A stretch of 64,000 nt of DNA from Chlorobiaceae bacterium (GTDB taxonomy: Bacteria > Bacteroidota > Chlorobiia > Chlorobiales > Chlorobiaceae), in the NCBI GenBank assembly GCA_013334965.1, contig JAAXWO010000007.1:1-64000 (forward strand), read 5' to 3'. The translations under genes and the position numbers were made by a program. How positions within the stretch are numbered: the first letter of the stretch is position 1; every line of letters starts with the position of its first letter. Below the pieces are notes generated by a model. The model was not told where the DNA came from. It was given only the letters and a program-made list of their open reading frames with translations, and did no database searches. This document shows positions 1 to 64,000 of this stretch, in pieces.

Positions 1-114
1 ATAACATCCTCCTTTATGATGGATTACACAAACGTGCTCACCATTCATTTTACTCAAGGATGTATGCAATCGTGCCCTGACAGCGCTAACTCATTGGGCA
101 ACTATTATATAACG

Positions 115-194
115 TTCCTGAATTCATCAACTTACGAGAATTCTGAAAAACGAAACACAATCGGCAATTACAGACAGTGAACAGCGCCCCCCCC
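115..194. repeat. Diverged dispersed repeat, copy 1
   Basis: About 78 bases that match 2975-3052 at roughly four positions in five by eye, in direct orientation. Both copies begin TTCCTGAATTCATCA and share AGCAATTACAGACAGT or a one-base variant (GGCAATTACAGACAGT here), then run into a C-rich stretch. Flanks outside the match differ. The pair encloses an orphan gene, the IS3 remnant and a second orphan gene, so it may be the scar of an insertion or a dispersed intergenic element. Nothing else is visible in bases 1-211. Confidence 0.5.
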
Positions 195-211
195 AGCTCT
201 TTGTCGAGGGC

Positions 212-460
212 TTAACTCACCGAGATGTGATCCGTCTCCATCGTCGCGTCCTCGATCACCTTCAATCCGCAAAACACCTCGACGTCGCCCACGAGTTTCG
301 GACCGATCATTTTGTTCCTGAAATTAGCCCTGATCTTCTTCATGAGATCAGGATGAACCGTCACGCTTGACGGATTGCTGACGGTTCGGAACCCCAAAAA
401 AACAGCGGCCAATATTTTTTCAGAGAAATAATCATCCCCAATCTCATACTTCTGTACCAT
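212..460 (-). CDS. Hypothetical 82-residue protein
   Basis: I do not recognise this protein. The ATG start is preceded by a good ribosome binding site (GGAAGG about six bases upstream on the minus strand), which supports a real gene despite its size. The product is soluble-looking, with no signal peptide or membrane segment, a mix of basic residues in the middle (KKIRANFRNK) and a C-terminus rich in acidic and polar residues. It stands alone between a dispersed repeat and the IS3 remnant, in AT-rich accessory DNA. It could be a small accessory or decayed gene. Confidence 0.45.
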   Translation of the reverse strand: MVQKYEIGDDYFSEKILAAVFLGFRTVSNPSSVTVHPDLMKKIRANFRNKMIGPKLVGDVEVFCGLKVIEDATMETDHISVS

Positions 461-625
461 CTACCTTCCTTTTTTTGACAAATATACCCATTTCACCTCT
501 AAATCGGCCTCACGCTTTCTGCTGCAGTTGCGGCGCCACTTGATAAAGATCGGGGAGATTGGAGTTGCTGCATTTTCATAGACACGCCAAGAAGGCATTC
601 CTTACAAGAAAAGGAGGTACGACTC

Positions 626-917
626 ATGTCACCATCAATGCGGCGCCGTCAGTTCAGCAAGCATTTCAAAATTGATACGGTTGAACTGACACTGAATGAG
701 GAAAAGACTATCCAAGGAGATCGCCGACGATCTGGGCATCAGAGCAACGTTGTTGCAACAATGGCGTGAAAAATATCTCGCGACCAAAGAGCAAGCGTTT
801 CCTGGAACCGGCAACCCCAAGGATGCCGAATCGGAGCGAATCCGACAGCTTGAACGCCAGCTGCATCTGGTCACTGAAGAGTGTGAAATATTAAAAAAGC
901 CTGCGCTGTGTTCATGA
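626..917 (+). pseudogene. IS3-family orfA, frameshifted
   Basis: The start at 626 follows a near-perfect ribosome binding site (AAGGAGG, eight bases away) and reads MSPSMRRRQFSKHFKIDTVE, the usual opening of IS3 orfA transposase subunits. Near 700-712 the frame is lost; the continuation (KEIADDLGIRATLLQQWREK, the helix-turn-helix) lies in another frame and ends at 917 after a leucine-zipper-like stretch (ERIRQLERQLHLVTEECEIL). A programmed shift is not expected this early in orfA, so this is most simply decay. Confidence 0.75.
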
Positions 918-1808
918 AAAATCCCTGAAGTGCCGGTTCATCAAGGATCATCAGCAGTTGTTTGCGGTCAGGAGCAGGTGCCGAGTGCTCGAGGTCTCCG
1001 TCAGCAGCTATTATGCATGGACACAGCGTTCCGAGAGCAACCGGAGCAAAGAGAGCCTGACGTTGACGCGTCACATCAGGGAGATTTTCGATAACAGTCA
1101 CCAGACCTATGGGAATCCTCGCATTGCGGCTACCTTATGGAGGCTGGGGCTCAACTGCAGCCGTTGTCGAGAAGCACGTCTGATGCGACGCATGGGCATC
1201 AGATCCAGAATGGCCAGGAAATTCAAGATCACCACAGATTCGAACCATCAGGAGCCGGTGTCACCCAATCTGCTGGAGCAGGATTTTTCGGCTCAATTGC
1301 CCAATACCGTCTGGACCAGTGATATCACCTATTTGCGAACCGAAAGTGGTTGGCAATACCTGACCGTGATCCTAGAGCTGTTCAACCGAGAAATTATCGG
1401 CTACTCCTTGAGCAGTCGTGTGACCACGGAAACGACGGTGATTCCGGCACTGGATATGGCCGTACTGCATCGGCAGCCAAGAGCAGAGGGGTCATTTTTC
1501 ATTCGGATCGAGGCAGTCAATACGCCAGCAAGGATTTCAGGAAAAAGCTTGAGAAGTACAAAATGGTCATGAGCATGAGTGGAACAGGCAACTGCTGTGA
1601 CAACGCGGTTACCGAGACCTTTTTCAAGACCCTGAAAACCGAAGGGATTTATGGTGTGCGTTACCAAAGCCTACAGGCGTTGCGTCAGAGCCTCTTCGAG
1701 TACATCGAGATTTTTTACATCCGGAAACGGCTGCATTCGGCATTAGGATACCTTGCCCCCGCAGAGTTTTTACAGCACTATCAACAACCCATGGCTATGG
1801 CTTCTTGA
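904..1808 (+). pseudogene. IS3-family orfB transposase, frameshifted
   Basis: The frame overlapping the end of orfA reads [11 protein letters not shown] and continues through the HTH_21-like region to the first catalytic aspartate (WTSDITYL). Near 1470-1491 the frame changes, and the second aspartate ([10 protein letters not shown]) and the catalytic glutamate ([11 protein letters not shown]) are read in the new frame up to the stop at 1808. All three DDE residues therefore survive in the DNA but not in one continuous polypeptide. In IS3 elements orfB is normally made by a -1 shift from orfA; the later shift inside the catalytic core is not programmed in known members. Confidence 0.75.
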
Positions 1809-1838
1809 TGTGTCCACTTTTTTGTTGCAAGTCCACAC

Positions 1839-2217
1839 TTTGGGAGGAAATGCATAGGCCTGACGGTGGGGCTAACAGATTCTATGTTCGAAGATTACTA
1901 ACGTTCTGCAAAAGAAAAGAGTCGTTGAAACAGAGGTCGTGCAAAAAGGGGGAAGAGTAGTGCTGGTCGACAGCGCTGGCAGAGGGCCGACGATCCGTGT
2001 GGGTTGGTAGACTTGGGATGGTTGTCTGGTACCGAAAACAACCCAGATCGAAACCAGGACCCGGTCGTTGTCGATACAGTTCAAATTCAGAAGACCTTAT
2101 GAGGTTGCAAGACGCTATAACCCTTCACAAGGGGATCTGCAGGTTCGAGAGTAAGGCTACATGTAATTTGAGAAAATGCTGAAACAATCTCTGAGGATCG
2201 CACAATACAATCGCTGG
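1839..2217. other. Intergenic stretch without recognisable gene
   Basis: Between the IS3 remnant and the next gene there is no open frame with a convincing start and no RNA gene that I can fold. The stretch has a weak resemblance to 3285-3320 around GTTCTGCAA, so it probably belongs to the same decayed intergenic DNA seen across the first 4 kb. Confidence 0.4.
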
Positions 2218-2523
2218 TCATCCTGCAGACATGGCTCCCCAAAACTTCCAGCGCGGCTTCTTTGGGGTAACTGCCGCCGAGTAGGATGGCAATATCAACA
2301 TACAGCCAACGGCAGCACCTCCGTCAATGACCCGACACCTTCCTTTAACGGCAGCGACATAGTCATTGTTCTCTATCAGCTTTCCCTGGGCTTCGATATT
2401 ATCAAGCACCGCCATCAGCCGCGTTGGATTTCTTGTGGCTTCAAGATCGGCTAACCATATCGCGTGAACGACTCCTTGATCGTCGACCGCAGTGCCCCAT
2501 TTCTCGTTTGATTCCAGTATCAT
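2218..2523 (-). CDS. Hypothetical 101-residue protein
   Basis: I do not recognise a family. I prefer the internal start (MILESNEKWGTAVDDQG) to a longer upstream frame: the upstream extension reads like translated non-coding DNA, whereas GGGGATT lies just before this ATG. The product has a mixed N-terminal half with the sequence HAIWLADLEA and an acidic helix (VLDNIEAQGKLIENNDY), then a hydrophobic stretch (GGAAVGCMLILPSYSAAV) that may be a single membrane-associated segment, and a basic tail with PKKPRWKFWG. It is isolated in the accessory region. Confidence 0.45.
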   Translation of the reverse strand: MILESNEKWGTAVDDQGVVHAIWLADLEATRNPTRLMAVLDNIEAQGKLIENNDYVAAVKGRCRVIDGGAAVGCMLILPSYSAAVTPKKPRWKFWGAMSAG

Positions 2524-3427
2524 GGTAAATCCCCGTCTAAGTAGCTGTGAAGAGATAAGCAATAAAAATCGGCATCGGTGAAATTGGTACCGTATTTCCG
2601 GGTGCATCGCTCCTTCGGTAGAATGAAGGAGGCACAACATATAAACATCTGTCTGCGGTCGGCGAGTTACATACTGGCTTGGTGTGAATTCTGAGGTGCG
2701 TTGGCAATCAGGGTAACCACTTACAGCTCCGTGACACCATCCTTCATTCACCAAAAAACCAGGTGAACCGCAATGAGCAGTTCAACCAATCCCCGACTAA
2801 AATCTGTACTTCTGATTACTGATGCCGCATAGGTAGGCTCTGCATAAACCTGACGATCAGGTCCGCTTCGTATATATAATAAGTATACCCCTGATATGCA
2901 AAAAGAAAAAGTACCTGAAACTGAGGATCGGTGAAGAGAGGGTAAGACGAAGGGGAAAAGGGAGGTTGTGGTCCTTCCTGAATTCATCACGTATGAGAAT
3001 TCTGTGAGACAAAACACAATAAGCAATTACAGACAGTAGCACACCGTCCCCCGACAACACACTTATTTTTGTTCAAGCTACGGTGAAACGCCAAGAACAG
3101 TTGATTCGGCGATTGTTGTGGCATAATGCCTGGAAATTCAACTCTTCCTCGACTGTGACCCTGGGCATCACGGCTCTGCCGTCAATCCGCAAATTCTGAT
3201 TTGTCCTAATGATTAATGCTGCTTCAAGAGGATGTTCCCGCATAAACCTGCCGGGGGGGCTTACTTATGATCGGTACGAGGGTTGCTGCCGTTCTGCAAG
3301 GGCAAAGAAACCTGGAAAAGAAGAGCTAAAGAGAGGGACGTGAGGGGATAAGTCGGCCAGGAGACTCACTTCAAGAGCGAGAAATGCTTGATACACCTTC
3401 GCTCCAGAGTGAATAATTAGGGTCTGA
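2524..3427. other. Gene-free stretch with decayed repeats
   Basis: About 900 bases without a supportable gene; the short frames present have no ribosome binding site and odd composition. It contains the second copy of the repeat described at 115-194. The part at 3070-3250 shares short blocks with 3765-3890, including GAACAGTT, a variant of TGTGGCCCTGAGCAT and TCAATCC, consistent with diverged copies of another intergenic element. Confidence 0.4.
2975..3052. repeat. Diverged dispersed repeat, copy 2
   Basis: Direct repeat of 115-194, with the shared opening TTCCTGAATTCATCA and the shared block CAATTACAGACAGT. One base is missing near position 15 of the repeat and there are several scattered substitutions. 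See copy 1. Confidence 0.5.
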
Positions 3428-3616
3428 TCAGGCCTTGACGATGCTCTCGCTGGGGCAGATCGACACACAGGCAGGAGCGTCATTGTGGCCGATGCAATCA
3501 ACGCATTTGGCTGCATCGATAACATAGGTATCGTCGCCGGATGAAATGGCCTGTACCGGACATTCTGGTTCGCAGGCACCACACATGATGCATGAATCGA
3601 TAATTTTATGTGCCAT
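3428..3616 (-). CDS. 2[4Fe-4S] ferredoxin
   Basis: A 62-residue low-potential electron carrier. The first cluster motif is CIMCGACEPECP (CxxCxxCxxxCP, residues 9-20). The second is CVDCIGHNDAPACVSICP, a CxxCx8CxxxCP arrangement whose eight-residue spacing is typical of the ferredoxins of green sulfur bacteria and several proteobacteria. In Chlorobi such ferredoxins accept electrons from the type I reaction centre and feed ferredoxin-NADP reductase and the reductive TCA cycle. The gene stands alone in the accessory region, so it may be an extra paralogue with a specialised partner; that is inference. Confidence 0.9.
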   Translation of the reverse strand: MAHKIIDSCIMCGACEPECPVQAISSGDDTYVIDAAKCVDCIGHNDAPACVSICPSESIVKA

Positions 3617-3994
3617 AGTTCAAGCTGTGGTTATGTTTATGGTAATGCAAGATATTGATATTCAATAACTTGAATGCCAATATAGCATTAGTTCCAACAT
3701 TTCCGAGAAGGAGTTGGGGATAGAGAGTGCGAAGCCTTGTGCAGGTAACGTATGAAGCAAGACACGGTAACACACAAGGAACAGTTCGCCGAGTTATCGT
3801 TAAGATTACAACGCTACCTTGAATGTGGCCCTGAGCATTAAGGCTCATCCACCAATCCACGCTATACTGATTACTGAAGACCAGGGAACATCCTATAGCG
3901 ATATGTCCCGTGAACTTCTTATGAAAATGAACCTCCGGATATTTCGATTGCAGCCCCTATCAGTATGATCGCCAGTACTCCCGATTGAGCGTGT
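3617..3994. other. Intergenic stretch with decayed repeat
   Basis: This lies between the ferredoxin gene and the Fic gene. I see no supportable gene. Bases about 3765-3890 resemble 3090-3200 in short blocks (GAACAGTT, GTGGCCCTGAGCAT), suggesting an old duplicated intergenic element. The ferredoxin promoter should lie just above 3616, but no clear -35/-10 pair stands out. Confidence 0.35.
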
Positions 3995-5188
3995 TCAGGT
4001 ATCAGAACCTCCCGGTTCAGTATCATCCCCGTGCAGATCAGATGGAATGAAGCCCTCTGTTGACAAGGCCATAATAATACCGCGCATCAACGTACTGTTA
4101 CTGAACCCCATGGCATACAGTCGGCTTCCTTCCCTGATCGGTTGCAACATCCTGCGCTCTACCAGCTTCTTGATCTGATAGGTACGTTGCCCAGAGCTCA
4201 TGTCAGGTAACATTTTGCTGAGGTCTCCAGCTTTGAGGATACCCAACCTTGCCGCACAGTTTAAAATAATGGCCTCCTGTCGGGTAATTACCTGACGCTT
4301 TTCGGCATAGGCAAGCGCAGGAGTCAGAATATTTTCCTGCAGATAAGAAAAATCAGTCAAACGGTCTACTTTACGCAACTCTTCCAGAATGCCTTCCAGC
4401 ACATAAATACACCATGCCTCTATTCCTTTCCTGGAGCCGCCATCGGCATGCGAAAGCATCTGGTAGTAGTAGTCACGGTTAGTGCAGAATACCGCGGTCG
4501 GATTGAGCACTCGGCCACCGGTATTTACATTGAAACCGTATTTGATGAGAAGGAGATAGGTCAAGAGACGCACCACTCGACCATTGCCATTCCGGAATGG
4601 ATGTATCCAGCCGAAACGATGATGAGCAAGGGCAACTTTGATGAGGTCGTATTTGTGCGGATCATCCCTGTTGATGAAGTCGACCAGTTCCTTCATGTAG
4701 CCGGGAACCCGGATAAATTCCGGCGGCTTGTGACTGGACCCGGCGATAGTAACCGGCACTTGCCTATAGGCCCCCGGTGTCGGACCACCTTCCCGCGTCA
4801 GGCTGGTGACGGTGAGGGCATGCAGTTCTCGGATGAACAACTCGGTAACAACTGCACCCGGCTTGACCTGTTCCTCGATATAGGCCATAGCTTTTTCGAT
4901 ATTCTCCATTTCCCGCAACTGATCGGTTGCGTCATGGCTTTGACCTTCCAGCCGGCTCTCGACCAAGTCAGCCAAAATGGTGTGATTGCCTTCGATGCGA
5001 GCCGATCCCAAACTTTCAAGCATGTGGAAAATCTGCTTCAGCTGGGAAAAAAGTGGGGGCGGAATAGTAACTGAACGGCGCAGTCGCCGCAGGTGCTCCA
5101 GCTCAGTTAAAATATCAACCAGAGGCGAATCAAACGCAGGATTGATCAGTTTCGGATCGTGGTGGATACATGCAGACATGGTTACCAT
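3995..5188 (-). CDS. Fic family protein (AMP-transferase type)
   Basis: A 397-residue Fic/DOC protein. The core motif HPFRNGNGR lies at residues 196-204 with the catalytic histidine at 196. This family transfers AMP (sometimes other nucleotides) from the triphosphate to hydroxyl groups of target proteins. An N-terminal helix carries SARIEGN (62-68), which fits the (S/T)xxxE(G/N) inhibitory motif, so the enzyme probably holds itself inactive through Glu66 and needs no separate antitoxin. An N-terminal Fic_N-like segment precedes it, and a C-terminal winged-helix-like domain (about 290-380) may bind DNA. Either the first ATG or the one three codons later could be the start. The target is unknown. 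Confidence 0.85.
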
Positions 5189-5347
5189 TTTCTTGACTTA
5201 TCTGTATCCATATCTTGAAATAACTCAGCTTTCTTATTTATTCATAGTTATTTACACAACACAATCAAAAATCATTATCTCTATTCCTGGTTTATAACAA
5301 GTCAAAATCAGTTCATCAAGTACCGTCTCTTGAAGGACTTGGGGTCA

Positions 5348-5380
5348 TTGCTCGATAAGCGCACTTACTCAAAGGAAAAG
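5348..5380. repeat. Short direct repeat downstream of the aldo/keto reductase, copy 1
   Basis: TTGCTCGATAAGCGCACTTA and the following CTCAA match 6280-6304 at 24 of 25 positions in the same orientation; both copies are followed by GGAAAAG-like sequence. The two copies bracket the aldo/keto reductase gene. Confidence 0.65.
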
Positions 5381-5394
5381 CAGGGGGAAATCCT

Positions 5395-6316
<922 letters not shown>

Positions 6317-6395
6317 ACGAAGACAACTACAGTCTAACCCACTCACAGACACTTTATTCAGGTCTTGGCCCTATGACTGGAAGATAGCGCTGGAA

Positions 6396-6692
6396 TCAAG
6401 ACACAGGAGAAGAGTCCTTCTGCACCGAGATCTTCATGGTCAACCCCAACGCTTTCAGGTAGTTGTACATCGTTGAAAGCCTGATATCCTCAGCATGGTT
6501 CTCGATACGCGAAATCGCCGTTTTTTTTGTCTTCAGGATAGCAGCAATTGCGTCCTGAGTAAGCCCTGCATTTTTCCTGGCCTGCTTTAACATGAGCCCT
6601 ATCTTGAACTGCTCAAACCCTTCATCGAAGTTGGCCTCGAATTCAGGGTCGGTGCTTTTGCGTTTCGCTATATATCTGTCGAGATCATCCAT
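6396..6692 (-). CDS. HigA-like antitoxin, XRE family
   Basis: A 98-residue Cro/C1-type helix-turn-helix protein. The DNA-binding region [19 protein letters not shown] with [11 protein letters not shown] follows at mid-protein, after an N-terminal helical segment ([12 protein letters not shown]) of the kind that contacts the toxin in HigBA pairs. It overlaps the upstream toxin gene by eight bases, so the two are translationally coupled. By family knowledge, such antitoxins neutralise the partner and repress their own promoter. Confidence 0.85.
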
Positions 6693-7065
6693 TATTGCGC
6701 CTCCTGATGTAGTCTATCTTTCTTTTTTTGGCAAGATCAATCTCCGCTTCCGGCGTCTTCTGACTCTTCTTCATAAAGACATTGGTGAGAACCACCAATT
6801 TGCCCTCATGAAAGAACCCAGGCAATCGGAACTCTTTCTTACCATGTGATGCCCGGACTTCCCATATCCCATCACTGCCGGTGAGTTTCTTGAAATACTC
6901 TGTCGGGACTAGCGGTTGTTTCCGAACGATATCGAGTACCCAGACAATCTTCTGAGCCTCCTTTGCTGGAAGAAAATCCAAAAAGTCCTCGACGGGTTTC
7001 CTGCCGGAGGGAGTGGTATTGAATTCAATGGGCCTCAAAAGAATAGTTAACGTTTTGGTTAACAA
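6685..7065 (-). CDS. HigB/RelE-like toxin (phage Gp49-like)
   Basis: The product has the Gp49/HigB pattern: [20 protein letters not shown] at the N-terminus, then [20 protein letters not shown] and a C-terminal basic helix with [17 protein letters not shown]. This family consists of ribosome-dependent mRNA interferases. The toxin precedes its antitoxin, the order characteristic of HigBA and the reverse of RelBE. The start is uncertain: no ATG is available, and a TTG at 7065 or a later TTG just before RPIEF is possible. No clear ribosome binding site is visible. Confidence 0.8.
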
Positions 7066-7170
7066 TATGCAAGAGGAAAAGGTTCGGACTCCCCCTATAA
7101 CCTTTATCAGTAGACTCTTTCAAAGCACCCCAGCCGTATGGCATTCCAGGAAAAACAAGCTGAGAGCCGC

Positions 7171-7554
7171 TCAGTTGCGCAGTAGAGGTTTCCGGAAGTG
7201 CTGAATTAACCACACAATCCCTGTACCCCATAAAACTGAATTGAGAACGGACAGTCCAAGGATGAGGGCAGAGTCATCTCCCCACCACTTGTGACCGTTG
7301 ACCATGAATACCGTGGAATCCAACTTTAGCAGATGCATCAACGGGGTTCCAAAAATCCATGCTAATGTTTCAAGCCATGCGGCGGGCGTTCCGCCGACTT
7401 CTCCTGCTGCATAGCTGTAACCAAAGAGTGTCATGAAGGCAATCCAATGGAGCACGGTGAGACCAATCGCAAGTCCAGTCGGAAAACGCCGATTCATTGA
7501 TGTGCTTCGTTCCATAATTTTCATTAATGATTTCATGTGGCTATCCTGCGGCAT
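7171..7554 (-). CDS. Small integral membrane protein, unknown
   Basis: A 127-residue protein with three probable membrane segments: GLTVLHWIAFMTLFGYSYAA near 30-50, a shorter hydrophobic stretch around WLETLAWIFGTPLMHLL and a C-terminal LGLSVLNSVLWGTGIVWLI. I do not recognise the family. The N-terminus has several possible starts (MPQDSH, MKSLMKIME, MNRRFPTG); the last gives a compact three-helix protein with a positively charged N-terminus. The gene is not linked to the neighbouring toxin-antitoxin pair. Confidence 0.6.
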   Translation of the reverse strand: MPQDSHMKSLMKIMERSTSMNRRFPTGLAIGLTVLHWIAFMTLFGYSYAAGEVGGTPAAWLETLAWIFGTPLMHLLKLDSTVFMVNGHKWWGDDSALILGLSVLNSVLWGTGIVWLIQHFRKPLLRN

Positions 7555-8039
7555 CGCCCCTCCGCAAAAGCAGACTGCTTTTTAGCACAAGCTGAAAAGC
7601 CAGTCCTGGAGGATAGGATAGATGAAAAATGGGGAGGCTAGGGGGCCTCCGTTTGTTATCTCTTGAAATAAACACCAAGCGATACCGTAATTTAATACAG
7701 CATCCCAATTGATTCAATAAAAAACAATGGCACTCGGGTGCAACACTATCGCGGCTATAGGCAAACCAGTTCTTTGATGGGAATTTCAGTTCGCCTTGCG
7801 ATTCCTGAAGTGCCGAAACGGGCTATAGTACAAGCGCCCTGATCATGGGCTTTGGCCCGCACACGTGCACTGCTCCTGAAAAACAAAGCTGAGACCTTGG
7901 CTTAACAAGCCAAATGTTTAACTTTAAAGACGTTCGAACGGGCGTTCGTCCCGCTTGAACACTGATTTTGTGTCTTAATTTTATTGCGTGGCATCGATCG
8001 AACGGCGCTGCGGTTCACTCATTTATTTTTTGTATCCGG
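7555..8039. other. Divergent intergenic region upstream of cysS
   Basis: About 485 bases between the divergent membrane-protein gene and cysS. A GC-rich hairpin (GGAGGC/GCCTCC, near 7633-7650) and the hairpins TTGGCTT/AAGCCAA near 7899-7915 and CGGG/CCCG near 7939-7953 are visible. None is followed by a T-run. I looked for tRNA, tmRNA and SRP RNA signatures and found none. It should contain the cysS promoter, but I cannot point to it. Confidence 0.35.
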
Positions 8040-9491
8040 ATGTCCTCTCTGCAGATATACAACTCCCTTTCCCGTTCCAAGGAACCATTCGTGCCGCTCG
8101 TTGAGGGCGTCGTCAGCATGTACGTCTGCGGGCCGACCGTTTACGGCCATGCGCACCTCGGCCATGCCAAGAGCTATGTGTCGTTCGACGTCGTGGTCCG
8201 GTGGATGCGCCAGCTCGGCTACAAGGTCAAGTATGTGCAGAACATCACTGACGTCGGGCACCTTACGGATGACGCCGACGAGGGGGAGGACAAGATCCAG
8301 AAACAGGCGCGACAGGAAAAGACTGACCCGATGGAGATTGCGCAGTTCTACACGCGCAGCTTCTACGAGGATATGGACCGCATGGGCGTACTGCGGCCAA
8401 ATATCGCTCCTACTGCGACCGGCCACATCCCGGAACAGATCGCCCTCATCAGCCGTCTTATCGAAAAGGGACATGCTTATGAGTCAAACGGTAATGTGTA
8501 TTTCTCCGTCAACTCTTTTCCCCAGTACGGCCGTCTTTCGGGCAGAACCGACCAGGAGGCGCTGCAGGCAGGCGGGCGGGTTGCTGAACGTTCCGACAAG
8601 CAGAATCCTTCCGATTTTGCACTCTGGAAAAGGGCGCAACCGGGCCATATCATGAAGTGGATGTCTCCCTGGGGCGAAGGTTACCCCGGTTGGCATGTCG
8701 AATGCTCGGCCATGGCCATGAAGTACCTCGGCGAGACGATCGACATCCACGGCGGAGGCATGGAGAACAAGTTCCCGCACCACGACTGCGAGATCGCACA
8801 GGCTGAGGCTTCGACCGACAAGCAATTCGTCCGCGTCTGGATGCACAACAACATGGTTACGGTCGACGGCGTCAAGATGGGCAAGTCGCTGGGCAATTTC
8901 AAAAACCTCAAGGATCTCTTCGTGGTTTTCGACCCGCTGGTGATCAGGTTCTTCATCCTGCAGTCGCACTACCGCTCGCCACTTGATTTTTCGGATACCG
9001 CCATCCGGGCGTCCCAGACTGGATTCGAGAAGCTGCTCGAGGCCTGCCGCCGTCTTCTCGAGGCCGCCCCTGGCACGGGAATGCTCGATGTCACTCCATT
9101 CCGGACGAGGACAGAAGATGCGCTCAATGACGACTTCAACACGCCAGTCGCCATATCGGTGATCTTCGAGTTCGTCAAGGCGCTCAACGGCGCGCTCGAC
9201 CGGACAGAAGGCCTTTCGGGCGAATCGATCTCCGACGCTCTCGCCTACCTCGAAGCATTTGCAGGGAACGCGCTCGGCATCCTGAAATCACGCGATCAAC
9301 TGGCAGCGGGGTCCGCAGGCGATGGCGGCCAGACCCTCGACGAGGTGATGGAGGTGCTGCTGGAACTTCGCACGCAGGCGAAGGCAAAAAAGGATTTCGC
9401 CACGAGCGACGCTATCAGGGATATGCTTCTGTCGAAAAACATCGAGCTCAAGGATACCCGAGAGGGAACGACCTGGTCGAAGAAAAAGTGA
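8040..9491 (+). CDS. cysS: Cysteine-tRNA ligase
   Basis: Class I aminoacyl-tRNA synthetase that charges tRNA-Cys. From the chosen ATG it is 483 residues, the family's usual length. The zinc-binding cysteine lies in YVCGPT, followed by the HIGH-type signature HLGHA. GWHVECS and [18 protein letters not shown] supply further zinc ligands, and KMGKSLGN is the KMSKS-type loop. The longer upstream reading adds 24 residues without homology, so I start at [10 protein letters not shown]. It stands alone, with a terminator about 200 bases downstream. Confidence 0.95.
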
Positions 9492-9500
9492 GAATAATGA

Positions 9501-9660
9501 AGATTTTGGGCTGAAGCCCGGGGCAACTGAAGATCATGTAAGACTCAAATGTCAGAGGGCCTCAAGCCCCTCTGAATACAAGATCCTGATACCCAAGGGC
9601 AACCGACGAGGTCATAAAAACTGAATTTCCTTGCGGCTGATGCCCCTCGGAGAACGAGAA
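9501..9660. repeat. Intergenic palindrome cluster related to the 44-45.5 kb array
   Basis: Just after cysS the sequence GGGCTGAAGCCCGGGGCAAC corresponds to GGACTGAAGTCCGGGGCAAC in the large array, with compensating changes inside the palindrome. A second palindrome (AGAGGGCCTCAAGCCCCTCT, 9555-9574) follows, and a third degenerate one (GGCTGATGCC) near 9636. The cluster occupies the space between convergent cysS and manC. Confidence 0.6.
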
Positions 9661-9699
9661 GCCTGATAACTGATCTGCATAGTACGGCGTAAAGCAAAT

Positions 9700-9742
9700 G
9701 AGGCTGCCTCTGCATAACTTGGTGAGGCAGCCTCTTTCTTTT
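9700..9742 (+). terminator. Rho-independent terminator after cysS
   Basis: A perfect 11-base-pair stem (GAGGCTGCCTC at 9700-9710, GAGGCAGCCTC at 9724-9734) is followed by TTTCTTTT on the plus strand. It would end cysS transcription after the palindrome cluster. On the minus strand the T-run is absent, so it is probably one-directional. Confidence 0.75.
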
Positions 9743-9798
9743 CCAATCATTTCTCTTGTCCATCCCATCCACGCGGTCCATACCGTCCATTCTCCCCC

Positions 9799-10914
9799 TC
9801 ACAGATACTCGTCCAGGCCCTCCCGGCGTAGCACGTCCACTGCCTTCGCGACGCTTTGCGATTCTCCCTTTCTGCAAATCAGCAATGCGTCAGGGGTATC
9901 GACCACGATGATGTCGTCGACGCCGATGATGGTGACCGCCTTGCCATGGGGTTTCCGGACAAACACATCGCTTGACTCCATAATAACCACCTCCTGGCCG
10001 TTCATGTCACGGCCTTCGAGCCCGAATCCGGCATTGATCACCTCTTCCCAGTTGCCAAGGTCGGTCCACCCGAAATTACCTGCAAGCATGTAGACTTTTT
10101 CGGCCTTCTCCATGATGCCGTAATCAACTGAGATCGGGTGTATCCAGCTATAGACATCCTCGATGACCGACTCCTCCCGTTCTGTTCCGAGATAGGAGTG
10201 AATGGTCTGCATGTCCTGATAGAGTTCAGGCAAAGACCTCTTGTATTCGTTGCCGATAGCTTCGACGTGCCAGATGAAAACCCCGCTGTTCCACCAGAAG
10301 TCATGGCTCTGCATAAACTGTTCAGCAGTCGCCTGATCCGGTTTTTCTGCAAAAGTCTTTACCCTGAACAACGAAATGCTCCGATCATCAGCCTCCTCGT
10401 CCTCCATCATGACTGAGGGCTCGACCTGAATATAACCATAGCTCGTTTCTGGCCGGGTTGGCTGGATTCCGATGGTGACCAGGCCCTGTTTGTCCCTGGC
10501 CAGCTTCACCCCTTTCCTGACGGTCCTCAGGAACTGCGCTTCGTCGAAAACGAGGTGGTCGGATGGCAGTACGATGGTAACTGCATCAGGGTCGCGCTTC
10601 CTGATGACTGTCGTCGCAAGGGCGATGCAGGGTGCAGTGTTTCTGATGTTTGGTTCGATGAGAATGTTCGCCACATCAAATCCGGGCAGACACTCGTGTA
10701 TCTGTCGCCAGTGCTGTTTGCCTGTAATAATGATGATGTTTTCAGGGCGAACCGCTCCCGAGATTCTCGCGACGGTCTTCTCGATCATGGTTCCGCCGTC
10801 GAAGAAATGCAGAAAGGGCTTGGGGCTTTTCTTTCTTGAGAGAGGCCATAGGCAGCTTCCTATTCCACCTGCCATGATCACTGCGTAAACATGACTGTCA
10901 GCAATCTTCATCAT
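9799..10914 (-). CDS. manC: Mannose-1-phosphate guanylyltransferase
   Basis: Nucleotidyltransferase that makes GDP-mannose from mannose-1-phosphate and GTP for polysaccharide synthesis. The Rossmann-type N-terminus VIMAGGIGSCLWPLSR is followed by NIIIITGKQH, EPNIRNTAPCIALA, VLPSDHLV and the C-terminal FGWTDLGNWEE and VDTPDALLIC, all standard for the family. At 371 residues it is the short form without the phosphomannose isomerase domain. The signature normally reads GxGxRLWP with an arginine that contacts the triphosphate; here it is cysteine, and PKQ is PKP. I start at the double ATG near 10914 because the upstream extension lacks family similarity. Confidence 0.85.
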   Translation of the reverse strand: MMKIADSHVYAVIMAGGIGSCLWPLSRKKSPKPFLHFFDGGTMIEKTVARISGAVRPENIIIITGKQHWRQIHECLPGFDVANILIEPNIRNTAPCIALATTVIRKRDPDAVTIVLPSDHLVFDEAQFLRTVRKGVKLARDKQGLVTIGIQPTRPETSYGYIQVEPSVMMEDEEADDRSISLFRVKTFAEKPDQATAEQFMQSHDFWWNSGVFIWHVEAIGNEYKRSLPELYQDMQTIHSYLGTEREESVIEDVYSWIHPISVDYGIMEKAEKVYMLAGNFGWTDLGNWEEVINAGFGLEGRDMNGQEVVIMESSDVFVRKPHGKAVTIIGVDDIIVVDTPDALLICRKGESQSVAKAVDVLRREGLDEYL

Positions 10915-11103
10915 ATCATTCGGGCTCTTTCGGTGCCTTGCCGGTTCATGACTCTGCCAATCCACACACAAATAATGTACGATAAATTTTGACCACTGAT
11001 GTGAGTCGCGGGCTCAGAGCACCAAACATTTGTCAATGGCCGTAAAATATCGTTTTTTCATGGTGTAAGCTTTTTATTTACCATTGTACCCTACCGATCC
11101 ATC

Positions 11104-11757
11104 ATGCAGAACAAACTGCACATGATACGCGAGCTCTGCCGTGAGCATGCTATCCCTGCAACCGATAAGTCACTGAATCTGCTCGTAAGTTATACCGAAC
11201 TCCTTGAAGAGTGGAATAACAGGATAAACCTTATCAGCCGCAAGGAGGATGCTCCTGTCATCCTGAAGCACGTATTCCACTCCCTGCTCATCAGCAGAAT
11301 CCACGACTTCAAGCCTGGTGAAAAAGTGCTTGACCTCGGTACCGGTGGAGGACTTCCAGGAATTCCTCTCGCGATCCTTTTCCCGGAGACATCGTTTCTT
11401 CTTGTCGATTCGACGGGCAAAAAAATTGCTGCATGCAAAGCGATGATCGAAGAGCTCGGCCTTGGCAATGCGATAGCGGTACATTCCCGTGTAGAGGAAC
11501 TCAAGGGTTTGTCATTCAATACGGTGCTGAGCAGGCAGGTTGCTCCGCTCGCTGAGCTTTGCGGCTACTCCTGCAAGCTCCTGAAACGCGAAGGGGTACT
11601 GATCTGTCTTAAGGGGGGAATGCTCGACTCTGAAATTGCTGACGCTGTTTCGTCGAGGGAAAAGCATCTCGGTTTTCCTTCGTCCGTGGACCAGCTGCCG
11701 ATAGGGGATATCAGCCCGCTGTTCTCTGAAAAGCAGATAGTCATCGCTCGCTGGTGA
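11104..11757 (+). CDS. rsmG: 16S rRNA (guanine-N7) methyltransferase
   Basis: Methylates G527 (E. coli numbering) in the 530 loop of 16S rRNA using S-adenosylmethionine. The 217-residue product shows the GidB fold: [10 protein letters not shown] early, the SAM motif [17 protein letters not shown], then [15 protein letters not shown] and the later [10 protein letters not shown]. Length is typical. It is convergent with rplQ, leaving only 54 bases between the stops, and divergent from manC. It is not next to gidA/parA here, unlike in many bacteria. Confidence 0.93.
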
Positions 11758-11811
11758 ATTGATCCACCCCCGCTCGATGACTATCTGATAACTTCCTGTC
11801 TGAAGAGGCTT

Positions 11812-12276
11812 TTACTCAGCTGCTTCTTCGGGTCCTTTGGTGACCTCAGCCTGCTTTGAACCCTTGACGCGCTTTGCACGATCCTGCCTGGTGCTCTTCT
11901 GCTTTTCAGAAGGTGCAACAGAGTAGTCGACAAGCTCAATCACGGCCATCTTCGCTGCATCGCCGTAACGAGGGCAGAGCTTGATGATGCGGGTGTATCC
12001 ACCGTTACGTGAACCGACCCTGGCTACGATCTCTTCGAAAAGTGTACGAACGGCTTCTTTGTCGCGAAGCGCGCTGAAGATTTCACGCTGTGCGTGGAGG
12101 GTACCTTTCCTTGCCTTGGTGATGATTTTCTCGACAACCTTGCGAGTCTCTTTTGCTTTAGCCTCGGTCGTCTCGATCCGCTTGTGGATCAGCAGCTGTG
12201 TCGACAGGTTCGACAGGGTTGCTTTTCTATGGGCGGCAGTCCTCCCAAGTTTTCTTGCTGGCTTAACTTTACGCAT
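11812..12276 (-). CDS. rplQ: 50S ribosomal protein L17
   Basis: Last gene of the ribosomal cluster. The N-terminus [17 protein letters not shown] and the central [17 protein letters not shown] are typical of L17. At 154 residues it is longer than the E. coli protein (127) because of a charged C-terminal extension ([17 protein letters not shown] onward), as in other Bacteroidetes/Chlorobi members. It follows rpoA by 46 bases, the usual alpha-operon order. Confidence 0.95.
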
Positions 12277-12322
12277 GTCTTGTTTCCGCTCTCATTGATT
12301 TCTATAAAACAAATTTCCTGTA

Positions 12323-13309
12323 TCAACCTTTCATCTGGTAACGGGTGATATCCATCCCGAACTTGAGGTTGAACTTTTCCAGCTGTTCCTTAAGTTCTGT
12401 CAGCGACTTCTTGCCGAAGTTCTTGTAGTTCAGCAACTCATCTTCCCTTCTCGAAACCAGGTCGCCAAGAGTGTCGATCTCTGCAAGTCGCAGGCAGTTG
12501 TGCGAGCGGACCGAGAGGTCGAGATCCTCGATTTTGGTCTGGAAGAGTTTGCGCATGCTTTCGAACTCGTCGTCAAGCTGCTTGTACTCCTCTTCCGAGA
12601 ACTCCTCTTCCGTAGGAGAGAAGTCTGCGAAAAATGTAAAATGCTCGTTGATGATCCTGCCAGCAAGGCTGATGGAATCGTCAGGAGTTATTGATCCGTC
12701 AGTCTCGACATCAAGGATCATCTTCTCATAGTCAGTCCGCTGACCGACTCGAGTGTTTTCAACGATGAACTTGACGTTCCTGATCGGGGTGTAAATCGAA
12801 TCGATAGCGATGAATCCGATCGGTAGACCTTCGCTACGGTTCTCTTCTGCAGGTACATAACCACGTCCCCTGCCGACATAAATGTCGATCGACAGCGTGG
12901 AGTCGGTATTGACTGTCGCGATGTGCAGATCCTTGTTGAGCACTTCGAACTCACCTTCATTGGCGACGATATCGCCTGCCATGAACTCTTTCGGTCCTGT
13001 CAGGGTCAGTGTCGCCTTGCAGCTGCGTTTGCAGTTGGACTTGAAACGGACCTTCTTCAGGTTAAGCACAATTTCCGGGACGTCTTCACGCACTCCGTCA
13101 ATTGTCGAAAACTCGTGATACACACCATCTATTTTGATCCCGGTGATTGCTGTTCCGGGAAGAGAGGCAAGAAGAACCCTTCTCATGGCATTGCCCAGCG
13201 TAACTCCATAACCCCTCTCCAGCGGCTGGGCTATGAACCGCCCGAAGCTGCCGGTGTGGGTCGCTTCATCCACATCGATCTTTGCAGGCATCTGCATCTG
13301 ATATATCAT
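12323..13309 (-). CDS. rpoA: DNA-directed RNA polymerase alpha subunit
   Basis: The 328-residue alpha subunit. The N-terminal dimerisation domain includes [20 protein letters not shown], and the C-terminal domain (about 250-328) includes [20 protein letters not shown] and [14 protein letters not shown], the helix-hairpin-helix that contacts UP elements and activators. Two acidic residues-rich stretches ([15 protein letters not shown]) form the linker. It sits between rpsD and rplQ. Confidence 0.97.
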
Positions 13310-13338
13310 AGTCTTGATACCTTAAGGATTCAAAAAAA

Positions 13339-13950
13339 TCACTTGGAGTACAACTCGACGACAAGCTGTTCGTTGTATGGTTCCTGAACCAGTTCGCGTT
13401 CCGGAACAGCAAGGAATACAGCTTTCCTGTTTGCCTTGTCGACCTGGATCCATGCCGGAATTCTGGCTTCGGAAGCCTTGTTGAGCGAATCGGCGACAGC
13501 ATCGAGGTTACGGCTCTTCGTCCTGAACTCAATCAGGTCACCGGGAGATACGAGGTAAGAAGGAATATTGACCTTCTTGCCGTTGATCAGCAGGTGTCCG
13601 TGCGTCACAAGCTGCCTTGCGCCTGCACGTGAAGGAGAGAAGCCGGAACGATAAACGACGTTATCGAAACGCCTTTCAAGAAGCTTGACCAGGTTGTCAC
13701 CGGTAACGCCACGCTGTGAAGCGGCCTTCTTGAAATAGGTACGGAACTGCTTTTCGAGAATGCCGTAAAGATATTTCATCTTCTGCTTTTCTCTCAGCTG
13801 AAGAGCGTACTCGGACACTTTGCCTTTACGTGACTGTCCATGCTCGCCAGGAGCATAAGGACGTCTCTCCAAATATTTTTCAGCTTTAGCAGAAAGAGCT
13901 ATTCCCAGCCTGCGAGAAACTTTTGTAATTGACCCTCTGAATCGTGCCAT
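13339..13950 (-). CDS. rpsD: 30S ribosomal protein S4
   Basis: Primary 16S rRNA-binding protein of the small subunit, 203 residues. The start [19 protein letters not shown], the [14 protein letters not shown] region and the S4 RNA-binding domain ([20 protein letters not shown], then [17 protein letters not shown]) are clear. The N-terminal zinc-ligand cysteines of some S4 proteins are absent, so this is the zinc-free form. In many bacteria S4 represses its own operon; no matching leader can be identified here by eye. Confidence 0.97.
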
Positions 13951-13986
13951 AGCAATTGCTTCATTGATAATTCTTGATAATAACCG

Positions 13987-14370
13987 TCAGACCCTTCTGC
14001 GCTTGGGAGGCCTGCATCCGTTGTGCGGAAGCGGGGTGATGTCCCTGATCGTACGAACTTCGAGTCCTACACCCTGAAGCGCCCTGATGGCCGCGTCGCG
14101 TCCCGCTCCGGGTCCTTTGATAAAAACGTTCACGTGGCGCATGCCGAGGTCATATGCCTCTTTTGCTGCAGCCTCGGAAGTGACCTGTGATGCGTACGGG
14201 GTATTTTTCTTGGAGCCCTTGAAACCGTTCTTGCCGGCGCTGGACCATGAAACCGTATTACCAAGCGTATCGGTAATCGTCACCATGACGTTGTTGAACG
14301 ACGCCTTGATATGGACGGTACCTTCCGGGGTAACCTTTACTTTCTTTTTTTTCCTGCTCGCTGTTGCCAT
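13987..14370 (-). CDS. rpsK: 30S ribosomal protein S11
   Basis: A 127-residue platform protein of the 30S subunit. It has a basic N-terminal tail ([14 protein letters not shown]), the core TFNN-type strand [16 protein letters not shown] and [20 protein letters not shown], and the conserved C-terminal end [17 protein letters not shown]. It is followed by rpsD 36 bases downstream. Confidence 0.97.
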
Positions 14371-14417
14371 GAGTCTGTCGCTGTTTTATCTCTCTTATTG
14401 CTTAATTACTCCGGACC

Positions 14418-14795
14418 TTACTTCTTGGTGGCCTTCTTCTTGCCGGCAACCGTCTTCCTCTTGCCCTTTCTTGTACGGGCGTTGGTCGAGGTACGCTGTC
14501 CGCGGACCGGGAGCGACCTCCTGTGGCGTAAGCCCCTGTAGCAGCCAATGTCCATCAGTCGCTTGATGGAGAGCTGCTGCTCGCCTCGCGCCTGACCTTC
14601 GACAGTGTACTCACCGCCGATAATTTCCCTGATGGCATGCGCCTCTTCATCGCTCAGTTCAGAGATTTTCCTGTCAGGAGCAATCCCTGCTTTTGCAAGA
14701 ATGTTTTTGGCAGATGTTTTCCCGATACCATAAACATGCGTCAGAGCAATAACTGCATGCTTATTCAATGGCAAATTTACCCCAGCTAACCTCAT
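14418..14795 (-). CDS. rpsM: 30S ribosomal protein S13
   Basis: Head protein of the 30S subunit that contacts tRNA and L5 across the subunit bridge. It shows [32 protein letters not shown] and the C-terminal signature [19 protein letters not shown] with TNARTRKG. Length is 125 residues with a lysine-rich tail. It lies between rpmJ and rpsK. Confidence 0.97.
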
Positions 14796-14831
14796 ATGTG
14801 TTTTCTCAAATCTGTTGATTATTCCTGAAGA

Positions 14832-14948
14832 TCACCCCTGGCGCTGCTTATGGCTTGGATTCACTTTGCAGATCACAAATCGTTTTCCTTTGCGCTTGAT
14901 AATCCTGCAGTGCTCGCAACGTTTCTTGATAGACGAAAATATTTTCAT
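14832..14948 (-). CDS. rpmJ: 50S ribosomal protein L36
   Basis: A 38-residue protein, too short for most gene calls, reading [20 protein letters not shown] then [18 protein letters not shown]. The zinc ligands Cys11, Cys14, Cys27 and His32 are all present, so it is the zinc-binding (C+) form. It lies between infA and rpsM, the standard position at the spc/alpha junction. Confidence 0.95.
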
Positions 14949-15058
14949 GGTAAACCCCACATGCTATGATTGTCCGGTCTGTCCAAAATATGAAAAGGCA
15001 TGTAATGTAATACATACATCCTTAAAAATCAACCGGATGATTGACAATATTTAACTTT

Positions 15059-15277
15059 TTACTTGTATCTGTAAGTAATTCTGCCTTTAGACAGATCATA
15101 AGGAGATATCTGCACCTTGACCTTGTCGCCTGGAAGGATTCTTATATAGTGCATCCTTATCTTTCCTGAAACATGGGCAAGCACTTCAAGGCTGTTTTCA
15201 AGCTTTACCCTGAACTGTGCATTGGGAAGCGCTTCCAGAATTTCGCCTTCTATCTCAATTGATTCTTCCTTGGCCAA
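15059..15277 (-). CDS. infA: Translation initiation factor IF-1
   Basis: A 72-residue OB-fold protein that occupies the ribosomal A site during initiation. The sequence [20 protein letters not shown], the [19 protein letters not shown] block and the end [14 protein letters not shown] match the family along its whole length. It follows map and precedes rpmJ. Confidence 0.97.
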
Positions 15278-15332
15278 TGTATCTCTCCGCTTTGCTGATG
15301 ATAGTAATGAATGCCCTCAATTCGCCGGTCGC

Positions 15333-16106
15333 CTATTTTGTCAGGATCTCTGCTTCTCCGTCCCTGACGACAATGGTATGCTCGCAGTGCGAACATGGTT
15401 TACCGTCCTCTGTTACCGCAACCCATGCCCTTCTCTTGCTGACAGCCCTTCGCGAACGTCCAAGTGCGATCATCGGCTCGATGGCAAGTGTCATTCCCTG
15501 ACGAAGTTTGACCCCTGTGTGCGGTCTTCCGTAATTCGGTACTGCCGGGTCCTCATGGAGTTCGCTTCCGATGCCATGCCCGACCATATTCTCTATGACG
15601 CTGTACCCGAACGAACGTGCATGCTGTTCGATGGCGGCTGAAATGTCATGAAGCCTGTTTCCTGTTACCGCCTGGGCTATACCAAGGTAAAGGCACTCCT
15701 TTGTTCTTTCGACAAGCAGCCGGACTTCAGGATCGACAGCGCCCATGACAAACGTCCTGGCAGCATCTCCGTGGTACCCGCTCTTGTATACTCCGCAATC
15801 GACTGAAACGATGTCCCCGTCCTGGATGATTCGCTTCGCACTCGGCACTCCGTGAACGACCTCCTCATTGATGGAGACGCAGAGAGTCGCCGGATACGGC
15901 GTAACTCCAACCTCCCCTTTCGGGACATAATTCAGAAAACTTGGTACTGCATTATGGTCGCGAATGAACTGCTCTGCAAGTTCATCGAGACGCAATGTCG
16001 TCATTCCAGGCTTGATCTCCTCTTCGAGCATATCAAGGACCCGAGCAGTCAGTGCTCCGGCGTCCCGCATCAATTCTATCTCGCGCTCGCTCTTTATCGT
16101 GATCAT
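15333..16106 (-). CDS. map: Methionine aminopeptidase, type I
   Basis: Removes the initiator methionine from nascent proteins. The 257-residue type Ia enzyme carries the five metal ligands in their family contexts: DCGVYKSGYHGDAARTF (two aspartates), MVGHGIGSELHEDPAVPNYG (histidine), AIEPMIALG (glutamate) and CEHTIVV, preceded by the last glutamate region. The N-terminal IKSEREIELMRDAGAL is typical. It is in the SecY-Map-IF1 order common in bacteria. Confidence 0.96.
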   Translation of the reverse strand: MITIKSEREIELMRDAGALTARVLDMLEEEIKPGMTTLRLDELAEQFIRDHNAVPSFLNYVPKGEVGVTPYPATLCVSINEEVVHGVPSAKRIIQDGDIVSVDCGVYKSGYHGDAARTFVMGAVDPEVRLLVERTKECLYLGIAQAVTGNRLHDISAAIEQHARSFGYSVIENMVGHGIGSELHEDPAVPNYGRPHTGVKLRQGMTLAIEPMIALGRSRRAVSKRRAWVAVTEDGKPCSHCEHTIVVRDGEAEILTK

Positions 16107-16122
16107 GACCGTGCCTTTATCG

Positions 16123-17448
16123 TCACTGGCGTCCCCTTGTCTTTGCCGTTTTCATGAACCCGTCGTAATGACGCATCATGAGGTGACTTTCGACCTGCTG
16201 GAGCGTATCAAGACCGACACTGACAATAATGAGAAGACTGGTACCGCCGAAGAAATTCGCAAACCCTGGCGTTACATTCCCGAACTTTGTCAGGAACGTC
16301 GGAAGGATAGCGATAATGGCAAGCGATACGGCTCCCGGGAGGGTGATCCTCGTCAGGATGTTGTCGATGAAATCAGCAGTACTCTTGCCCGGCCTTACAC
16401 CTGGGATAAACCCACCCTGCCTGCGCATGGTGTCAGCGACCTCTTTCGGATTGAAAGCGATTGCCGTGTAGAAATAGGTGAAGAACAGGATCATCAATCC
16501 GAATATGAGCGCATACCACCAGGAGTCGTAAGCCAGGGCTCCGGCAATCTTCTGCATGGCCTCATTCTCGGGGAAAAACGACAGGAACGTGCTCGGAAGA
16601 AACATGATGGACTGAGCGAAAATGATCGGCATGACTCCAGCCGTATTGATCTTCATCGGGATGTACTGCGTACCACCTCCGTAGACCTTGCGACCGACGA
16701 CCCGTTTTGCGTGCTGAACAGGAATCCTTCTCGTCGCGACTGTCAGCAGGACGACGACAGCAACGATCGCCGCCATCATGGCCATGATGATAAGCTCGAC
16801 GACCCAGTTCTTGCTGCCGAGTGAAACCGATTTGATTTCAGCGACCAGAGACTGGGGAAACCTTGCAAGGATACCGATCATGATAATGAGCGATATGCCG
16901 TTGCCGATGCCACGTTCGGTAATGCGTTCACCAAGCCACATGACGAATACCGTGCTCGCAGTCAAAACCACGACAGCGGTCATCGCGAAAAATATTCCCG
17001 GCTCTGGAACTACAACTTTACCGAATGAGGACGGACTTGAAAGACTGACGCTTACGCCCCATGCCTGAAGCGATGCCACAAGTATGGTGCCGTAACGCGT
17101 ATACTGGTTGATTTTCTGTCGCCCCTCCTCTCCCTCTTTCTGCAGTTTCTGCACATAGGGAGTGACAGCACCCAGAAGCTGTACGATAATGGATGCGGAG
17201 ATATAAGGCATGATGCCGAGCGAAAAGATCGAGGCGCGAGCGAACGCGCCTCCGACGAACAGGTCGAACAGGCCGAACAGGTCATTTGCATGTGACGAGG
17301 TTGCGCTCGCCACTGCTGCTGCATCGACTCCGGGGATCGTGATGTGCGATCCCAACCTATAAACAAAAAGAATCAGGAGGGTATAAAGGATCCGCTGCCT
17401 TAACTCCGGAATTTTATTAATGTTCCTAATACTCTCAGTTAGCTTCAT
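16123..17448 (-). CDS. secY: Preprotein translocase subunit SecY
   Basis: Pore-forming subunit of the SecYEG channel, 441 residues with about ten membrane helices. Family landmarks are the N-terminal IPELRQRILYTLLILFVYRL, SIFSLGIMPYISASIIVQLL, GERITERGIGNGISLIIM and the C-terminal RQGGFIPGVRPGKSTADF. It follows rplO by 18 bases. The auxiliary YajC gene lies at 56.1 kb. Confidence 0.97.
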   Translation of the reverse strand: MKLTESIRNINKIPELRQRILYTLLILFVYRLGSHITIPGVDAAAVASATSSHANDLFGLFDLFVGGAFARASIFSLGIMPYISASIIVQLLGAVTPYVQKLQKEGEEGRQKINQYTRYGTILVASLQAWGVSVSLSSPSSFGKVVVPEPGIFFAMTAVVVLTASTVFVMWLGERITERGIGNGISLIIMIGILARFPQSLVAEIKSVSLGSKNWVVELIIMAMMAAIVAVVVLLTVATRRIPVQHAKRVVGRKVYGGGTQYIPMKINTAGVMPIIFAQSIMFLPSTFLSFFPENEAMQKIAGALAYDSWWYALIFGLMILFFTYFYTAIAFNPKEVADTMRRQGGFIPGVRPGKSTADFIDNILTRITLPGAVSLAIIAILPTFLTKFGNVTPGFANFFGGTSLLIIVSVGLDTLQQVESHLMMRHYDGFMKTAKTRGRQ

Positions 17449-17466
17449 GGCAGCTCAGTCCCTTTT

Positions 17467-18027
17467 TCACGACTTGACCGTTTTTTTGACTTTCTTGACC
17501 TTGACCAGTTTCACCTTCGGCGTCAGCAGTGCCTGATCGAACGGCAGGCCATTGACTTTCGATGCCTCTTCAAGGGTACGATAAGCCTGGACTGTCTTGC
17601 CGCCAGCCTTGGAGATCTTCTCTTCAGCAGTTTTGCTGAAGAAGTGTGCGGTGATCGTCACGGCTGAACCAAGATCGCCGTTGCCGAGCACTTTGAAATA
17701 ATCCTGGTTGCTCGCGTTGCACAGGTGCTTGAGATCCACTACGGTGATCTCGTCGCTGACGATGCCTTTCTCGATCCACATCTGGATCTGTGCGACGTTG
17801 ACGCTGACTACGGATTTCCGGTTGGGAGGCGTAAAGCCGAATTTCGGGAGCCTTCTGTAGATCGGCATCTGACCACCTTCGATAATCGGACGGGTATAAC
17901 CGCTACGTGCCTGCTGACCCTTGTTGCCCTTGCCGGCGGTCGTACCGTTACCTGAACCCGGGCCGCGACCGACCCTCTTTCTTCCCTTGACTGCGCCTTT
18001 GGCAGGACGAAGTGAACTTAAATCCAT
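17467..18027 (-). CDS. rplO: 50S ribosomal protein L15
   Basis: The 186-residue protein has the glycine- and basic-rich N-terminal tail KRVGRGPGSGNGTTAGKGNK and the globular domain with PIYRRLPKFGFTPPNRK. It is longer than E. coli L15 (144) because of a lysine-rich C-terminal extension (PKVKLVKVKKVKKTVKS). The gene order rpmD-rplO-secY is the standard one. Confidence 0.96.
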   Translation of the reverse strand: MDLSSLRPAKGAVKGRKRVGRGPGSGNGTTAGKGNKGQQARSGYTRPIIEGGQMPIYRRLPKFGFTPPNRKSVVSVNVAQIQMWIEKGIVSDEITVVDLKHLCNASNQDYFKVLGNGDLGSAVTITAHFFSKTAEEKISKAGGKTVQAYRTLEEASKVNGLPFDQALLTPKVKLVKVKKVKKTVKS

Positions 18028-18060
18028 TGTTGGAATTCCCTACTTGCTTTAATGAAACTG

Positions 18061-18246
18061 TTAGAGCTCTTCTACCTTGACAAGGTGCTGAACAACACGG
18101 ATCTGGCCTCTTGTGCAGGGATTGTCCTTGATTTCAACCTTGTAGTTGGGCCTACCGAGGCCCAGAGCTTTAATCGTTGCTTTCTGTTTCTCGGTGCCGC
18201 CGATAACGCTGCGCACCTGGGTAACCTTTATTAATTTATCGCTCAT
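18061..18246 (-). CDS. rpmD: 50S ribosomal protein L30
   Basis: A 61-residue protein with LIKVTQVRSVIGGTEKQKAT and IKALGLGRPNYKVEIKD, the bacterial L30 signature. I take the ATG before SDKLIK at 18246, because GGAGA stands about ten bases upstream; the longer frame adds only three residues that overlap that site. Confidence 0.95.
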   Translation of the reverse strand: MSDKLIKVTQVRSVIGGTEKQKATIKALGLGRPNYKVEIKDNPCTRGQIRVVQHLVKVEEL

Positions 18247-18264
18247 GATCACCATGTCTCCGTT

Positions 18265-18783
18265 TTAGCTTTCAAATACCTCTTGCAGGGTCTTCGAACG
18301 ACGTTCTGCAACATCGTTTGCATCGGAGATGCTCTGAAGCCCTTTAATAGCAGCCTTCACCACGTTGTGAGGATTCGAAGATCCGAGTGACTTGGTAAGG
18401 ATGTCATGAATACCGGCCATTTCAAGCACAGCCCTGACTGCGCCGCCTGCGATCAACCCGGTACCCGGAGTCGCTGGCTTCATCAGTACTTTAGCTGAAC
18501 CGTACTTGGCTACGATCGGGTGAGGAATGGTTCCCTTCACGATCGGGACCTTGATCACGTTCTTCTTTCCGTCTTCCACGCCCTTTGCAATGGCGTCCTG
18601 AACTTCGTTGGCTTTTCCAAGCCCGTATCCTACATGACCGTCCTTGTCACCGACAACGACAATCGCATTGAAACCGAAGCGCTTTCCACCCTTTACAACC
18701 TTGGCAGTTCTATTGATGTGAACCAGCTTCTCTTTCAGATTCAACTCACCGGGCTTAATATTCCTGGCAGATTTATTCGACAT
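18265..18783 (-). CDS. rpsE: 30S ribosomal protein S5
   Basis: A 172-residue protein important for translational accuracy. Its double-stranded-RNA-binding-like N-terminal domain has [20 protein letters not shown] and [20 protein letters not shown]; the C-terminal domain has [20 protein letters not shown]. Position between rplR and rpmD is standard. Confidence 0.97.
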
Positions 18784-18804
18784 GTACTTTCTCGTTGAAA
18801 AGTT

Positions 18805-19164
18805 TTAAAAGATCAAGCCTGCTTCACGTGCGCCATCGGCCAAAGCCTTGATACGACCGTGGTACCGGAATCCGTTCCTGTCAAAGACGACCTTGGAGAT
18901 TCCCTTGGCAATCGCTTTTTCGGCAATCTGCTTGCCGAGGATGGCACTCACTTCGGATTTGGTCCCGGAAAGTCCGGCGTTGTCCTTCGTCATGCTCGAA
19001 ACTGAAATGATCGTCTTGCCGTTGTCATCGTCGATCAATTGTGCGTAGATCTGTGACAGGCTCCTGAAAACGCACAGTCTCGGCCTTTCCTGGGTGCCAT
19101 GTACAGCAGCCCTGCTACGTGCCTTGATTTTCTGCCTGTGAGCAGCTTTATCGATTTGGCTCAT
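18805..19164 (-). CDS. rplR: 50S ribosomal protein L18
   Basis: 5S rRNA-binding protein of 119 residues. It has the basic start [39 protein letters not shown] and the C-terminal [20 protein letters not shown], all family hallmarks. It follows rplF. Confidence 0.97.
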
Positions 19165-19223
19165 TATCTCTAACCGTATAAATGTTTTTTACCTGACTTC
19201 TATTCGCTCGTACAGCTTGCCGA

Positions 19224-19763
19224 TTACTTACCGGCTGCCTTGCCTTCCTTGCGGCGTACGACTTCACCTTCGTATTTGATACCCTTGCCGCGATACGGTT
19301 CAGGCTTCCTGAACGAACGGATCTTTGCAGCAATCTGACCGACCAGAGCCTTGTCTATACCACTGACAAGAACAGTAACCGGATCCGGCACCTCGATCTT
19401 AATATCTCCTGGAGCCTTGAAGAAGATCATGTGCGAGTACCCGAGGGTAAGGGCAAGCAAATCACCCTTCAATTCTGCGCGGTAACCGACACCAGTGATC
19501 TCAAGCTTGCGGGTAAACCCTTTGGTCACGCCTTCGACCATGTTGTTGACCAGCATACGGTACAATCCGTGCATGGCCCTGGCCCTTTTGCTATCGTCTT
19601 TTCTCTGGACGCTCAAGACACCATCGGCAATCGTAATGGTCACTTCTTCGACCATGGCCTGAGAGAGTGTTCCCTTGGGGCCCGATACGCTGATCATATT
19701 GTCCGTAACATCAACCTTAGCCTGATCAGCAAGCTTGATCGGCATTTTTCCTATTCTTGACAT
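19224..19763 (-). CDS. rplF: 50S ribosomal protein L6
   Basis: A 179-residue protein near the sarcin-ricin loop and factor-binding site. It starts SRIGKMPIKLADQAKVDV and continues with the duplicated L6 domain. The C-terminal signature PEPYRGKGIKYEGEVVRRKE is intact. Confidence 0.97.
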   Translation of the reverse strand: MSRIGKMPIKLADQAKVDVTDNMISVSGPKGTLSQAMVEEVTITIADGVLSVQRKDDSKRARAMHGLYRMLVNNMVEGVTKGFTRKLEITGVGYRAELKGDLLALTLGYSHMIFFKAPGDIKIEVPDPVTVLVSGIDKALVGQIAAKIRSFRKPEPYRGKGIKYEGEVVRRKEGKAAGK

Positions 19764-19792
19764 GGTATACTGTTGCTCTTTGGCTTATGAAA

Positions 19793-20188
19793 TTAATAAA
19801 TACGGAACAGTACCTCACCGCCGACGTTCTGGGCACGTGCCTCTTTGTCGGTCAGGATGCCTTTCGACGTGGAAAGGATGAACAATCCCAATCCGCCAAG
19901 GTATCTTTTGATATCCTTGCCGTCGTAAACCCTGCGGCCAGGTTTGCTGACCCTGGTGATCTCCTTGATGGCGTGCTGTCCGTCAGCAGTATACTTCAGT
20001 TCAACGCGGATAAAAGGGAACTGCTCGGAGGTAATCACCGTGAAGTTCTTGATGTATCCCTTCTCGAGAAGCAGTGTGGAGATATTCTCCCTGAGCCTTG
20101 AATAAGGAATATCGGTCGTCTTGTTTTTGGCACTCCCGGCGTTTCTGATCCGGGTAATGAAATCGGCTATGGAATCCGTTACAGGCAT
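19793..20188 (-). CDS. rpsH: 30S ribosomal protein S8
   Basis: A 131-residue 16S rRNA-binding protein. The N-terminus [18 protein letters not shown] and the C-terminal signature [20 protein letters not shown] are characteristic. In E. coli S8 represses the spc operon by binding near rplX/rplE; whether that applies here cannot be seen directly. Confidence 0.97.
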
Positions 20189-20251
20189 GGCTAACAGTTG
20201 GTTACATTCGTAAATGAACAGACATCTTTCTATCGTTCCGTGACGACGCTC

Positions 20252-20521
20252 TTACCAGCTCGCTTTCCTGACACCAGGAAGCTTGCCTTCGAGGGCCAGT
20301 TTACGGAACATGTGACGGCAGAGGCCGTACTTCGCATAGTTGCCCCGGCCACGGCCAGTCAGTACACAACGACTGCGAACCCTGGTGGCTGAACTGTCTC
20401 TCGGAAGCTGGGCTAATGCCTGGTAGTCGCCTGCGGCTTTCAGCTCTTCCCTCTTTGCCGCATATTTTTCGACAAGCTTCTTCCTTTTTTCATTTCGTGC
20501 AATGATGCTTTTCCTGGCCAT
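20252..20521 (-). CDS. rpsN: 30S ribosomal protein S14, zinc-free form
   Basis: An 89-residue S14 of the long, C-minus type: the zinc ribbon cysteines of the short type are absent and the middle region [20 protein letters not shown] is present. The end [20 protein letters not shown] is the family signature. It lies between rplE and rpsH. Confidence 0.96.
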
Positions 20522-20540
20522 CTTGGTTCAGTGCTAAATA

Positions 20541-21131
20541 TTATGAGTTCTTCTTTTTGAAGGGCATGCCGAGCAGCGTCAGAAGCTCGAAAGCCTCCTC
20601 GTCTGTTTTTGCAGAGGTGACGAAGCTTATATCCATACCGTTGATTCTCGGCACTTTGTCAATGTCGATTTCCGGGAAGATGATCTGCTCGCGGATACCT
20701 GCGTTATAGTTGCCGCGTCCGTCAAAGCTGGTGTCGCTCAGACCGCGGAAATCGCGGATCCTCGGAACAGCTACGGAAACGAAACGATCCATGAATTCAT
20801 ACATGATCCTGCTGCGAAGGGTTACGCGGCAACCGATTGCCTGACCCTCACGAAGCTTGAAGTTCGAAACTGCTTTCTTGGCCTTGCGGATCTGCGGCTT
20901 CTGACCTGTGATCTGGCCGAGCTCCTGCATTGCGGTTTCGAGGAGTTTTGGTTCCTGTGCTGCTTCACCGACGCCAATGTTCACCGAGATCTTCTCGAGG
21001 CGGGGAACCATCATCACATTCTTGTATTTGAAGCGCTCCATCAGTTTCGGGACTACATTTTCCCTATAGTGGACTTCAAGGCGAGCAGGCATTGCGGGCT
21101 CCTGCTGAACATTCTCGTTTTTTTTGGACAT
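20541..21131 (-). CDS. rplE: 50S ribosomal protein L5
   Basis: Central protuberance protein that binds 5S rRNA and contacts the P-site tRNA and S13. The signature [20 protein letters not shown], the block [17 protein letters not shown] and [18 protein letters not shown] are present. The 196-residue length includes a short N-terminal extension with [18 protein letters not shown] compared with E. coli (179). Confidence 0.97.
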
Positions 21132-21188
21132 CTCTCTTTTTTCTTTTTACAGGGAGGTCTTGGTCACCCTGCCATTAACAAATCGTTG

Positions 21189-21431
21189 TCAGCTCTTTTT
21201 CACGTTGGAAGCGTGGATCGGGAATTCGCGCTCGATGATCGAACCCTGCGGAGTTGCCTGGGTAGGACGCATGTGGCGCTTCCTGATGTTCACACCTTCG
21301 ACGATGACGCGACCCTTCTGGGGATAGACTTTCAGGACTTTGCCTGATTTGCCCTTATCGTTGCCGCTGATAACGACAACTTCATCATTTTTCCTGACGT
21401 GGAGCTTTATCTTTTTAATGCCTGTTTTCAT
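21189..21431 (-). CDS. rplX: 50S ribosomal protein L24
   Basis: An 80-residue assembly-initiator protein with the KOW motif [20 protein letters not shown] and the following [20 protein letters not shown]. It is shorter than E. coli L24 (104), as in other Chlorobi/Bacteroidetes. It starts 32 bases after the 3' end of the tRNA-Gly gene, so it depends on read-through from upstream or on release of the tRNA by processing. Confidence 0.96.
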
Positions 21432-21463
21432 GGTTGACCTGTATGATGTTATTCATTTACCAG

Positions 21464-21536
21464 AGCGGGAGACGGGACTCGAACCCGCGACCAACAGCTT
21501 GGAAGGCTGTGACTCTACCAGCTGAGTTACTCCCGC
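21464..21536 (-). tRNA. tRNA-Gly (anticodon UCC)
   Basis: 73 bases on the minus strand fold into a complete cloverleaf. The acceptor GCGGGAG pairs with CTCCCGC, the D stem ACTC/GAGT encloses AGCTGGTA, the anticodon stem ACAGC/GCTGT encloses the loop CTTCCAA with anticodon TCC at 21501-21503, and the T stem GCGGG/CCCGT encloses TTCGAGT. The discriminator is U, as expected for bacterial tRNA-Gly; CCA is not encoded. Its 5' end is 11 bases after the rplN stop and its 3' end is 32 bases before rplX, in the same orientation, so it is embedded in the ribosomal-protein operon. Confidence 0.96.
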
Positions 21537-21547
21537 TTTTCAGCTCC

Positions 21548-21916
21548 TCAGAGTACCTCAGGAGCCAGAGAAACGATCTTCATATATTTTCTGTCGCGAA
21601 GCTCACGTGCAACCGGGCCGAAAATACGCGTACCCCTCGGCTCACCCTGAGCGTTCAGCAGAACAACAGCATTTTCGTCGAACCTGATATAGGAACCGTC
21701 TTTTCTTTTCTGTTCCTTGACGCACCTGACGACTACAGCCTTGCAGACATCTTTCTTTTTCACGATGCCGCCAGGAACCGCTGCCTTGACCGACACCATG
21801 ATCTGGTCTCCGATCGCAGCATAACGCCTTCCGGTACCACCGAAGACATGAATACACCGAACTTTCTTTGCTCCGCTGTTATCGGCAACAACCAGATTAG
21901 TCTCTTTCTGGATCAT
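21548..21916 (-). CDS. rplN: 50S ribosomal protein L14
   Basis: A 122-residue protein starting [20 protein letters not shown] with the signature [20 protein letters not shown] and the end [19 protein letters not shown]. It is followed in the same transcript by the tRNA-Gly gene instead of directly by rplX. Confidence 0.97.
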
Positions 21917-21951
21917 CCTGCATTAACCCCTGTTAAGTGATAGTAAACCCT

Positions 21952-22251
21952 TTACTTGGCTTTCTCGACGATTTCGACAAGCCTGCAGCTTTTTTTCTTG
22001 CTGAGGGGCCTGCATTCGGTAACGCGTACCACATCGCCTACGCCTGCTTCGTTATTTTCATCGTGAACCATAAGGCGGGTCGTCTTCTTGAAATACTTCT
22101 TATAGACGGGATGCTGAACCCTGCGCTCGACGGTAACGATGATGCCTTTATCCATACTGTCGCTTACAACCTTGCCCAACCAGCTCTTCTTTCTGCCTCT
22201 TTCTTCAGCTCCACTTGACATTGCTGCGTTGTCCATTTGTTTTTCTTCCAT
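21952..22251 (-). CDS. rpsQ: 30S ribosomal protein S17
   Basis: OB-fold protein. The core [20 protein letters not shown] and [20 protein letters not shown] matches S17. At 99 residues it has an N-terminal extension of about 15 residues relative to E. coli (84); internal ATGs before DNAAMSSG exist and could be the true start. Confidence 0.96.
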
Positions 22252-22289
22252 GTTGATACCGGTTATTGATATGCCTGCCGGACCTAATG

Positions 22290-22496
22290 TCAGGCGTTGC
22301 TGTTTTCCTGCAGCTCAATCTGCCTGATTCTGGTTTTCATCCTCGCGATGTCGCGCTTGGAATTACGGAAAACCATGGGATTCTGCGGCAGTTCGATAGC
22401 CTTGTAAAAGTTGATATCGGCCAGCCTGTTTTCGAGCTCTTCGATCTTCTCGATGAGTTCCTTTTTACCCAGTGCCGCTATTTCATGTTTTTTCAT
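22290..22496 (-). CDS. rpmC: 50S ribosomal protein L29
   Basis: A 68-residue two-helix protein: [20 protein letters not shown] and the signature [19 protein letters not shown] use the ATG at 22496 since the upstream extension of the frame overlaps the end of rplP and has no L29 similarity. It lies at the polypeptide exit tunnel in the ribosome. Confidence 0.94.
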
Positions 22497-22527
22497 AATA
22501 CGCTTTCTCTGACGGTTTGATTGCACT

Positions 22528-22947
22528 TTATCCTTCGTAATCAGGCCTGACAATGAATTTTGTCTTGATCGGCAGCTTCTTTGCCGCCAGCCTGAATGCT
22601 TCAGCGGCGATTTCGCGCGTTACACCGTCAGCCTCGAACATCACACGGCCCGGCTTTACGACGGCAACCCAGAATTCCGGAGAACCTTTACCGGAACCCA
22701 TTCGGGTTTCAGCTGGTTTTTTCGATACCGGTTTGTCAGGGAATATCCTGATCCAGATCTTTCCGTCCCTCTTCATATAGCGGTTCATGGCGATACGAGC
22801 GGCTTCGATCTGGCGGCTGGTGATCCAGGCCGGCTCGAGAGCTTTCAGGCCGAACGATCCGAACGAAACAGCAGTTCCACGTCCTGCGTTCCCTTTCATA
22901 CGACCACGCTGTGTCTTTCTATATTGAACCCTCTTTGGCATTAACAT
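22528..22947 (-). CDS. rplP: 50S ribosomal protein L16
   Basis: A 139-residue protein starting [19 protein letters not shown] with [20 protein letters not shown]-like sequence. The signatures [20 protein letters not shown] and [20 protein letters not shown] are intact. It organises the A-site region of 23S rRNA. Order rpsC-rplP-rpmC is standard. Confidence 0.97.
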
Positions 22948-22991
22948 ACCGGCAACTCCATTCTTTTCAGATTATATGGTACTTGTGACGA

Positions 22992-23759
22992 TCAGGCCTT
23001 CTTGCTGGCTGGACGACGACGGCGCTTTGCACCGCGAGGATCATCACGACGACCCCTTGTCCTTGAATCACCACGACGTTCCTGCATTTTCTTCATTTCG
23101 TCTTCTTCGATAGCATCGAGCCTCTGAATCATGACTTCGCCTTTGTATACCCAGACCTTGATACCGATAGCACCGGCAATGGTGTGAGCGGTCACGCTTG
23201 CATAGTCGACATTGGCACGAATGGTGTGAAGCGGGATCTTTCCTTCCTTGTACTGCTCGGACCTGGCAATTTCAACACCGCCAAGACGACCGGCACAACG
23301 AATCCTGACACCCTCGGCACCAGCCCTCATGGCCTGCTGGATCGCCTGTTTCATCGCCCTTCTGAAAGAAACGCGGTTTTCGAGCTGGTAGGCGATGTTT
23401 TCGCCGATCAGCTGCGCCTCGATTTCCGGCTTGATCACTTCGACAACGTCGATCTTGACCTCTTTTCCGGTGATGCGGGTCAGCTCCTGAGACAGGTTGT
23501 TGATCTCTTCACCTTTACGGCCTACGACAGCGCCGGGACGGGCTGCATAGATATTAATCTTGATATGCTTGGTCGTCCTCTCGATGACGATGCGGGCGAT
23601 ACCTGCTTTTTCCCTCTTCAGCCTTGCCTGAACATAATTCCGGATAACCTGATCCTGCTTGATCTTGTCGGCGATAACCGGTCCGTCGTCATACCAGCGG
23701 GAAGTCCAGTCCTTTATGATTCCCAGTCTGAATCCAGTAGGATTTACTTTCTGACCCAA
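22992..23759 (-). CDS. rpsC: 30S ribosomal protein S3
   Basis: A 255-residue protein at the mRNA entry site. It shows [20 protein letters not shown], a type II KH domain with [18 protein letters not shown], and the C-terminal signature [21 protein letters not shown] basic Arg-rich tail ([20 protein letters not shown]) extends beyond the E. coli protein. Confidence 0.97.
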
Positions 23760-23769
23760 TGCTATCTCC

Positions 23770-24135
23770 TTAGTTTGATTTGGTTACCGGTTTTTTCGCC
23801 TTGTCCACGATAATGGTAAGGTGATTAGACCGTTTGCGGATCCTGTATGCGCGTCCCATCGGTGCCGGCATCAGCCTCTTGAGCGAAGGACCTTCGTCAA
23901 CGAAAATCTCTTTAACGATAAGTTCGTTGTCGTTAACCCTTTCTTCAGGATTAAGCTGGGTGTAGTTTGCCACCGCCGACTTGAGCGTAACCATCATGTT
24001 GCGGGCAGCGCTCTTCGTGGAGTTGAGCAGGATGGCTTTCGCCTGGTCTACCTGCTTGCCACGAACAAGGCCGGCAACGAGCCGCATCTTCCTGGGCGAC
24101 GTCGGGGTATGCCGTAAAATTGCTTTAGCTTGCAT
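23770..24135 (-). CDS. rplV: 50S ribosomal protein L22
   Basis: A 121-residue tunnel-lining protein. It starts [20 protein letters not shown] and carries [20 protein letters not shown] and the C-terminal signature [20 protein letters not shown], which forms the hairpin reaching into the exit tunnel. Confidence 0.97.
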
Positions 24136-24165
24136 AATATGTCTTACGTTTCCGCGTTATTCAGT

Positions 24166-24462
24166 TTATTTTTTCCTTGGTGCCGAGCCGCCCTTTTCAG
24201 CCTTGCTGCCCGCATGGCCGCGAAATGTTCTGGTCGGGGCAAATTCACCGAACTTGTGACCAACCATGTTTTCGCTGACGTAAACCGGGACGTGCGTCTT
24301 GCCGTTATGAACTGCTACTGTATGACCAACGAAATCAGGAGAAATCATCGAGGTTCTCGACCAGGTCTTTATCACCTTCTTTTCACCTTTGCTGTTCATG
24401 TCAAGGATCCGCTTTTCCAGCTTGTATTCGATGAACGGGCCCTTTTTCAGTGATCTTGGCAT
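24166..24462 (-). CDS. rpsS: 30S ribosomal protein S19
   Basis: A 98-residue head protein: [38 protein letters not shown] and the signature [20 protein letters not shown]. Located between rplB and rplV. Confidence 0.97.
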
Positions 24463-24494
24463 AATACTCTCTGCTTGTTGTTAGTTACCAGATG

Positions 24495-25334
24495 TTACTT
24501 GGCGTTTCTGCCGCGGACGATCAGTTTCGTCGAGGCTTTTTTCTTGTTCCTGGTCTTCAAGCCTTTAGCAAGCTGGCCCCAAGGAGACTTCGGATGCTTT
24601 CTGCCGCCACCGGACTTCGACTTACCTTCACCACCACCCATCGGATGGTCGACCGGGTTCATTGCCATACCACGGGTCTGGGGACGGATACCAAGCCAGC
24701 GGCTTCTTCCTGCCTTGCCCAGGCTGATGTTTTCATGCTCTGCGTTGCCGATAACACCGATTGTTGCACGGCACTCGACACGGACTTTCCTGATTTCGCC
24801 TGACGGCATCTTCAGGGTAGCGTAGTTTCCTTCACGAGCGGCAAGCACTGCGTATGCACCGGCAGATCTGGCCATCTGGCCACCCTTTCCGGCCTTTAAT
24901 TCTATATTGTGAACATCGGTACCGATAGGGATGTTCTTCAGGGGCATGGTATTGCCTACCTTGATGTCAACCTTGTCGCCGCTTTCGATGCGGTCGCCGA
25001 CCTTCACGCCTTTTGGAGCGAGAATATAACGTTTTTCTCCGTCAACATAATTAAGAAGTGCAATCCTGGCTGAACGGTTCGGGTCATATTCGATCGCAGC
25101 TACTGTCGCAGGTACGTTATCCTTGTTGCGCTTGAAATCTATGATCCTGTAGAACCTCTTGTGGCCGCCGCCCATATGACGTGAAGTCACACGGCCGTTG
25201 CTGTTGCGTCCGCCGGTTCTTTTGATCGGCACAAGAAGACTTTTTTCGGGCTCACTCTTGGTGATCTCGTCGAAACTTGCATATGACGCGAACCTTGTGC
25301 CCGGGGTAACCGGAGCTAATTTCCTGATTGCCAT
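24495..25334 (-). CDS. rplB: 50S ribosomal protein L2
   Basis: A 279-residue protein needed for subunit association and peptidyl transfer. It shows [20 protein letters not shown], the OB/SH3 core and the signature [20 protein letters not shown] containing the conserved histidine near the peptidyl-transferase centre. The end [19 protein letters not shown] is typical. Confidence 0.98.
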
Positions 25335-25357
25335 CGTAATGTTTTATCTATCCGTTT

Positions 25358-25675
25358 TTAATCCTTTTTCTCGCTCTTTTCGGTCGAACCGGCATAGTAG
25401 TCGATTGCCTGTCCGTCGCCGAGGGTAACTATCGCCTTTTTCCAGTCACTGGATTTTCCAGCGATCAGTCCCTTCCTGGTGTACTGTCTTTTGAACTTAC
25501 CGAAGCAGTTAACTGTACGGATAGAGATAACATCTACGCCGAACTTCTGCTCAACAGCCTTCTTGATATCGTTTTTATCTGCGTCTGGCTTGACCTGGAA
25601 CACATACTGGCCTTTCTGCTCGGTAAGCTTGGTGCTCTTTTCAGTCAGCCACGGCCGCAACAACGGGTTTTTCAT
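25358..25675 (-). CDS. rplW: 50S ribosomal protein L23
   Basis: A 105-residue protein at the tunnel exit that docks trigger factor and [23 protein letters not shown] and [20 protein letters not shown] match the family. The acidic/basic tail TEKSEKKD is non-conserved. Confidence 0.95.
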
Positions 25676-25708
25676 TGCAATCTTCTCCTTTTTACTGGCA
25701 AACGGTAA

Positions 25709-26335
25709 TTACCCTAATGTTTCTTCTATTTTCTGCAGGGCGGCTTTCTGGAAAACCACGGCCTGGCTGTTGAGGATGTCATAGGTCGATGCCTGGTCGG
25801 CAACCTTGACGTTAAGCCTCGCTATATTTCTTCCTGATGTGCTGACGATCGAATCGTAGAAAGGCATCAGCATCAGGGTCTTCTTTTCGGCAAGTCCGAG
25901 ATTTTTGAGCATGCTTGCTACCGGCTTGGTCTTGATCGTTTCGAGTGTGAAATCCTCGACTACGATGATCTGACCGGCTGCTGCCTTTGCGCTCAGTGCG
26001 GAACGGCGGGCAAGCTGCTTGACTTTCTTGTTTACCTTCTGCTCGTAAGAACGGGGCACTGGTCCGAAAATCGTACCGCCACCGACCATCGTGCCTGAAC
26101 GGGTAGAACCCTGACGAGCGTTACCGGTTCCTTTCTGGCGTAACGGCTTCCTGCCGCCACCCCTGACTTCGGCGCGCGTCTTTGCCTTGTGTGTGCCCTG
26201 CCTGCGGTTTGCAAGAATGGCCTTCACGTCAAGGTACATCGCGTGCTCAGAAACCTCTATCGCAAAAATATCATCGTTCAGCGTCACCACTTCACCGGTT
26301 TCTGCGCCTGTTATATTGAGTACTTTTAATTCCAT
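25709..26335 (-). CDS. rplD: 50S ribosomal protein L4
   Basis: A 208-residue protein. The extended loop with GGGRKPLRQKGTGNARQGST and MVGGGTIFGPVPRSYEQKVN reaches the exit tunnel. The globular part follows. In E. coli L4 represses the S10 operon; no comparable leader is recognisable above rpsJ here. Confidence 0.97.
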   Translation of the reverse strand: MELKVLNITGAETGEVVTLNDDIFAIEVSEHAMYLDVKAILANRRQGTHKAKTRAEVRGGGRKPLRQKGTGNARQGSTRSGTMVGGGTIFGPVPRSYEQKVNKKVKQLARRSALSAKAAAGQIIVVEDFTLETIKTKPVASMLKNLGLAEKKTLMLMPFYDSIVSTSGRNIARLNVKVADQASTYDILNSQAVVFQKAALQKIEETLG

Positions 26336-26353
26336 AGTTGCTGCACTCGCCGT

Positions 26354-26983
26354 TTACTTTGTTGTTGAAACAATTTTTACATAGGAGTTCTTCGGTCCGG
26401 GCACAGCACCTTTGACGACGATAAGATTCGACTCAGGCATAACCTTGAGAATCTCAAGATTTCTGACCGTCACATTATCTCCACCCATTCTTCCAGCCAT
26501 CCTGGTACCCTTGAAGGTCCTCGACGGGTCTGATGATCCGCCTACCGAACCCGGGGCCCTGAGCCTGTCGGACTGACCATGCGTTCTGGGACCGCCACCG
26601 AAATTGTGACGTTTGACGACACCGGCAAAACCTTTACCCTTGGAGACGCCGAGAACGTTGATCTTGTCGCCTTCCTTGAAGACGTTGACTTCGACCGTAG
26701 CACCCGCCTCAAGCTCCCCTGCAATCAGGCTCTTGCTGAATTCGGCGGTCATGTAGCCTGGCTTTCTGCCAGCCTTCTTGTAGTGACCGGCCATCGGCTT
26801 GGTGACCTTTTTTTCGTCACGTTCGCCAAACCCAAACTGGTAAGCCTCATAGCCGTCTATTTCAGTGCTCTTTACCTGAGTCACATAGCACGGCCCTGCC
26901 TGAATTACTGTGCAGGGAACAGCTTCACGTTTATCATTATATAAACGAGTCATGCCGATCTTTTTCCCGAGAATCGCACCCAT
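26354..26983 (-). CDS. rplC: 50S ribosomal protein L3
   Basis: A 209-residue early-assembly protein. It starts [20 protein letters not shown] and contains the signature [20 protein letters not shown] with [20 protein letters not shown]. The residue region methylated in E. coli (Gln in GxxQ) appears as GQSDR. Confidence 0.97.
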
Positions 26984-27007
26984 ATCCGATTAGCTTTTCT
27001 ATTTACT

Positions 27008-27319
27008 TTAAGACTTAATTTCTACATCAACGCCACTGGGAAGCTCAAGCTTCATCAGCATATCAATCGTCCTGGCCGTCGGGTTGATGATCTCTATCAA
27101 CCTTTTGTGCGATGAAAATGCAAACTGCTCACGAGATTTCTTGTCGACGTGAGGAGAGCGGTTCACCGTGTACACATGCGTTTTCGTGGGTAGCGGAATC
27201 GGGCCAAAAATAATGGCATCCGTTTGCTTAACCACTTCAATAATCTTTAAAGCCCATTTATCAACGAGGCTATGGTCGTAAGACTTGAGCTTAATCCTTA
27301 TCTTTTGCTGAACAGCCAC
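27008..27319 (-). CDS. rpsJ: 30S ribosomal protein S10
   Basis: First gene of the S10 operon, 103 residues. [20 protein letters not shown] and [20 protein letters not shown] with [16 protein letters not shown] are full matches to S10/NusE. It has a second role in transcription antitermination. It begins 29 bases after the tuf terminator's T-run, so a promoter for the S10 operon must lie in or near that terminator or inside tuf. Confidence 0.97.
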
Positions 27320-27348
27320 TGGTCTATCCCTGTTTCGATGGTTTCAAT

Positions 27349-27378
27349 AAAAAAGGGGCGAGAGCGTTGCCTCGCCCC
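27349..27378 (-). terminator. Rho-independent terminator between tuf and rpsJ
   Basis: On the minus strand GGGGCGAG (27378-27371) pairs with CTCGCCCC (27362-27355) around an eight-base loop and is followed by TTTTTT. It separates the str operon from the S10 operon and should end most str transcripts after tuf. Confidence 0.85.
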
Positions 27379-27396
27379 GGGATGACAATCAACCGA

Positions 27397-28578
27397 TTAA
27401 TCGATGATCTTGGTTACCGATCCGGCGCCGACCGTACGGCCGCCTTCGCGGATAGCGAACCTGAGGCTCTCTTCCATGGCGATAGGAGCGATCAGCTCGA
27501 CATCGACAGAAAGGTTGTCGCCAGGCATAACCATCTCGACACCTTCCGGAAGCGTCACAGAACCGGTCACGTCAGTGGTCCTGAAATAGAACTGCGGACG
27601 ATAGCCGTTGAAGAACGGGGTATGACGACCGCCCTCTTCCTTCTTCAGGATGTAGACTTCAGCCTTGAACTTGGTGTGCGGCTTGATGGAACCGGGCTTG
27701 GCGATAACCATGCCACGATCGAGTTCCGTCTTGTCAACACCCCTCAGGAGCAGACCTGCGTTGTCACCGGCCTGGCCTTCATCGAGGAGCTTGTTGAACA
27801 TTTCGATACCGGTAACAACCGATTTACGGGTGTCCTTCAGACCGACGATTTCGACTTCCTCACCAACCTTGATGTGACCCCTCTCGATCCTGCCGGTACC
27901 GACGGTACCACGACCTGAGATGGAGAACACGTCTTCGACCGGCATCAGGAACGGCTTGTCGACGTCGCGGACAGGCTGCGGAATGTAGCTGTCAACGGCA
28001 TCCATGAGTTCCATGATCGCTTTCTCGCCTTCCGGATCGCCATCGAGCGCTTTCAGTGCGGAGCCTTTGATGATCGGAATATCGTCGCCAGGGAAACCGT
28101 ACTCGGTGAGGAGCTCACGGAGTTCCATTTCGACCAGCTCAAGCAGTTCCGGATCAGCGATGTCAACCTTGTTCAGGAAGACGACGAGAGCAGGAACGTT
28201 AACCTGACGGGCAAGCAGGATGTGCTCACGGGTCTGGGGCATAGGACCGTCGGTACCGGCAACGACGAGGATAGCGCCGTCCATCTGGGCAGCACCGGTG
28301 ATCATGTTCTTGATGTAGTCAGCGTGGCCGGGGCAGTCGATGTGCGCATAGTGGCGCGCTTTCGTCTGGTACTCGACGTGTGCTGTAGAGATGGTAATAC
28401 CGCGCTCCCTTTCTTCCGGAGCCTTGTCGATATCGCCGAATTCACGGAAAGCGGCCATGCCCTGCTTTGCGAGTACGCTGGTGATTGCAGCGGTAAGGGT
28501 GGTTTTGCCGTGGTCAACGTGACCGATAGTACCAATATTTACGTGGGGTTTGTCCCTCTTGTATGACTCTTTAGCCAT
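27397..28578 (-). CDS. tuf: Elongation factor Tu
   Basis: GTPase that delivers aminoacyl-tRNA to the ribosome, 393 residues. G1 [10 protein letters not shown]3 DCPGHADY, G4 NKVD and G5 SALKA are visible, as is the effector region [15 protein letters not shown]. It is the only tuf copy in this window and follows fusA by 51 bases. Confidence 0.98.
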
Positions 28579-28629
28579 AGCTCTTCTCCCTGTCTGTTAT
28601 CTGTTTAGTGATGCGGTAATTAAAAACTT

Positions 28630-30744
28630 TTATTCAGAATCCTTGCCGACCCTCTTTTCCTGCATGGCTTCAGCAATGCTGCGCGGAACTTCGCGGTAGC
28701 TCTCGAACTCCATCGAGTAGTTGGCGCGACCCTGGGTCATGGAACGCAGGTCGGTCGAATAACCGAACATGGCTGAAAGCGGCACCTTTGCGTTGACAAA
28801 CTGTGCGCCTGCGCGCTGTCCCATACCTTCGATATGTCCGCGGCGACCGGAAAGATCACCCATGACATCGCCCAGATACTCTTCCGGGGTGATGACCTCT
28901 ACCTTCATGATCGGTTCGAGCAGCACTGGATTCGCTTTCTTGGCTGCACCCTTGAAGCCGATGGAGCCGGCGATCTTGAACGCCATTTCCGAAGAGTCGA
29001 CCTCGTGATACTTACCGTCAATAAGGGTAACCTTGATATCCTGCATCGGGAATCCGGCGACAACACCGTCTTTCATCGCGCCCTGAACACCGGCATTGAC
29101 CGCAGGAACATATTCTTTCGGGATAACGCCGCCCTTGATGCCGTCGACGAACTCGTAGCCCTTGCCCTCTTCGAGAGGCTCGACCCTCAGGACGACGAGA
29201 CCGAACTGGCCTTTACCGCCGGACTGACGTACGAACTTGCCTTCGAACTCAACAGTGCCACGAATGGTCTCGCGGTAGGCGACCTGAGGCTGGCCTACGT
29301 TGGCTTCCACCTTGAACTCACGTTTGAGGCGGTCGACCAGAATCTCAAGGTGGAGTTCACCCATACCGGCTATAAGAGTCTGGCCGGTCTCTTCATCAGT
29401 TTTCACCCTGAAGGTCGGATCTTCTTCAGCGAGCTTGGCAAGTGACATGCCGAGCTTGTCTGAATCCGCCTTTGTCTTGGGTTCTACCGCAATCTCGATA
29501 ACAGGTTCAGGGAACACCATTTTCTCGAGAACGATAGGATTGCTTTCGTCGCAGAGCGTATCGCCGGTCCTCACATCCTTGAGACCGACAGCTGCCGCGA
29601 TATCGCCGGTATACACGCAATCTCTCTCTTCGCGTTTGTTGGAGTGCATCTGCAGCACACGGCCGACGCGCTCTTTCTTGCCGGTAACTGAGTTCAGGAC
29701 ATAGCTGCCTGCATTAAGCACACCGGAATATACCCTGAAAAAGGTAAGCTTGCCGACAAACGGGTCAGTCGCAATCTTGAAGGCAAGGGCCGCAAACGGC
29801 TCCTCATCCTTCGGCTGGCGGGTAACCGGCTCTTCAGTCCTGGGGTGATGTCCTTCGACAGCGCCCACATCAACCGGGGAAGCAAGGTAATCGATAACGG
29901 CATCCAGCATGAACTGAACACCCTTGTTCTTGAACGACGAACCGCAGAGAACCGGGATGATCGTAACCAGCAAGGTTGCCTTGCGAAGCACGTTGCGGAT
30001 CTCTTCCTCTGAGATGTCATCACCGTTCAGGTACTTTTCGAGAAGCGTATCGTCGACTTCGGAAACTGCTTCGAGCATATTGATACGCCATGTGCGCGCC
30101 TCATTCTCGAGATCGTGCGGAATGGCTACTTCAGTGTAGGTGCTTCCGTCTTCCTTGTCGTAAATAATACCCTTCATCCTGATCAGGTCGACGAAACCTG
30201 CGAAGATCTCGCCCTGGCCGATCGGAATCTGGATCGGCACCGGGTTTGCGCCGAGACGCTCCCTGATAGCCTTTACCGTATCGAAGAAGTCCGCGCCGAC
30301 GCGGTCCATTTTATTGACGTAGGCAATCCTCGGAACACCGTACTTGTTGGCCTGACGCCAGACAGTCTCGGACTGGGGTTCGACGCCGCCGACTGCGCAG
30401 AACAACGCAACTGCGCCGTCCAGCACCCTCAGTGAGCGCTCCACCTCGACCGTGAAGTCGACGTGACCGGGAGTATCTATAATATTGATCCTATGGTTGA
30501 TGCCGACAAAGTTGCCGAACTTCGGGGTCCAGAAACAGGTGGTCGCAGCCGACGTGATCGTGATGCCGCGCTCCTTCTCCTGCTCCATCCAGTCCATGGT
30601 GGCTCCGCCTTCATGAACCTCACCCATCTTGTGCAGACGACCGGTATAATAGAGAATCCTCTCAGTGGTCGTGGTCTTGCCCGCATCGATGTGGGCCATG
30701 ATCCCGATATTCCTAACTTTATCTAACGCAACCTGCCTTGTCAT
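28630..30744 (-). CDS. fusA: Elongation factor G
   Basis: Translocation GTPase, 704 residues. G1 [15 protein letters not shown], switch [19 protein letters not shown]4 NKMDRVGAD and the domain IV tip region are present, with the C-terminal end [20 protein letters not shown] typical of EF-G. Within the conserved order rpsL-rpsG-fusA-tuf. I see no second EF-G in the window. Confidence 0.98.
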
Positions 30745-30782
30745 AGATCAATCCAATTTTGTAATGATTCGTGCTGACACAC

Positions 30783-31253
30783 TCAGAACCTGAAGTGTGC
30801 GAATGCCTTGTTGGCCTCTGCCATGCGATGCACCTCGTCGCGCTTCTTTACAGAAGCACCCTGCTCGCTCGCTGCGTCCAGCAGCTCAGCTGCAAGCTTC
30901 TCCGCCATCGAACGACCGCCCCTCTTGTTGGCATACTGCTTGATCCAGCGGAATGCAAGCGCAGTCCTCCTGGATGGCGGAACCTCCATCGGGATCTGGT
31001 ACGTAGCGCCACCAACCCTCTTGCTGCGAACCTCGACAACCGGAGCGATATTGCCCATTGCCTTGCGGAACAATTCGAGCGCGTCGCCGCCCTCAACCTT
31101 GTTGGCAATGATATCGAACGCATCATAAACAACCTTTGCTGCTACCGCTTTCTTGCCGTCAAGCATGATCGCGTTAATCAGACGGGCAACCGTATCGTCA
31201 CCGTAACGAAAATCACCGCCGCGCACTGCGTATCCGGAACCTTTCTTTCCCAT
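30783..31253 (-). CDS. rpsG: 30S ribosomal protein S7
   Basis: A 156-residue head-assembly protein. The family block LINAIMLDGKKAVAAKVVYD and the signature VGGATYQIPMEVPPSRRTAL are present, and the end AEANKAFAHFRF is typical. The N-terminus GKKGSGYAVRGGDFRYGDDT is slightly extended relative to E. coli. It lies 24 bases after rpsL. Confidence 0.97.
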   Translation of the reverse strand: MGKKGSGYAVRGGDFRYGDDTVARLINAIMLDGKKAVAAKVVYDAFDIIANKVEGGDALELFRKAMGNIAPVVEVRSKRVGGATYQIPMEVPPSRRTALAFRWIKQYANKRGGRSMAEKLAAELLDAASEQGASVKKRDEVHRMAEANKAFAHFRF

Positions 31254-31277
31254 TATTATCCGAGTTAAGATTCAGTT

Positions 31278-31676
31278 TTATTTCTTCTTTGCTGGAGCAG
31301 CGCCTGCCTTGGGCTGCTTTGCGCCGTACTTTGAACGGCTCTGCTTGCGGTCGGAGACACCCGAAGTATCCAGGGAGCCGCGAACGATATGGTAACGGAC
31401 ACCAGGAAGATCCTTGACCCTTCCGCCACGGATCAGCACAATGGAGTGCTCCTGGAGGTTGTGGCCTTCACCAGGAATATATGCAGTCACCTCAATCTTG
31501 TTTGACAGCCTGACACGAGCGACCTTGCGAAGCGCAGAGTTCGGCTTTTTAGGGGTAGTCGTGTAGACACGGGTGCAGACACCACGTTTTTGAGGGCATT
31601 TCTCCAGAGCCGGCGAAGCGGTCTTGGACGCCTTCATACTTCTTCCGTGCCTGATAAGCTGCTGAATCGTCGGCAT
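31278..31676 (-). CDS. rpsL: 30S ribosomal protein S12
   Basis: First gene of the str operon, 132 residues. It starts [20 protein letters not shown] and contains the decoding loop [18 protein letters not shown] and [20 protein letters not shown]. The lysine of TPKKPNSA (position 43 in E. coli), the classic streptomycin-resistance site, is the sensitive type. Confidence 0.97.
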
Positions 31677-32045
31677 ATCGTAAACTCTCTTTCTTTTCGT
31701 TTGAAACTTCTGATGAAAAAATCATTCAGGAAAATCCGTAAGGACAGCCAAAGTACAAGTTTTAACAAAAAAAACAAAAACAATAGCCACATTTTTTTGC
31801 TTCTGCAGGATTTTCACTCTTTTTTCTTTTACCCGGAAACCCATACGCCGTTTTCAACACCTTTTACTCACAGAAAACGGGTCATTTTTCCCTTTTCATG
31901 CTGAATCGCAGCGATTGAGCCTGTCGCACGACCAATGCGACCAGAAGCCGCCATCGCTGAATCTGCACGCCCGGTGCTGACAGCATCGCCGACGACGACC
32001 CGCCATTGAACTGCGACAATTGAAACCGAGCCACACTATTCCCAA
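31677..32045. other. Str-operon leader and promoter region
   Basis: A 369-base non-coding stretch between the DUF302 gene (stop at 32046) and rpsL. The 150 bases nearest rpsL are strongly AT-rich, with A/T runs, in contrast to the GC-rich coding DNA around. It contains the best promoter candidate of the ribosomal cluster. The half nearest the DUF302 gene is GC-richer and shows nothing I can name. Confidence 0.5.
31750..31777 (-). promoter_or_regulatory. Candidate sigma-70-type promoter for rpsL operon
   Basis: On the minus strand a -35-like TTGTTT (31777-31772), a 16-base spacer and a -10-like TACTTT (31755-31750) stand about 75 bases before the rpsL start, inside an AT-rich tract with a long T-run. 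The match is partial, and chlorobial promoter consensus is not something I can check here. Confidence 0.3.
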
Positions 32046-32444
32046 TTACAGGGCATCTACAACCCGACGCATCTTCTGTTCAGCCTTCCTGGCATGCTCC
32101 AGCACCTTTTCGTCGTCGACCAGGCCGAGCACTGGGAGCGGGTCCATCACCATGATGGTCGTGCCGCCATCCTCGTCCGCATCATAGATCACCACGTTAC
32201 AGGGCAACAGTGTCCCTGCCGCTGCAGCCATGCTGAGCACTTCAAAAGCGAGTGCCGGATTGCATGCCCCGAGGATCCGGTAGTTGCGGAACTCCCTGCC
32301 GAGGCGTTCGACGAACTTCTGGCGGACGTCGATTTCGGAAATGATCCCGAACCCCTCGGCTGCAAGCAGCTCCCTGACCTTTCTTTCAGCATCCGCGAAG
32401 CTCATGTCAACGGTCTTGCCGAATGCGTAGGGTGTCGTCTCCAT
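32046..32444 (-). CDS. DUF302 family protein
   Basis: A 132-residue soluble protein of the DUF302 group. It shows FADAERKVRELLAAEGFGII, IDVRQKFVERLGREFRNYRI, the hallmark ILGACNPALAFEVL, then LLPCNVVIYDADEDGGT and a C-terminal helix. The function of the family is not established; the Cys residues in GACNP and LLPCN are its most conserved part, suggesting thiol or metal chemistry. I chose the internal ATG at 32444 because GGAGAA lies just upstream, while the long upstream frame is not family-like. Confidence 0.85.
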   Translation of the reverse strand: METTPYAFGKTVDMSFADAERKVRELLAAEGFGIISEIDVRQKFVERLGREFRNYRILGACNPALAFEVLSMAAAAGTLLPCNVVIYDADEDGGTTIMVMDPLPVLGLVDDEKVLEHARKAEQKMRRVVDAL

Positions 32445-32697
32445 ATATCGTTCTCCTTTTCTGGTTTTGATCGCCTTGTTGTACGGATCACTGCGCAGCC
32501 TTTTCGGAAAAGCCCGGCGTACGGCCCGAAGGGGAACTCTGAACCTGAAGCTCTCCAATAACCCGGGCAGAGGCGAGGTCATGAGCGGTAATGCAGGAGC
32601 CGGGATTCCGGCGTTCCTGATGTTGTTTTTGAGCCCCACCTCACCCCATCACGGCATCAAAGGGGGAAGAGCAGAAAATCAGCTGCGTGCCCTCACG

Positions 32698-33972
32698 TCA
32701 GACATATTGAACCCTGATGGCATCTGCCATTTCACGAAGCGAGGCGGCAATGGAGTTCTTTTTGAGAACCTCTTCGGGAGCCGCCCGCAGGGTTCTTGAC
32801 TGCTGCATGCCGGTCATTGTCGCAAGCATTTCGGAAATCCTCGCTTCATCGCCGGGCGGAGCCGTAATGCCTCCGGCATCGAGGACGAGCTTTTCGGCCA
32901 CCCCCTGCGGAGCAACGCAGCAGATCGGACGGCGCATCCCCATGGCGTCGAGAAGCCTGTCGGGCACAAGGCATTCATCGGCTGGCGACGAGCCCTGTAC
33001 CGAGCAGAAAAAGTCGGCTTTCCGGCACAGGTCGAGTTCGGCGGCCAGGCCATTACCAGGGTCGAAGAGGATGATTGGCAAGATCGGACTCCTTGCCATT
33101 CGCCGTGCCAGCGCATCCGTTCCTTCGCCGATAAAGAGGAGTTGAGCACCTGTCGCGGCAATGCCGCAACTCCTGCAAAACGCTTCGAGTCCGGCAATAA
33201 ATGCCTTAAGCTCTCTCTTCTCCATCTCTCCAATCCAGAACGCCATGCGCATGGCTGACGGGAGTTGCCCCTGCTTTAAGGCTGCCGGAAGCCGGTTGGT
33301 GTCGTCAAAGCCGTTCGGAACGATGGTCATGGAGCCATTCGACAAACGTCCCTGGTATTTTTTCAGGAAATACTCCTTCATCGCCCGGCTCGGAACGATC
33401 ATGGGCACTCCCGACATCATAATCTCCTCTTCAGCCTTTGCCGCTGCCGACGGCTTCGAGGTTCCGGGCGGAGGCATCGCGGGATCAAGGGGGGAGGCGA
33501 TATCGAGGATCACCGTCAGGGATCGCTGCCGGGCGATGTCCAGCGCAAGCCTGAGGGGTTGGAGCGGCGGCCCCTGTGCGTAGAGGATCTCGATATCCCC
33601 ATGCTCGGCAAGCAGTCGCTCGGCCTCCTTTCTGGCCCCGCGCTCCCACTCCGCGCCCTCCGGATCGTCGGAAAAGATGCCGGTCATGCGCGATGCAAAA
33701 GAGCGGAGGGACGGCACCTCCCTGCCGGACAAATAATCCCGTCGTTCTTCCTGTCCGAGCTTCGAAAGGTCGACGTCAGGGCCGGTACGGAAGAGGGTGG
33801 GCATGGGTAGAGACGAACCGGACCCTTCATCAAGACCTGCGACTGCGGGTTGCGAGACGACGACCGCCTCCCAGCCGATAATCGGCATGTTCAGCGCGAA
33901 CTTCCAGGCCCTCGATGCCCCGCTCGTGACATACGGGGGGAAATGACGGGTAAGAAACAGGGCTTTTCTCAC
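32698..33972 (-). CDS. Glycosyltransferase-like protein, GT-B type
   Basis: The last gene of the glycan operon, 424 residues. The N-terminus KALFLTRHFPPYVTSGASRA is typical of family 4 GT-B transferases, and the C-terminal half has a donor-domain-like region (VPDRLLDAMGMRRPICCVAP). The usual E-x7-E donor motif is not obvious, so activity is uncertain. The ATG overlaps the stop of the YfhO-like gene by four bases. The sugar and acceptor are unknown. Confidence 0.7.
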   Translation of the reverse strand: MRKALFLTRHFPPYVTSGASRAWKFALNMPIIGWEAVVVSQPAVAGLDEGSGSSLPMPTLFRTGPDVDLSKLGQEERRDYLSGREVPSLRSFASRMTGIFSDDPEGAEWERGARKEAERLLAEHGDIEILYAQGPPLQPLRLALDIARQRSLTVILDIASPLDPAMPPPGTSKPSAAAKAEEEIMMSGVPMIVPSRAMKEYFLKKYQGRLSNGSMTIVPNGFDDTNRLPAALKQGQLPSAMRMAFWIGEMEKRELKAFIAGLEAFCRSCGIAATGAQLLFIGEGTDALARRMARSPILPIILFDPGNGLAAELDLCRKADFFCSVQGSSPADECLVPDRLLDAMGMRRPICCVAPQGVAEKLVLDAGGITAPPGDEARISEMLATMTGMQQSRTLRAAPEEVLKKNSIAASLREMADAIRVQYV

Positions 33973-36347
33973 TGCTGGCTGGATTTTATTGATTTTCGTG
34001 ATGCAACCATTCGGGGAATATTGCCACCGATAATCATGCCCATCGACAGAAGCAGGGCGACAAGCGAAATATTCCTGCCGGTGTCGAAACGGCTGCGGTC
34101 ATAGACGAAACGGACCTCATGCTCGCCGGCAGGCACCTTGACGCCCCTGATGAGGCCGTTGACCTTCACTGCGTTCTGTTCGCGGCCGTCGACGGAGAGC
34201 CTCCAGCGCTGGGGATAAAACACTTCGCTGAGCACCAGGAAGGCTTCGCCGTCAGCCCGTACCTTCATCGAAACCGACTCTGCGCTCCTCGTCGACGAGA
34301 GAATCGTGCCGACGGCGAACGGCTTCGACCCCTCCCAAGGCAACCCTGTCGCAAACACACCGCCCTGCGTCCCCTTGCCTGCCATGACGGAGTCTATGGC
34401 CTCATTGTCGTTCCGGACGGATGCCACCCATGGGGCAAACCAGGCCCTCGGCATCGAGCCGGCAAGCTGGTAGACCGCCACGGGAAGCTGGCCGGACGCA
34501 AGCTTCATGTGTCCTGAGGTGACCATAGTCATTGCCGGATGCTGGATAGGGACAGGGCTGACGATGTAACCGACATTGAGCATCCGGAGCACTTCGACGT
34601 TCGAGAGGTTGCTCGTCCTGGCCAGGAACTGCTGGTAGATCCCGAGCTTTGCTGCATGGTAGCCGCCAGTCGATTCAACGCCTGCGATACTGAATTTGTT
34701 TTCCGTGAACAACGGACCTGCCGGATAGATCCTGAATACCCCCGGACGGCTCCCGAGGAACCGGGTGATGTCGTCGTTTTCGAGAGCGGAGTCAAGCACC
34801 GACCGCTCGACCAGCGGCGATGAGCGCAGGGAGCGCTCGTCAGGCCCGACGATCTGATGGTCGATCCAGAGCAGGTCCGCAGCCGAAAGGGAGGCAAGGA
34901 GGACGGCGACGACCCTGGCTCCGATCATGCCCCGTGCACCGAGCCATAGGAGCCCTGCAGTGAGGGCCGTCATGAAGATCAGCAGGAACAGGCTTCCCCT
35001 CCACAAACCCCAGCGGATATTGTTGACCATTGAGACAAGGTCGGGGCTGTCGAGCTGTACCTGGGTAAAAGAGGCGCGGAGCATCTGTTCGAGAGGCGCT
35101 TCGAAGGCAAGGAACAGTACTGCCGCGAGCCCGATGAAGATACCGAGCCCCTTCAGCAACGCGGAAGATTCGGCAACGGGCTTGTCGAGGTAGGCCTGAA
35201 GACCGAAACCGGCGAGCACGGCGAGGCAAAGCGTCACGATGACAAGGGCCATCGAGGGCACCCTGAAGGAGCTGAAAAGCGGTGCAAAACGGTAGAACAG
35301 GTCATACAACGGGCTGAAAAAGCTGCCGAACGAGATCACCAGGGCCAGAAGCGTCGCGCCGGAGAGGAAAAGGACGAGCGGGCTCTTCCTGCCTGCCACG
35401 ATACCCGCCACCGCGAACCCCAGCACGATGGTACCGCCGTAATGCGGAAAGTCGGTGAAGGGCATGAACCCCCAATAGGTGACGCCGCCGAAACCGAAGG
35501 CTCCCGGCAGGATGAATGTCAGAAGTTCAGCAGGATGCATGGACCACATGGTCGCGTAACGGTATGCCTCGCCTGGATTGCCCACGCCCGACCGGGCTGA
35601 TGCCGGAAGGTAGTCGAGGGCCGGAAGGTAGACCTGCATGGCGACGCCCACGCCGAGAAGCATTGCCAGAAGGGCAAACCCGCCGGTTTTCCATTTGCCC
35701 GTTCCGGGACGGGAATCGAAAAGAAGCTTGACGATAATGAGCGGCACAACAAGCATCCACGTATAATAGGCGATCTGCACATGTGCGCGCTGGAGCTGGA
35801 GGCCGAGCAGCAGGGCGAGCATGCCTGCATCAGCCAATCCGCCCTTGTCGCAGAGCCGGAGCGCAGCCCAGAGAACCCAGGGCATATACGCAGCCGTCAT
35901 GAGCTGGCTTCCGTGGCCGTAAACCAGCATGGCCGTCATGAAGGGGCTGAACATGAACGCAGAACCGGTCAGGAAAGCAGGAACGCTCCCAAGCCCGAGC
36001 CGTTTGGCGAGCACGAAGCCTCCAATGCCTGCAAACAGGAGGTGAAGCAGCTGGACAATCATACCGTCGAGATGGAGAAACCCCAGGATCAGGTTCGGCA
36101 GGTAAAGCCCGCTGAGATAACTGAAAGCGGCCACGGTCGGCATGCCGGAAAATGTCCACGGCTGCCAGAGCGGATAGAGCCCCGTCTTGGCCTGGAGCGC
36201 GTCGAGCGCCCTGGAAAGCGCCATGGGAGTGACGCTGTCAGGAGAACCTGGCGCCGATTCGAGGAAAAAGATCCGTCCGAACAGCAGGACCATCAGGATG
36301 GCGAAAGCTGAGAGAGCGGCAAGGGAGGACCATACAGGTTTCTTCAC
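33969..36347 (-). CDS. YfhO-like multi-pass membrane protein
   Basis: A 792-residue integral membrane protein with about a dozen hydrophobic helices in the first 500 residues and a C-terminal extracytoplasmic part, ending with another membrane helix (NISLVALLLSMGMIIGGNIP). The pattern, including a basic N-terminus, FSGMPTVAAFSYLSGLYLPN, and a late domain with FYPQRWRLSVDGREQNAVKV, is that of the YfhO family, GT-C-fold relatives proposed to glycosylate lipoteichoic acid or other surface polymers in Firmicutes. In this Gram-negative context it probably modifies a surface glycan. It starts in a four-base overlap with the flippase gene. Confidence 0.8.
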   Translation of the reverse strand: MKKPVWSSLAALSAFAILMVLLFGRIFFLESAPGSPDSVTPMALSRALDALQAKTGLYPLWQPWTFSGMPTVAAFSYLSGLYLPNLILGFLHLDGMIVQLLHLLFAGIGGFVLAKRLGLGSVPAFLTGSAFMFSPFMTAMLVYGHGSQLMTAAYMPWVLWAALRLCDKGGLADAGMLALLLGLQLQRAHVQIAYYTWMLVVPLIIVKLLFDSRPGTGKWKTGGFALLAMLLGVGVAMQVYLPALDYLPASARSGVGNPGEAYRYATMWSMHPAELLTFILPGAFGFGGVTYWGFMPFTDFPHYGGTIVLGFAVAGIVAGRKSPLVLFLSGATLLALVISFGSFFSPLYDLFYRFAPLFSSFRVPSMALVIVTLCLAVLAGFGLQAYLDKPVAESSALLKGLGIFIGLAAVLFLAFEAPLEQMLRASFTQVQLDSPDLVSMVNNIRWGLWRGSLFLLIFMTALTAGLLWLGARGMIGARVVAVLLASLSAADLLWIDHQIVGPDERSLRSSPLVERSVLDSALENDDITRFLGSRPGVFRIYPAGPLFTENKFSIAGVESTGGYHAAKLGIYQQFLARTSNLSNVEVLRMLNVGYIVSPVPIQHPAMTMVTSGHMKLASGQLPVAVYQLAGSMPRAWFAPWVASVRNDNEAIDSVMAGKGTQGGVFATGLPWEGSKPFAVGTILSSTRSAESVSMKVRADGEAFLVLSEVFYPQRWRLSVDGREQNAVKVNGLIRGVKVPAGEHEVRFVYDRSRFDTGRNISLVALLLSMGMIIGGNIPRMVASRKSIKSSQQ

Positions 36348-37843
36348 GGAGCTTCGTTCGTTCTATGGTTGTTTAAAAAAGGGATAATTTTCAAGATAAC
36401 CTCCATCTCCTCCTGTTCCAATCGGAACGCCCGTATCAGGAGCGCATAAACGACCGCGCCAGCTCCGGCACAGGTCGCAATGGCCGGGATCGCCCCCGCC
36501 GTACAGAGGAAACCCTTCAGGGCCACCATGGTCGCTCCAGCCAGGACTCCTGCCAGAAGCGGTTTCCATACCTTCACGGAGAGGAACGGAATGCCGAACA
36601 TGTGGCGAAGCTCCAGCATGCGGAGCGCCGTCAGGAGCACCGTGACGACCAGCGTCGAGAGCGCCGCGCCGTTAAGTCCCAGAACAGGGATCAGCAGCAG
36701 GTGCAGGATCGCCTGGAGCACAAGCGCCGATGCCTGGTTGACCAGGCTCAGCCGCTCGCCGCCGCTCATGGCCAGCACCGTACCTCCGAGGCCGAACCAG
36801 GCCTGGAGAAGCGCCGATGCGGCAAGCATGCCAAGGGCCGCAGCCCCATCCCCGAAGCCGCTGCCGAAAACGGAAAGCACTTCGACGGGAAAGATCGCAA
36901 GGACCAGGGCAGGAAGCATGACGATCATCAGTATCCATCTGGTAACCGTATCATAAAGGCTCCTGATGCCGGAAACGTCATGGGCTCCGTAGTATCCGGC
37001 GAACATGGGGGCGGCTATGCCGGAAAAAGCGAGCAGCACCGATCGGAGCAGGCCCGCCGTTCGGGCGGCAGGCTGGTAAAGGCCGACGGTGTGGGGATCG
37101 GTCAGGAAGCCAAGCATCATGATGTCGATCCAGTGGGAAAGCATGCTGAACATCGAGATGGCCAGCAACGGCATGGCATACGCCGTCATCGCCCGGTCAC
37201 CGAAACCGCCGTGCAGCAGACTGGAGAAACCGACGCCGGTAGTCCTTGAAAACCTCGGCCAGATCCACGCGAGCGCCATGAGCGAAGCCGGGACGAACGG
37301 AAGCAGCAGGGCCGCATCGACGCCCAGGCTGTAACGGGCAGCAAGCATCGTGACCAGCAGGGTTGCCGGAGCGATCATCTGGGTGGCCACAACCTTGGGC
37401 ATGAGCTTACGGAACGCCTGCACCGCATGGCCTGCCATAAGGGTCATCACCGAGAGCGGAATAGCCGCCGCCGCACTGCAGAGCGCAAGGCGCAGGAGCT
37501 GGCCTCCGTGCATCGCCCCTGCGATCGGGCCGGACAACAGAACGATAAGGAGTGCGACAGCGGCGGAAGAGATGGCCGCCCGCTTCATGGCTGAAGCGAT
37601 GAGACGCTTCTGCTCCTCGTCATCCTTCAGGTTCACGAACCGCAGCAATCCAGCATCGAGCCCGCCCGTAGCCAGAACCTCGCCTATCTGAACCACCGCG
37701 ACCACAAGGGCGTAGATGCCGAGTGCGTCTGCTCCGAGCAGCCGCGCCGCCGCAAGGTTATAGCCGAACCTGAACAGCTGGCCGAACACGAAGCCTGCCA
37801 TGGAGATCCCGGCCTCCCGGGCAACGGTCACTTCGCGCTTCAT
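36344..37843 (-). CDS. Polysaccharide flippase (Wzx/MATE-like)
   Basis: A 499-residue membrane protein with 12-14 predicted helices, beginning AREAGISMAGFVFGQLFRFG and carrying the early RLLGADALGIYALVVAVVQI typical of the oligosaccharidyl-lipid flippase group. It would move lipid-linked glycan units across the inner membrane. It overlaps both neighbours by four bases (ATGA), indicating translational coupling. Substrate is unknown. Confidence 0.85.
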   Translation of the reverse strand: MKREVTVAREAGISMAGFVFGQLFRFGYNLAAARLLGADALGIYALVVAVVQIGEVLATGGLDAGLLRFVNLKDDEEQKRLIASAMKRAAISSAAVALLIVLLSGPIAGAMHGGQLLRLALCSAAAAIPLSVMTLMAGHAVQAFRKLMPKVVATQMIAPATLLVTMLAARYSLGVDAALLLPFVPASLMALAWIWPRFSRTTGVGFSSLLHGGFGDRAMTAYAMPLLAISMFSMLSHWIDIMMLGFLTDPHTVGLYQPAARTAGLLRSVLLAFSGIAAPMFAGYYGAHDVSGIRSLYDTVTRWILMIVMLPALVLAIFPVEVLSVFGSGFGDGAAALGMLAASALLQAWFGLGGTVLAMSGGERLSLVNQASALVLQAILHLLLIPVLGLNGAALSTLVVTVLLTALRMLELRHMFGIPFLSVKVWKPLLAGVLAGATMVALKGFLCTAGAIPAIATCAGAGAVVYALLIRAFRLEQEEMEVILKIIPFLNNHRTNEAP

Positions 37844-39000
37844 GCCCCCTTCCTTGTCATGGCCTCTCGAAGCTCACGGACCATCTGCGCCGCAAGGCCG
37901 TCCCATCCGTGTTCACGGGCAAATTCACGTCGGGCCTCCTTTCTTCCGTCGGCCATCGCCATCGGGACGAGGCGGACAAACTCATCAGGAGTCGACGCTA
38001 CGGTCACGACGCCACGGGCCCTGTCGAGCGCGCTGCAGTAGTCGATCGCCAGCACAGGAACTCCTGCGGCCGTATATTCATAGAGCTTGTTGGGATGCGA
38101 TGCCCGCTTCAGCTCGCTCCGTTCGAGCGGCATCAGGGCGAGGTCGAACCGCTGTACCCAGGCAGGAACGTCGCCATACTCCACCTTGCCGGGGCAATGG
38201 ACGTTCGACAGGGAGAGAAGGGTCGCATGACGCTCCGTCCAGTCCCGTGCATAGGCCGGTCCGACAAGCACGACGCTGTACTCCGGCCAGGCCCTCGCGA
38301 CCGCCTCGACAAGATCGGCATCGAGCCAGTCCAGCGCCCCGACGTAACCGAGCACGGGCTTCGGCAGGGCAGTCAGCTGGCTGGGCGCCGTTGTGCGGGG
38401 TTCGGCAAAATGGTCGTATTCGACCCCGTTGCCCAGCTCGACGCATCGCACCGACGAACGGGGATGAAGCTTTTCGAGCAGTTCGGGGCTGACATAAAAC
38501 ATGAGATCGACGGCGTCAAGATAGTTGCGAAGCGACTCCCTGAGCCACGAAGGTGCAGCGGTAAAGCCGAGATGATCGTCATTGGCATCGTAAAAGCGAA
38601 CCCGGCAGGGCATCCTCGACGCGATGCGCCCCCAGTAGATGTTGCTCAGACCGATGATCCTGCCGGGCGAAGCGAAGCCGAGAAGCCTCGTCCAGAACCC
38701 GACCATGAGCCGGCCTGCAAGGGAGGCCGCCCCCCTGACGGGCGCACTGCCGAAGAGCTGGAGCATTCCTTCCGGTACGTTTTTCATGAACGGCACCGTC
38801 ACGACCGTCACCCGACCGCGCTTCACCGGCAGCCAGTGCTGGTTTCGGCCGAGGGTGAAGGGTTCGATGAACAGGATCCGCCACTCTGCAGGAAACCGCT
38901 GGAGGAGCCGCTGCTTCCGGGTAGACAGAAAATCCCACTGGATCTCCGAAAACCAGACGAGTTCGACCGTCCCGGCCGATCTTTCAGGAGAGGGCTGCAA
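37840..39000 (-). CDS. Glycosyltransferase, GT-B type (family 1/4)
   Basis: A 386-residue enzyme. The C-terminal donor domain shows VLGYVGALDWLDADLVEAVA, and SHPNKLYEYTAAGVPVLAID is the common donor-binding block, with the ELKRASHP segment before it. The N-terminal part (WFSEIQWDFLSTRKQRLLQR) resembles the wcaK/TuaH-type family. The only start in the right region is a TTG at 39000 with AGGA nine bases upstream, inside the last 17 bases of the methyltransferase gene. Sugar specificity cannot be told. Confidence 0.82.
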   Translation of the reverse strand: MQPSPERSAGTVELVWFSEIQWDFLSTRKQRLLQRFPAEWRILFIEPFTLGRNQHWLPVKRGRVTVVTVPFMKNVPEGMLQLFGSAPVRGAASLAGRLMVGFWTRLLGFASPGRIIGLSNIYWGRIASRMPCRVRFYDANDDHLGFTAAPSWLRESLRNYLDAVDLMFYVSPELLEKLHPRSSVRCVELGNGVEYDHFAEPRTTAPSQLTALPKPVLGYVGALDWLDADLVEAVARAWPEYSVVLVGPAYARDWTERHATLLSLSNVHCPGKVEYGDVPAWVQRFDLALMPLERSELKRASHPNKLYEYTAAGVPVLAIDYCSALDRARGVVTVASTPDEFVRLVPMAMADGRKEARREFAREHGWDGLAAQMVRELREAMTRKGA

Positions 39001-39556
39001 GTTCCAGGATCCTTATTTTTTCGAAAACGCACCTCAGGAGCGGCCTGACCCCTTTCAGGCAGAAGAGCGGGGAGCGGATGCCGAATTCGGCGCTCCGCAC
39101 GATGCCGAACCCGGACCTGGAGATCAGCGACTCGAGCGACCGGCGGGACATTTCATGGAAATGCCCGTGGCTCTGCAGAAAACCCGGCTTCCATGCCGGT
39201 GTCGACAGGAAGAGTCGGGAAGAGGGGTCGGGATGCAGCACCTTCCTGATCTCCAGCAGCAGGTGAAGAGGATTGTACAGGTGCTCGACAACCTCAAACG
39301 CGGTCACCACAGGATAGCTCCCGTTGAGCGCACCGATATCGAGATCGACCGACGTATTCTCGAACCGGCATCCGAAATGCGATTCGAGCAGGCCGGTCAT
39401 CGGGGTGCGATCACCGATGTCGAGCCCGGACGACGACGGCAATCGCACCGCGCCGGAGGCCCTGACGAAATCGAGGCTCTTCTCCCATCGAACCCTGTGG
39501 GCTGGATCTTCGCACCACTGCCGGTCGATGACTGTCCTGAACGGCTCCTGCTTCAT
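38984..39556 (-). CDS. SAM-dependent methyltransferase, class I
   Basis: A 190-residue protein of the Methyltransf_23 type. LDIGDRTPMTGLLE replaces the canonical glycine-rich motif I (E/DxGxGxG), so cofactor binding may be weak or altered. The later VTAFEVVEHLYNPLHLLLEI and FLSTPAWKPGFLQSHGHFHE are standard for the group, which often methylates sugars or lipids. The ATG at 39556 overlaps the stop of the upstream gene by four bases; an in-frame extension upstream lies inside that gene and is spurious. Confidence 0.78.
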   Translation of the reverse strand: MKQEPFRTVIDRQWCEDPAHRVRWEKSLDFVRASGAVRLPSSSGLDIGDRTPMTGLLESHFGCRFENTSVDLDIGALNGSYPVVTAFEVVEHLYNPLHLLLEIRKVLHPDPSSRLFLSTPAWKPGFLQSHGHFHEMSRRSLESLISRSGFGIVRSAEFGIRSPLFCLKGVRPLLRCVFEKIRILELAALS

Positions 39557-40428
39557 GCCGCCCCCCCATCGTCTCCAGCTCCGCGTACCCGGCCTGCGGC
39601 ACGCCTGAAAAGGCCGTAACGAACGAGGCTGACGAGAGTGCGAAACGGAAACAGCAGCGGGTAAAGGATGAACCCGCTCCACATCCGGTGCTTCCGGAAG
39701 ATCCTGAACGCCGCGCCGCTCTTGCGAAGCTGCTTGCCGATCCGCAGTTCCCCGCCCGAAGAGGCCGAGACCCGATGCCATATCACCGAAGCCGGCTGAT
39801 ACATGACGATGCGGCCGGTCGTGCGCACCTTCATCGAAAGGTCGACATCCTCGCCGTACATCCTGAACCCCTCGTCGAACCCACGAAGCGCCTCGAAATC
39901 GCTGCTGCGCATGGCAAGGCAGCATCCTGTCGCGTAACCTGTGGGCCCGGCCTTGCTGAAGGATGGTCCGTCGGGCATCCGGATACCAACGTGCGTGAAC
40001 AGTCCGGTCGCCGGGCGCACGATTCCGCCTGCGTACCAGATCCTTGTGGGATCGTCCATGTAGAGGATTTTCGGAACGACGATGCCAACGCAGGGATCAC
40101 GCAGGGCATCGACAAGCGGTTGCAGAAACCCGGTATCCACGACCGTATCGTTGTTCAGGAAAACCACCGTATCGAACCCCCTGCCACGGAGCGACGCGAA
40201 CCCGGCGTTGTTGCCGCCTGCAAACCCGAGGTTCCGCGGAAGTTCGAGCAGCTCGACTCCGGGAAACGCGTTTCGCACCAGGCTGACCGTCCGGTCCGAA
40301 GAGCCGTTGTCGACAAGAAGGGTGGTGAACTCCAGGCTCATCACCTTGGCGAGCGAAGAGAGGCAGGTCATGGTATCGGACTCACCGTTCCAGTTCAGCA
40401 CGATGACCGCCGTACGCCCCCCGTTCAT
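39553..40428 (-). CDS. Glycosyltransferase family 2 (rhamnosyltransferase-like)
   Basis: A 291-residue GT-A enzyme. It starts with TAVIVLNWNGESDTMTCLSS, has VDNGSSD and LEL-type loop GFAGGNNAGF, the nucleotide-sugar/metal motif VFLNNDTVV and the late GFDEGFRMYGEDVDLSMKVR. This set is common in WbbL-like rhamnosyltransferases of O-antigen clusters. A membrane-associated C-terminal segment (GFILYPLLFPFRTLVSLVRY) may hold it at the inner membrane. It overlaps both neighbours by four bases. Confidence 0.87.
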   Translation of the reverse strand: MNGGRTAVIVLNWNGESDTMTCLSSLAKVMSLEFTTLLVDNGSSDRTVSLVRNAFPGVELLELPRNLGFAGGNNAGFASLRGRGFDTVVFLNNDTVVDTGFLQPLVDALRDPCVGIVVPKILYMDDPTRIWYAGGIVRPATGLFTHVGIRMPDGPSFSKAGPTGYATGCCLAMRSSDFEALRGFDEGFRMYGEDVDLSMKVRTTGRIVMYQPASVIWHRVSASSGGELRIGKQLRKSGAAFRIFRKHRMWSGFILYPLLFPFRTLVSLVRYGLFRRAAGRVRGAGDDGGAA

Positions 40429-41567
40429 GCGGCCCCCAGGCTGAAACCTTCGAGAAAACCGGCGGCCTGCCCGGCAAAGGCGCTCCAGGACATCCGACGG
40501 CACGCTTCCTCGATATTGCGCTCCAACGACAGGTGATCTGCCTGCCTGAAGAAATCAAGGATACCTCCTGCCAGCGCTTCGCTCCCCTGGCCATCGACGA
40601 TCCAGCCGGTACGGCCGTGTTCGACCTGCTCGGCAAGCGCCCCGGCGTCGCATGCGATGACCGGCACTCCGTGGCCGAAGGCCAGAGGCACGATTCCGGA
40701 CTGGGTAGCTGAACGATAGGGCAGTACGACCGCATCGGCCGCAGCCATCAACGTGGCGACCTGTTCGGTCGGGACATAGCCCACATGGAAATCGACGCTT
40801 GCAGCCACGCCGAGCCGGTTCGCCTGCTCCCTGAAAACGGAGGGGTCGATAAAAAACTCCCCGGCCACGACCAGCCTTACCGACGGCATCTCACGAATCA
40901 CGACCGCCATGGCCTCCAGAAGCTGGTCGAGACCCTTGTACTCCCTGACGTACCCGAAAAACAGAAGCACTTTGGATGCCTCGGGAAGCGCCATGCTGCG
41001 TCGCGCATCACCCATCGCCGGACTCGGCCCCTGACGATCGTACACAGGATGGAACAGCGTGAGCCTCCTGGCGCTTGGACTGAAAGCCGCCAGCTCTTTT
41101 TCGACGTTTCGTGAAAGGAGGATGAATCCGTCCGCTGAGGCCATGAGCATCGATTTCAGCAACGACTCTCCGGGAATGGACTCATGGGATGTGAAATTAT
41201 GGAGCAGGACGACGGTTTTCAGCCCGGTCGCCCGACGCATCAGCGCGCAAAGGGGGGCAAGGATGCCGCTCCAATAGGCAACAAGCAGCACGTCCGGCTG
41301 AAGGCGACGAATTTGGCGGGCAGTAACCAGCCAGCTGAACGGGTTCATGAGATCGAGTAAAAAACGTGGGTGCGGTGAGAAATGGGCTCCTGGCTCAGTG
41401 GCCTGCCGACCTTTCGTGAGCCAACGTGGATAAAGCCTGAGAAATGGAACCGGAATCACTTCAGTTCCGGATTCATCGAACGCCTTCTGAAGCCGGTTGC
41501 TGAACCGTGCGATGCCTCCCTTCAGCGGAGGGAACGGGCTGATCAGCGCTATCCGCAAAGGTCTCAA
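40425..41567 (-). CDS. Glycosyltransferase family 4
   Basis: The first gene of the glycan operon. The core begins RIALISPFPPLKGGIARFSN, with the donor domain LLFFGYVREYKGLDQLLEAM, the C-terminal VVLPYRSATQSGIVPLAFGH and GVPVIACDAGALAEQVEHGR. The start is uncertain: there is no ATG near the conserved beginning. I use the TTG at 41567 (380 residues); a TTG at 41681 would add 38 residues without family resemblance. Confidence 0.85.
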   Translation of the reverse strand: MRPLRIALISPFPPLKGGIARFSNRLQKAFDESGTEVIPVPFLRLYPRWLTKGRQATEPGAHFSPHPRFLLDLMNPFSWLVTARQIRRLQPDVLLVAYWSGILAPLCALMRRATGLKTVVLLHNFTSHESIPGESLLKSMLMASADGFILLSRNVEKELAAFSPSARRLTLFHPVYDRQGPSPAMGDARRSMALPEASKVLLFFGYVREYKGLDQLLEAMAVVIREMPSVRLVVAGEFFIDPSVFREQANRLGVAASVDFHVGYVPTEQVATLMAAADAVVLPYRSATQSGIVPLAFGHGVPVIACDAGALAEQVEHGRTGWIVDGQGSEALAGGILDFFRQADHLSLERNIEEACRRMSWSAFAGQAAGFLEGFSLGAA

Positions 41568-41871
41568 TAGATTAGGGTCGATGTTAGGGTGCCGATATTG
41601 TTTCCAGGTTCCGGTCGACGACAGACTGTACCAAAAGAGTATGAGGCAATCTTTCCGTATCGCCAGGAGCGGCGAACCCAAGTTCAGGGTCTGATGGCTT
41701 GCCGGGGGGTTCCGCTACGCTACCGGACAAAAATCCTGCCCGTTCTCTGCTTAAGCGGCAGCTCACGGGTGAATTGACGGTCTGAAGCCCGGCGTCCCGG
41801 GGGCTATGCCACCCCTGACCTCTCTTTTGATAGAACCTCGTCCGCGTTCCCGATCCACAAGAGAGAAAGAG
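41568..41871. other. Intergenic region upstream of the glycan operon
   Basis: About 300 bases between ptsH and the first glycosyltransferase of the operon. It contains a degenerate palindrome (CTGAAGCCCGGCGTCCCGGG near 41783-41802) that resembles the dispersed intergenic palindromes of this window. The operon promoter should be here, but I cannot identify it. Confidence 0.35.
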
Positions 41872-42138
41872 TTATGCTTCGCCGAAACCCTGTTCGAAAA
41901 ACTCAATGAGCTGACGAGCCGCCTCTGCCTCATCCTCACCCTCAAGCCTGAGAATCATGCGGGAGCCTTTTGGAGCAGCCAGGCTCATGACGCCGATGAT
42001 CGATTTGGCGTTGATTTCTGATCCGTCCATTTCGATGTAAAACTCGGACTTGAACTTCGACGCAAGCTTGACTACGGCAGCTGCAGGCCTGGTATGCAGA
42101 CCGGCATTGTTTTTTATGGTCACTTCCTGAACAATCAC
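41872..42138 (-). CDS. ptsH: Phosphocarrier protein HPr
   Basis: An 88-residue HPr. The active-site histidine lies in NNAGLHTRPAA (residue 15) and the regulatory serine in INAKSIIGVMSL (residue 46). No PTS permease or enzyme I is present in the window. In green sulfur bacteria, which are autotrophs with few sugar transporters, HPr probably acts with HPr kinase or enzyme I in regulation rather than sugar uptake; that is inference. It follows the GNAT gene by 47 bases on the same strand. Confidence 0.92.
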   Translation of the reverse strand: MIVQEVTIKNNAGLHTRPAAAVVKLASKFKSEFYIEMDGSEINAKSIIGVMSLAAPKGSRMILRLEGEDEAEAARQLIEFFEQGFGEA

Positions 42139-42185
42139 AGATAATGGCGGGTTTAGTGGTTACCGTTGACGCCGTATCGACGGAG

Positions 42186-43985
<1,800 letters not shown>

Positions 43986-44274
43986 GTCCGGAACCTCTTG
44001 CCAACAGGGCGTTAAGCCCCTACATACTCTTCTATTGCCCCGGATTATAGCCTCCCGCATTCAGGAGCCCCGATTCGTCGGGACGACGGACATTCAGATA
44101 TTCTCCTTCTTCTGTTGCCCCGGACTTCAACCTCCCATATTCAGGAGTCCCGACTTGTCGGGACGACGGACATTCAGATATTCTCCCTCTTCTGTTGCCC
44201 CGGACTTCAACCTCCCATATTCAGGAGTCCCGACTTGTCGGGACGACGGACATTCAGATCTTACATCCTCTTCT

Positions 44275-44449
44275 GTTGCCCCGGACTTCAGTCCGGGGGA
44301 GAGAATATCAAATAAACCTCTCCGGACTTTAGTCCAATATCTTCCTGCTTCCCCCCACTACTTCATTCGACTGTTCAATATCGAAGATATTGGACTAAAG
44401 TCCGGGTTATTTTTGGGAGCGCTATCCCCGGACTGAAGTCCGGGGCAAC
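44275..44449. repeat. Nested palindrome element, copy 1
   Basis: The outer arms 44275-44298 and 44426-44449 are perfect 24-base reverse complements, and each arm itself contains the palindrome CCCCGGACTTCAGTCCGGGG or its complement. The inner arms 44322-44344 and 44383-44405 are a second perfect 23-base inverted repeat around a 38-base loop. Together they could form a cruciform or, as RNA, a very stable branched hairpin on either strand. Confidence 0.9.
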
Positions 44450-44560
44450 TGGAACAGGGATAATGGTATCGATCATTCATTTACCCCTCGTTTCAACCTC
44501 CCACATTCAAGAGTCCCGACTTGTCGGGACGACGGACATTCAGATCTTACATCCTCTTCT

Positions 44561-44735
44561 GTTGCCCCGGACTTCAGTCCGGGGGAGAGAATATCAAATA
44601 AACCTCTCCGGACTTTAGTCCAATATCTTCCTGTTTCCCCCCACTACTTCATTCGACTGTTCAATATCGAAGATATTGGACTAAAGTCCGGGTTATTTTT
44701 GGGAGCGCTATCCCCGGACTGAAGTCCGGGGCAAC
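44561..44735. repeat. Nested palindrome element, copy 2
   Basis: It is 175 bases long, 286 bases after copy 1 and almost identical to it; the visible difference is TTCCTGTTTCC for TTCCTGCTTCC in the loop. Both pairs of arms are intact. Confidence 0.9.
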
Positions 44736-44924
44736 TGGAACAGGGATAATGGAATCGATCATTCATTTACCCCTCGTTTCAACCTCCCACATTCAGGAGT
44801 CCCGACTTGTCGGGACGACGGACAGTCAACTTCTTGCATCCTCTTTCAATAGCCCCGGACTTCAACCTCCCATATTCAGGAGCGCCTTCAGACCGACGGA
44901 CATTCAGATCTTACATCCTCTTCT

Positions 44925-45099
44925 GTTGCCCCGGACTTCAGTCCGGGGGAGAGAATATCAAATAAACCTCTCCGGACTTTAGTCCAATATCTTCCTGTTT
45001 CCCCCCGCAACTGCATTCGACTGTTCAATATCGAAGATATTGGACTAAAGTCCGGGTTATTTTTGGGAGCGCTATCCCCGGACTGAAGTCCGAGGCAAC
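44925..45099. repeat. Nested palindrome element, copy 3
   Basis: It is 175 bases long, 364 bases after copy 2. The loop has CCGCAACTGCATTC for CCACTACTTCATTC, and one base of the right outer arm is changed (AGTCCGAGGCAAC), so the outer stem has a single mismatch. An extra small unit at about 44840-44910 separates it from copy 2. Confidence 0.9.
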
Positions 45100-45290
45100 T
45101 GGAACAGGGATAATGGAATCGATCATTCATTTACCCCTCGTTTCAACCTCCCACATTCAGAAGTTCCAACTCATCGGATCGACGGACAGTCAGATATTCT
45201 CCCTCTTCTGTTGCCCCGGACTTCAACCACCCATATTCAGGAGTCCCGACTTGTCGGGACGACGGACATTCAGATCTTACATCCTCTTCT

Positions 45291-45465
45291 GTTGCCCCGG
45301 ACTTCAGTCCGGGGGAGAGAATATCAAATAAACCTCTCCGGACTTTAGTCCAATATCTTCCTGTTTCCCCCCACAACTGCATTCGACTGTTCAATATCGA
45401 AGATATTGGACTAAAGTCCGGGTTATTTTTGGGAGCGCTATCCCCGGACTGAAGTCCGGGGCAAC
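45291..45465. repeat. Nested palindrome element, copy 4
   Basis: It is 175 bases long, 366 bases after copy 3. The loop has CCACAACTGCATTC, intermediate between copies 1/2 and copy 3. All arms are perfect. Confidence 0.9.
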
Positions 45466-45556
45466 TGGAACAAGGATAATGGAATCGATCATTCATTTAC
45501 CCCTCGTTTCAACCTCCCGCATTCAGGAGTCCCGACAAGTCGGGATAAAACATCTC

Positions 45557-46984
45557 TTATGCATCCAGCAACTGCTTCAATATCTCGTTCACGACCTGTG
45601 GATTAGCCTTCCCCTTCATCTTCTGCATGCACTGACCGACGAAGAACCCGAAGAGCTGCGGCTTGCCGCTCCGGTACTTTTCGACCTGACCGGCGTTCGC
45701 CTCGAGAATCTCCCTGATCGCATCTTCGATGGCTCCGGTGTCGGAAACCTGGGCGAGCCCCTCGCGTTCCACGATGCTTTCCGGGGAAGCTTCGTCGCCC
45801 TGCATGATCTCGAACACCTGCTTTGCGATGGTATTGCTGATCGTGCCTGCGTTGATGAGACGGATCAGGCCGCCAAGGCGTTCGGCTGAAATGCCGAACT
45901 CTGCGATATCGAGATACTTCTCCTTAAGGGTGCGCATCACTTCGCCCATCACCCAGTTCGACGAGGCTTTCGCATCGCCGCAAACCGTCAGGGTCTGTTC
46001 GAAATAGTCTGCGAGTTCGCGCTCCACAGTCAATACGCCTGCATCGTAAGCCGGAATGCCGAGTTCAGATACGAAGCGCGCCGCCCTGTCTTCCGGAAAC
46101 TCCGGCAGCTCCTGCTGCATGCGATGGAGCATACCGTCGTCAACCAGCACCGGCACCAGGTCGGGATCCGGGAAGTATCGGTAGTCATGGGCGAACTCCT
46201 TGCCCCTCATCGAGCGGGTCTCCAGCTTGTCGGCGTCCCAGAGACGTGTCTCCTGGAAAATCGTACCGCCTGCCTCGATCACCTCGATATGACGTTTGGC
46301 CTCAAACTCGATGGCCTTCTCGACGTTCTTGAACGAGTTCATGTTCTTGATCTCGGTACGGGTGCCATACTCGGTGGCCCCTACAGGCCTGACCGATACG
46401 TTGGCGTCGCAGCGCAGGCTGCCCTCCTCCATGTTGCCGTCGGAAACGCCGAGATACTTGACGATCTGCCGGATCTTCTGCAGGTAGGCTGAAGCCTCCT
46501 TCGGGGTTCGCATGTCGGGATAGCTGACGATCTCAAGCAGCGGCACGCCGCAACGGTTCACGTCGATGTAGGTGTCGTCGCCGATGTCATGGATGGACTT
46601 GCCGGCATCCTCCTCGATGTGGATTCTTACCAGGCGAACATCCTTACGCCCCTCTTCGGTATCGATCTGGAGCAGCCCTTCGGAGCAGATCGGCTCTTCA
46701 AACTGGGATATCTGATACCCTTTCGGAAGATCGGGATAGAAATAGTTCTTGCGAGCAAGAATGGAGTGACGGGCTATGGTGCAGTTCGTGGCCAGTCCGA
46801 GCTTGACAGCATCTTCGACCACTCGGGCGTTGAGCACCGGCAACGCGCCTGGAAGCGCCAGGCATACCGGACAGACGTTGGTGTTGGCCGACTTTCCGAA
46901 CTTTGCGGAACATCCGCAGAACGCCTTGCTCTCGGTGTTGAGCTGGCAGTGAACCTCAAGGCCCACGACGATTTCATAATTCAT
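45557..46984 (-). CDS. gatB: Asp/Glu-tRNA amidotransferase subunit B
   Basis: A 475-residue subunit of GatCAB, which converts Glu-tRNA-Gln or Asp-tRNA-Asn to the amidated form. It starts [20 protein letters not shown], with the zinc site CGCS and [24 protein letters not shown], and the C-terminal YqeY-like tail domain ([16 protein letters not shown]). The last codon lies one base after the repeat array. gatA and gatC are not in the window. Confidence 0.97.
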
Positions 46985-47065
46985 TTATACAGACTGCGAT
47001 GATGAACAAAAAATGGTTGAAAACCTTGGGGCTGCAAGGAACCATATCCGTGCAGCCCCCTGCCT

Positions 47066-47614
47066 TTAATGGCCGGCCTTGTAACTGAATTTCTGGCCTC
47101 CGATCGTAATCTCGCCCATAAGGCCTGCGTTAGGCAGCACAAAAGCCGCCACGCCGTTCGAGTAATCGGTATTGGTGGCCATGCCCGCCTTGACGATGAC
47201 AACCCCTACCTGAGCGCTCAGCTCATAGTTGCCTTTCGTAAAATTATCAAGTGCGGCCCGGTCCTTGAAGAAAATGATTTCAGAAAACGACTGACCGCCG
47301 AGCTGCGGGCCGACGTTCAGCAGCGTAACCGTCGAATGACCGATAACCTCGCCCTGCTCATAAACAACACCTTTGCCATGACCGCCGCCGATGATCATGA
47401 ACCCGCCCTTATAGATGTCGCTGAAAACCGCATATCCGTAAGCCCTTGAAAAGAACCTCTCCAGCGACGGATCGTTCTGCTTGAACTTTTCTATCGCCCT
47501 GGTGGAATTCATCTCGTCTGCCGGGTCCCAACCCGCAAAAGCCTTGCTGCATAACATCGTTACCGCCGCCAAAGCGATCAGCAGCACCCTCATCGTCCGC
47601 ATTGTTTTCATCAT
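47066..47614 (-). CDS. Secreted SYLF (Ysc84-like) protein
   Basis: A 182-residue protein with a signal peptide (RVLLIALAAVTMLCSKAFAG, cleavage after AFA), so it is probably periplasmic. The mature part is a SYLF domain: YGYAVFSDIYKGGFMIIGGG, HGKGVVYEQGEVIGHSTVTL, LGGQSFSEIIFFKDRAALDN and the late GLMGEITIGGQKFSYKAG. SYLF domains bind phosphoinositides in eukaryotes; bacterial members are thought to bind lipid or membrane, with no known pathway. Confidence 0.85.
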   Translation of the reverse strand: MMKTMRTMRVLLIALAAVTMLCSKAFAGWDPADEMNSTRAIEKFKQNDPSLERFFSRAYGYAVFSDIYKGGFMIIGGGHGKGVVYEQGEVIGHSTVTLLNVGPQLGGQSFSEIIFFKDRAALDNFTKGNYELSAQVGVVIVKAGMATNTDYSNGVAAFVLPNAGLMGEITIGGQKFSYKAGH

Positions 47615-47774
47615 GGTATCGTGGATTTGTGTTGAACAATAAAATCAAACCTGCCAAAACTTACAAAACAACAACAACCGGTAATGTACGATTTTCCATC
47701 CTGAAAACCGTCAGGGTGTCGACCGGTGCCGATACCGGTCGACCTCATCGATTATCCGCCTGCAATCAAATGGG

Positions 47775-49100
<1,326 letters not shown>

Positions 49101-49249
49101 GGTTCGTCGGTTCTTGCTGTTTGGTTTCGGTTCTGTTTTCAGATCTTCAGATGAACGCCCCGTTCTTCAAGGCAAAGTTCGACTGATTACTATTGATAAC
49201 CTTGAAAAAAGCAAAAACGTCACACCTGATAACCCGAATTGAGATCAAA

Positions 49250-49312
49250 ATCCTCCCTACCCGGCGCTGTGAAGCGCTGGGCAAGTGAAGAGTATGCAAG
49301 GGTTTTGACGTC
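49250..49312. repeat. Intergenic palindrome related to the array
   Basis: CCGGCGCTGTGAAGCGCTGG followed by GCAAGTGAAGAGTATGCAAG lines up with GGGCTGAAGCCCGGGGCAAC plus TGAAGATCATGTAAG at 9510-9545. The arms of the palindrome differ but pair within themselves, as expected for a structure-conserving family. Confidence 0.45.
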
Positions 49313-49320
49313 CGGCCGGG

Positions 49321-49611
49321 TTATCGCCCCGACTCGTCCGGTTTTGGCAGGTTCTTGATGAAAGAGCTCACCACGAGCCTGATGATTTCCCCGCCGGTCA
49401 CAAGGAACTCTGCGCCTTTTTCACGGATATGCACCTGGGTAGCCACCTGGTCCTTGAAAAAGTCAACGCTGGCCTTGTCGTAATTTTTGCCGCTCACATA
49501 GGCGTCGATGAGCTCTTCGGCCTCGTTGTAGGAAAGATTGAAAATCTTGATGCCGAGTTTCGCACGTTCGATGGGATCAAGGATCCTCTGTCCTGACTCT
49601 TGCTGCTCCAT
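49321..49611 (-). CDS. Hypothetical 96-residue protein
   Basis: A soluble helical protein, EQQESGQRILDPIERAKLGI at the N-terminus and VTGGEIIRLVVSSFIKNLPK at the C-terminus. I do not recognise a family. The ATG at 49611 has GGAG five bases upstream; the longer frame overlaps it. It stands between the Bat operon and clpB on the same strand, separated by 114 bases from BatB and 220 bases from clpB. A membrane role is not indicated. Confidence 0.6.
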   Translation of the reverse strand: MEQQESGQRILDPIERAKLGIKIFNLSYNEAEELIDAYVSGKNYDKASVDFFKDQVATQVHIREKGAEFLVTGGEIIRLVVSSFIKNLPKPDESGR

Positions 49612-49725
49612 ATCGCTCCGTTTTGCTTCTGATGAATAGAGAGGAGAGTACCACATCGGCCCCCTGCCTGCCTAAATCTAACAATCTTTTCTGCAAGATG
49701 CCAAACCCGCTGACACTGCAAGCGC

Positions 49726-50736
49726 TCACTCCTTGCGCGCCATGGTGCCCGAACTTCGAACATCGGAGATCGCCGCTCCGGCGACACAGAGCAGAATTGC
49801 TGCAATGATGCACTCGCGGTGCACCGGTCGCCGTTGGCCGGGAACCATGATCCAGCGTGCGGAGGCGGCCTCCGCTGCGATGTCGGACGAAACGAAGTCA
49901 TGAACAGGGGCGTCAGGACGGCTGTGATAAAAATTGCCGCCGGACTCCCTGACGATCGCGCCGAAAACATCCGGACGGAAACGGGTCATGACCACCTGGC
50001 CCTGCCTGTCGCGCTTCGGGCCGCCGGGCATCGGCACCGGAACCGGTTCGCCGGTACCGACCCCGATCGCATGGAAGTGGACCCCCAGGCTTTTCAGGGT
50101 GCGCGCCATGTCCCCGAAATCCGGGCCATGATCCTCGCCATCGCTCGCAAGCACAAGCACCATCTCGCTGCCCGATGAACTGCCGGAGCTCCCGCCCAGC
50201 CGGAGAGCCATATCGAACGCTCGTCGGTAATCGGTGCCCTGCGGCCCGATAAGGTCAGGGGAAGCCATGTCGAGCAGCATTTCAAAGCCCTCCTGGTCGC
50301 TGGTCAGGGGAGACTGCACCACCGGAGCCCCGGCGAACAGCATCAGCGCTTTCCTGCTCTCGCCGAGGCTCCGGCTGATCTGCAGGATCTCGGATTTGGC
50401 CCTCGAAAGACGGTCGGGCAAGACGTCCGCGGCGAGCATGCTGTTCGATACGTCAAGCATGAACACGACATCGACCCCCTTTCGGCGCAACGGCTTCTGG
50501 CCCCGGCAAAGCTCAGGCCCCGCCATGGCAAAGAGCAAGAGGCCGATGCCCGCACAGAGCATGGCCCGCCGGAGTACGAACTTCGACAGGTCGACCGGAG
50601 GCAGGATACTCGATGCGCCCGCACCTTCGATCCTCTTCCGGGCCGTCAGCTTTCGCCGGGCGCCGAATGCCGATAGCGCGATCACCGGAATGATGAACCA
50701 GAGGAAAATGAGATATTCGGGCCTTGCGAAACACAT
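49726..50736 (-). CDS. batB: BatB-like VWA domain membrane protein
   Basis: A 336-residue inner-membrane protein. Two N-terminal membrane segments (YLIFLWFIIPVIALSAF and LRRAMLCAGIGLLLFAMAG) precede a von Willebrand A domain with the MIDAS motif VVFMLDVSNSMLAAD, and a last helix (ECIIAAILLCVAGAAI) closes the protein. It is the last gene of the MoxR-DUF58-Bat set. Such proteins are proposed to bind metal-dependent partners in a MoxR-driven assembly. Gene name batB is by order and domain layout only. Confidence 0.85.
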   Translation of the reverse strand: MCFARPEYLIFLWFIIPVIALSAFGARRKLTARKRIEGAGASSILPPVDLSKFVLRRAMLCAGIGLLLFAMAGPELCRGQKPLRRKGVDVVFMLDVSNSMLAADVLPDRLSRAKSEILQISRSLGESRKALMLFAGAPVVQSPLTSDQEGFEMLLDMASPDLIGPQGTDYRRAFDMALRLGGSSGSSSGSEMVLVLASDGEDHGPDFGDMARTLKSLGVHFHAIGVGTGEPVPVPMPGGPKRDRQGQVVMTRFRPDVFGAIVRESGGNFYHSRPDAPVHDFVSSDIAAEAASARWIMVPGQRRPVHRECIIAAILLCVAGAAISDVRSSGTMARKE

Positions 50737-50738
50737 GG

Positions 50739-51737
50739 TTATGGAATCCTGATGAAACGTGTGGCCGAAAGCGTCTGTTCAACGACAAGAAGGATCACCG
50801 CAGAGATCAGCAGCCAGGGATAAAGCTCCACGGAACGTCCCTGCGTATTGCTCTGGAGACGAGATTTTTCGAGTCGGTCGATATCGCGGAAGGTCTTCAT
50901 CAAACCGAAAAGGTCTCCGGCGCTGAACGAGCTCCCTCCGCTGATCCGTGCCACTTCAGTGAGTTCCTGGCGACCCTTGAGGCTCAAGGCGGGCGTCGTA
51001 CCCGCATCGAACCCCTGGGCGGCCTTGCCTGCGAACACCGTATATATCCGTATCCCGTTCTGGGCAGCAAGCCGGGCCGCCGTAACAGGGCTGACCTCAC
51101 CGGCGTTGTTTTCTCCATCGGTGAGCAGCACCAGCACCTTCTCCTTCGACTGCGACGACTTCAGCCGGTTTATTGCCGTCAGCACCGCAGTGCCTACTGC
51201 CGTGCCCGGTTCTTCGAAAAATCCGGGGGTAACCGATTCCGCCAGCCGACCCAGCACCTCATGGTCGAGCGTCAACGGGCAGCGGGTAAAACTTCCGCCG
51301 CTGAAAACGATCAGCCCGATGCGATCCGCAGGCCGGTTGTCGATGAAACGCAATGCAGACTCCCGTGCAGCCGAAAATCGGGTTTTGCCGCCGAAATCGG
51401 ACTGTCGCATCGACTCGGAGACGTCGAGGGCAAGCATGATGTCAATGCCTTTGGCATCCCGTGCAGAGGGGGGAAACGGCGCTCTTGGCCCTGACAGGGC
51501 GATCACGCCTGCAACCAGCGCCGTCCAGCGCAACCCGGAGGGCAGCATCAGGATCAGCGGATTGGCGGCAAATCCGGCATAACGCAGTGCCCCGACAGAG
51601 GGAAACAGCACTCCCGGCCGACCTTTCCGGCCGGAAAACCGCATAATGAGCGCAACGATGACCGCCAGAGGCAGCAGCAGAAGCCACCATGGCTCATCGA
51701 AACTCACGCCTGACGCGATTTTGAAAAATGCGTTCAT
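50739..51737 (-). CDS. batA: BatA-like VWA domain membrane protein
   Basis: A 332-residue protein with the same plan as its downstream neighbour: a short N-terminal hydrophobic part (WWLLLLPLAVIVALIMRFSG), a second helix (LRWTALVAGVIALSGP), then a VWA domain with MIDAS motif IMLALDVSESMRQSD and TDGENNAGEV, and a C-terminal helix. The two genes are separated by two bases. The tandem pair is the BatA/BatB signature. Confidence 0.85.
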   Translation of the reverse strand: MNAFFKIASGVSFDEPWWLLLLPLAVIVALIMRFSGRKGRPGVLFPSVGALRYAGFAANPLILMLPSGLRWTALVAGVIALSGPRAPFPPSARDAKGIDIMLALDVSESMRQSDFGGKTRFSAARESALRFIDNRPADRIGLIVFSGGSFTRCPLTLDHEVLGRLAESVTPGFFEEPGTAVGTAVLTAINRLKSSQSKEKVLVLLTDGENNAGEVSPVTAARLAAQNGIRIYTVFAGKAAQGFDAGTTPALSLKGRQELTEVARISGGSSFSAGDLFGLMKTFRDIDRLEKSRLQSNTQGRSVELYPWLLISAVILLVVEQTLSATRFIRIP

Positions 51738-51751
51738 GTCACCTCACCCTT

Positions 51752-52732
51752 TCATGTTCCCGTTCCGTCACCCGGCCCGGCAAGAGATTCGCCATCTTCG
51801 GGAGTCACGCCGGGTTCGGCTTCACCGGCCGAGCCGACAAGGACTTCGGCGACCTTCAGTGAGCGGCGGCACTCTTCGATGTCGGGACGGCTGTCGGCGA
51901 ATTTCACGAGATCGGCCCGGACGAGCAGCTGGAGAAGCGACTCCCTGATGTTGATCCTTCTTGCGGCAAGCTCTTTGGCGATCTCCTGTGTTACCATCTC
52001 CATCGCGCCGAACCCGTATCGGTTCTGGAGGAATTCGCGCAGGATGTTGCTCAGCGCCTCATAGCCTGCGGCGGGCAGCATCCCTTTCGAAAGCTGCCTG
52101 CTGATCGAACGCAGCTTTTTGCGTGCTGCTCGCACCGGGTCGGCAAGATGCCGACGCAATGCGACGACGAAACGCCTTATCACATATCCGGCGACAAACA
52201 GCAGAAAAATGGCTGCCGCAGCAGGAAGAATGATCCAGGAGGGAAAGGGTGCGCTGACGGCAGGCACGATCGGCCGAAGCTCCGTCATGGTGGAGTCGGT
52301 CATGTTCATGACGACGACCGACGCTGTCGGCTTGATCTCGATCTTCTCCTCCCCGGCCACAGAGCGGTCGCGGGCGCTCACCGTGAAGCCCGGAAGCGGA
52401 TGCCGCCCGAGCCCGAAAGCCGCAAGCTCAGCATCCATTCGAAATTCAACGCTGCCGTCCTGAAGCTTCTTCGAGGTGGACTTGCTCCCGGCGAGTTCGA
52501 ACAGCGACCCCGGGCCGGTTTCGAGCGCCTCTACGGAGATCGTCTTCCGCCCGTCGTGACGAACGGCGATCACATAGCGCAGGCGGCCTCCGGCAAGCAG
52601 ACTGTCGGGCGCGGCGCTCACGGTGACATCGGAGGGCCGGAGAACCGCCTCTGCAGGTTTGGAAAGCGATGCTCCCCATATGGCGACCGTCAGGAGCGTT
52701 ACGATCCTGAACCAGCTATACCTTCCGTTCAC
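51752..52732 (-). CDS. Bat-operon membrane protein of unknown function
   Basis: A 326-residue protein with a signal peptide (VTLLTVAIWGASLSKPAEA), a beta-rich extracytoplasmic domain (LRPSDVTVSAAPDSLLAGGR to about 160), a single membrane helix (SWIILPAAAAIFLLFVAGYV) and a cytoplasmic helical tail with RREL-type repeats (FVVALRRHLADPVRAARKKL). The layout is that of BatD/DUF4381-like proteins found between DUF58 and BatA genes. It uses a GTG start and overlaps the DUF58 gene by 17 bases. Confidence 0.65.
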   Translation of the reverse strand: MNGRYSWFRIVTLLTVAIWGASLSKPAEAVLRPSDVTVSAAPDSLLAGGRLRYVIAVRHDGRKTISVEALETGPGSLFELAGSKSTSKKLQDGSVEFRMDAELAAFGLGRHPLPGFTVSARDRSVAGEEKIEIKPTASVVVMNMTDSTMTELRPIVPAVSAPFPSWIILPAAAAIFLLFVAGYVIRRFVVALRRHLADPVRAARKKLRSISRQLSKGMLPAAGYEALSNILREFLQNRYGFGAMEMVTQEIAKELAARRINIRESLLQLLVRADLVKFADSRPDIEECRRSLKVAEVLVGSAGEAEPGVTPEDGESLAGPGDGTGT

Positions 52733-53639
52733 GTTGCCTGAAAAAAGCGTTAAGTCCGCCGATGATCGACTGGCCGGTATCGAGAAAAACAGTATCGACC
52801 TTCATTCGTCCCAGTTGCCTTCGCAGCTCCTCCCGCTCATGCAGACGTTCGGAGGAGTAACGGGAGAGAAGAACCCTGCTCCTGGCGTCGATGGTGATCC
52901 GCTCTCCGCTCTCCGGATCGACGAGATCGAGCAGGGCTGAGCGGGGAAGCTCGCTGTCGAGCGGATCCCCGAGATGGATGAGCACGAATTCGTGACGCAT
53001 GTTGAGCAGCTTCATGCCACGTTCATAACCCGAACCGAGAAGATCAGTCAGGAGAAACACGATCGTCTTGCGCTTTTGCGTCCGGCGGATGAAGGAGAGC
53101 GCAGCGTCGATGTCGGTCTTCATACCGCTCTGCCTGGCTGAAAAAATCTCGTTCAGGATGACCAGCGCATGTGCACGGCCCTTGCGGGGCGGAATATATC
53201 TCTCGACCCGGTCGGTGAATACCAGCAGGCCGACCTTGTCGTTGTTCTGCACCGCGCTGAAGGCGAGAATTGCAGAGACCTCGGCGGCGAGCTCATTCTT
53301 GAGCCGCATGCTGCCGAAGAGCATCGAACCTGAACCGTCGAGCACGAGCATCATGGTTCGTTCCCGCTCTTCGGTGAACATCTTGACGTACAGGTCGTTC
53401 TTGTGCGCCGAAGTGTTCCAGTCGATGGTCCTGACGTCGTCGCCGTACTGGTACTCCCTGACATGGCTGAACTCGATTCCCCGTCCCTTGAAGGTGGAGT
53501 GGTATTCGCCGCTGAAAAGCTCGTTGACCAGCCGCCTCGACCTGATTTCGAGTTTGCGGACCCGCCTTGACATCTCTTTCGGATCCGGCGCAAGGCCGGG
53601 CTCTTTTCCGGCGATGTCGTCGTCAGGGAACCTGGACAT
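52716..53639 (-). CDS. DUF58 domain protein (VWA-like)
   Basis: A 307-residue cytoplasmic protein. The DUF58 hallmark GRGIEFSHVREYQYGDDVRT with TIDWNTSAHK lies around residues 45-75, and a VWA-like core with a MIDAS-type motif MLVLDGSGSMLFGS follows. DUF58 proteins usually accompany MoxR ATPases. The start lies within the last 17 bases of the MoxR gene. Confidence 0.9.
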   Translation of the reverse strand: MSRFPDDDIAGKEPGLAPDPKEMSRRVRKLEIRSRRLVNELFSGEYHSTFKGRGIEFSHVREYQYGDDVRTIDWNTSAHKNDLYVKMFTEERERTMMLVLDGSGSMLFGSMRLKNELAAEVSAILAFSAVQNNDKVGLLVFTDRVERYIPPRKGRAHALVILNEIFSARQSGMKTDIDAALSFIRRTQKRKTIVFLLTDLLGSGYERGMKLLNMRHEFVLIHLGDPLDSELPRSALLDLVDPESGERITIDARSRVLLSRYSSERLHEREELRRQLGRMKVDTVFLDTGQSIIGGLNAFFRQRERKV

Positions 53640-54624
53640 GTTCCAGAATGCTCCTGATGAAATCCTCGGCCTTCATGCTTTCAGCTTCAGCTTCGTAACT
53701 CGGCCTGACGCGATGGCGGAGCACGTCATAGACGATGCTCTTGACATCTTCCGGAGTGGCATAGGCCCGCCGCTGGAGGAAAGCGTGGGCTTTCGATGCG
53801 AGCAGCAGGAAGATTGAGGCCCTCGGCGAGGCCCCGTACTCGATCATCGACGACAGCTCCCCGAGGCCGTAGCGGTCGGGGAATCGCGTGGCCGTGACGA
53901 GATCCACGATATAACGCTGCACGCGCTGATCGACGTATATCCTGTCCACAAGGCTTCGTGCCCTGAACACCTCTTCCGGCTCGACGACCGCAGTTACCTC
54001 CGACGACGCCTGCAGGGCGGAGGCCCGCTGCATGACCTCAAGCTCCTCCTCGAATGTCGGGTATTCGACGATCACCTTCATCATGAACCGGTCAAGCTGC
54101 GCTTCGGGCAACATGTAGGTGCCCTCGTGCTCCACGGGGTTCTGGGTGGCGAGCACCATGAACGGCTCGCCGAGCGGGAAACTGACGTCGCCGATCGTCA
54201 CCTGCTTTTCCTGCATCGCCTCCAGCAGGGCGGACTGCACCTTGGCCGGCGACCGGTTGATTTCGTCGGCGAGGATCACGTTGGCGAACACCGGGCCCTT
54301 GCGGGGGTGGAACTCCATCGTTTTCGGATTGTAGATCATCGTGCCGATCAGATCGGCGGGAAGCATGTCAGGGGTGAACTGGATACGGTGGAAGGTGAGG
54401 TTCATCGCGGTGGCGAAGGTGCGCACGATCAGGGTCTTGGCAAGCCCAGGCACACCTTCGAGCAGCAGGTGTCCGTTGGCGAGCAGAGCGATGAACACCC
54501 TGTCGATAACCCGCTTCTGGCCTATGATGGTCGTTGAAAGCACATCCCGGGTCCTGTCGAGAAATGCAGACTCCTGCGCGATTTCCCTTCCGAGAGCTTC
54601 CAGATCTGTTTCCTGTTTGGTCAT
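53623..54624 (-). CDS. moxR: MoxR family AAA+ ATPase
   Basis: A 333-residue ATPase. Walker A LLEGVPGLAKTLI, Walker B VILADEINRSP, the sensor ATQNPVEHEGTYMLPEAQLD and the C-terminal lid are MoxR hallmarks. MoxR proteins act as chaperones inserting cofactors or assembling complexes with VWA partners, such as those encoded directly downstream. It is the first gene of the operon. Confidence 0.94.
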   Translation of the reverse strand: MTKQETDLEALGREIAQESAFLDRTRDVLSTTIIGQKRVIDRVFIALLANGHLLLEGVPGLAKTLIVRTFATAMNLTFHRIQFTPDMLPADLIGTMIYNPKTMEFHPRKGPVFANVILADEINRSPAKVQSALLEAMQEKQVTIGDVSFPLGEPFMVLATQNPVEHEGTYMLPEAQLDRFMMKVIVEYPTFEEELEVMQRASALQASSEVTAVVEPEEVFRARSLVDRIYVDQRVQRYIVDLVTATRFPDRYGLGELSSMIEYGASPRASIFLLLASKAHAFLQRRAYATPEDVKSIVYDVLRHRVRPSYEAEAESMKAEDFIRSILEHVQVP

Positions 54625-54703
54625 GCCGATCCTCCCGAATCACTTGACGTCCTCCCGACCGGAGTCGTTGAAAAACGTCCCTGGTTAATCCTTTCCGGTT
54701 ATT

Positions 54704-54931
54704 TCATCCCTTCCTGTAGAGGCCCTTGAACCCCAGCACCAGCAGAACAATGCCGATGACGAGCGCCGACCATGAAATCATATCCCCGATATAAAACATG
54801 CTGTTCAGCAGGCCGACGGCCGGAGCGAACAGCAGGACAAGATCCGCGCCGACAAGAATGAGCAATGCGCTCAGGAAACTGATCCTGACACGCGGTTTGC
54901 TATTCGTCTCCTGTTTCTTAGCTTTGGCCAT
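54704..54931 (-). CDS. Small membrane protein, unknown
   Basis: A 75-residue protein: a lysine-rich cytoplasmic tail (AKAKKQETNSKPRVR) followed by two membrane helices (LSALLILVGADLVLLFAPAV and SALVIGIVLLVLGFKGLY). I choose the ATG at 54931; the longer start at 54955 would overlap tsaD. It begins only 23 bases from the divergent tsaD start, so the promoter regions of the two must overlap each other's genes. Confidence 0.65.
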   Translation of the reverse strand: MAKAKKQETNSKPRVRISFLSALLILVGADLVLLFAPAVGLLNSMFYIGDMISWSALVIGIVLLVLGFKGLYRKG

Positions 54932-54954
54932 AGCACACTCTTTATCTTTGAGCA

Positions 54955-56010
54955 ATGAATATTTTAGGGGTAGAAACCAGCTGTGACGAAACCTCCGCTG
55001 CGGTCATCCGCAACGGGAAAGTATGTTCCAACGTCGTCAGTTCACAGCTTTGCCACACAGACTTCGGCGGAGTCGTTCCTGAGCTGGCATCCAGGGAGCA
55101 TGAACGGCTGATCGTTTCGATTGCCGAAGCTGCCATAACTGAAGCAAATATAACAAAAAATGAGCTTGATGTCATAGCCGCGACCGCAGGCCCCGGCCTG
55201 ATCGGGGCCGTGATGGTCGGGCTCTGCTTCGCGGAAGGACTCGCCTGGGCGCTCGGCAAGCCGTTCGTGCCGGTCAACCATGTCGAAGCGCACATCTTCT
55301 CTCCGTTCATCAGCGACGAACCGGGTCACCGGGCGCCGGACGGCGATTTCATCTCGCTGACCGTATCCGGCGGCCACACGCTGCTGTCGATCGTCCATCA
55401 GGACCTCAGCTACGAGGTGATCGGGCGGACCATCGACGACGCGGCCGGCGAAGCCTTCGACAAGACCGGCAAGATGCTCGGTCTCGGTTATCCCGCAGGC
55501 CCGGTCATCGACCGCCTTTCAAGGCAGGGTGACCCGGAGTTCTACCGCTTTCCGAGAGCCCTGACCTCCAGCTCCCAGACCAGCCGAAGCTACCGTAACA
55601 ACTTCGATTTCAGCTTTTCAGGGCTGAAGACCTCCGTACTGACATGGCTCGGCAAGCACGATGCCGGATATATTGAGCAACACCTGCCGGACCTGGCGGC
55701 ATCCATCCAGCAGGCCATCGTCAGCGTGCTGGTGGAAAAAACCATCGCAGCTGCTCTCCTGCACAAGGTCAGCGCAGTGTCCATCGCCGGAGGGGTCAGC
55801 GCCAACTCCGGGTTGCGCTCAGCAATGCAGGAGGCTTGCCTGAAACACGGGATGGAGCTGTTCGTGCCGAAAGCGGCCTATTCGACAGACAACGCGGCCA
55901 TGATCGCAACCATGGCCGGACTGATGATGTCGAGGGGCAAGGTTACAGGAAATTCCTATGGCACGGCACCTTTCGCCAGGTTCATTGCAGCAGGAAAAGG
56001 GGCGCGTTGA
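54955..56010 (+). CDS. tsaD: tRNA N6-threonylcarbamoyladenosine transferase
   Basis: A 351-residue ASKHA-fold protein that transfers the threonylcarbamoyl group to A37 of ANN-decoding tRNAs. It starts [17 protein letters not shown], has the metal-binding [22 protein letters not shown] and the phosphate loops [19 protein letters not shown] and [12 protein letters not shown]. Length is standard (about 340). The ribosome binding site is weak. Confidence 0.97.
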
Positions 56011-56118
56011 AATAATTTGGGAAATACCTTATCTTGCGGTTCAATTTAGGGCGCATCATCCAGGAACAAGACCGGGCTGACACGCCAGGCAACGATTTCC
56101 AACAGCAAGCCATCCACC

Positions 56119-56472
56119 ATGCAAGACTTCATCATCGCACTGATGCTTTTCGCACCTCCGACCGGAGGCCAGACGCCGAACCCGTTCATACAGCTCGTCC
56201 CGCTCGTACTGATCTTCGTCGTTTTCTACTTTTTCATGATCCGTCCCCAGCAGAAAAAGCAGAAAGACCGCGAGTCCCTGCTTGACACCATCAAGCGCGG
56301 AGACAAGGTCGTGACCATCGGCGGCATCCACGGCACGGTCGCCGGGATCGAATCCGATAAAAAAACGGTTCTCGTGCAGGTTGCCGACAACGTCAAGATT
56401 AAATTCGAGCGTACGGCGATCGCCAACATAGAAAAACAGGAAACCGGCGACAAACTCGCCACAAAGGAGTGA
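56119..56472 (+). CDS. yajC: Preprotein translocase subunit YajC
   Basis: A 117-residue protein with one N-terminal membrane helix (PLVLIFVVFYFFMIRPQQKK, the YajC hallmark) and a cytoplasmic domain with GDKVVTIGGIHGTVAGIES. It works with SecDF to boost Sec export. secDF is not in the window. It precedes carA by nine bases. Confidence 0.95.
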   Translation: MQDFIIALMLFAPPTGGQTPNPFIQLVPLVLIFVVFYFFMIRPQQKKQKDRESLLDTIKRGDKVVTIGGIHGTVAGIESDKKTVLVQVADNVKIKFERTAIANIEKQETGDKLATKE

Positions 56473-56481
56473 CACGCAGCA

Positions 56482-57591
56482 ATGCAGGAAACACCAGCGA
56501 TACTTGTTCTCGAAAACGGCTCGGTTTACAGGGGCACAGCATTCGGATATATCGGCGATGCCTCGGGTGAAGTCGTCTTCAACACCTCGCTGACCGGCTA
56601 TCAGGAGATCCTCACCGATCCATCCTACTCCGGGCAGATGGTGGTAATGACCTATCCGCTCATCGGGAACTACGGCATTACGCCGAACGATGACGAGTCG
56701 GCGAAAATATGGGCTTCGGCGCTGATCGTGCGCGAAGCGTCCAACGTATACAGCAACTTCGAATCGAACAGAAGCCTCGGCGATACGCTGAAAGAGGCGA
56801 AAGTGATGGGCCTGCAAGGCATCGACACGCGAAAACTCGTCAGGGAGATCCGCGAGAAAGGCGCGATGCGCGGCGTCATCTCGACCAGCTGCGACGATGT
56901 GGAGGCCTTGAAATTACAGGCGGCAGGCATCCCCGAGATGACCGGCCTCGACCTCGTACGGACCGTCACCACGCCATCGTCCTACATCGTGGACAACCCT
57001 GAAGCGAAATACCATGTCGTCGCCTTCGATTACGGCATCAAGACGAACATCGTGCGCCAGCTCAGGCTCGAGGGGTGCCGCGTCACGGTCGTCAACGCCA
57101 GGACCCCTGCCGCCGAAGTGATCGCGATGAACCCCGACGGCGTCTTTCTCTCCAACGGCCCCGGCGATCCGTTTGCCGTCACCTACGCCATCGAAACCAT
57201 CAGGGAACTTGTCGAATACAGCCGAAGCCAGCGCCAGATACCGATCTTCGGCATCTGCCTCGGCCACCAGCTGCTCTCGCTCGCTTTCGGGGCAAAGACC
57301 TACAAGCTCAAGTTCGGACACCACGGAGCGAACCATCCGGTCAAGAACCTGCTGGACAGCAGAATCGAAATCACGTCGCAGAACCACGGGTTCGCCGTCG
57401 AAATGGCGTCGCTGCCGGAAGCGCTTGAGCTGACCCACAGGAACCTGTACGACCAGACCGTTGAAGGCGTGCGCCACCGTGAGCTTCCCTGCTTCTCGGT
57501 GCAGTACCATCCTGAAGCAGCTCCGGGTCCGCATGACTCGCACTACCTGTTCAAGGAGTTCACCGAGCTCATGGAGCAGGCCAGAAACTGA
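56482..57591 (+). CDS. carA: Carbamoyl-phosphate synthase small subunit
   Basis: A 369-residue glutaminase subunit that supplies ammonia for carbamoyl phosphate, used in arginine and pyrimidine synthesis. The N-terminal domain ([39 protein letters not shown]) and the class I amidotransferase domain with [15 protein letters not shown] (catalytic cysteine) and the C-terminal [15 protein letters not shown] (catalytic histidine and glutamate) are complete. carB is not next to it. It is likely co-transcribed with yajC, nine bases upstream. Confidence 0.97.
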
Positions 57592-57598
57592 CCATGCC

Positions 57599-57634
57599 CG
57601 GCGCACAGCAGTCGCAAGACATCTCTGTGCGCCG
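57599..57634. other. Stem-loop after carA
   Basis: CGGCGCACAG (57599-57608) and CTGTGCGCCG (57625-57634) are perfect 10-base reverse complements around a 16-base loop, a few bases after the carA stop. There is no T-run, so it may stabilise the transcript end or act as part of termination rather than as a full terminator. Confidence 0.5.
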
Positions 57635-57839
57635 AAGCATCTCCCCAATCCCCGCCATCTCTCCTGGGGGATGCCTCTCGTTCGCCTCGCGATACACCGA
57701 CCTGCCCCACTCCGCCGATCATTGCCTTGCGCCTCTTTTGTTCAAGCCCGTATACCTGTCCAGACAGCGCACATGACCACAGGCCAGAGCGGCGGATATT
57801 TCGTGCCATATCTCCATGGCCGGAGCTTCAGGCTTCACG

Positions 57840-57880
57840 AAAAACAGCCGAAGCGATTGTCGTCGCGCTGTTTTTGCCAA
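57840..57880 (+). terminator. Possible bidirectional terminator between carA and phnA
   Basis: AAAAACAGC (57840-57848) pairs with GCTGTTTTT (57867-57875) around an 18-base loop; A-run and T-run flank the stem. It lies about 60 bases upstream of the PhnA-like gene. The rest of the 345-base interval (57592-57936) has no supportable gene. Confidence 0.4.
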
Positions 57881-57936
57881 AAATCATTATTATGTCGCAA
57901 AAATCTACGCTGGATAATCTCGAAAAAGGAACGATC

Positions 57937-58275
57937 ATGAGCGATCTGCCGAACTGCCCGAAATGCAACTCTGAATACACCTATGAAGTCGGAACCCTCC
58001 TGACCTGCCCCGAATGCGCCCACGAATGGAGCGCCTCGACTGAACAGGCAGAGGAAAAAGCCCGCGTATGGAAGGATGCGAACGGCAACATCCTGCAGGA
58101 CGGCGATACGGTGACGGTGATCAAGGATCTCAAGGTGAAAGGCGCATCGTCGATGCTCAAGGGCGGCACGAAGGTAAAGAACATCCGCCTGATCGACGGC
58201 GACCATGACATCGACTGCAAGATCGACGGGTTCGGGCCGATGCAACTGAAATCGGAATTCGTCAGGAAAGCCTGA
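57937..58275 (+). CDS. PhnA-like zinc-ribbon protein (YjdM)
   Basis: A 112-residue protein of the PhnA/YjdM family. The N-terminal zinc ribbon reads [20 protein letters not shown] with CAHEW, giving four cysteines, and the SH3-like C-terminal domain shows [20 protein letters not shown] and [15 protein letters not shown]. Despite the name, most members are not phosphonoacetate hydrolases, and function is uncertain. The start at 57937 has AAGGA upstream; a longer reading to 57892 lacks one. Confidence 0.88.
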
Positions 58276-58565
58276 CGCGACCATACGCTCAACGCCGCCC
58301 ATGCCCGTCAGGCGGCAGGCAAGATTCCGAAACATTTTCAGGGAGCGGAAACCGCCGGAATCCGCCGCTCCACGGGCCCATACACCGCATACCTGGGATA
58401 AGGCTTGATTGACGCGGCATTCCAAAGCTCTTTCAAGCAATCCCGAAATGCTTATATTGTTCCCCAATCGATGGTCGATCCCTGATCGCCGGAGCCTGAT
58501 ATCCAGACAAGCTGTTATGGTTTTGCAACGTCTACATATAGACGCCCATTGAATAAGTTCCATTC
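58276..58565. other. Intergenic region before the aminotransferase
   Basis: A 290-base interval. Two hairpins are visible: GCCGCC/GGCGGC near 58291-58315, shortly after the PhnA-like stop, and CGTCTA/TAGACG (58529-58544), shortly before the aminotransferase start. Neither has a T-run. No known riboswitch fits by eye. Confidence 0.35.
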
Positions 58566-59705
58566 ATGAAAAAACGACTCTTCACCCCTGGGCCCACGCC
58601 TGTGCCGGAAAATGTCATGCTTCGCATGGCAGCACCGATCATCCATCACAGGAACCCCGAATTCATGGAGATACTTCAGAGGGTACACGACAACCTGAAG
58701 TACCTGTTCAAAACGACCCAGCCGGTCGTCGTCATGACCTGCTCCGGAACCGGCGGCATGGAATCGGCGATATCCAGCCTTTTCAGGAGCGGCGACAAGG
58801 TCATCACGATCAACGGCGGCAAATTCGGCGAACGATGGGGGGAGCTGGTTCGCACCTTCGGCGGCAATTGCATCGAGGAAAATGTAGAGTGGGGCAAGGC
58901 CATCCAGCCTGAACGCCTCTCCGAACTGCTCAGCGAACACCCGGATGCCATCGGCGTCTGCATCACCCACTCCGAGACGTCAACCGGTACCGCTTCAGAC
59001 GTGAAAGCCCTCTGCGCGACCATCCGCGAACAGTCCGACGCCCTCATCCTCGTCGACGGCATCACCGCCATCGGCGCCCATGAGTTCCATTTCGATGACT
59101 GGGGTGCGGACATCTGCATCACGGGTTCCCAGAAGGGCCTCATGATGCCTCCCGGCCTGGCACTCATCGCCGTTTCGGAACGGGCGCAGGACATTATCAA
59201 CAGCAGGAAAGGGCAGCCGCAGTGCTACCTCAGCCTGAAAAAGGCCCTGAAGGCCCATGAGGGGAACGACACCCCATTCACGCCTGCCGTCACGCTCATC
59301 ATCGGGCTCGACGAAGCCCTCCGGATGCTTCGAGAGGAGGGGATCGAGAATGTCTGGGCGCGTCACGAACGGCTTGCTGGGGCATGCAAGGCAGGATGCG
59401 AAGCCCTCGGCATGAGGCTCTTCAGCAGTTCGCCTTCGTTCGCCGTCACTCCGGTATGGCTTCCCGAAGATGTTGACTGGAAAGCGTTCAACAAGACCCT
59501 GAAAATCAGCAACGGCATCACCGTGGCTGCCGGCCAGGACGACTTTGCAGGACGAATCTTCCGCATTTCACATCTCGGCTACTACGACGAGCTCGACATG
59601 CTCTCGGTGATCGGCGGATTGGAGAGGACGCTTAAGGCGATGAATGTGCCGTTCGAGATCGGCGCAGGCGTCAGCGCAGTTCAGCGCGCGCTCCTGCAGG
59701 ATTGA
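58566..59705 (+). CDS. Class V aminotransferase (serine-pyruvate/alanine-glyoxylate type)
   Basis: A 379-residue PLP enzyme. It starts KKRLFTPGPTPVPENVMLRM, then HHRNPEFMEILQRVHDNLKY, VMTCSGTGGMESAISSLFRS, the cofactor aspartate in LILVDGITAIGAHEF and the Schiff-base lysine in ITGSQKGLMMPPGLAL. This group includes serine-pyruvate, alanine-glyoxylate and phosphoserine-type transaminases and the protein once called soluble hydrogenase small subunit. In an autotroph it could serve serine/glycine metabolism; the exact substrate cannot be read. Confidence 0.9.
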   Translation: MKKRLFTPGPTPVPENVMLRMAAPIIHHRNPEFMEILQRVHDNLKYLFKTTQPVVVMTCSGTGGMESAISSLFRSGDKVITINGGKFGERWGELVRTFGGNCIEENVEWGKAIQPERLSELLSEHPDAIGVCITHSETSTGTASDVKALCATIREQSDALILVDGITAIGAHEFHFDDWGADICITGSQKGLMMPPGLALIAVSERAQDIINSRKGQPQCYLSLKKALKAHEGNDTPFTPAVTLIIGLDEALRMLREEGIENVWARHERLAGACKAGCEALGMRLFSSSPSFAVTPVWLPEDVDWKAFNKTLKISNGITVAAGQDDFAGRIFRISHLGYYDELDMLSVIGGLERTLKAMNVPFEIGAGVSAVQRALLQD

Positions 59706-59706
59706 G

Positions 59707-59728
59707 GCCCGGCCTTTCAATGCCGGGC
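59707..59728. other. Palindrome after the aminotransferase gene
   Basis: GCCCGGC (59707-59713) pairs with GCCGGGC (59722-59728), followed by TGAAGGG. The core resembles the dispersed GGGCTGAAGCCC palindromes. No T-run follows on the plus strand, so termination would be weak. Confidence 0.45.
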
Positions 59729-59758
59729 TGAAGGGCGTATATTGCAAAAAAAGCCGCC

Positions 59759-60427
59759 ATGCACAGACTACTGCCGTTACTGATCGCGCTCTTCTCCTTC
59801 AGTGCGGTCCAGTCGAACCTGGATCAGTACCATCTGTTCAGTACGGCGAGCATGTACGGGAAAAACGGCGACCATACCGAAGCCATACGTCTCTACCGGA
59901 CGCTGCTTGACCGCTACCCGGCGGGTCTCCTGCGATCCGAAGCCTCCTTCAACCTTGCCGATGCAGAGTACCGGCTGAAGCATTACCGTCGCGCCGCCGA
60001 CCTGTTCGAAAGCCTCCCGTCGGGCAACTCCGAACTCAGCAGGCAGGCTGGATACAACCGGGGCAACGCCCTTGCGATGGCCGCTTTCGAAAACAGTAAA
60101 TCCAACGACTACAAAGAGCTCCTCGGACGATCACTCGCCTGCTATCGTCGTGCGCTTCTCGACAACCCCCGGAATACAGATGCGAGGATCAATTACGAAA
60201 TCGTCCTGCGGGCGATGCGCAGCCTCTCGCCGCCGCCGCCATCCCCGGCTCCCGCCCCGACAGGCGGAGGCAGTGGCAACAGTGCCGGCCGTTCAAACTC
60301 CGGGGTCAGCACAGAGGTCGCGAACATGATCCTCAACAACGCCAGGCAGGAGGAGTCCCGCCAGATGCAGAAATATTTCAAACCCGTCCAGCCAAGGAAA
60401 TCGGGTGAAGAGCAGCCTGACTGGTAA
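59759..60427 (+). CDS. TPR protein, BatC-like
   Basis: A 222-residue exported protein: signal peptide HRLLPLLIALFSFSAVQS, two or three TPR-like units (GDHTEAIRLYRTLLDRYPAG, SEASFNLADAEYRLKHYRRA, YNRGNALAMAAFENSK and CYRRALLDNPRNTDARINYE), a Pro/Gly/Ser-rich linker (about 160-180) and a C-terminal helix ending RQMQKYFKPVQPRKSG. This arrangement is that of BatC proteins, which normally belong to MoxR-DUF58-BatA-BatB operons such as the one 5 kb away. It ends four bases before the radical SAM gene. Confidence 0.75.
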   Translation: MHRLLPLLIALFSFSAVQSNLDQYHLFSTASMYGKNGDHTEAIRLYRTLLDRYPAGLLRSEASFNLADAEYRLKHYRRAADLFESLPSGNSELSRQAGYNRGNALAMAAFENSKSNDYKELLGRSLACYRRALLDNPRNTDARINYEIVLRAMRSLSPPPPSPAPAPTGGGSGNSAGRSNSGVSTEVANMILNNARQEESRQMQKYFKPVQPRKSGEEQPDW

Positions 60428-60431
60428 CGCC

Positions 60432-61853
60432 ATGGCAATATCGAAACAGGTCGCGCTGGTATTCCTTCCCTCTGAAAGCGGGGTGGACGGCGCTCGATCG
60501 ATCTATGGAGAGAGCTCCGTTTCCGGCCCTGCAAGATGGATCAACGACGGCGTAAGGAACCTCATCAAAAGGACGCAGTTCGCCATTCCCCCCCTATCGT
60601 TGATGATCCTGGCTTCGGTTGAGGTTCCCGGCGTGGAACAGACCATCTGCGACCTCCGCTTCGAGGATTTCCCGATCGACAGGAGATGGGACCTGGCGGG
60701 CATCAGCGTGCAGACCGGCATGGCTGCGCGGGCATTCGAACTGGCCGACACGCTTCGTGCCAGAGGCATCACGGTCGTGCTCGGCGGACCTCACGTCACG
60801 ATGTTCCCGGATTCGTGCCGCCCGCACGCGGACTGCCTCGTGCACGGCGAAGCCGACGACCTCTGGGCCGAGGTGCTTACCGACCTTGCCGCCGACTCGC
60901 TCAGGACCGAATATATTGCAGATACGCCTCCGGACATGCAGCTTCACCGGCCGGTCAGCAAATCATCTCTCCGGATACATCGCTACTTCACGACAAACCT
61001 GATCCAGACCGGGCGCGGCTGTCCTTACCAATGCGACTTCTGCAACGTTCATGTGCTGAACGGACGCGTGCTTCGCCAGCGACGGATCGGCGACCTCGTC
61101 GAGGAGATCCGGAGGTTCAGGGAGGATGACAAGAGGATATTCTTTTTCGTCGACGACTCCATCAATGCCGATCCGTCGTTTGCCCTTGAGCTTTTCCGTC
61201 AGCTCACGCCGCTCGGGATCCGGTGGTTCGGCCAGGCCACCACGGCTCTCGGCCAACAGCAGGAACTTCTCGAAACCTTTGCAAAGTCCGGATGCCAGGC
61301 GCTGCTCGTGGGCATCGAAAGCATCGAAACATCAAGCAGAAACGCGCATCGCAAGACACAGAACCGGACCGAAGAGCTTGCAGGAAACATCAAGGCCATC
61401 AGGCAGAGCGGCATAAGCCTCTACGGAAGCTTTATCTACGGCCTCGACGGCGATACGCTCCGGACTCCTGCAGCCATCCTCGACTTTATCGCCGACACCC
61501 GGCTCGACGTCCCGGGCATCAATACCCTCCGGCCTATTCCAGGCACGAAGGTCTTCGATCGGCTCAGGGAGGAGGGACGCCTGCTCTTCGATCCGTCAGA
61601 CATCACCGCGTTCCGGTACACGTTCGGCCAGGAAATGCTTTACCTTCCGAAAAACATCCCGCTGCCGGACTTCATAGAAAGCTACTCTGAACTGACCCGA
61701 AAGGTCTTCAACGTCGGCAATGCCGTGAAGCGTGGCATGGAGGCCCCAAGCATCCGGGCTGCCGTACTGTTCTTCAACCTCTTCTATACACATCTCTACA
61801 GCCTGTCAAGGAATGATCTTCACCGTCAGCTCGAAACGATCGGCCGCACCTGA
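60432..61853 (+). CDS. B12-binding-domain radical SAM protein
   Basis: A 473-residue protein. The N-terminal half (about 1-150) has the B12-binding Rossmann pattern GVDGARS, ISVQTGMAARAFELADTLRA and VVLGGPHVTMFPDSCR, without the DxHxxG cobalamin-histidine motif. The radical SAM cluster motif is GRGCPYQCDFCNVHV (CxxxCxxC). Later SIETSSRNAHRKTQNRTEEL and a GINTLRPIPGTKVFDRL motif close it. Many such proteins act in bacteriochlorophyll, carotenoid or tetrapyrrole methylation in green sulfur bacteria; this one's substrate is unknown. It is probably co-transcribed with the TPR gene. Confidence 0.88.
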   Translation: MAISKQVALVFLPSESGVDGARSIYGESSVSGPARWINDGVRNLIKRTQFAIPPLSLMILASVEVPGVEQTICDLRFEDFPIDRRWDLAGISVQTGMAARAFELADTLRARGITVVLGGPHVTMFPDSCRPHADCLVHGEADDLWAEVLTDLAADSLRTEYIADTPPDMQLHRPVSKSSLRIHRYFTTNLIQTGRGCPYQCDFCNVHVLNGRVLRQRRIGDLVEEIRRFREDDKRIFFFVDDSINADPSFALELFRQLTPLGIRWFGQATTALGQQQELLETFAKSGCQALLVGIESIETSSRNAHRKTQNRTEELAGNIKAIRQSGISLYGSFIYGLDGDTLRTPAAILDFIADTRLDVPGINTLRPIPGTKVFDRLREEGRLLFDPSDITAFRYTFGQEMLYLPKNIPLPDFIESYSELTRKVFNVGNAVKRGMEAPSIRAAVLFFNLFYTHLYSLSRNDLHRQLETIGRT

Positions 61854-61954
61854 ATACATTTTGAGAGGATGTGAATTATGATTAAAATGAAGTTTGACTT
61901 ATTTTCACAAAAATTGACACCAACGACAACACATACAATCCCAAGGAGACTTAC

Positions 61955-62371
61955 ATGAAACGTTTTCTGCCACTGCTCACGCTCAGCCTCGTATTCCTCG
62001 GCGGCTGCGGACTGGAAAAACCGCCAGCCAAATTAGCCGAAGAGATCAACAAGGCGGACAAACCGAAAACTGAAGCCGCTGCACCGGCAGCAGCTCCTGC
62101 ACCTGCCGCCGTCCCGGCTGACCCGAAACTGGCAGCAGGCAAAACCGTCTATGAAGGTGGCTGCAACGCATGTCATGACAGCGGTATGATGAATGCCCCG
62201 AAACCCGGCGACAAGGCAGCATGGGCGCCGCGTATCGCCAAGGGCGAAGATGTGGTGATCAAGAACTCGATCGTCGGGTTCAACGGCATGCCGGCCAAGG
62301 GCGGCAATCCAGCCAACACCGACGAGCAGATCACCGACGCCGTCAAATACCTCATCAGCATTTCGAAATAA
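61955..62371 (+). CDS. Lipoprotein cytochrome c
   Basis: A 138-residue monoheme c-type cytochrome. The signal peptide ends in the lipobox LGGC (Cys19), so it is probably anchored by lipid to a membrane facing the periplasm. An Ala/Pro-rich linker (AAPAAAPAPAAVPADP, 45-65) separates it from the haem domain with CNACH and the region GDKAAWAPRIAKGEDVVIKN, closely matching the next cytochrome. Met in GMPAKGG is the likely sixth ligand. It is followed by its own terminator, so it is a separate unit from the soluble paralogue. Confidence 0.9.
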   Translation: MKRFLPLLTLSLVFLGGCGLEKPPAKLAEEINKADKPKTEAAAPAAAPAPAAVPADPKLAAGKTVYEGGCNACHDSGMMNAPKPGDKAAWAPRIAKGEDVVIKNSIVGFNGMPAKGGNPANTDEQITDAVKYLISISK

Positions 62372-62391
62372 GCGATCCGACATTGCCGTTT

Positions 62392-62428
62392 CGACAAGAG
62401 GCCGTTTATCCGGCCTCTTGTCGTTTTT
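62392..62428 (+). terminator. Rho-independent terminator after the lipoprotein cytochrome
   Basis: A perfect 13-base-pair stem (CGACAAGAGGCCG at 62392-62404, CGGCCTCTTGTCG at 62411-62423) with a six-base loop is followed by TTTTT. It separates the two cytochrome genes into different transcripts, at least in part. The interval 62429-62716 has no supportable gene and must carry the promoter of the next cytochrome. Confidence 0.9.
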
Positions 62429-62716
62429 GTCCAGAGGGATAGAGAAAGGGAATGGACAACAGGATGACACGCATTCTGAAGCCAATCACCAGAGGCCTCA
62501 ATATTTGAGGGAAATGGCAAGCTGGAAAACCTGCGCTCTTTTTCCGTTTAAGGCTCGCCATCCGAGGTTCCGCCATTCAAAAGCCTCATCCTGCGACCAA
62601 AATCTGAAAAAATTTGGATGACAGCGGCCAAAATGGTAACATTTTCACTTTCCGACTCTGGAAATCGTCACAGCACAAACACCGCACAACATCACAACCA
62701 TCTACGGAGAATACCA

Positions 62717-63049
62717 ATGTCCCGTTTCGTTTCAACCGCGCTGATCGGCGCCGCCATGCTCGTTTCCGGCAACGCATTCGCAGCCACGTACAACGCAGCA
62801 GCAGGCAAGGCTACTTATGAAGCCAGCTGTGCATCATGTCACAAGGCAGGTCTGATGGGCGCCCCGAAAACCGGCGACAAGGCCGCATGGGCACCTCGCA
62901 TCGCAACCGGCATGGATAAAATGGTCAGCAACTCGATCAAAGGCTTCAAAGGCGCCAAAGGCATGATGATGCCGAAAGGTGGCAACCCGAAACTGACCGA
63001 TGCACAGGTTGGTGATGCAGTCGCATACATGGTCGGCCAGAGCAAATAA
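62717..63049 (+). CDS. cycA: Soluble cytochrome c-555 (c-554)
   Basis: A 110-residue precursor with a signal peptide (STALIGAAMLVSGNAFA, cleavage before ATYNAA) and a haem site CASCHK. The rest (GDKAAWAPRIATGMDKMVSN, SIKGFKGAKGMMMPKGGNPK, LTDAQVGDAVAYMVGQSK) agrees with Chlorobium cytochrome c-555 as I remember it. It carries electrons in the periplasm to the reaction-centre cytochrome, for example from thiosulfate oxidation. The start at 62717 has GGAGA upstream. The gene symbol is by analogy and less sure than the function. Confidence 0.92.
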   Translation: MSRFVSTALIGAAMLVSGNAFAATYNAAAGKATYEASCASCHKAGLMGAPKTGDKAAWAPRIATGMDKMVSNSIKGFKGAKGMMMPKGGNPKLTDAQVGDAVAYMVGQSK

Positions 63050-63071
63050 GCTTTTCGCTGCAGAGCATATA

Positions 63072-63100
63072 AAAACGGGAGCCAGCCTCCCGTTTTTTGT
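63072..63100 (+). terminator. Rho-independent terminator after cytochrome c-555
   Basis: ACGGGAG (63075-63081) pairs with CTCCCGT (63087-63093) around CCAGC, followed by a run of six T residues. It is preceded by AAAAA, so it could also work on the other strand. Confidence 0.9.
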
Positions 63101-63206
63101 TCCCCCTTGCCCGCCAGGCCATAAAGAAACCCTCCCCCAGTGATCTTGCGATATTTTCTTATCTTGAGTTTCACGAACAACTTCCCTGAAGACGAGATGA
63201 ACAGCG

Positions 63207-63491
63207 ATGCCGACAGACACGGAATATCTTGGCTATGCCGCGGGAGTACTGACCACATTCGCGTTTCTGCCCCAGGCGTACCGGATGATTCGGACTCGTC
63301 AGGCCCGTGACATCAGCCTGACCTGGGTGACGGCGATGACTGCCGGCGTCTTTCTGTGGCTCTGTTACGGAATCCTGAAGCAGAGCATTCCCATCATGGC
63401 AGCCAACGGCATAACGTTTCTCCTGCTGCTGATCATCCTCGTCATCAAAATCAGATATCGCGCCCATTCCGACAGCGGGCGGCATCAGTAA
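63207..63491 (+). CDS. SemiSWEET/PQ-loop membrane protein
   Basis: A 94-residue protein with three membrane helices: YAAGVLTTFAFLPQAYRMIR with the PQ-loop motif FLPQ, WVTAMTAGVFLWLCYGIL and ITFLLLLIILVIKIRY. This single-bundle form is the SemiSWEET fold, which dimerises into a sugar transporter. Known bacterial members carry sucrose or glucose. In an obligate photoautotroph the substrate is unclear. Confidence 0.9.
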   Translation: MPTDTEYLGYAAGVLTTFAFLPQAYRMIRTRQARDISLTWVTAMTAGVFLWLCYGILKQSIPIMAANGITFLLLLIILVIKIRYRAHSDSGRHQ

Positions 63492-63523
63492 CACAAACAA
63501 GGCAACAAGAAATCGACTCGATC

Positions 63524-64000
63524 ATGACAAGACGTTCCATCGGCTTCATCGGCACAGGCAGAATCGCCCAGGCATTGATCTCCGGGCTCGCAAAGGATCC
63601 GGAAACCGTTATTTACGGGTTCGACAAGGTTCCCGAGGCCATGGAGGCAGTATCAAGCCTTTACGGAGTCAAACCCGAAGCATCGATACCCGACCTTGCC
63701 GGGGATGCCTCGATCGTCGTCATCTCGGTAAAACCTTACCAGGTTGCCGACGTGCTCGCTGAACTCTCTCCGGCGCTCGGCCCGGACCATCTCCTGATCA
63801 GCGTCGCCGCAGGTATTTCGACCGGATTCATCAGCGCGAACTCTCCCGACGGCACAAGGGTCGTCAGGGTGATGCCCAACACTCCTGCATTCGTCGGCCA
63901 GGGCATGACCGCCCTGTGCAAAGGGAGCCATGCGACCGATGAAGATCTCACGCTTGCCGAGGAAATTTTCAATGCCATAGGCAAAACGGCTATCGTCGAA
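63524..64000 (+). CDS. proC: Pyrroline-5-carboxylate reductase, partial (cut by window end)
   Basis: The last step of proline synthesis. The first 159 codons are in the window: SIGFIGTGRIAQALISGLAK (Rossmann NAD(P)-binding start), VVISVKPYQVADVLAEL, SVAAGISTGFI and the family signature VRVMPNTPAFVGQGMTALC. The frame is open at base 64000, so the C-terminal dimerisation domain lies outside. Confidence 0.95.
   Translation, partial: MTRRSIGFIGTGRIAQALISGLAKDPETVIYGFDKVPEAMEAVSSLYGVKPEASIPDLAGDASIVVISVKPYQVADVLAELSPALGPDHLLISVAAGISTGFISANSPDGTRVVRVMPNTPAFVGQGMTALCKGSHATDEDLTLAEEIFNAIGKTAIVE

Follow-up and report, generated by a model that had tools for sequence, protein, structure and literature searches.

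In the 64,000-nucleotide stretch of DNA analysed here (the window), four nested palindromes of near-identical sequence stand in tandem between two convergent genes, xseB and gatB. What are these elements, and how did they come to be multiplied at a single site? Our answer, which we consider very probable, is an ordered tandem cluster of REPIN/BIME-type non-autonomous elements, presumably mobilised by a linked transposase. Lacking a gene of their own, the window elements probably hitchhike on that enzyme.

Architecture of the array between xseB and gatB

The array lies in the gap between xseB (exonuclease VII small subunit, 43716..43985, + strand, Pfam PF02609) and gatB (Asp/Glu-tRNA amidotransferase subunit B, 45557..46984, - strand, Pfam PF02934/PF02637), and the Pfam matches agree with the gene identities first proposed. 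Copies 1 (44275..44449), 2 (44561..44735), 3 (44925..45099) and 4 (45291..45465), none of which has an assigned strand, are all present as 175-bp elements where the original prediction had placed them, offset from one another by 286, 364 and 366 bp. The described perfection of the arms was likewise borne out: the 23-nt inner arms are all perfect, and the 24-nt outer arms have one mismatch in total, in the right outer arm of copy 3. Each outer arm consists of GTTG and a 9-bp stem with a 2-nt loop (hairpin A), and the right outer arm is the reverse complement of the left, so that GTTG tags are outermost at both element ends. Copy 1 opens with GTTG-hairpin A, then come a spacer and a hairpin C arm; a 38-nt loop leads to the second hairpin C arm, and another spacer to the closing hairpin A-CAAC. 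Its left REP, the GTTG tag plus CCCCGGACTTCAGTCCGGGG, was located by pattern search, with covariation in its stem, at 44275..44298 (+ strand; equivalents in copies 2-4 at 44561, 44925 and 45291), and its inverted right REP at 44426..44449 (- strand; equivalents at 44712, 45076 and 45442). Nested inside the outer pair is a second inverted arm pair, CCGGACTTTAGTCCAATATCTTC, which forms hairpin C: the arm at 44322..44344 (+ strand) pairs with 44383-44405, with equivalents at 44608, 44972 and 45338. The hairpin C module was also found beside tnpA genes.

A third hairpin, GTCCCGACTTGTCGGGAC (hairpin B), stands in the spacers, and a linker connects it to the GTTG that follows. Spacer 1 (44450..44560, + strand) has hairpin B at 44513-44530 and after it the linker GACGGACATTCAGATCTTACATCCTCTTCT, which leads on to the GTTG REP of the next element; this module order is repeated beside tnpA in relatives. 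Hairpin B stands at 44799-44816 in spacer 2 (44736..44924, + strand), together with a degenerate partial unit, while spacer 3 (45100..45290, + strand) holds a degenerate copy near 45170 and an intact one at 45243-45260. The right terminal partial unit (45466..45556, + strand) contains the hairpin B variant GTCCCGACAAGTCGGGAT at 45529-45546. At the left, the three tandem units of ~80 bp that had been predicted are present at 44030, 44110 and 44190 (44030..44269, + strand), with a truncated REP (GCCCCGGAYT...), hairpin B and linker. Across the array hairpin B has five exact copies and two with 1-2 mismatches, and it is degenerate at two more spacer positions, near 44880 and 45170. Tandem degenerate units of ~75-80 bp on a plan similar to that of the left units were also observed beside the host tnpA (L027:880-1330).

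In the window the outer-arm pattern matched 16 times, always inside the array; the chance expectation is 0.00 (shuffles 0), which puts the array far beyond chance. Folded as single-stranded DNA, an element reached -55.7 kcal/mol, compared with -19.0 ± 3.0 kcal/mol for shuffles (z = -12.3). Rfam gave nothing above gathering score for the element, only sub-threshold matches to miRNA-precursor-like hairpins.

A dispersed repeat family and its linked transposase

The host genome, judged to be a Chlorobaculum, is a 2.48 Mb draft in 20 contigs, and counts are from pattern searches and fetched stretches. Whether related copies exist elsewhere had been left open by the original prediction; the outer arm was found at about 50 distinct sites in the genome, against 0 matches for a reversed control pattern. 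The stretches fetched around these sites held 28 inverted pairs with outward-facing tags, spread over nine loci (C3, two; C5, eight; C7, three; C8, four; C12, one; C13, one; C15, four, the array in this window; C18, four; C19, one). Pair sizes are locus-specific and range from 167 to 220 bp, except for the C13 pair (696 bp). Six loci, five besides the window array, contain at least two pairs in tandem as near-identical copies. Element interiors differ between loci, and the earlier description of conserved arms and variable loops holds clearly at this level; the copies within the array differ at too few positions to bear on it. In a rough ORF survey of the host genome, repeat clusters were intergenic; the genes on either side were convergent or co-directional, and no cluster was seen flanked by a divergent pair. 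In the largest cluster (G000:C5:27987-30420), eight inverted pairs, each 218-220 bp long, follow one another in tandem at intervals of about 316 bp, and REP variants differ between its two ends.

A short palindrome behind a conserved tetranucleotide, in many intergenic copies, is the anatomy of a REP, and the inverted pair as basic unit is that of a REPIN. The tags of 33 representative ends were GTTG (25), GTAG (3), ATAG (3) and ATTG (2), that is, RTTG/RTAG (RTWG) with GTTG commoner than GTAG, and not the canonical GT[AG]G. Hairpin A occurred in these ends as 9 distinct stems with 81/81 cells paired. Double changes numbered 8, whereas shuffles averaged 2.0 and 0/2000 of them reached 8, a figure that is not an exact probability because the ends are related. 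From locus to locus, both sides of hairpin B vary likewise (GTCCCGAC/GTCGGGAC, GGCGGGAT/ATCCCGCC, GCAGGGTT/AACCCTGC, GGAGGGTT/AACCCTCC). Either selection or copying is at work on the hairpins, and such compensatory changes support selection.

The genome-wide search for a Y1 (IS200/IS605-like) transposase that had been proposed yielded one enclosed by the array's own end type. The 696-bp C13 pair encloses a gene, here tnpA, for a 152-aa HUH/Y1 transposase (Y1_Tnp, E=1e-26), and its ends run into two-hairpin ends of the same type as those of the window elements; a Y1 transposase gene flanked by the family's own repeats constitutes a REPtron. By sequence, the closest solved structures are IS200/IS605-type transposases (2xm3, 2a6m and others). 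The protein scores above the NCBIfam IS200/IS605 cut-off and below that of REP_Tyr_transpos (21.5 bits, cut-off 80). Its tyrosine motif, YINGQTEHH, does not have the Y---NP form of RAYTs (class 2 TnpA-REP), and its DHIH, WQ and Y---Q--HH agree with subclass 1.2 (DH[IV]H, WQ, Y---Q--HH, ~148 aa). We place it in TnpA-Y1 subclass 1.2, an assignment by motifs and not by a tree including the published set. Four other Y1_Tnp genes in the host genome, long open frames of 238-336 aa with two in tandem on C2 (G000:C2:67787-69265, G000:C16:5771-6091 and G000:C12:101264-101509), were rejected as the cognate enzyme, since the several kb fetched around them held no family-type hairpins.

Relatives, rival readings and a proposed origin

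The repeat was present in 21/21 Chlorobaculum genomes and 0/65 sister-genus genomes. Close tnpA homologues (61-72% identity) were found in ten other Chlorobaculum genomes. Tagged hairpins lie near tnpA at all 11 loci, the host included, on both sides at eight (L078-L084, L087) and on one side at three (L085, about 0.5 kb away, L086 and L088); at the ten non-host loci, both sides carry them in 7/10. Two genomes, G010 and G011, have tnpA flanked by a different palindrome, RTAGCCCCCGGCTTCAGCCGGGGG, which had 6 hits in G010, 5 in G011 and at most 2 in any other genome. tnpA is single-copy and occupies a conserved site within three groups of species, and thus behaves as a resident gene. Repeat counts were 78, 59, 16, 16, 63, 5, 1, 59, 12, 16 and 24 in genomes with tnpA, and 9, 7, 63, 2, 17, 14, 2, 20, 41 and 9 in genomes without detected tnpA. 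Read by eye, these ranges overlap with no clear relation (63 repeats in G005, where tnpA was not detected, but a single main-type repeat in G011, which has the gene), and we rejected the idea that repeat number tracks tnpA presence within the genus, a result that speaks against mobilisation by this enzyme.

The xseB-gatB intergenic distance is 1571 bp in the host vs 20-392 bp in relatives, three of which have a single ~85-bp hairpin B-linker-REP unit there and the others no copy. Other inverted-repeat families were observed at this site in other species (L096, L102, L105, L106, L108, L110, L111): GGGAACGCCNAGCTCCAGCTNGGC... in G007 and G011, and GTCATTCTGAGTCCGACG...GAAGAATCC... in G001, G014, G015, G017 and G020. 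With such families inserted in several species, the site looks like a hotspot for palindromic repeats.

Could the array instead belong to a classical MITE family, in which short, internally deleted copies of an IS200-like element are excised and pasted as a unit with its LE and RE ends? The 175-bp and the 696-bp tnpA elements do share ends of a common two-hairpin design, and in other Bacteroidota subclass 1.2 genes sit between similar ends in low copy, in the manner of insertion sequences. However, the interiors of eight gene-less loci showed no convincing similarity to tnpA (1/8 at P = 0.01); the gene-less elements are therefore not simple deletion derivatives, and on this comparison we rejected them as deletion copies of tnpA. 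The single-copy tnpA at a site conserved within groups of species also argues against a MITE family, as do the symmetrical inverted hairpin ends, since those of IS608 are asymmetrical. We regard a MITE origin as unlikely. Multiplication of a single copy by assembly was a concern raised from the outset, and the genome is indeed a 20-contig draft, but the copies differ by a few point changes, the spacers vary in length and content, and similar tandem clusters occur at five other sites of the same genome; an artefact is extremely improbable.

Retention of the array mainly for a host function, namely transcription termination or mRNA 3' end protection at xseB-gatB, would suit its position between convergent genes, the convergent or co-directional setting of the other clusters in the rough ORF survey, and the terminator-like hairpin with T-run in every copy (hairpin plus TTATTTTT, 44390..44415 in copy 1, + strand, a consensus match only; equivalents at 44676, 45040 and 45406). 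These terminator-like sites are nevertheless on the + strand only, and the 4 found compare with a shuffle mean of 2.0. Most relatives hold no copy of the repeat at xseB-gatB, and the family itself is scattered over the genome and linked to a transposase. We judge this explanation to be quite improbable as the main one; the termination role originally suggested for the hairpins is possible, with one such hairpin per copy arguing weakly for it.

The REPIN-type reading suggests the following course of events. TnpA would recognise RTWG-tagged hairpins in single-stranded DNA, for example the lagging-strand template, and would cut and re-join there, so that gene-less pairs are moved or copied in trans. 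One pair would have landed between xseB and gatB by transposition, and the pair with its flanking hairpin-B spacer would then have multiplied locally by recombination or replication slippage; such multiplication would explain near-identical copies at offsets of 286, 364 and 366 bp. An intergenic site between convergent genes presumably tolerates insertion, and the hairpins may terminate transcription as a by-product. The original prediction had offered a BIME/REP-like structure and a non-autonomous mobile palindrome as separate options. Both gained support, the former from inverted, tagged, dispersed pairs and a transposase enclosed by the same ends, the latter as a reading in which mobility is inferred, and they turn out to be one thing. 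Its statement that no named family matches is correct for the sequence and wrong for the architecture, which is that of REPINs/BIMEs; overall, its interpretation is partly supported.

Known systems and subclass 1.2 beyond Chlorobaculum

REPINs are among the commonest bacterial repeats. They form ordered tandem clusters, flanks included, and the proposal is that a transposase acting in trans moves them pairwise (PMC3116915). REP transposases cleave single-stranded DNA adjoining the hairpin, with the tetranucleotide as recognition or guide (PMC8266576). The window array has the anatomy of a REPIN cluster. As in the REPIN/BIME and RAYT systems of Pseudomonas fluorescens SBW25 and E. coli (PMC3116915, PMC8266576), tagged hairpins stand intergenically in inverted pairs, ordered tandem clusters include the flanks, and a single-copy Y1 transposase gene is flanked by the same hairpins. 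In contrast to those systems, the tag here is RTTG/RTAG and not GTAG, the 167-220 bp unit has a second, nested hairpin pair, and the transposase is of subclass 1.2, not class 2; the tag, and a protein that lies on the IS200 side and scores below the RAYT cut-off, speak against the REPIN-type reading. TIRtrons (PMC3733652), described as double inverted repeats for P. putida ppf607 and P. fluorescens pfs4255, also have a transposase between compound inverted repeats, the compound repeat being a REP beside a second stem-loop, and many gene-less copies; the likeness is one of layout, and host phylum and transposase class differ. With IS200/IS605 elements (IS608, ISDra2) the family shares the HUH/Y1 superfamily (PDB 2xm3, 2a6m) and hairpins at both ends. 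It departs from them in that no tnpB was seen in the 696-bp element, the ends are symmetrical and inverted, and gene-less pairs outnumber the gene.

What is new is the enzyme. TnpA-Y1 subclass 1.2 has been tabulated as REP 'no', with terminal structures generally absent (Quentin et al. 2018, PMC6006769). The Chlorobaculum protein resembles that subclass in its DH[IV]H, WQ and Y...Q..HH motifs, ~150 aa and low copy, but here tagged hairpins flank the gene and have dozens of genomic copies. The published lack of REP association did not hold at several loci from Chlorobaculum, the sister genus and other Bacteroidota. A literature search of limited scope found no report of REP or RAYT in Chlorobaculum.

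In the sister-genus genome G027, a distantly related homologue that shares the subclass 1.2 motifs (28-38% identity group) adjoins a tandem array of another repeat. This array consists of eight tandem inverted pairs, CTACCAATAT...ATATTGGTAG (L090:17-1405 and 1966-2055), and related repeats (CCCGTAGGGRYGRCATATTGGTAG) were seen in 27/86 family genomes. Across a Bacteroidota sample, the tnpA profile matched in 173/392 genomes. The non-Chlorobiaceae loci examined were the best-scoring ones and no random sample; 16/16 had the Y...Q..HH and WQ motifs, and among the 15 with usable flanks an inverted repeat common to both sides exceeded the shuffle maximum clearly in 8 and marginally in 2, compared with 0/18 xseB control loci. 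Two loci (L152 and L158) have the order hairpin A, AT-rich spacer, hairpin C, as in Chlorobaculum. High-copy families outside Chlorobi were rejected, as palindrome copy number was only 0-7 in the genomes tested. Judging from these genomes, terminal palindromes seem to accompany subclass 1.2 beyond Chlorobaculum as well, and the large population of the window-type repeat is a Chlorobaculum feature.

A broader reading, to which we give even odds as a whole, is that subclass 1.2 Y1 transposases form an independent REP-associated lineage in Bacteroidota/Chlorobiota, with tagged or compound hairpin ends, low-copy IS-like units in many genera and a REPIN-like population in Chlorobaculum. On this view the REPIN lifestyle would have arisen a second time, and would have escaped notice because its tag reads RTTG or sits on the opposite side of the hairpin. 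A single enzyme subclass that occurs as low-copy units across many Bacteroidota, and alongside an amplified repeat population in one genus, bears on how an ordinary insertion sequence turns into a domesticated transposase with a gene-less follower population. If true, this reading would open the transition from IS to REPIN to comparative and biochemical tests, and the published view that REPs are absent from subclass 1.2 would need correcting.

Exact matches to the 24-base outer arm were also observed outside Chlorobi, in a Bacteroidales MAG (L075:3905-3928) and in Dyadobacter beijingensis (L071:2686-2709). The 7.7-8 kb fetched around them held no tnpA homologue; in D. beijingensis, a second similar hairpin lies close to the match.
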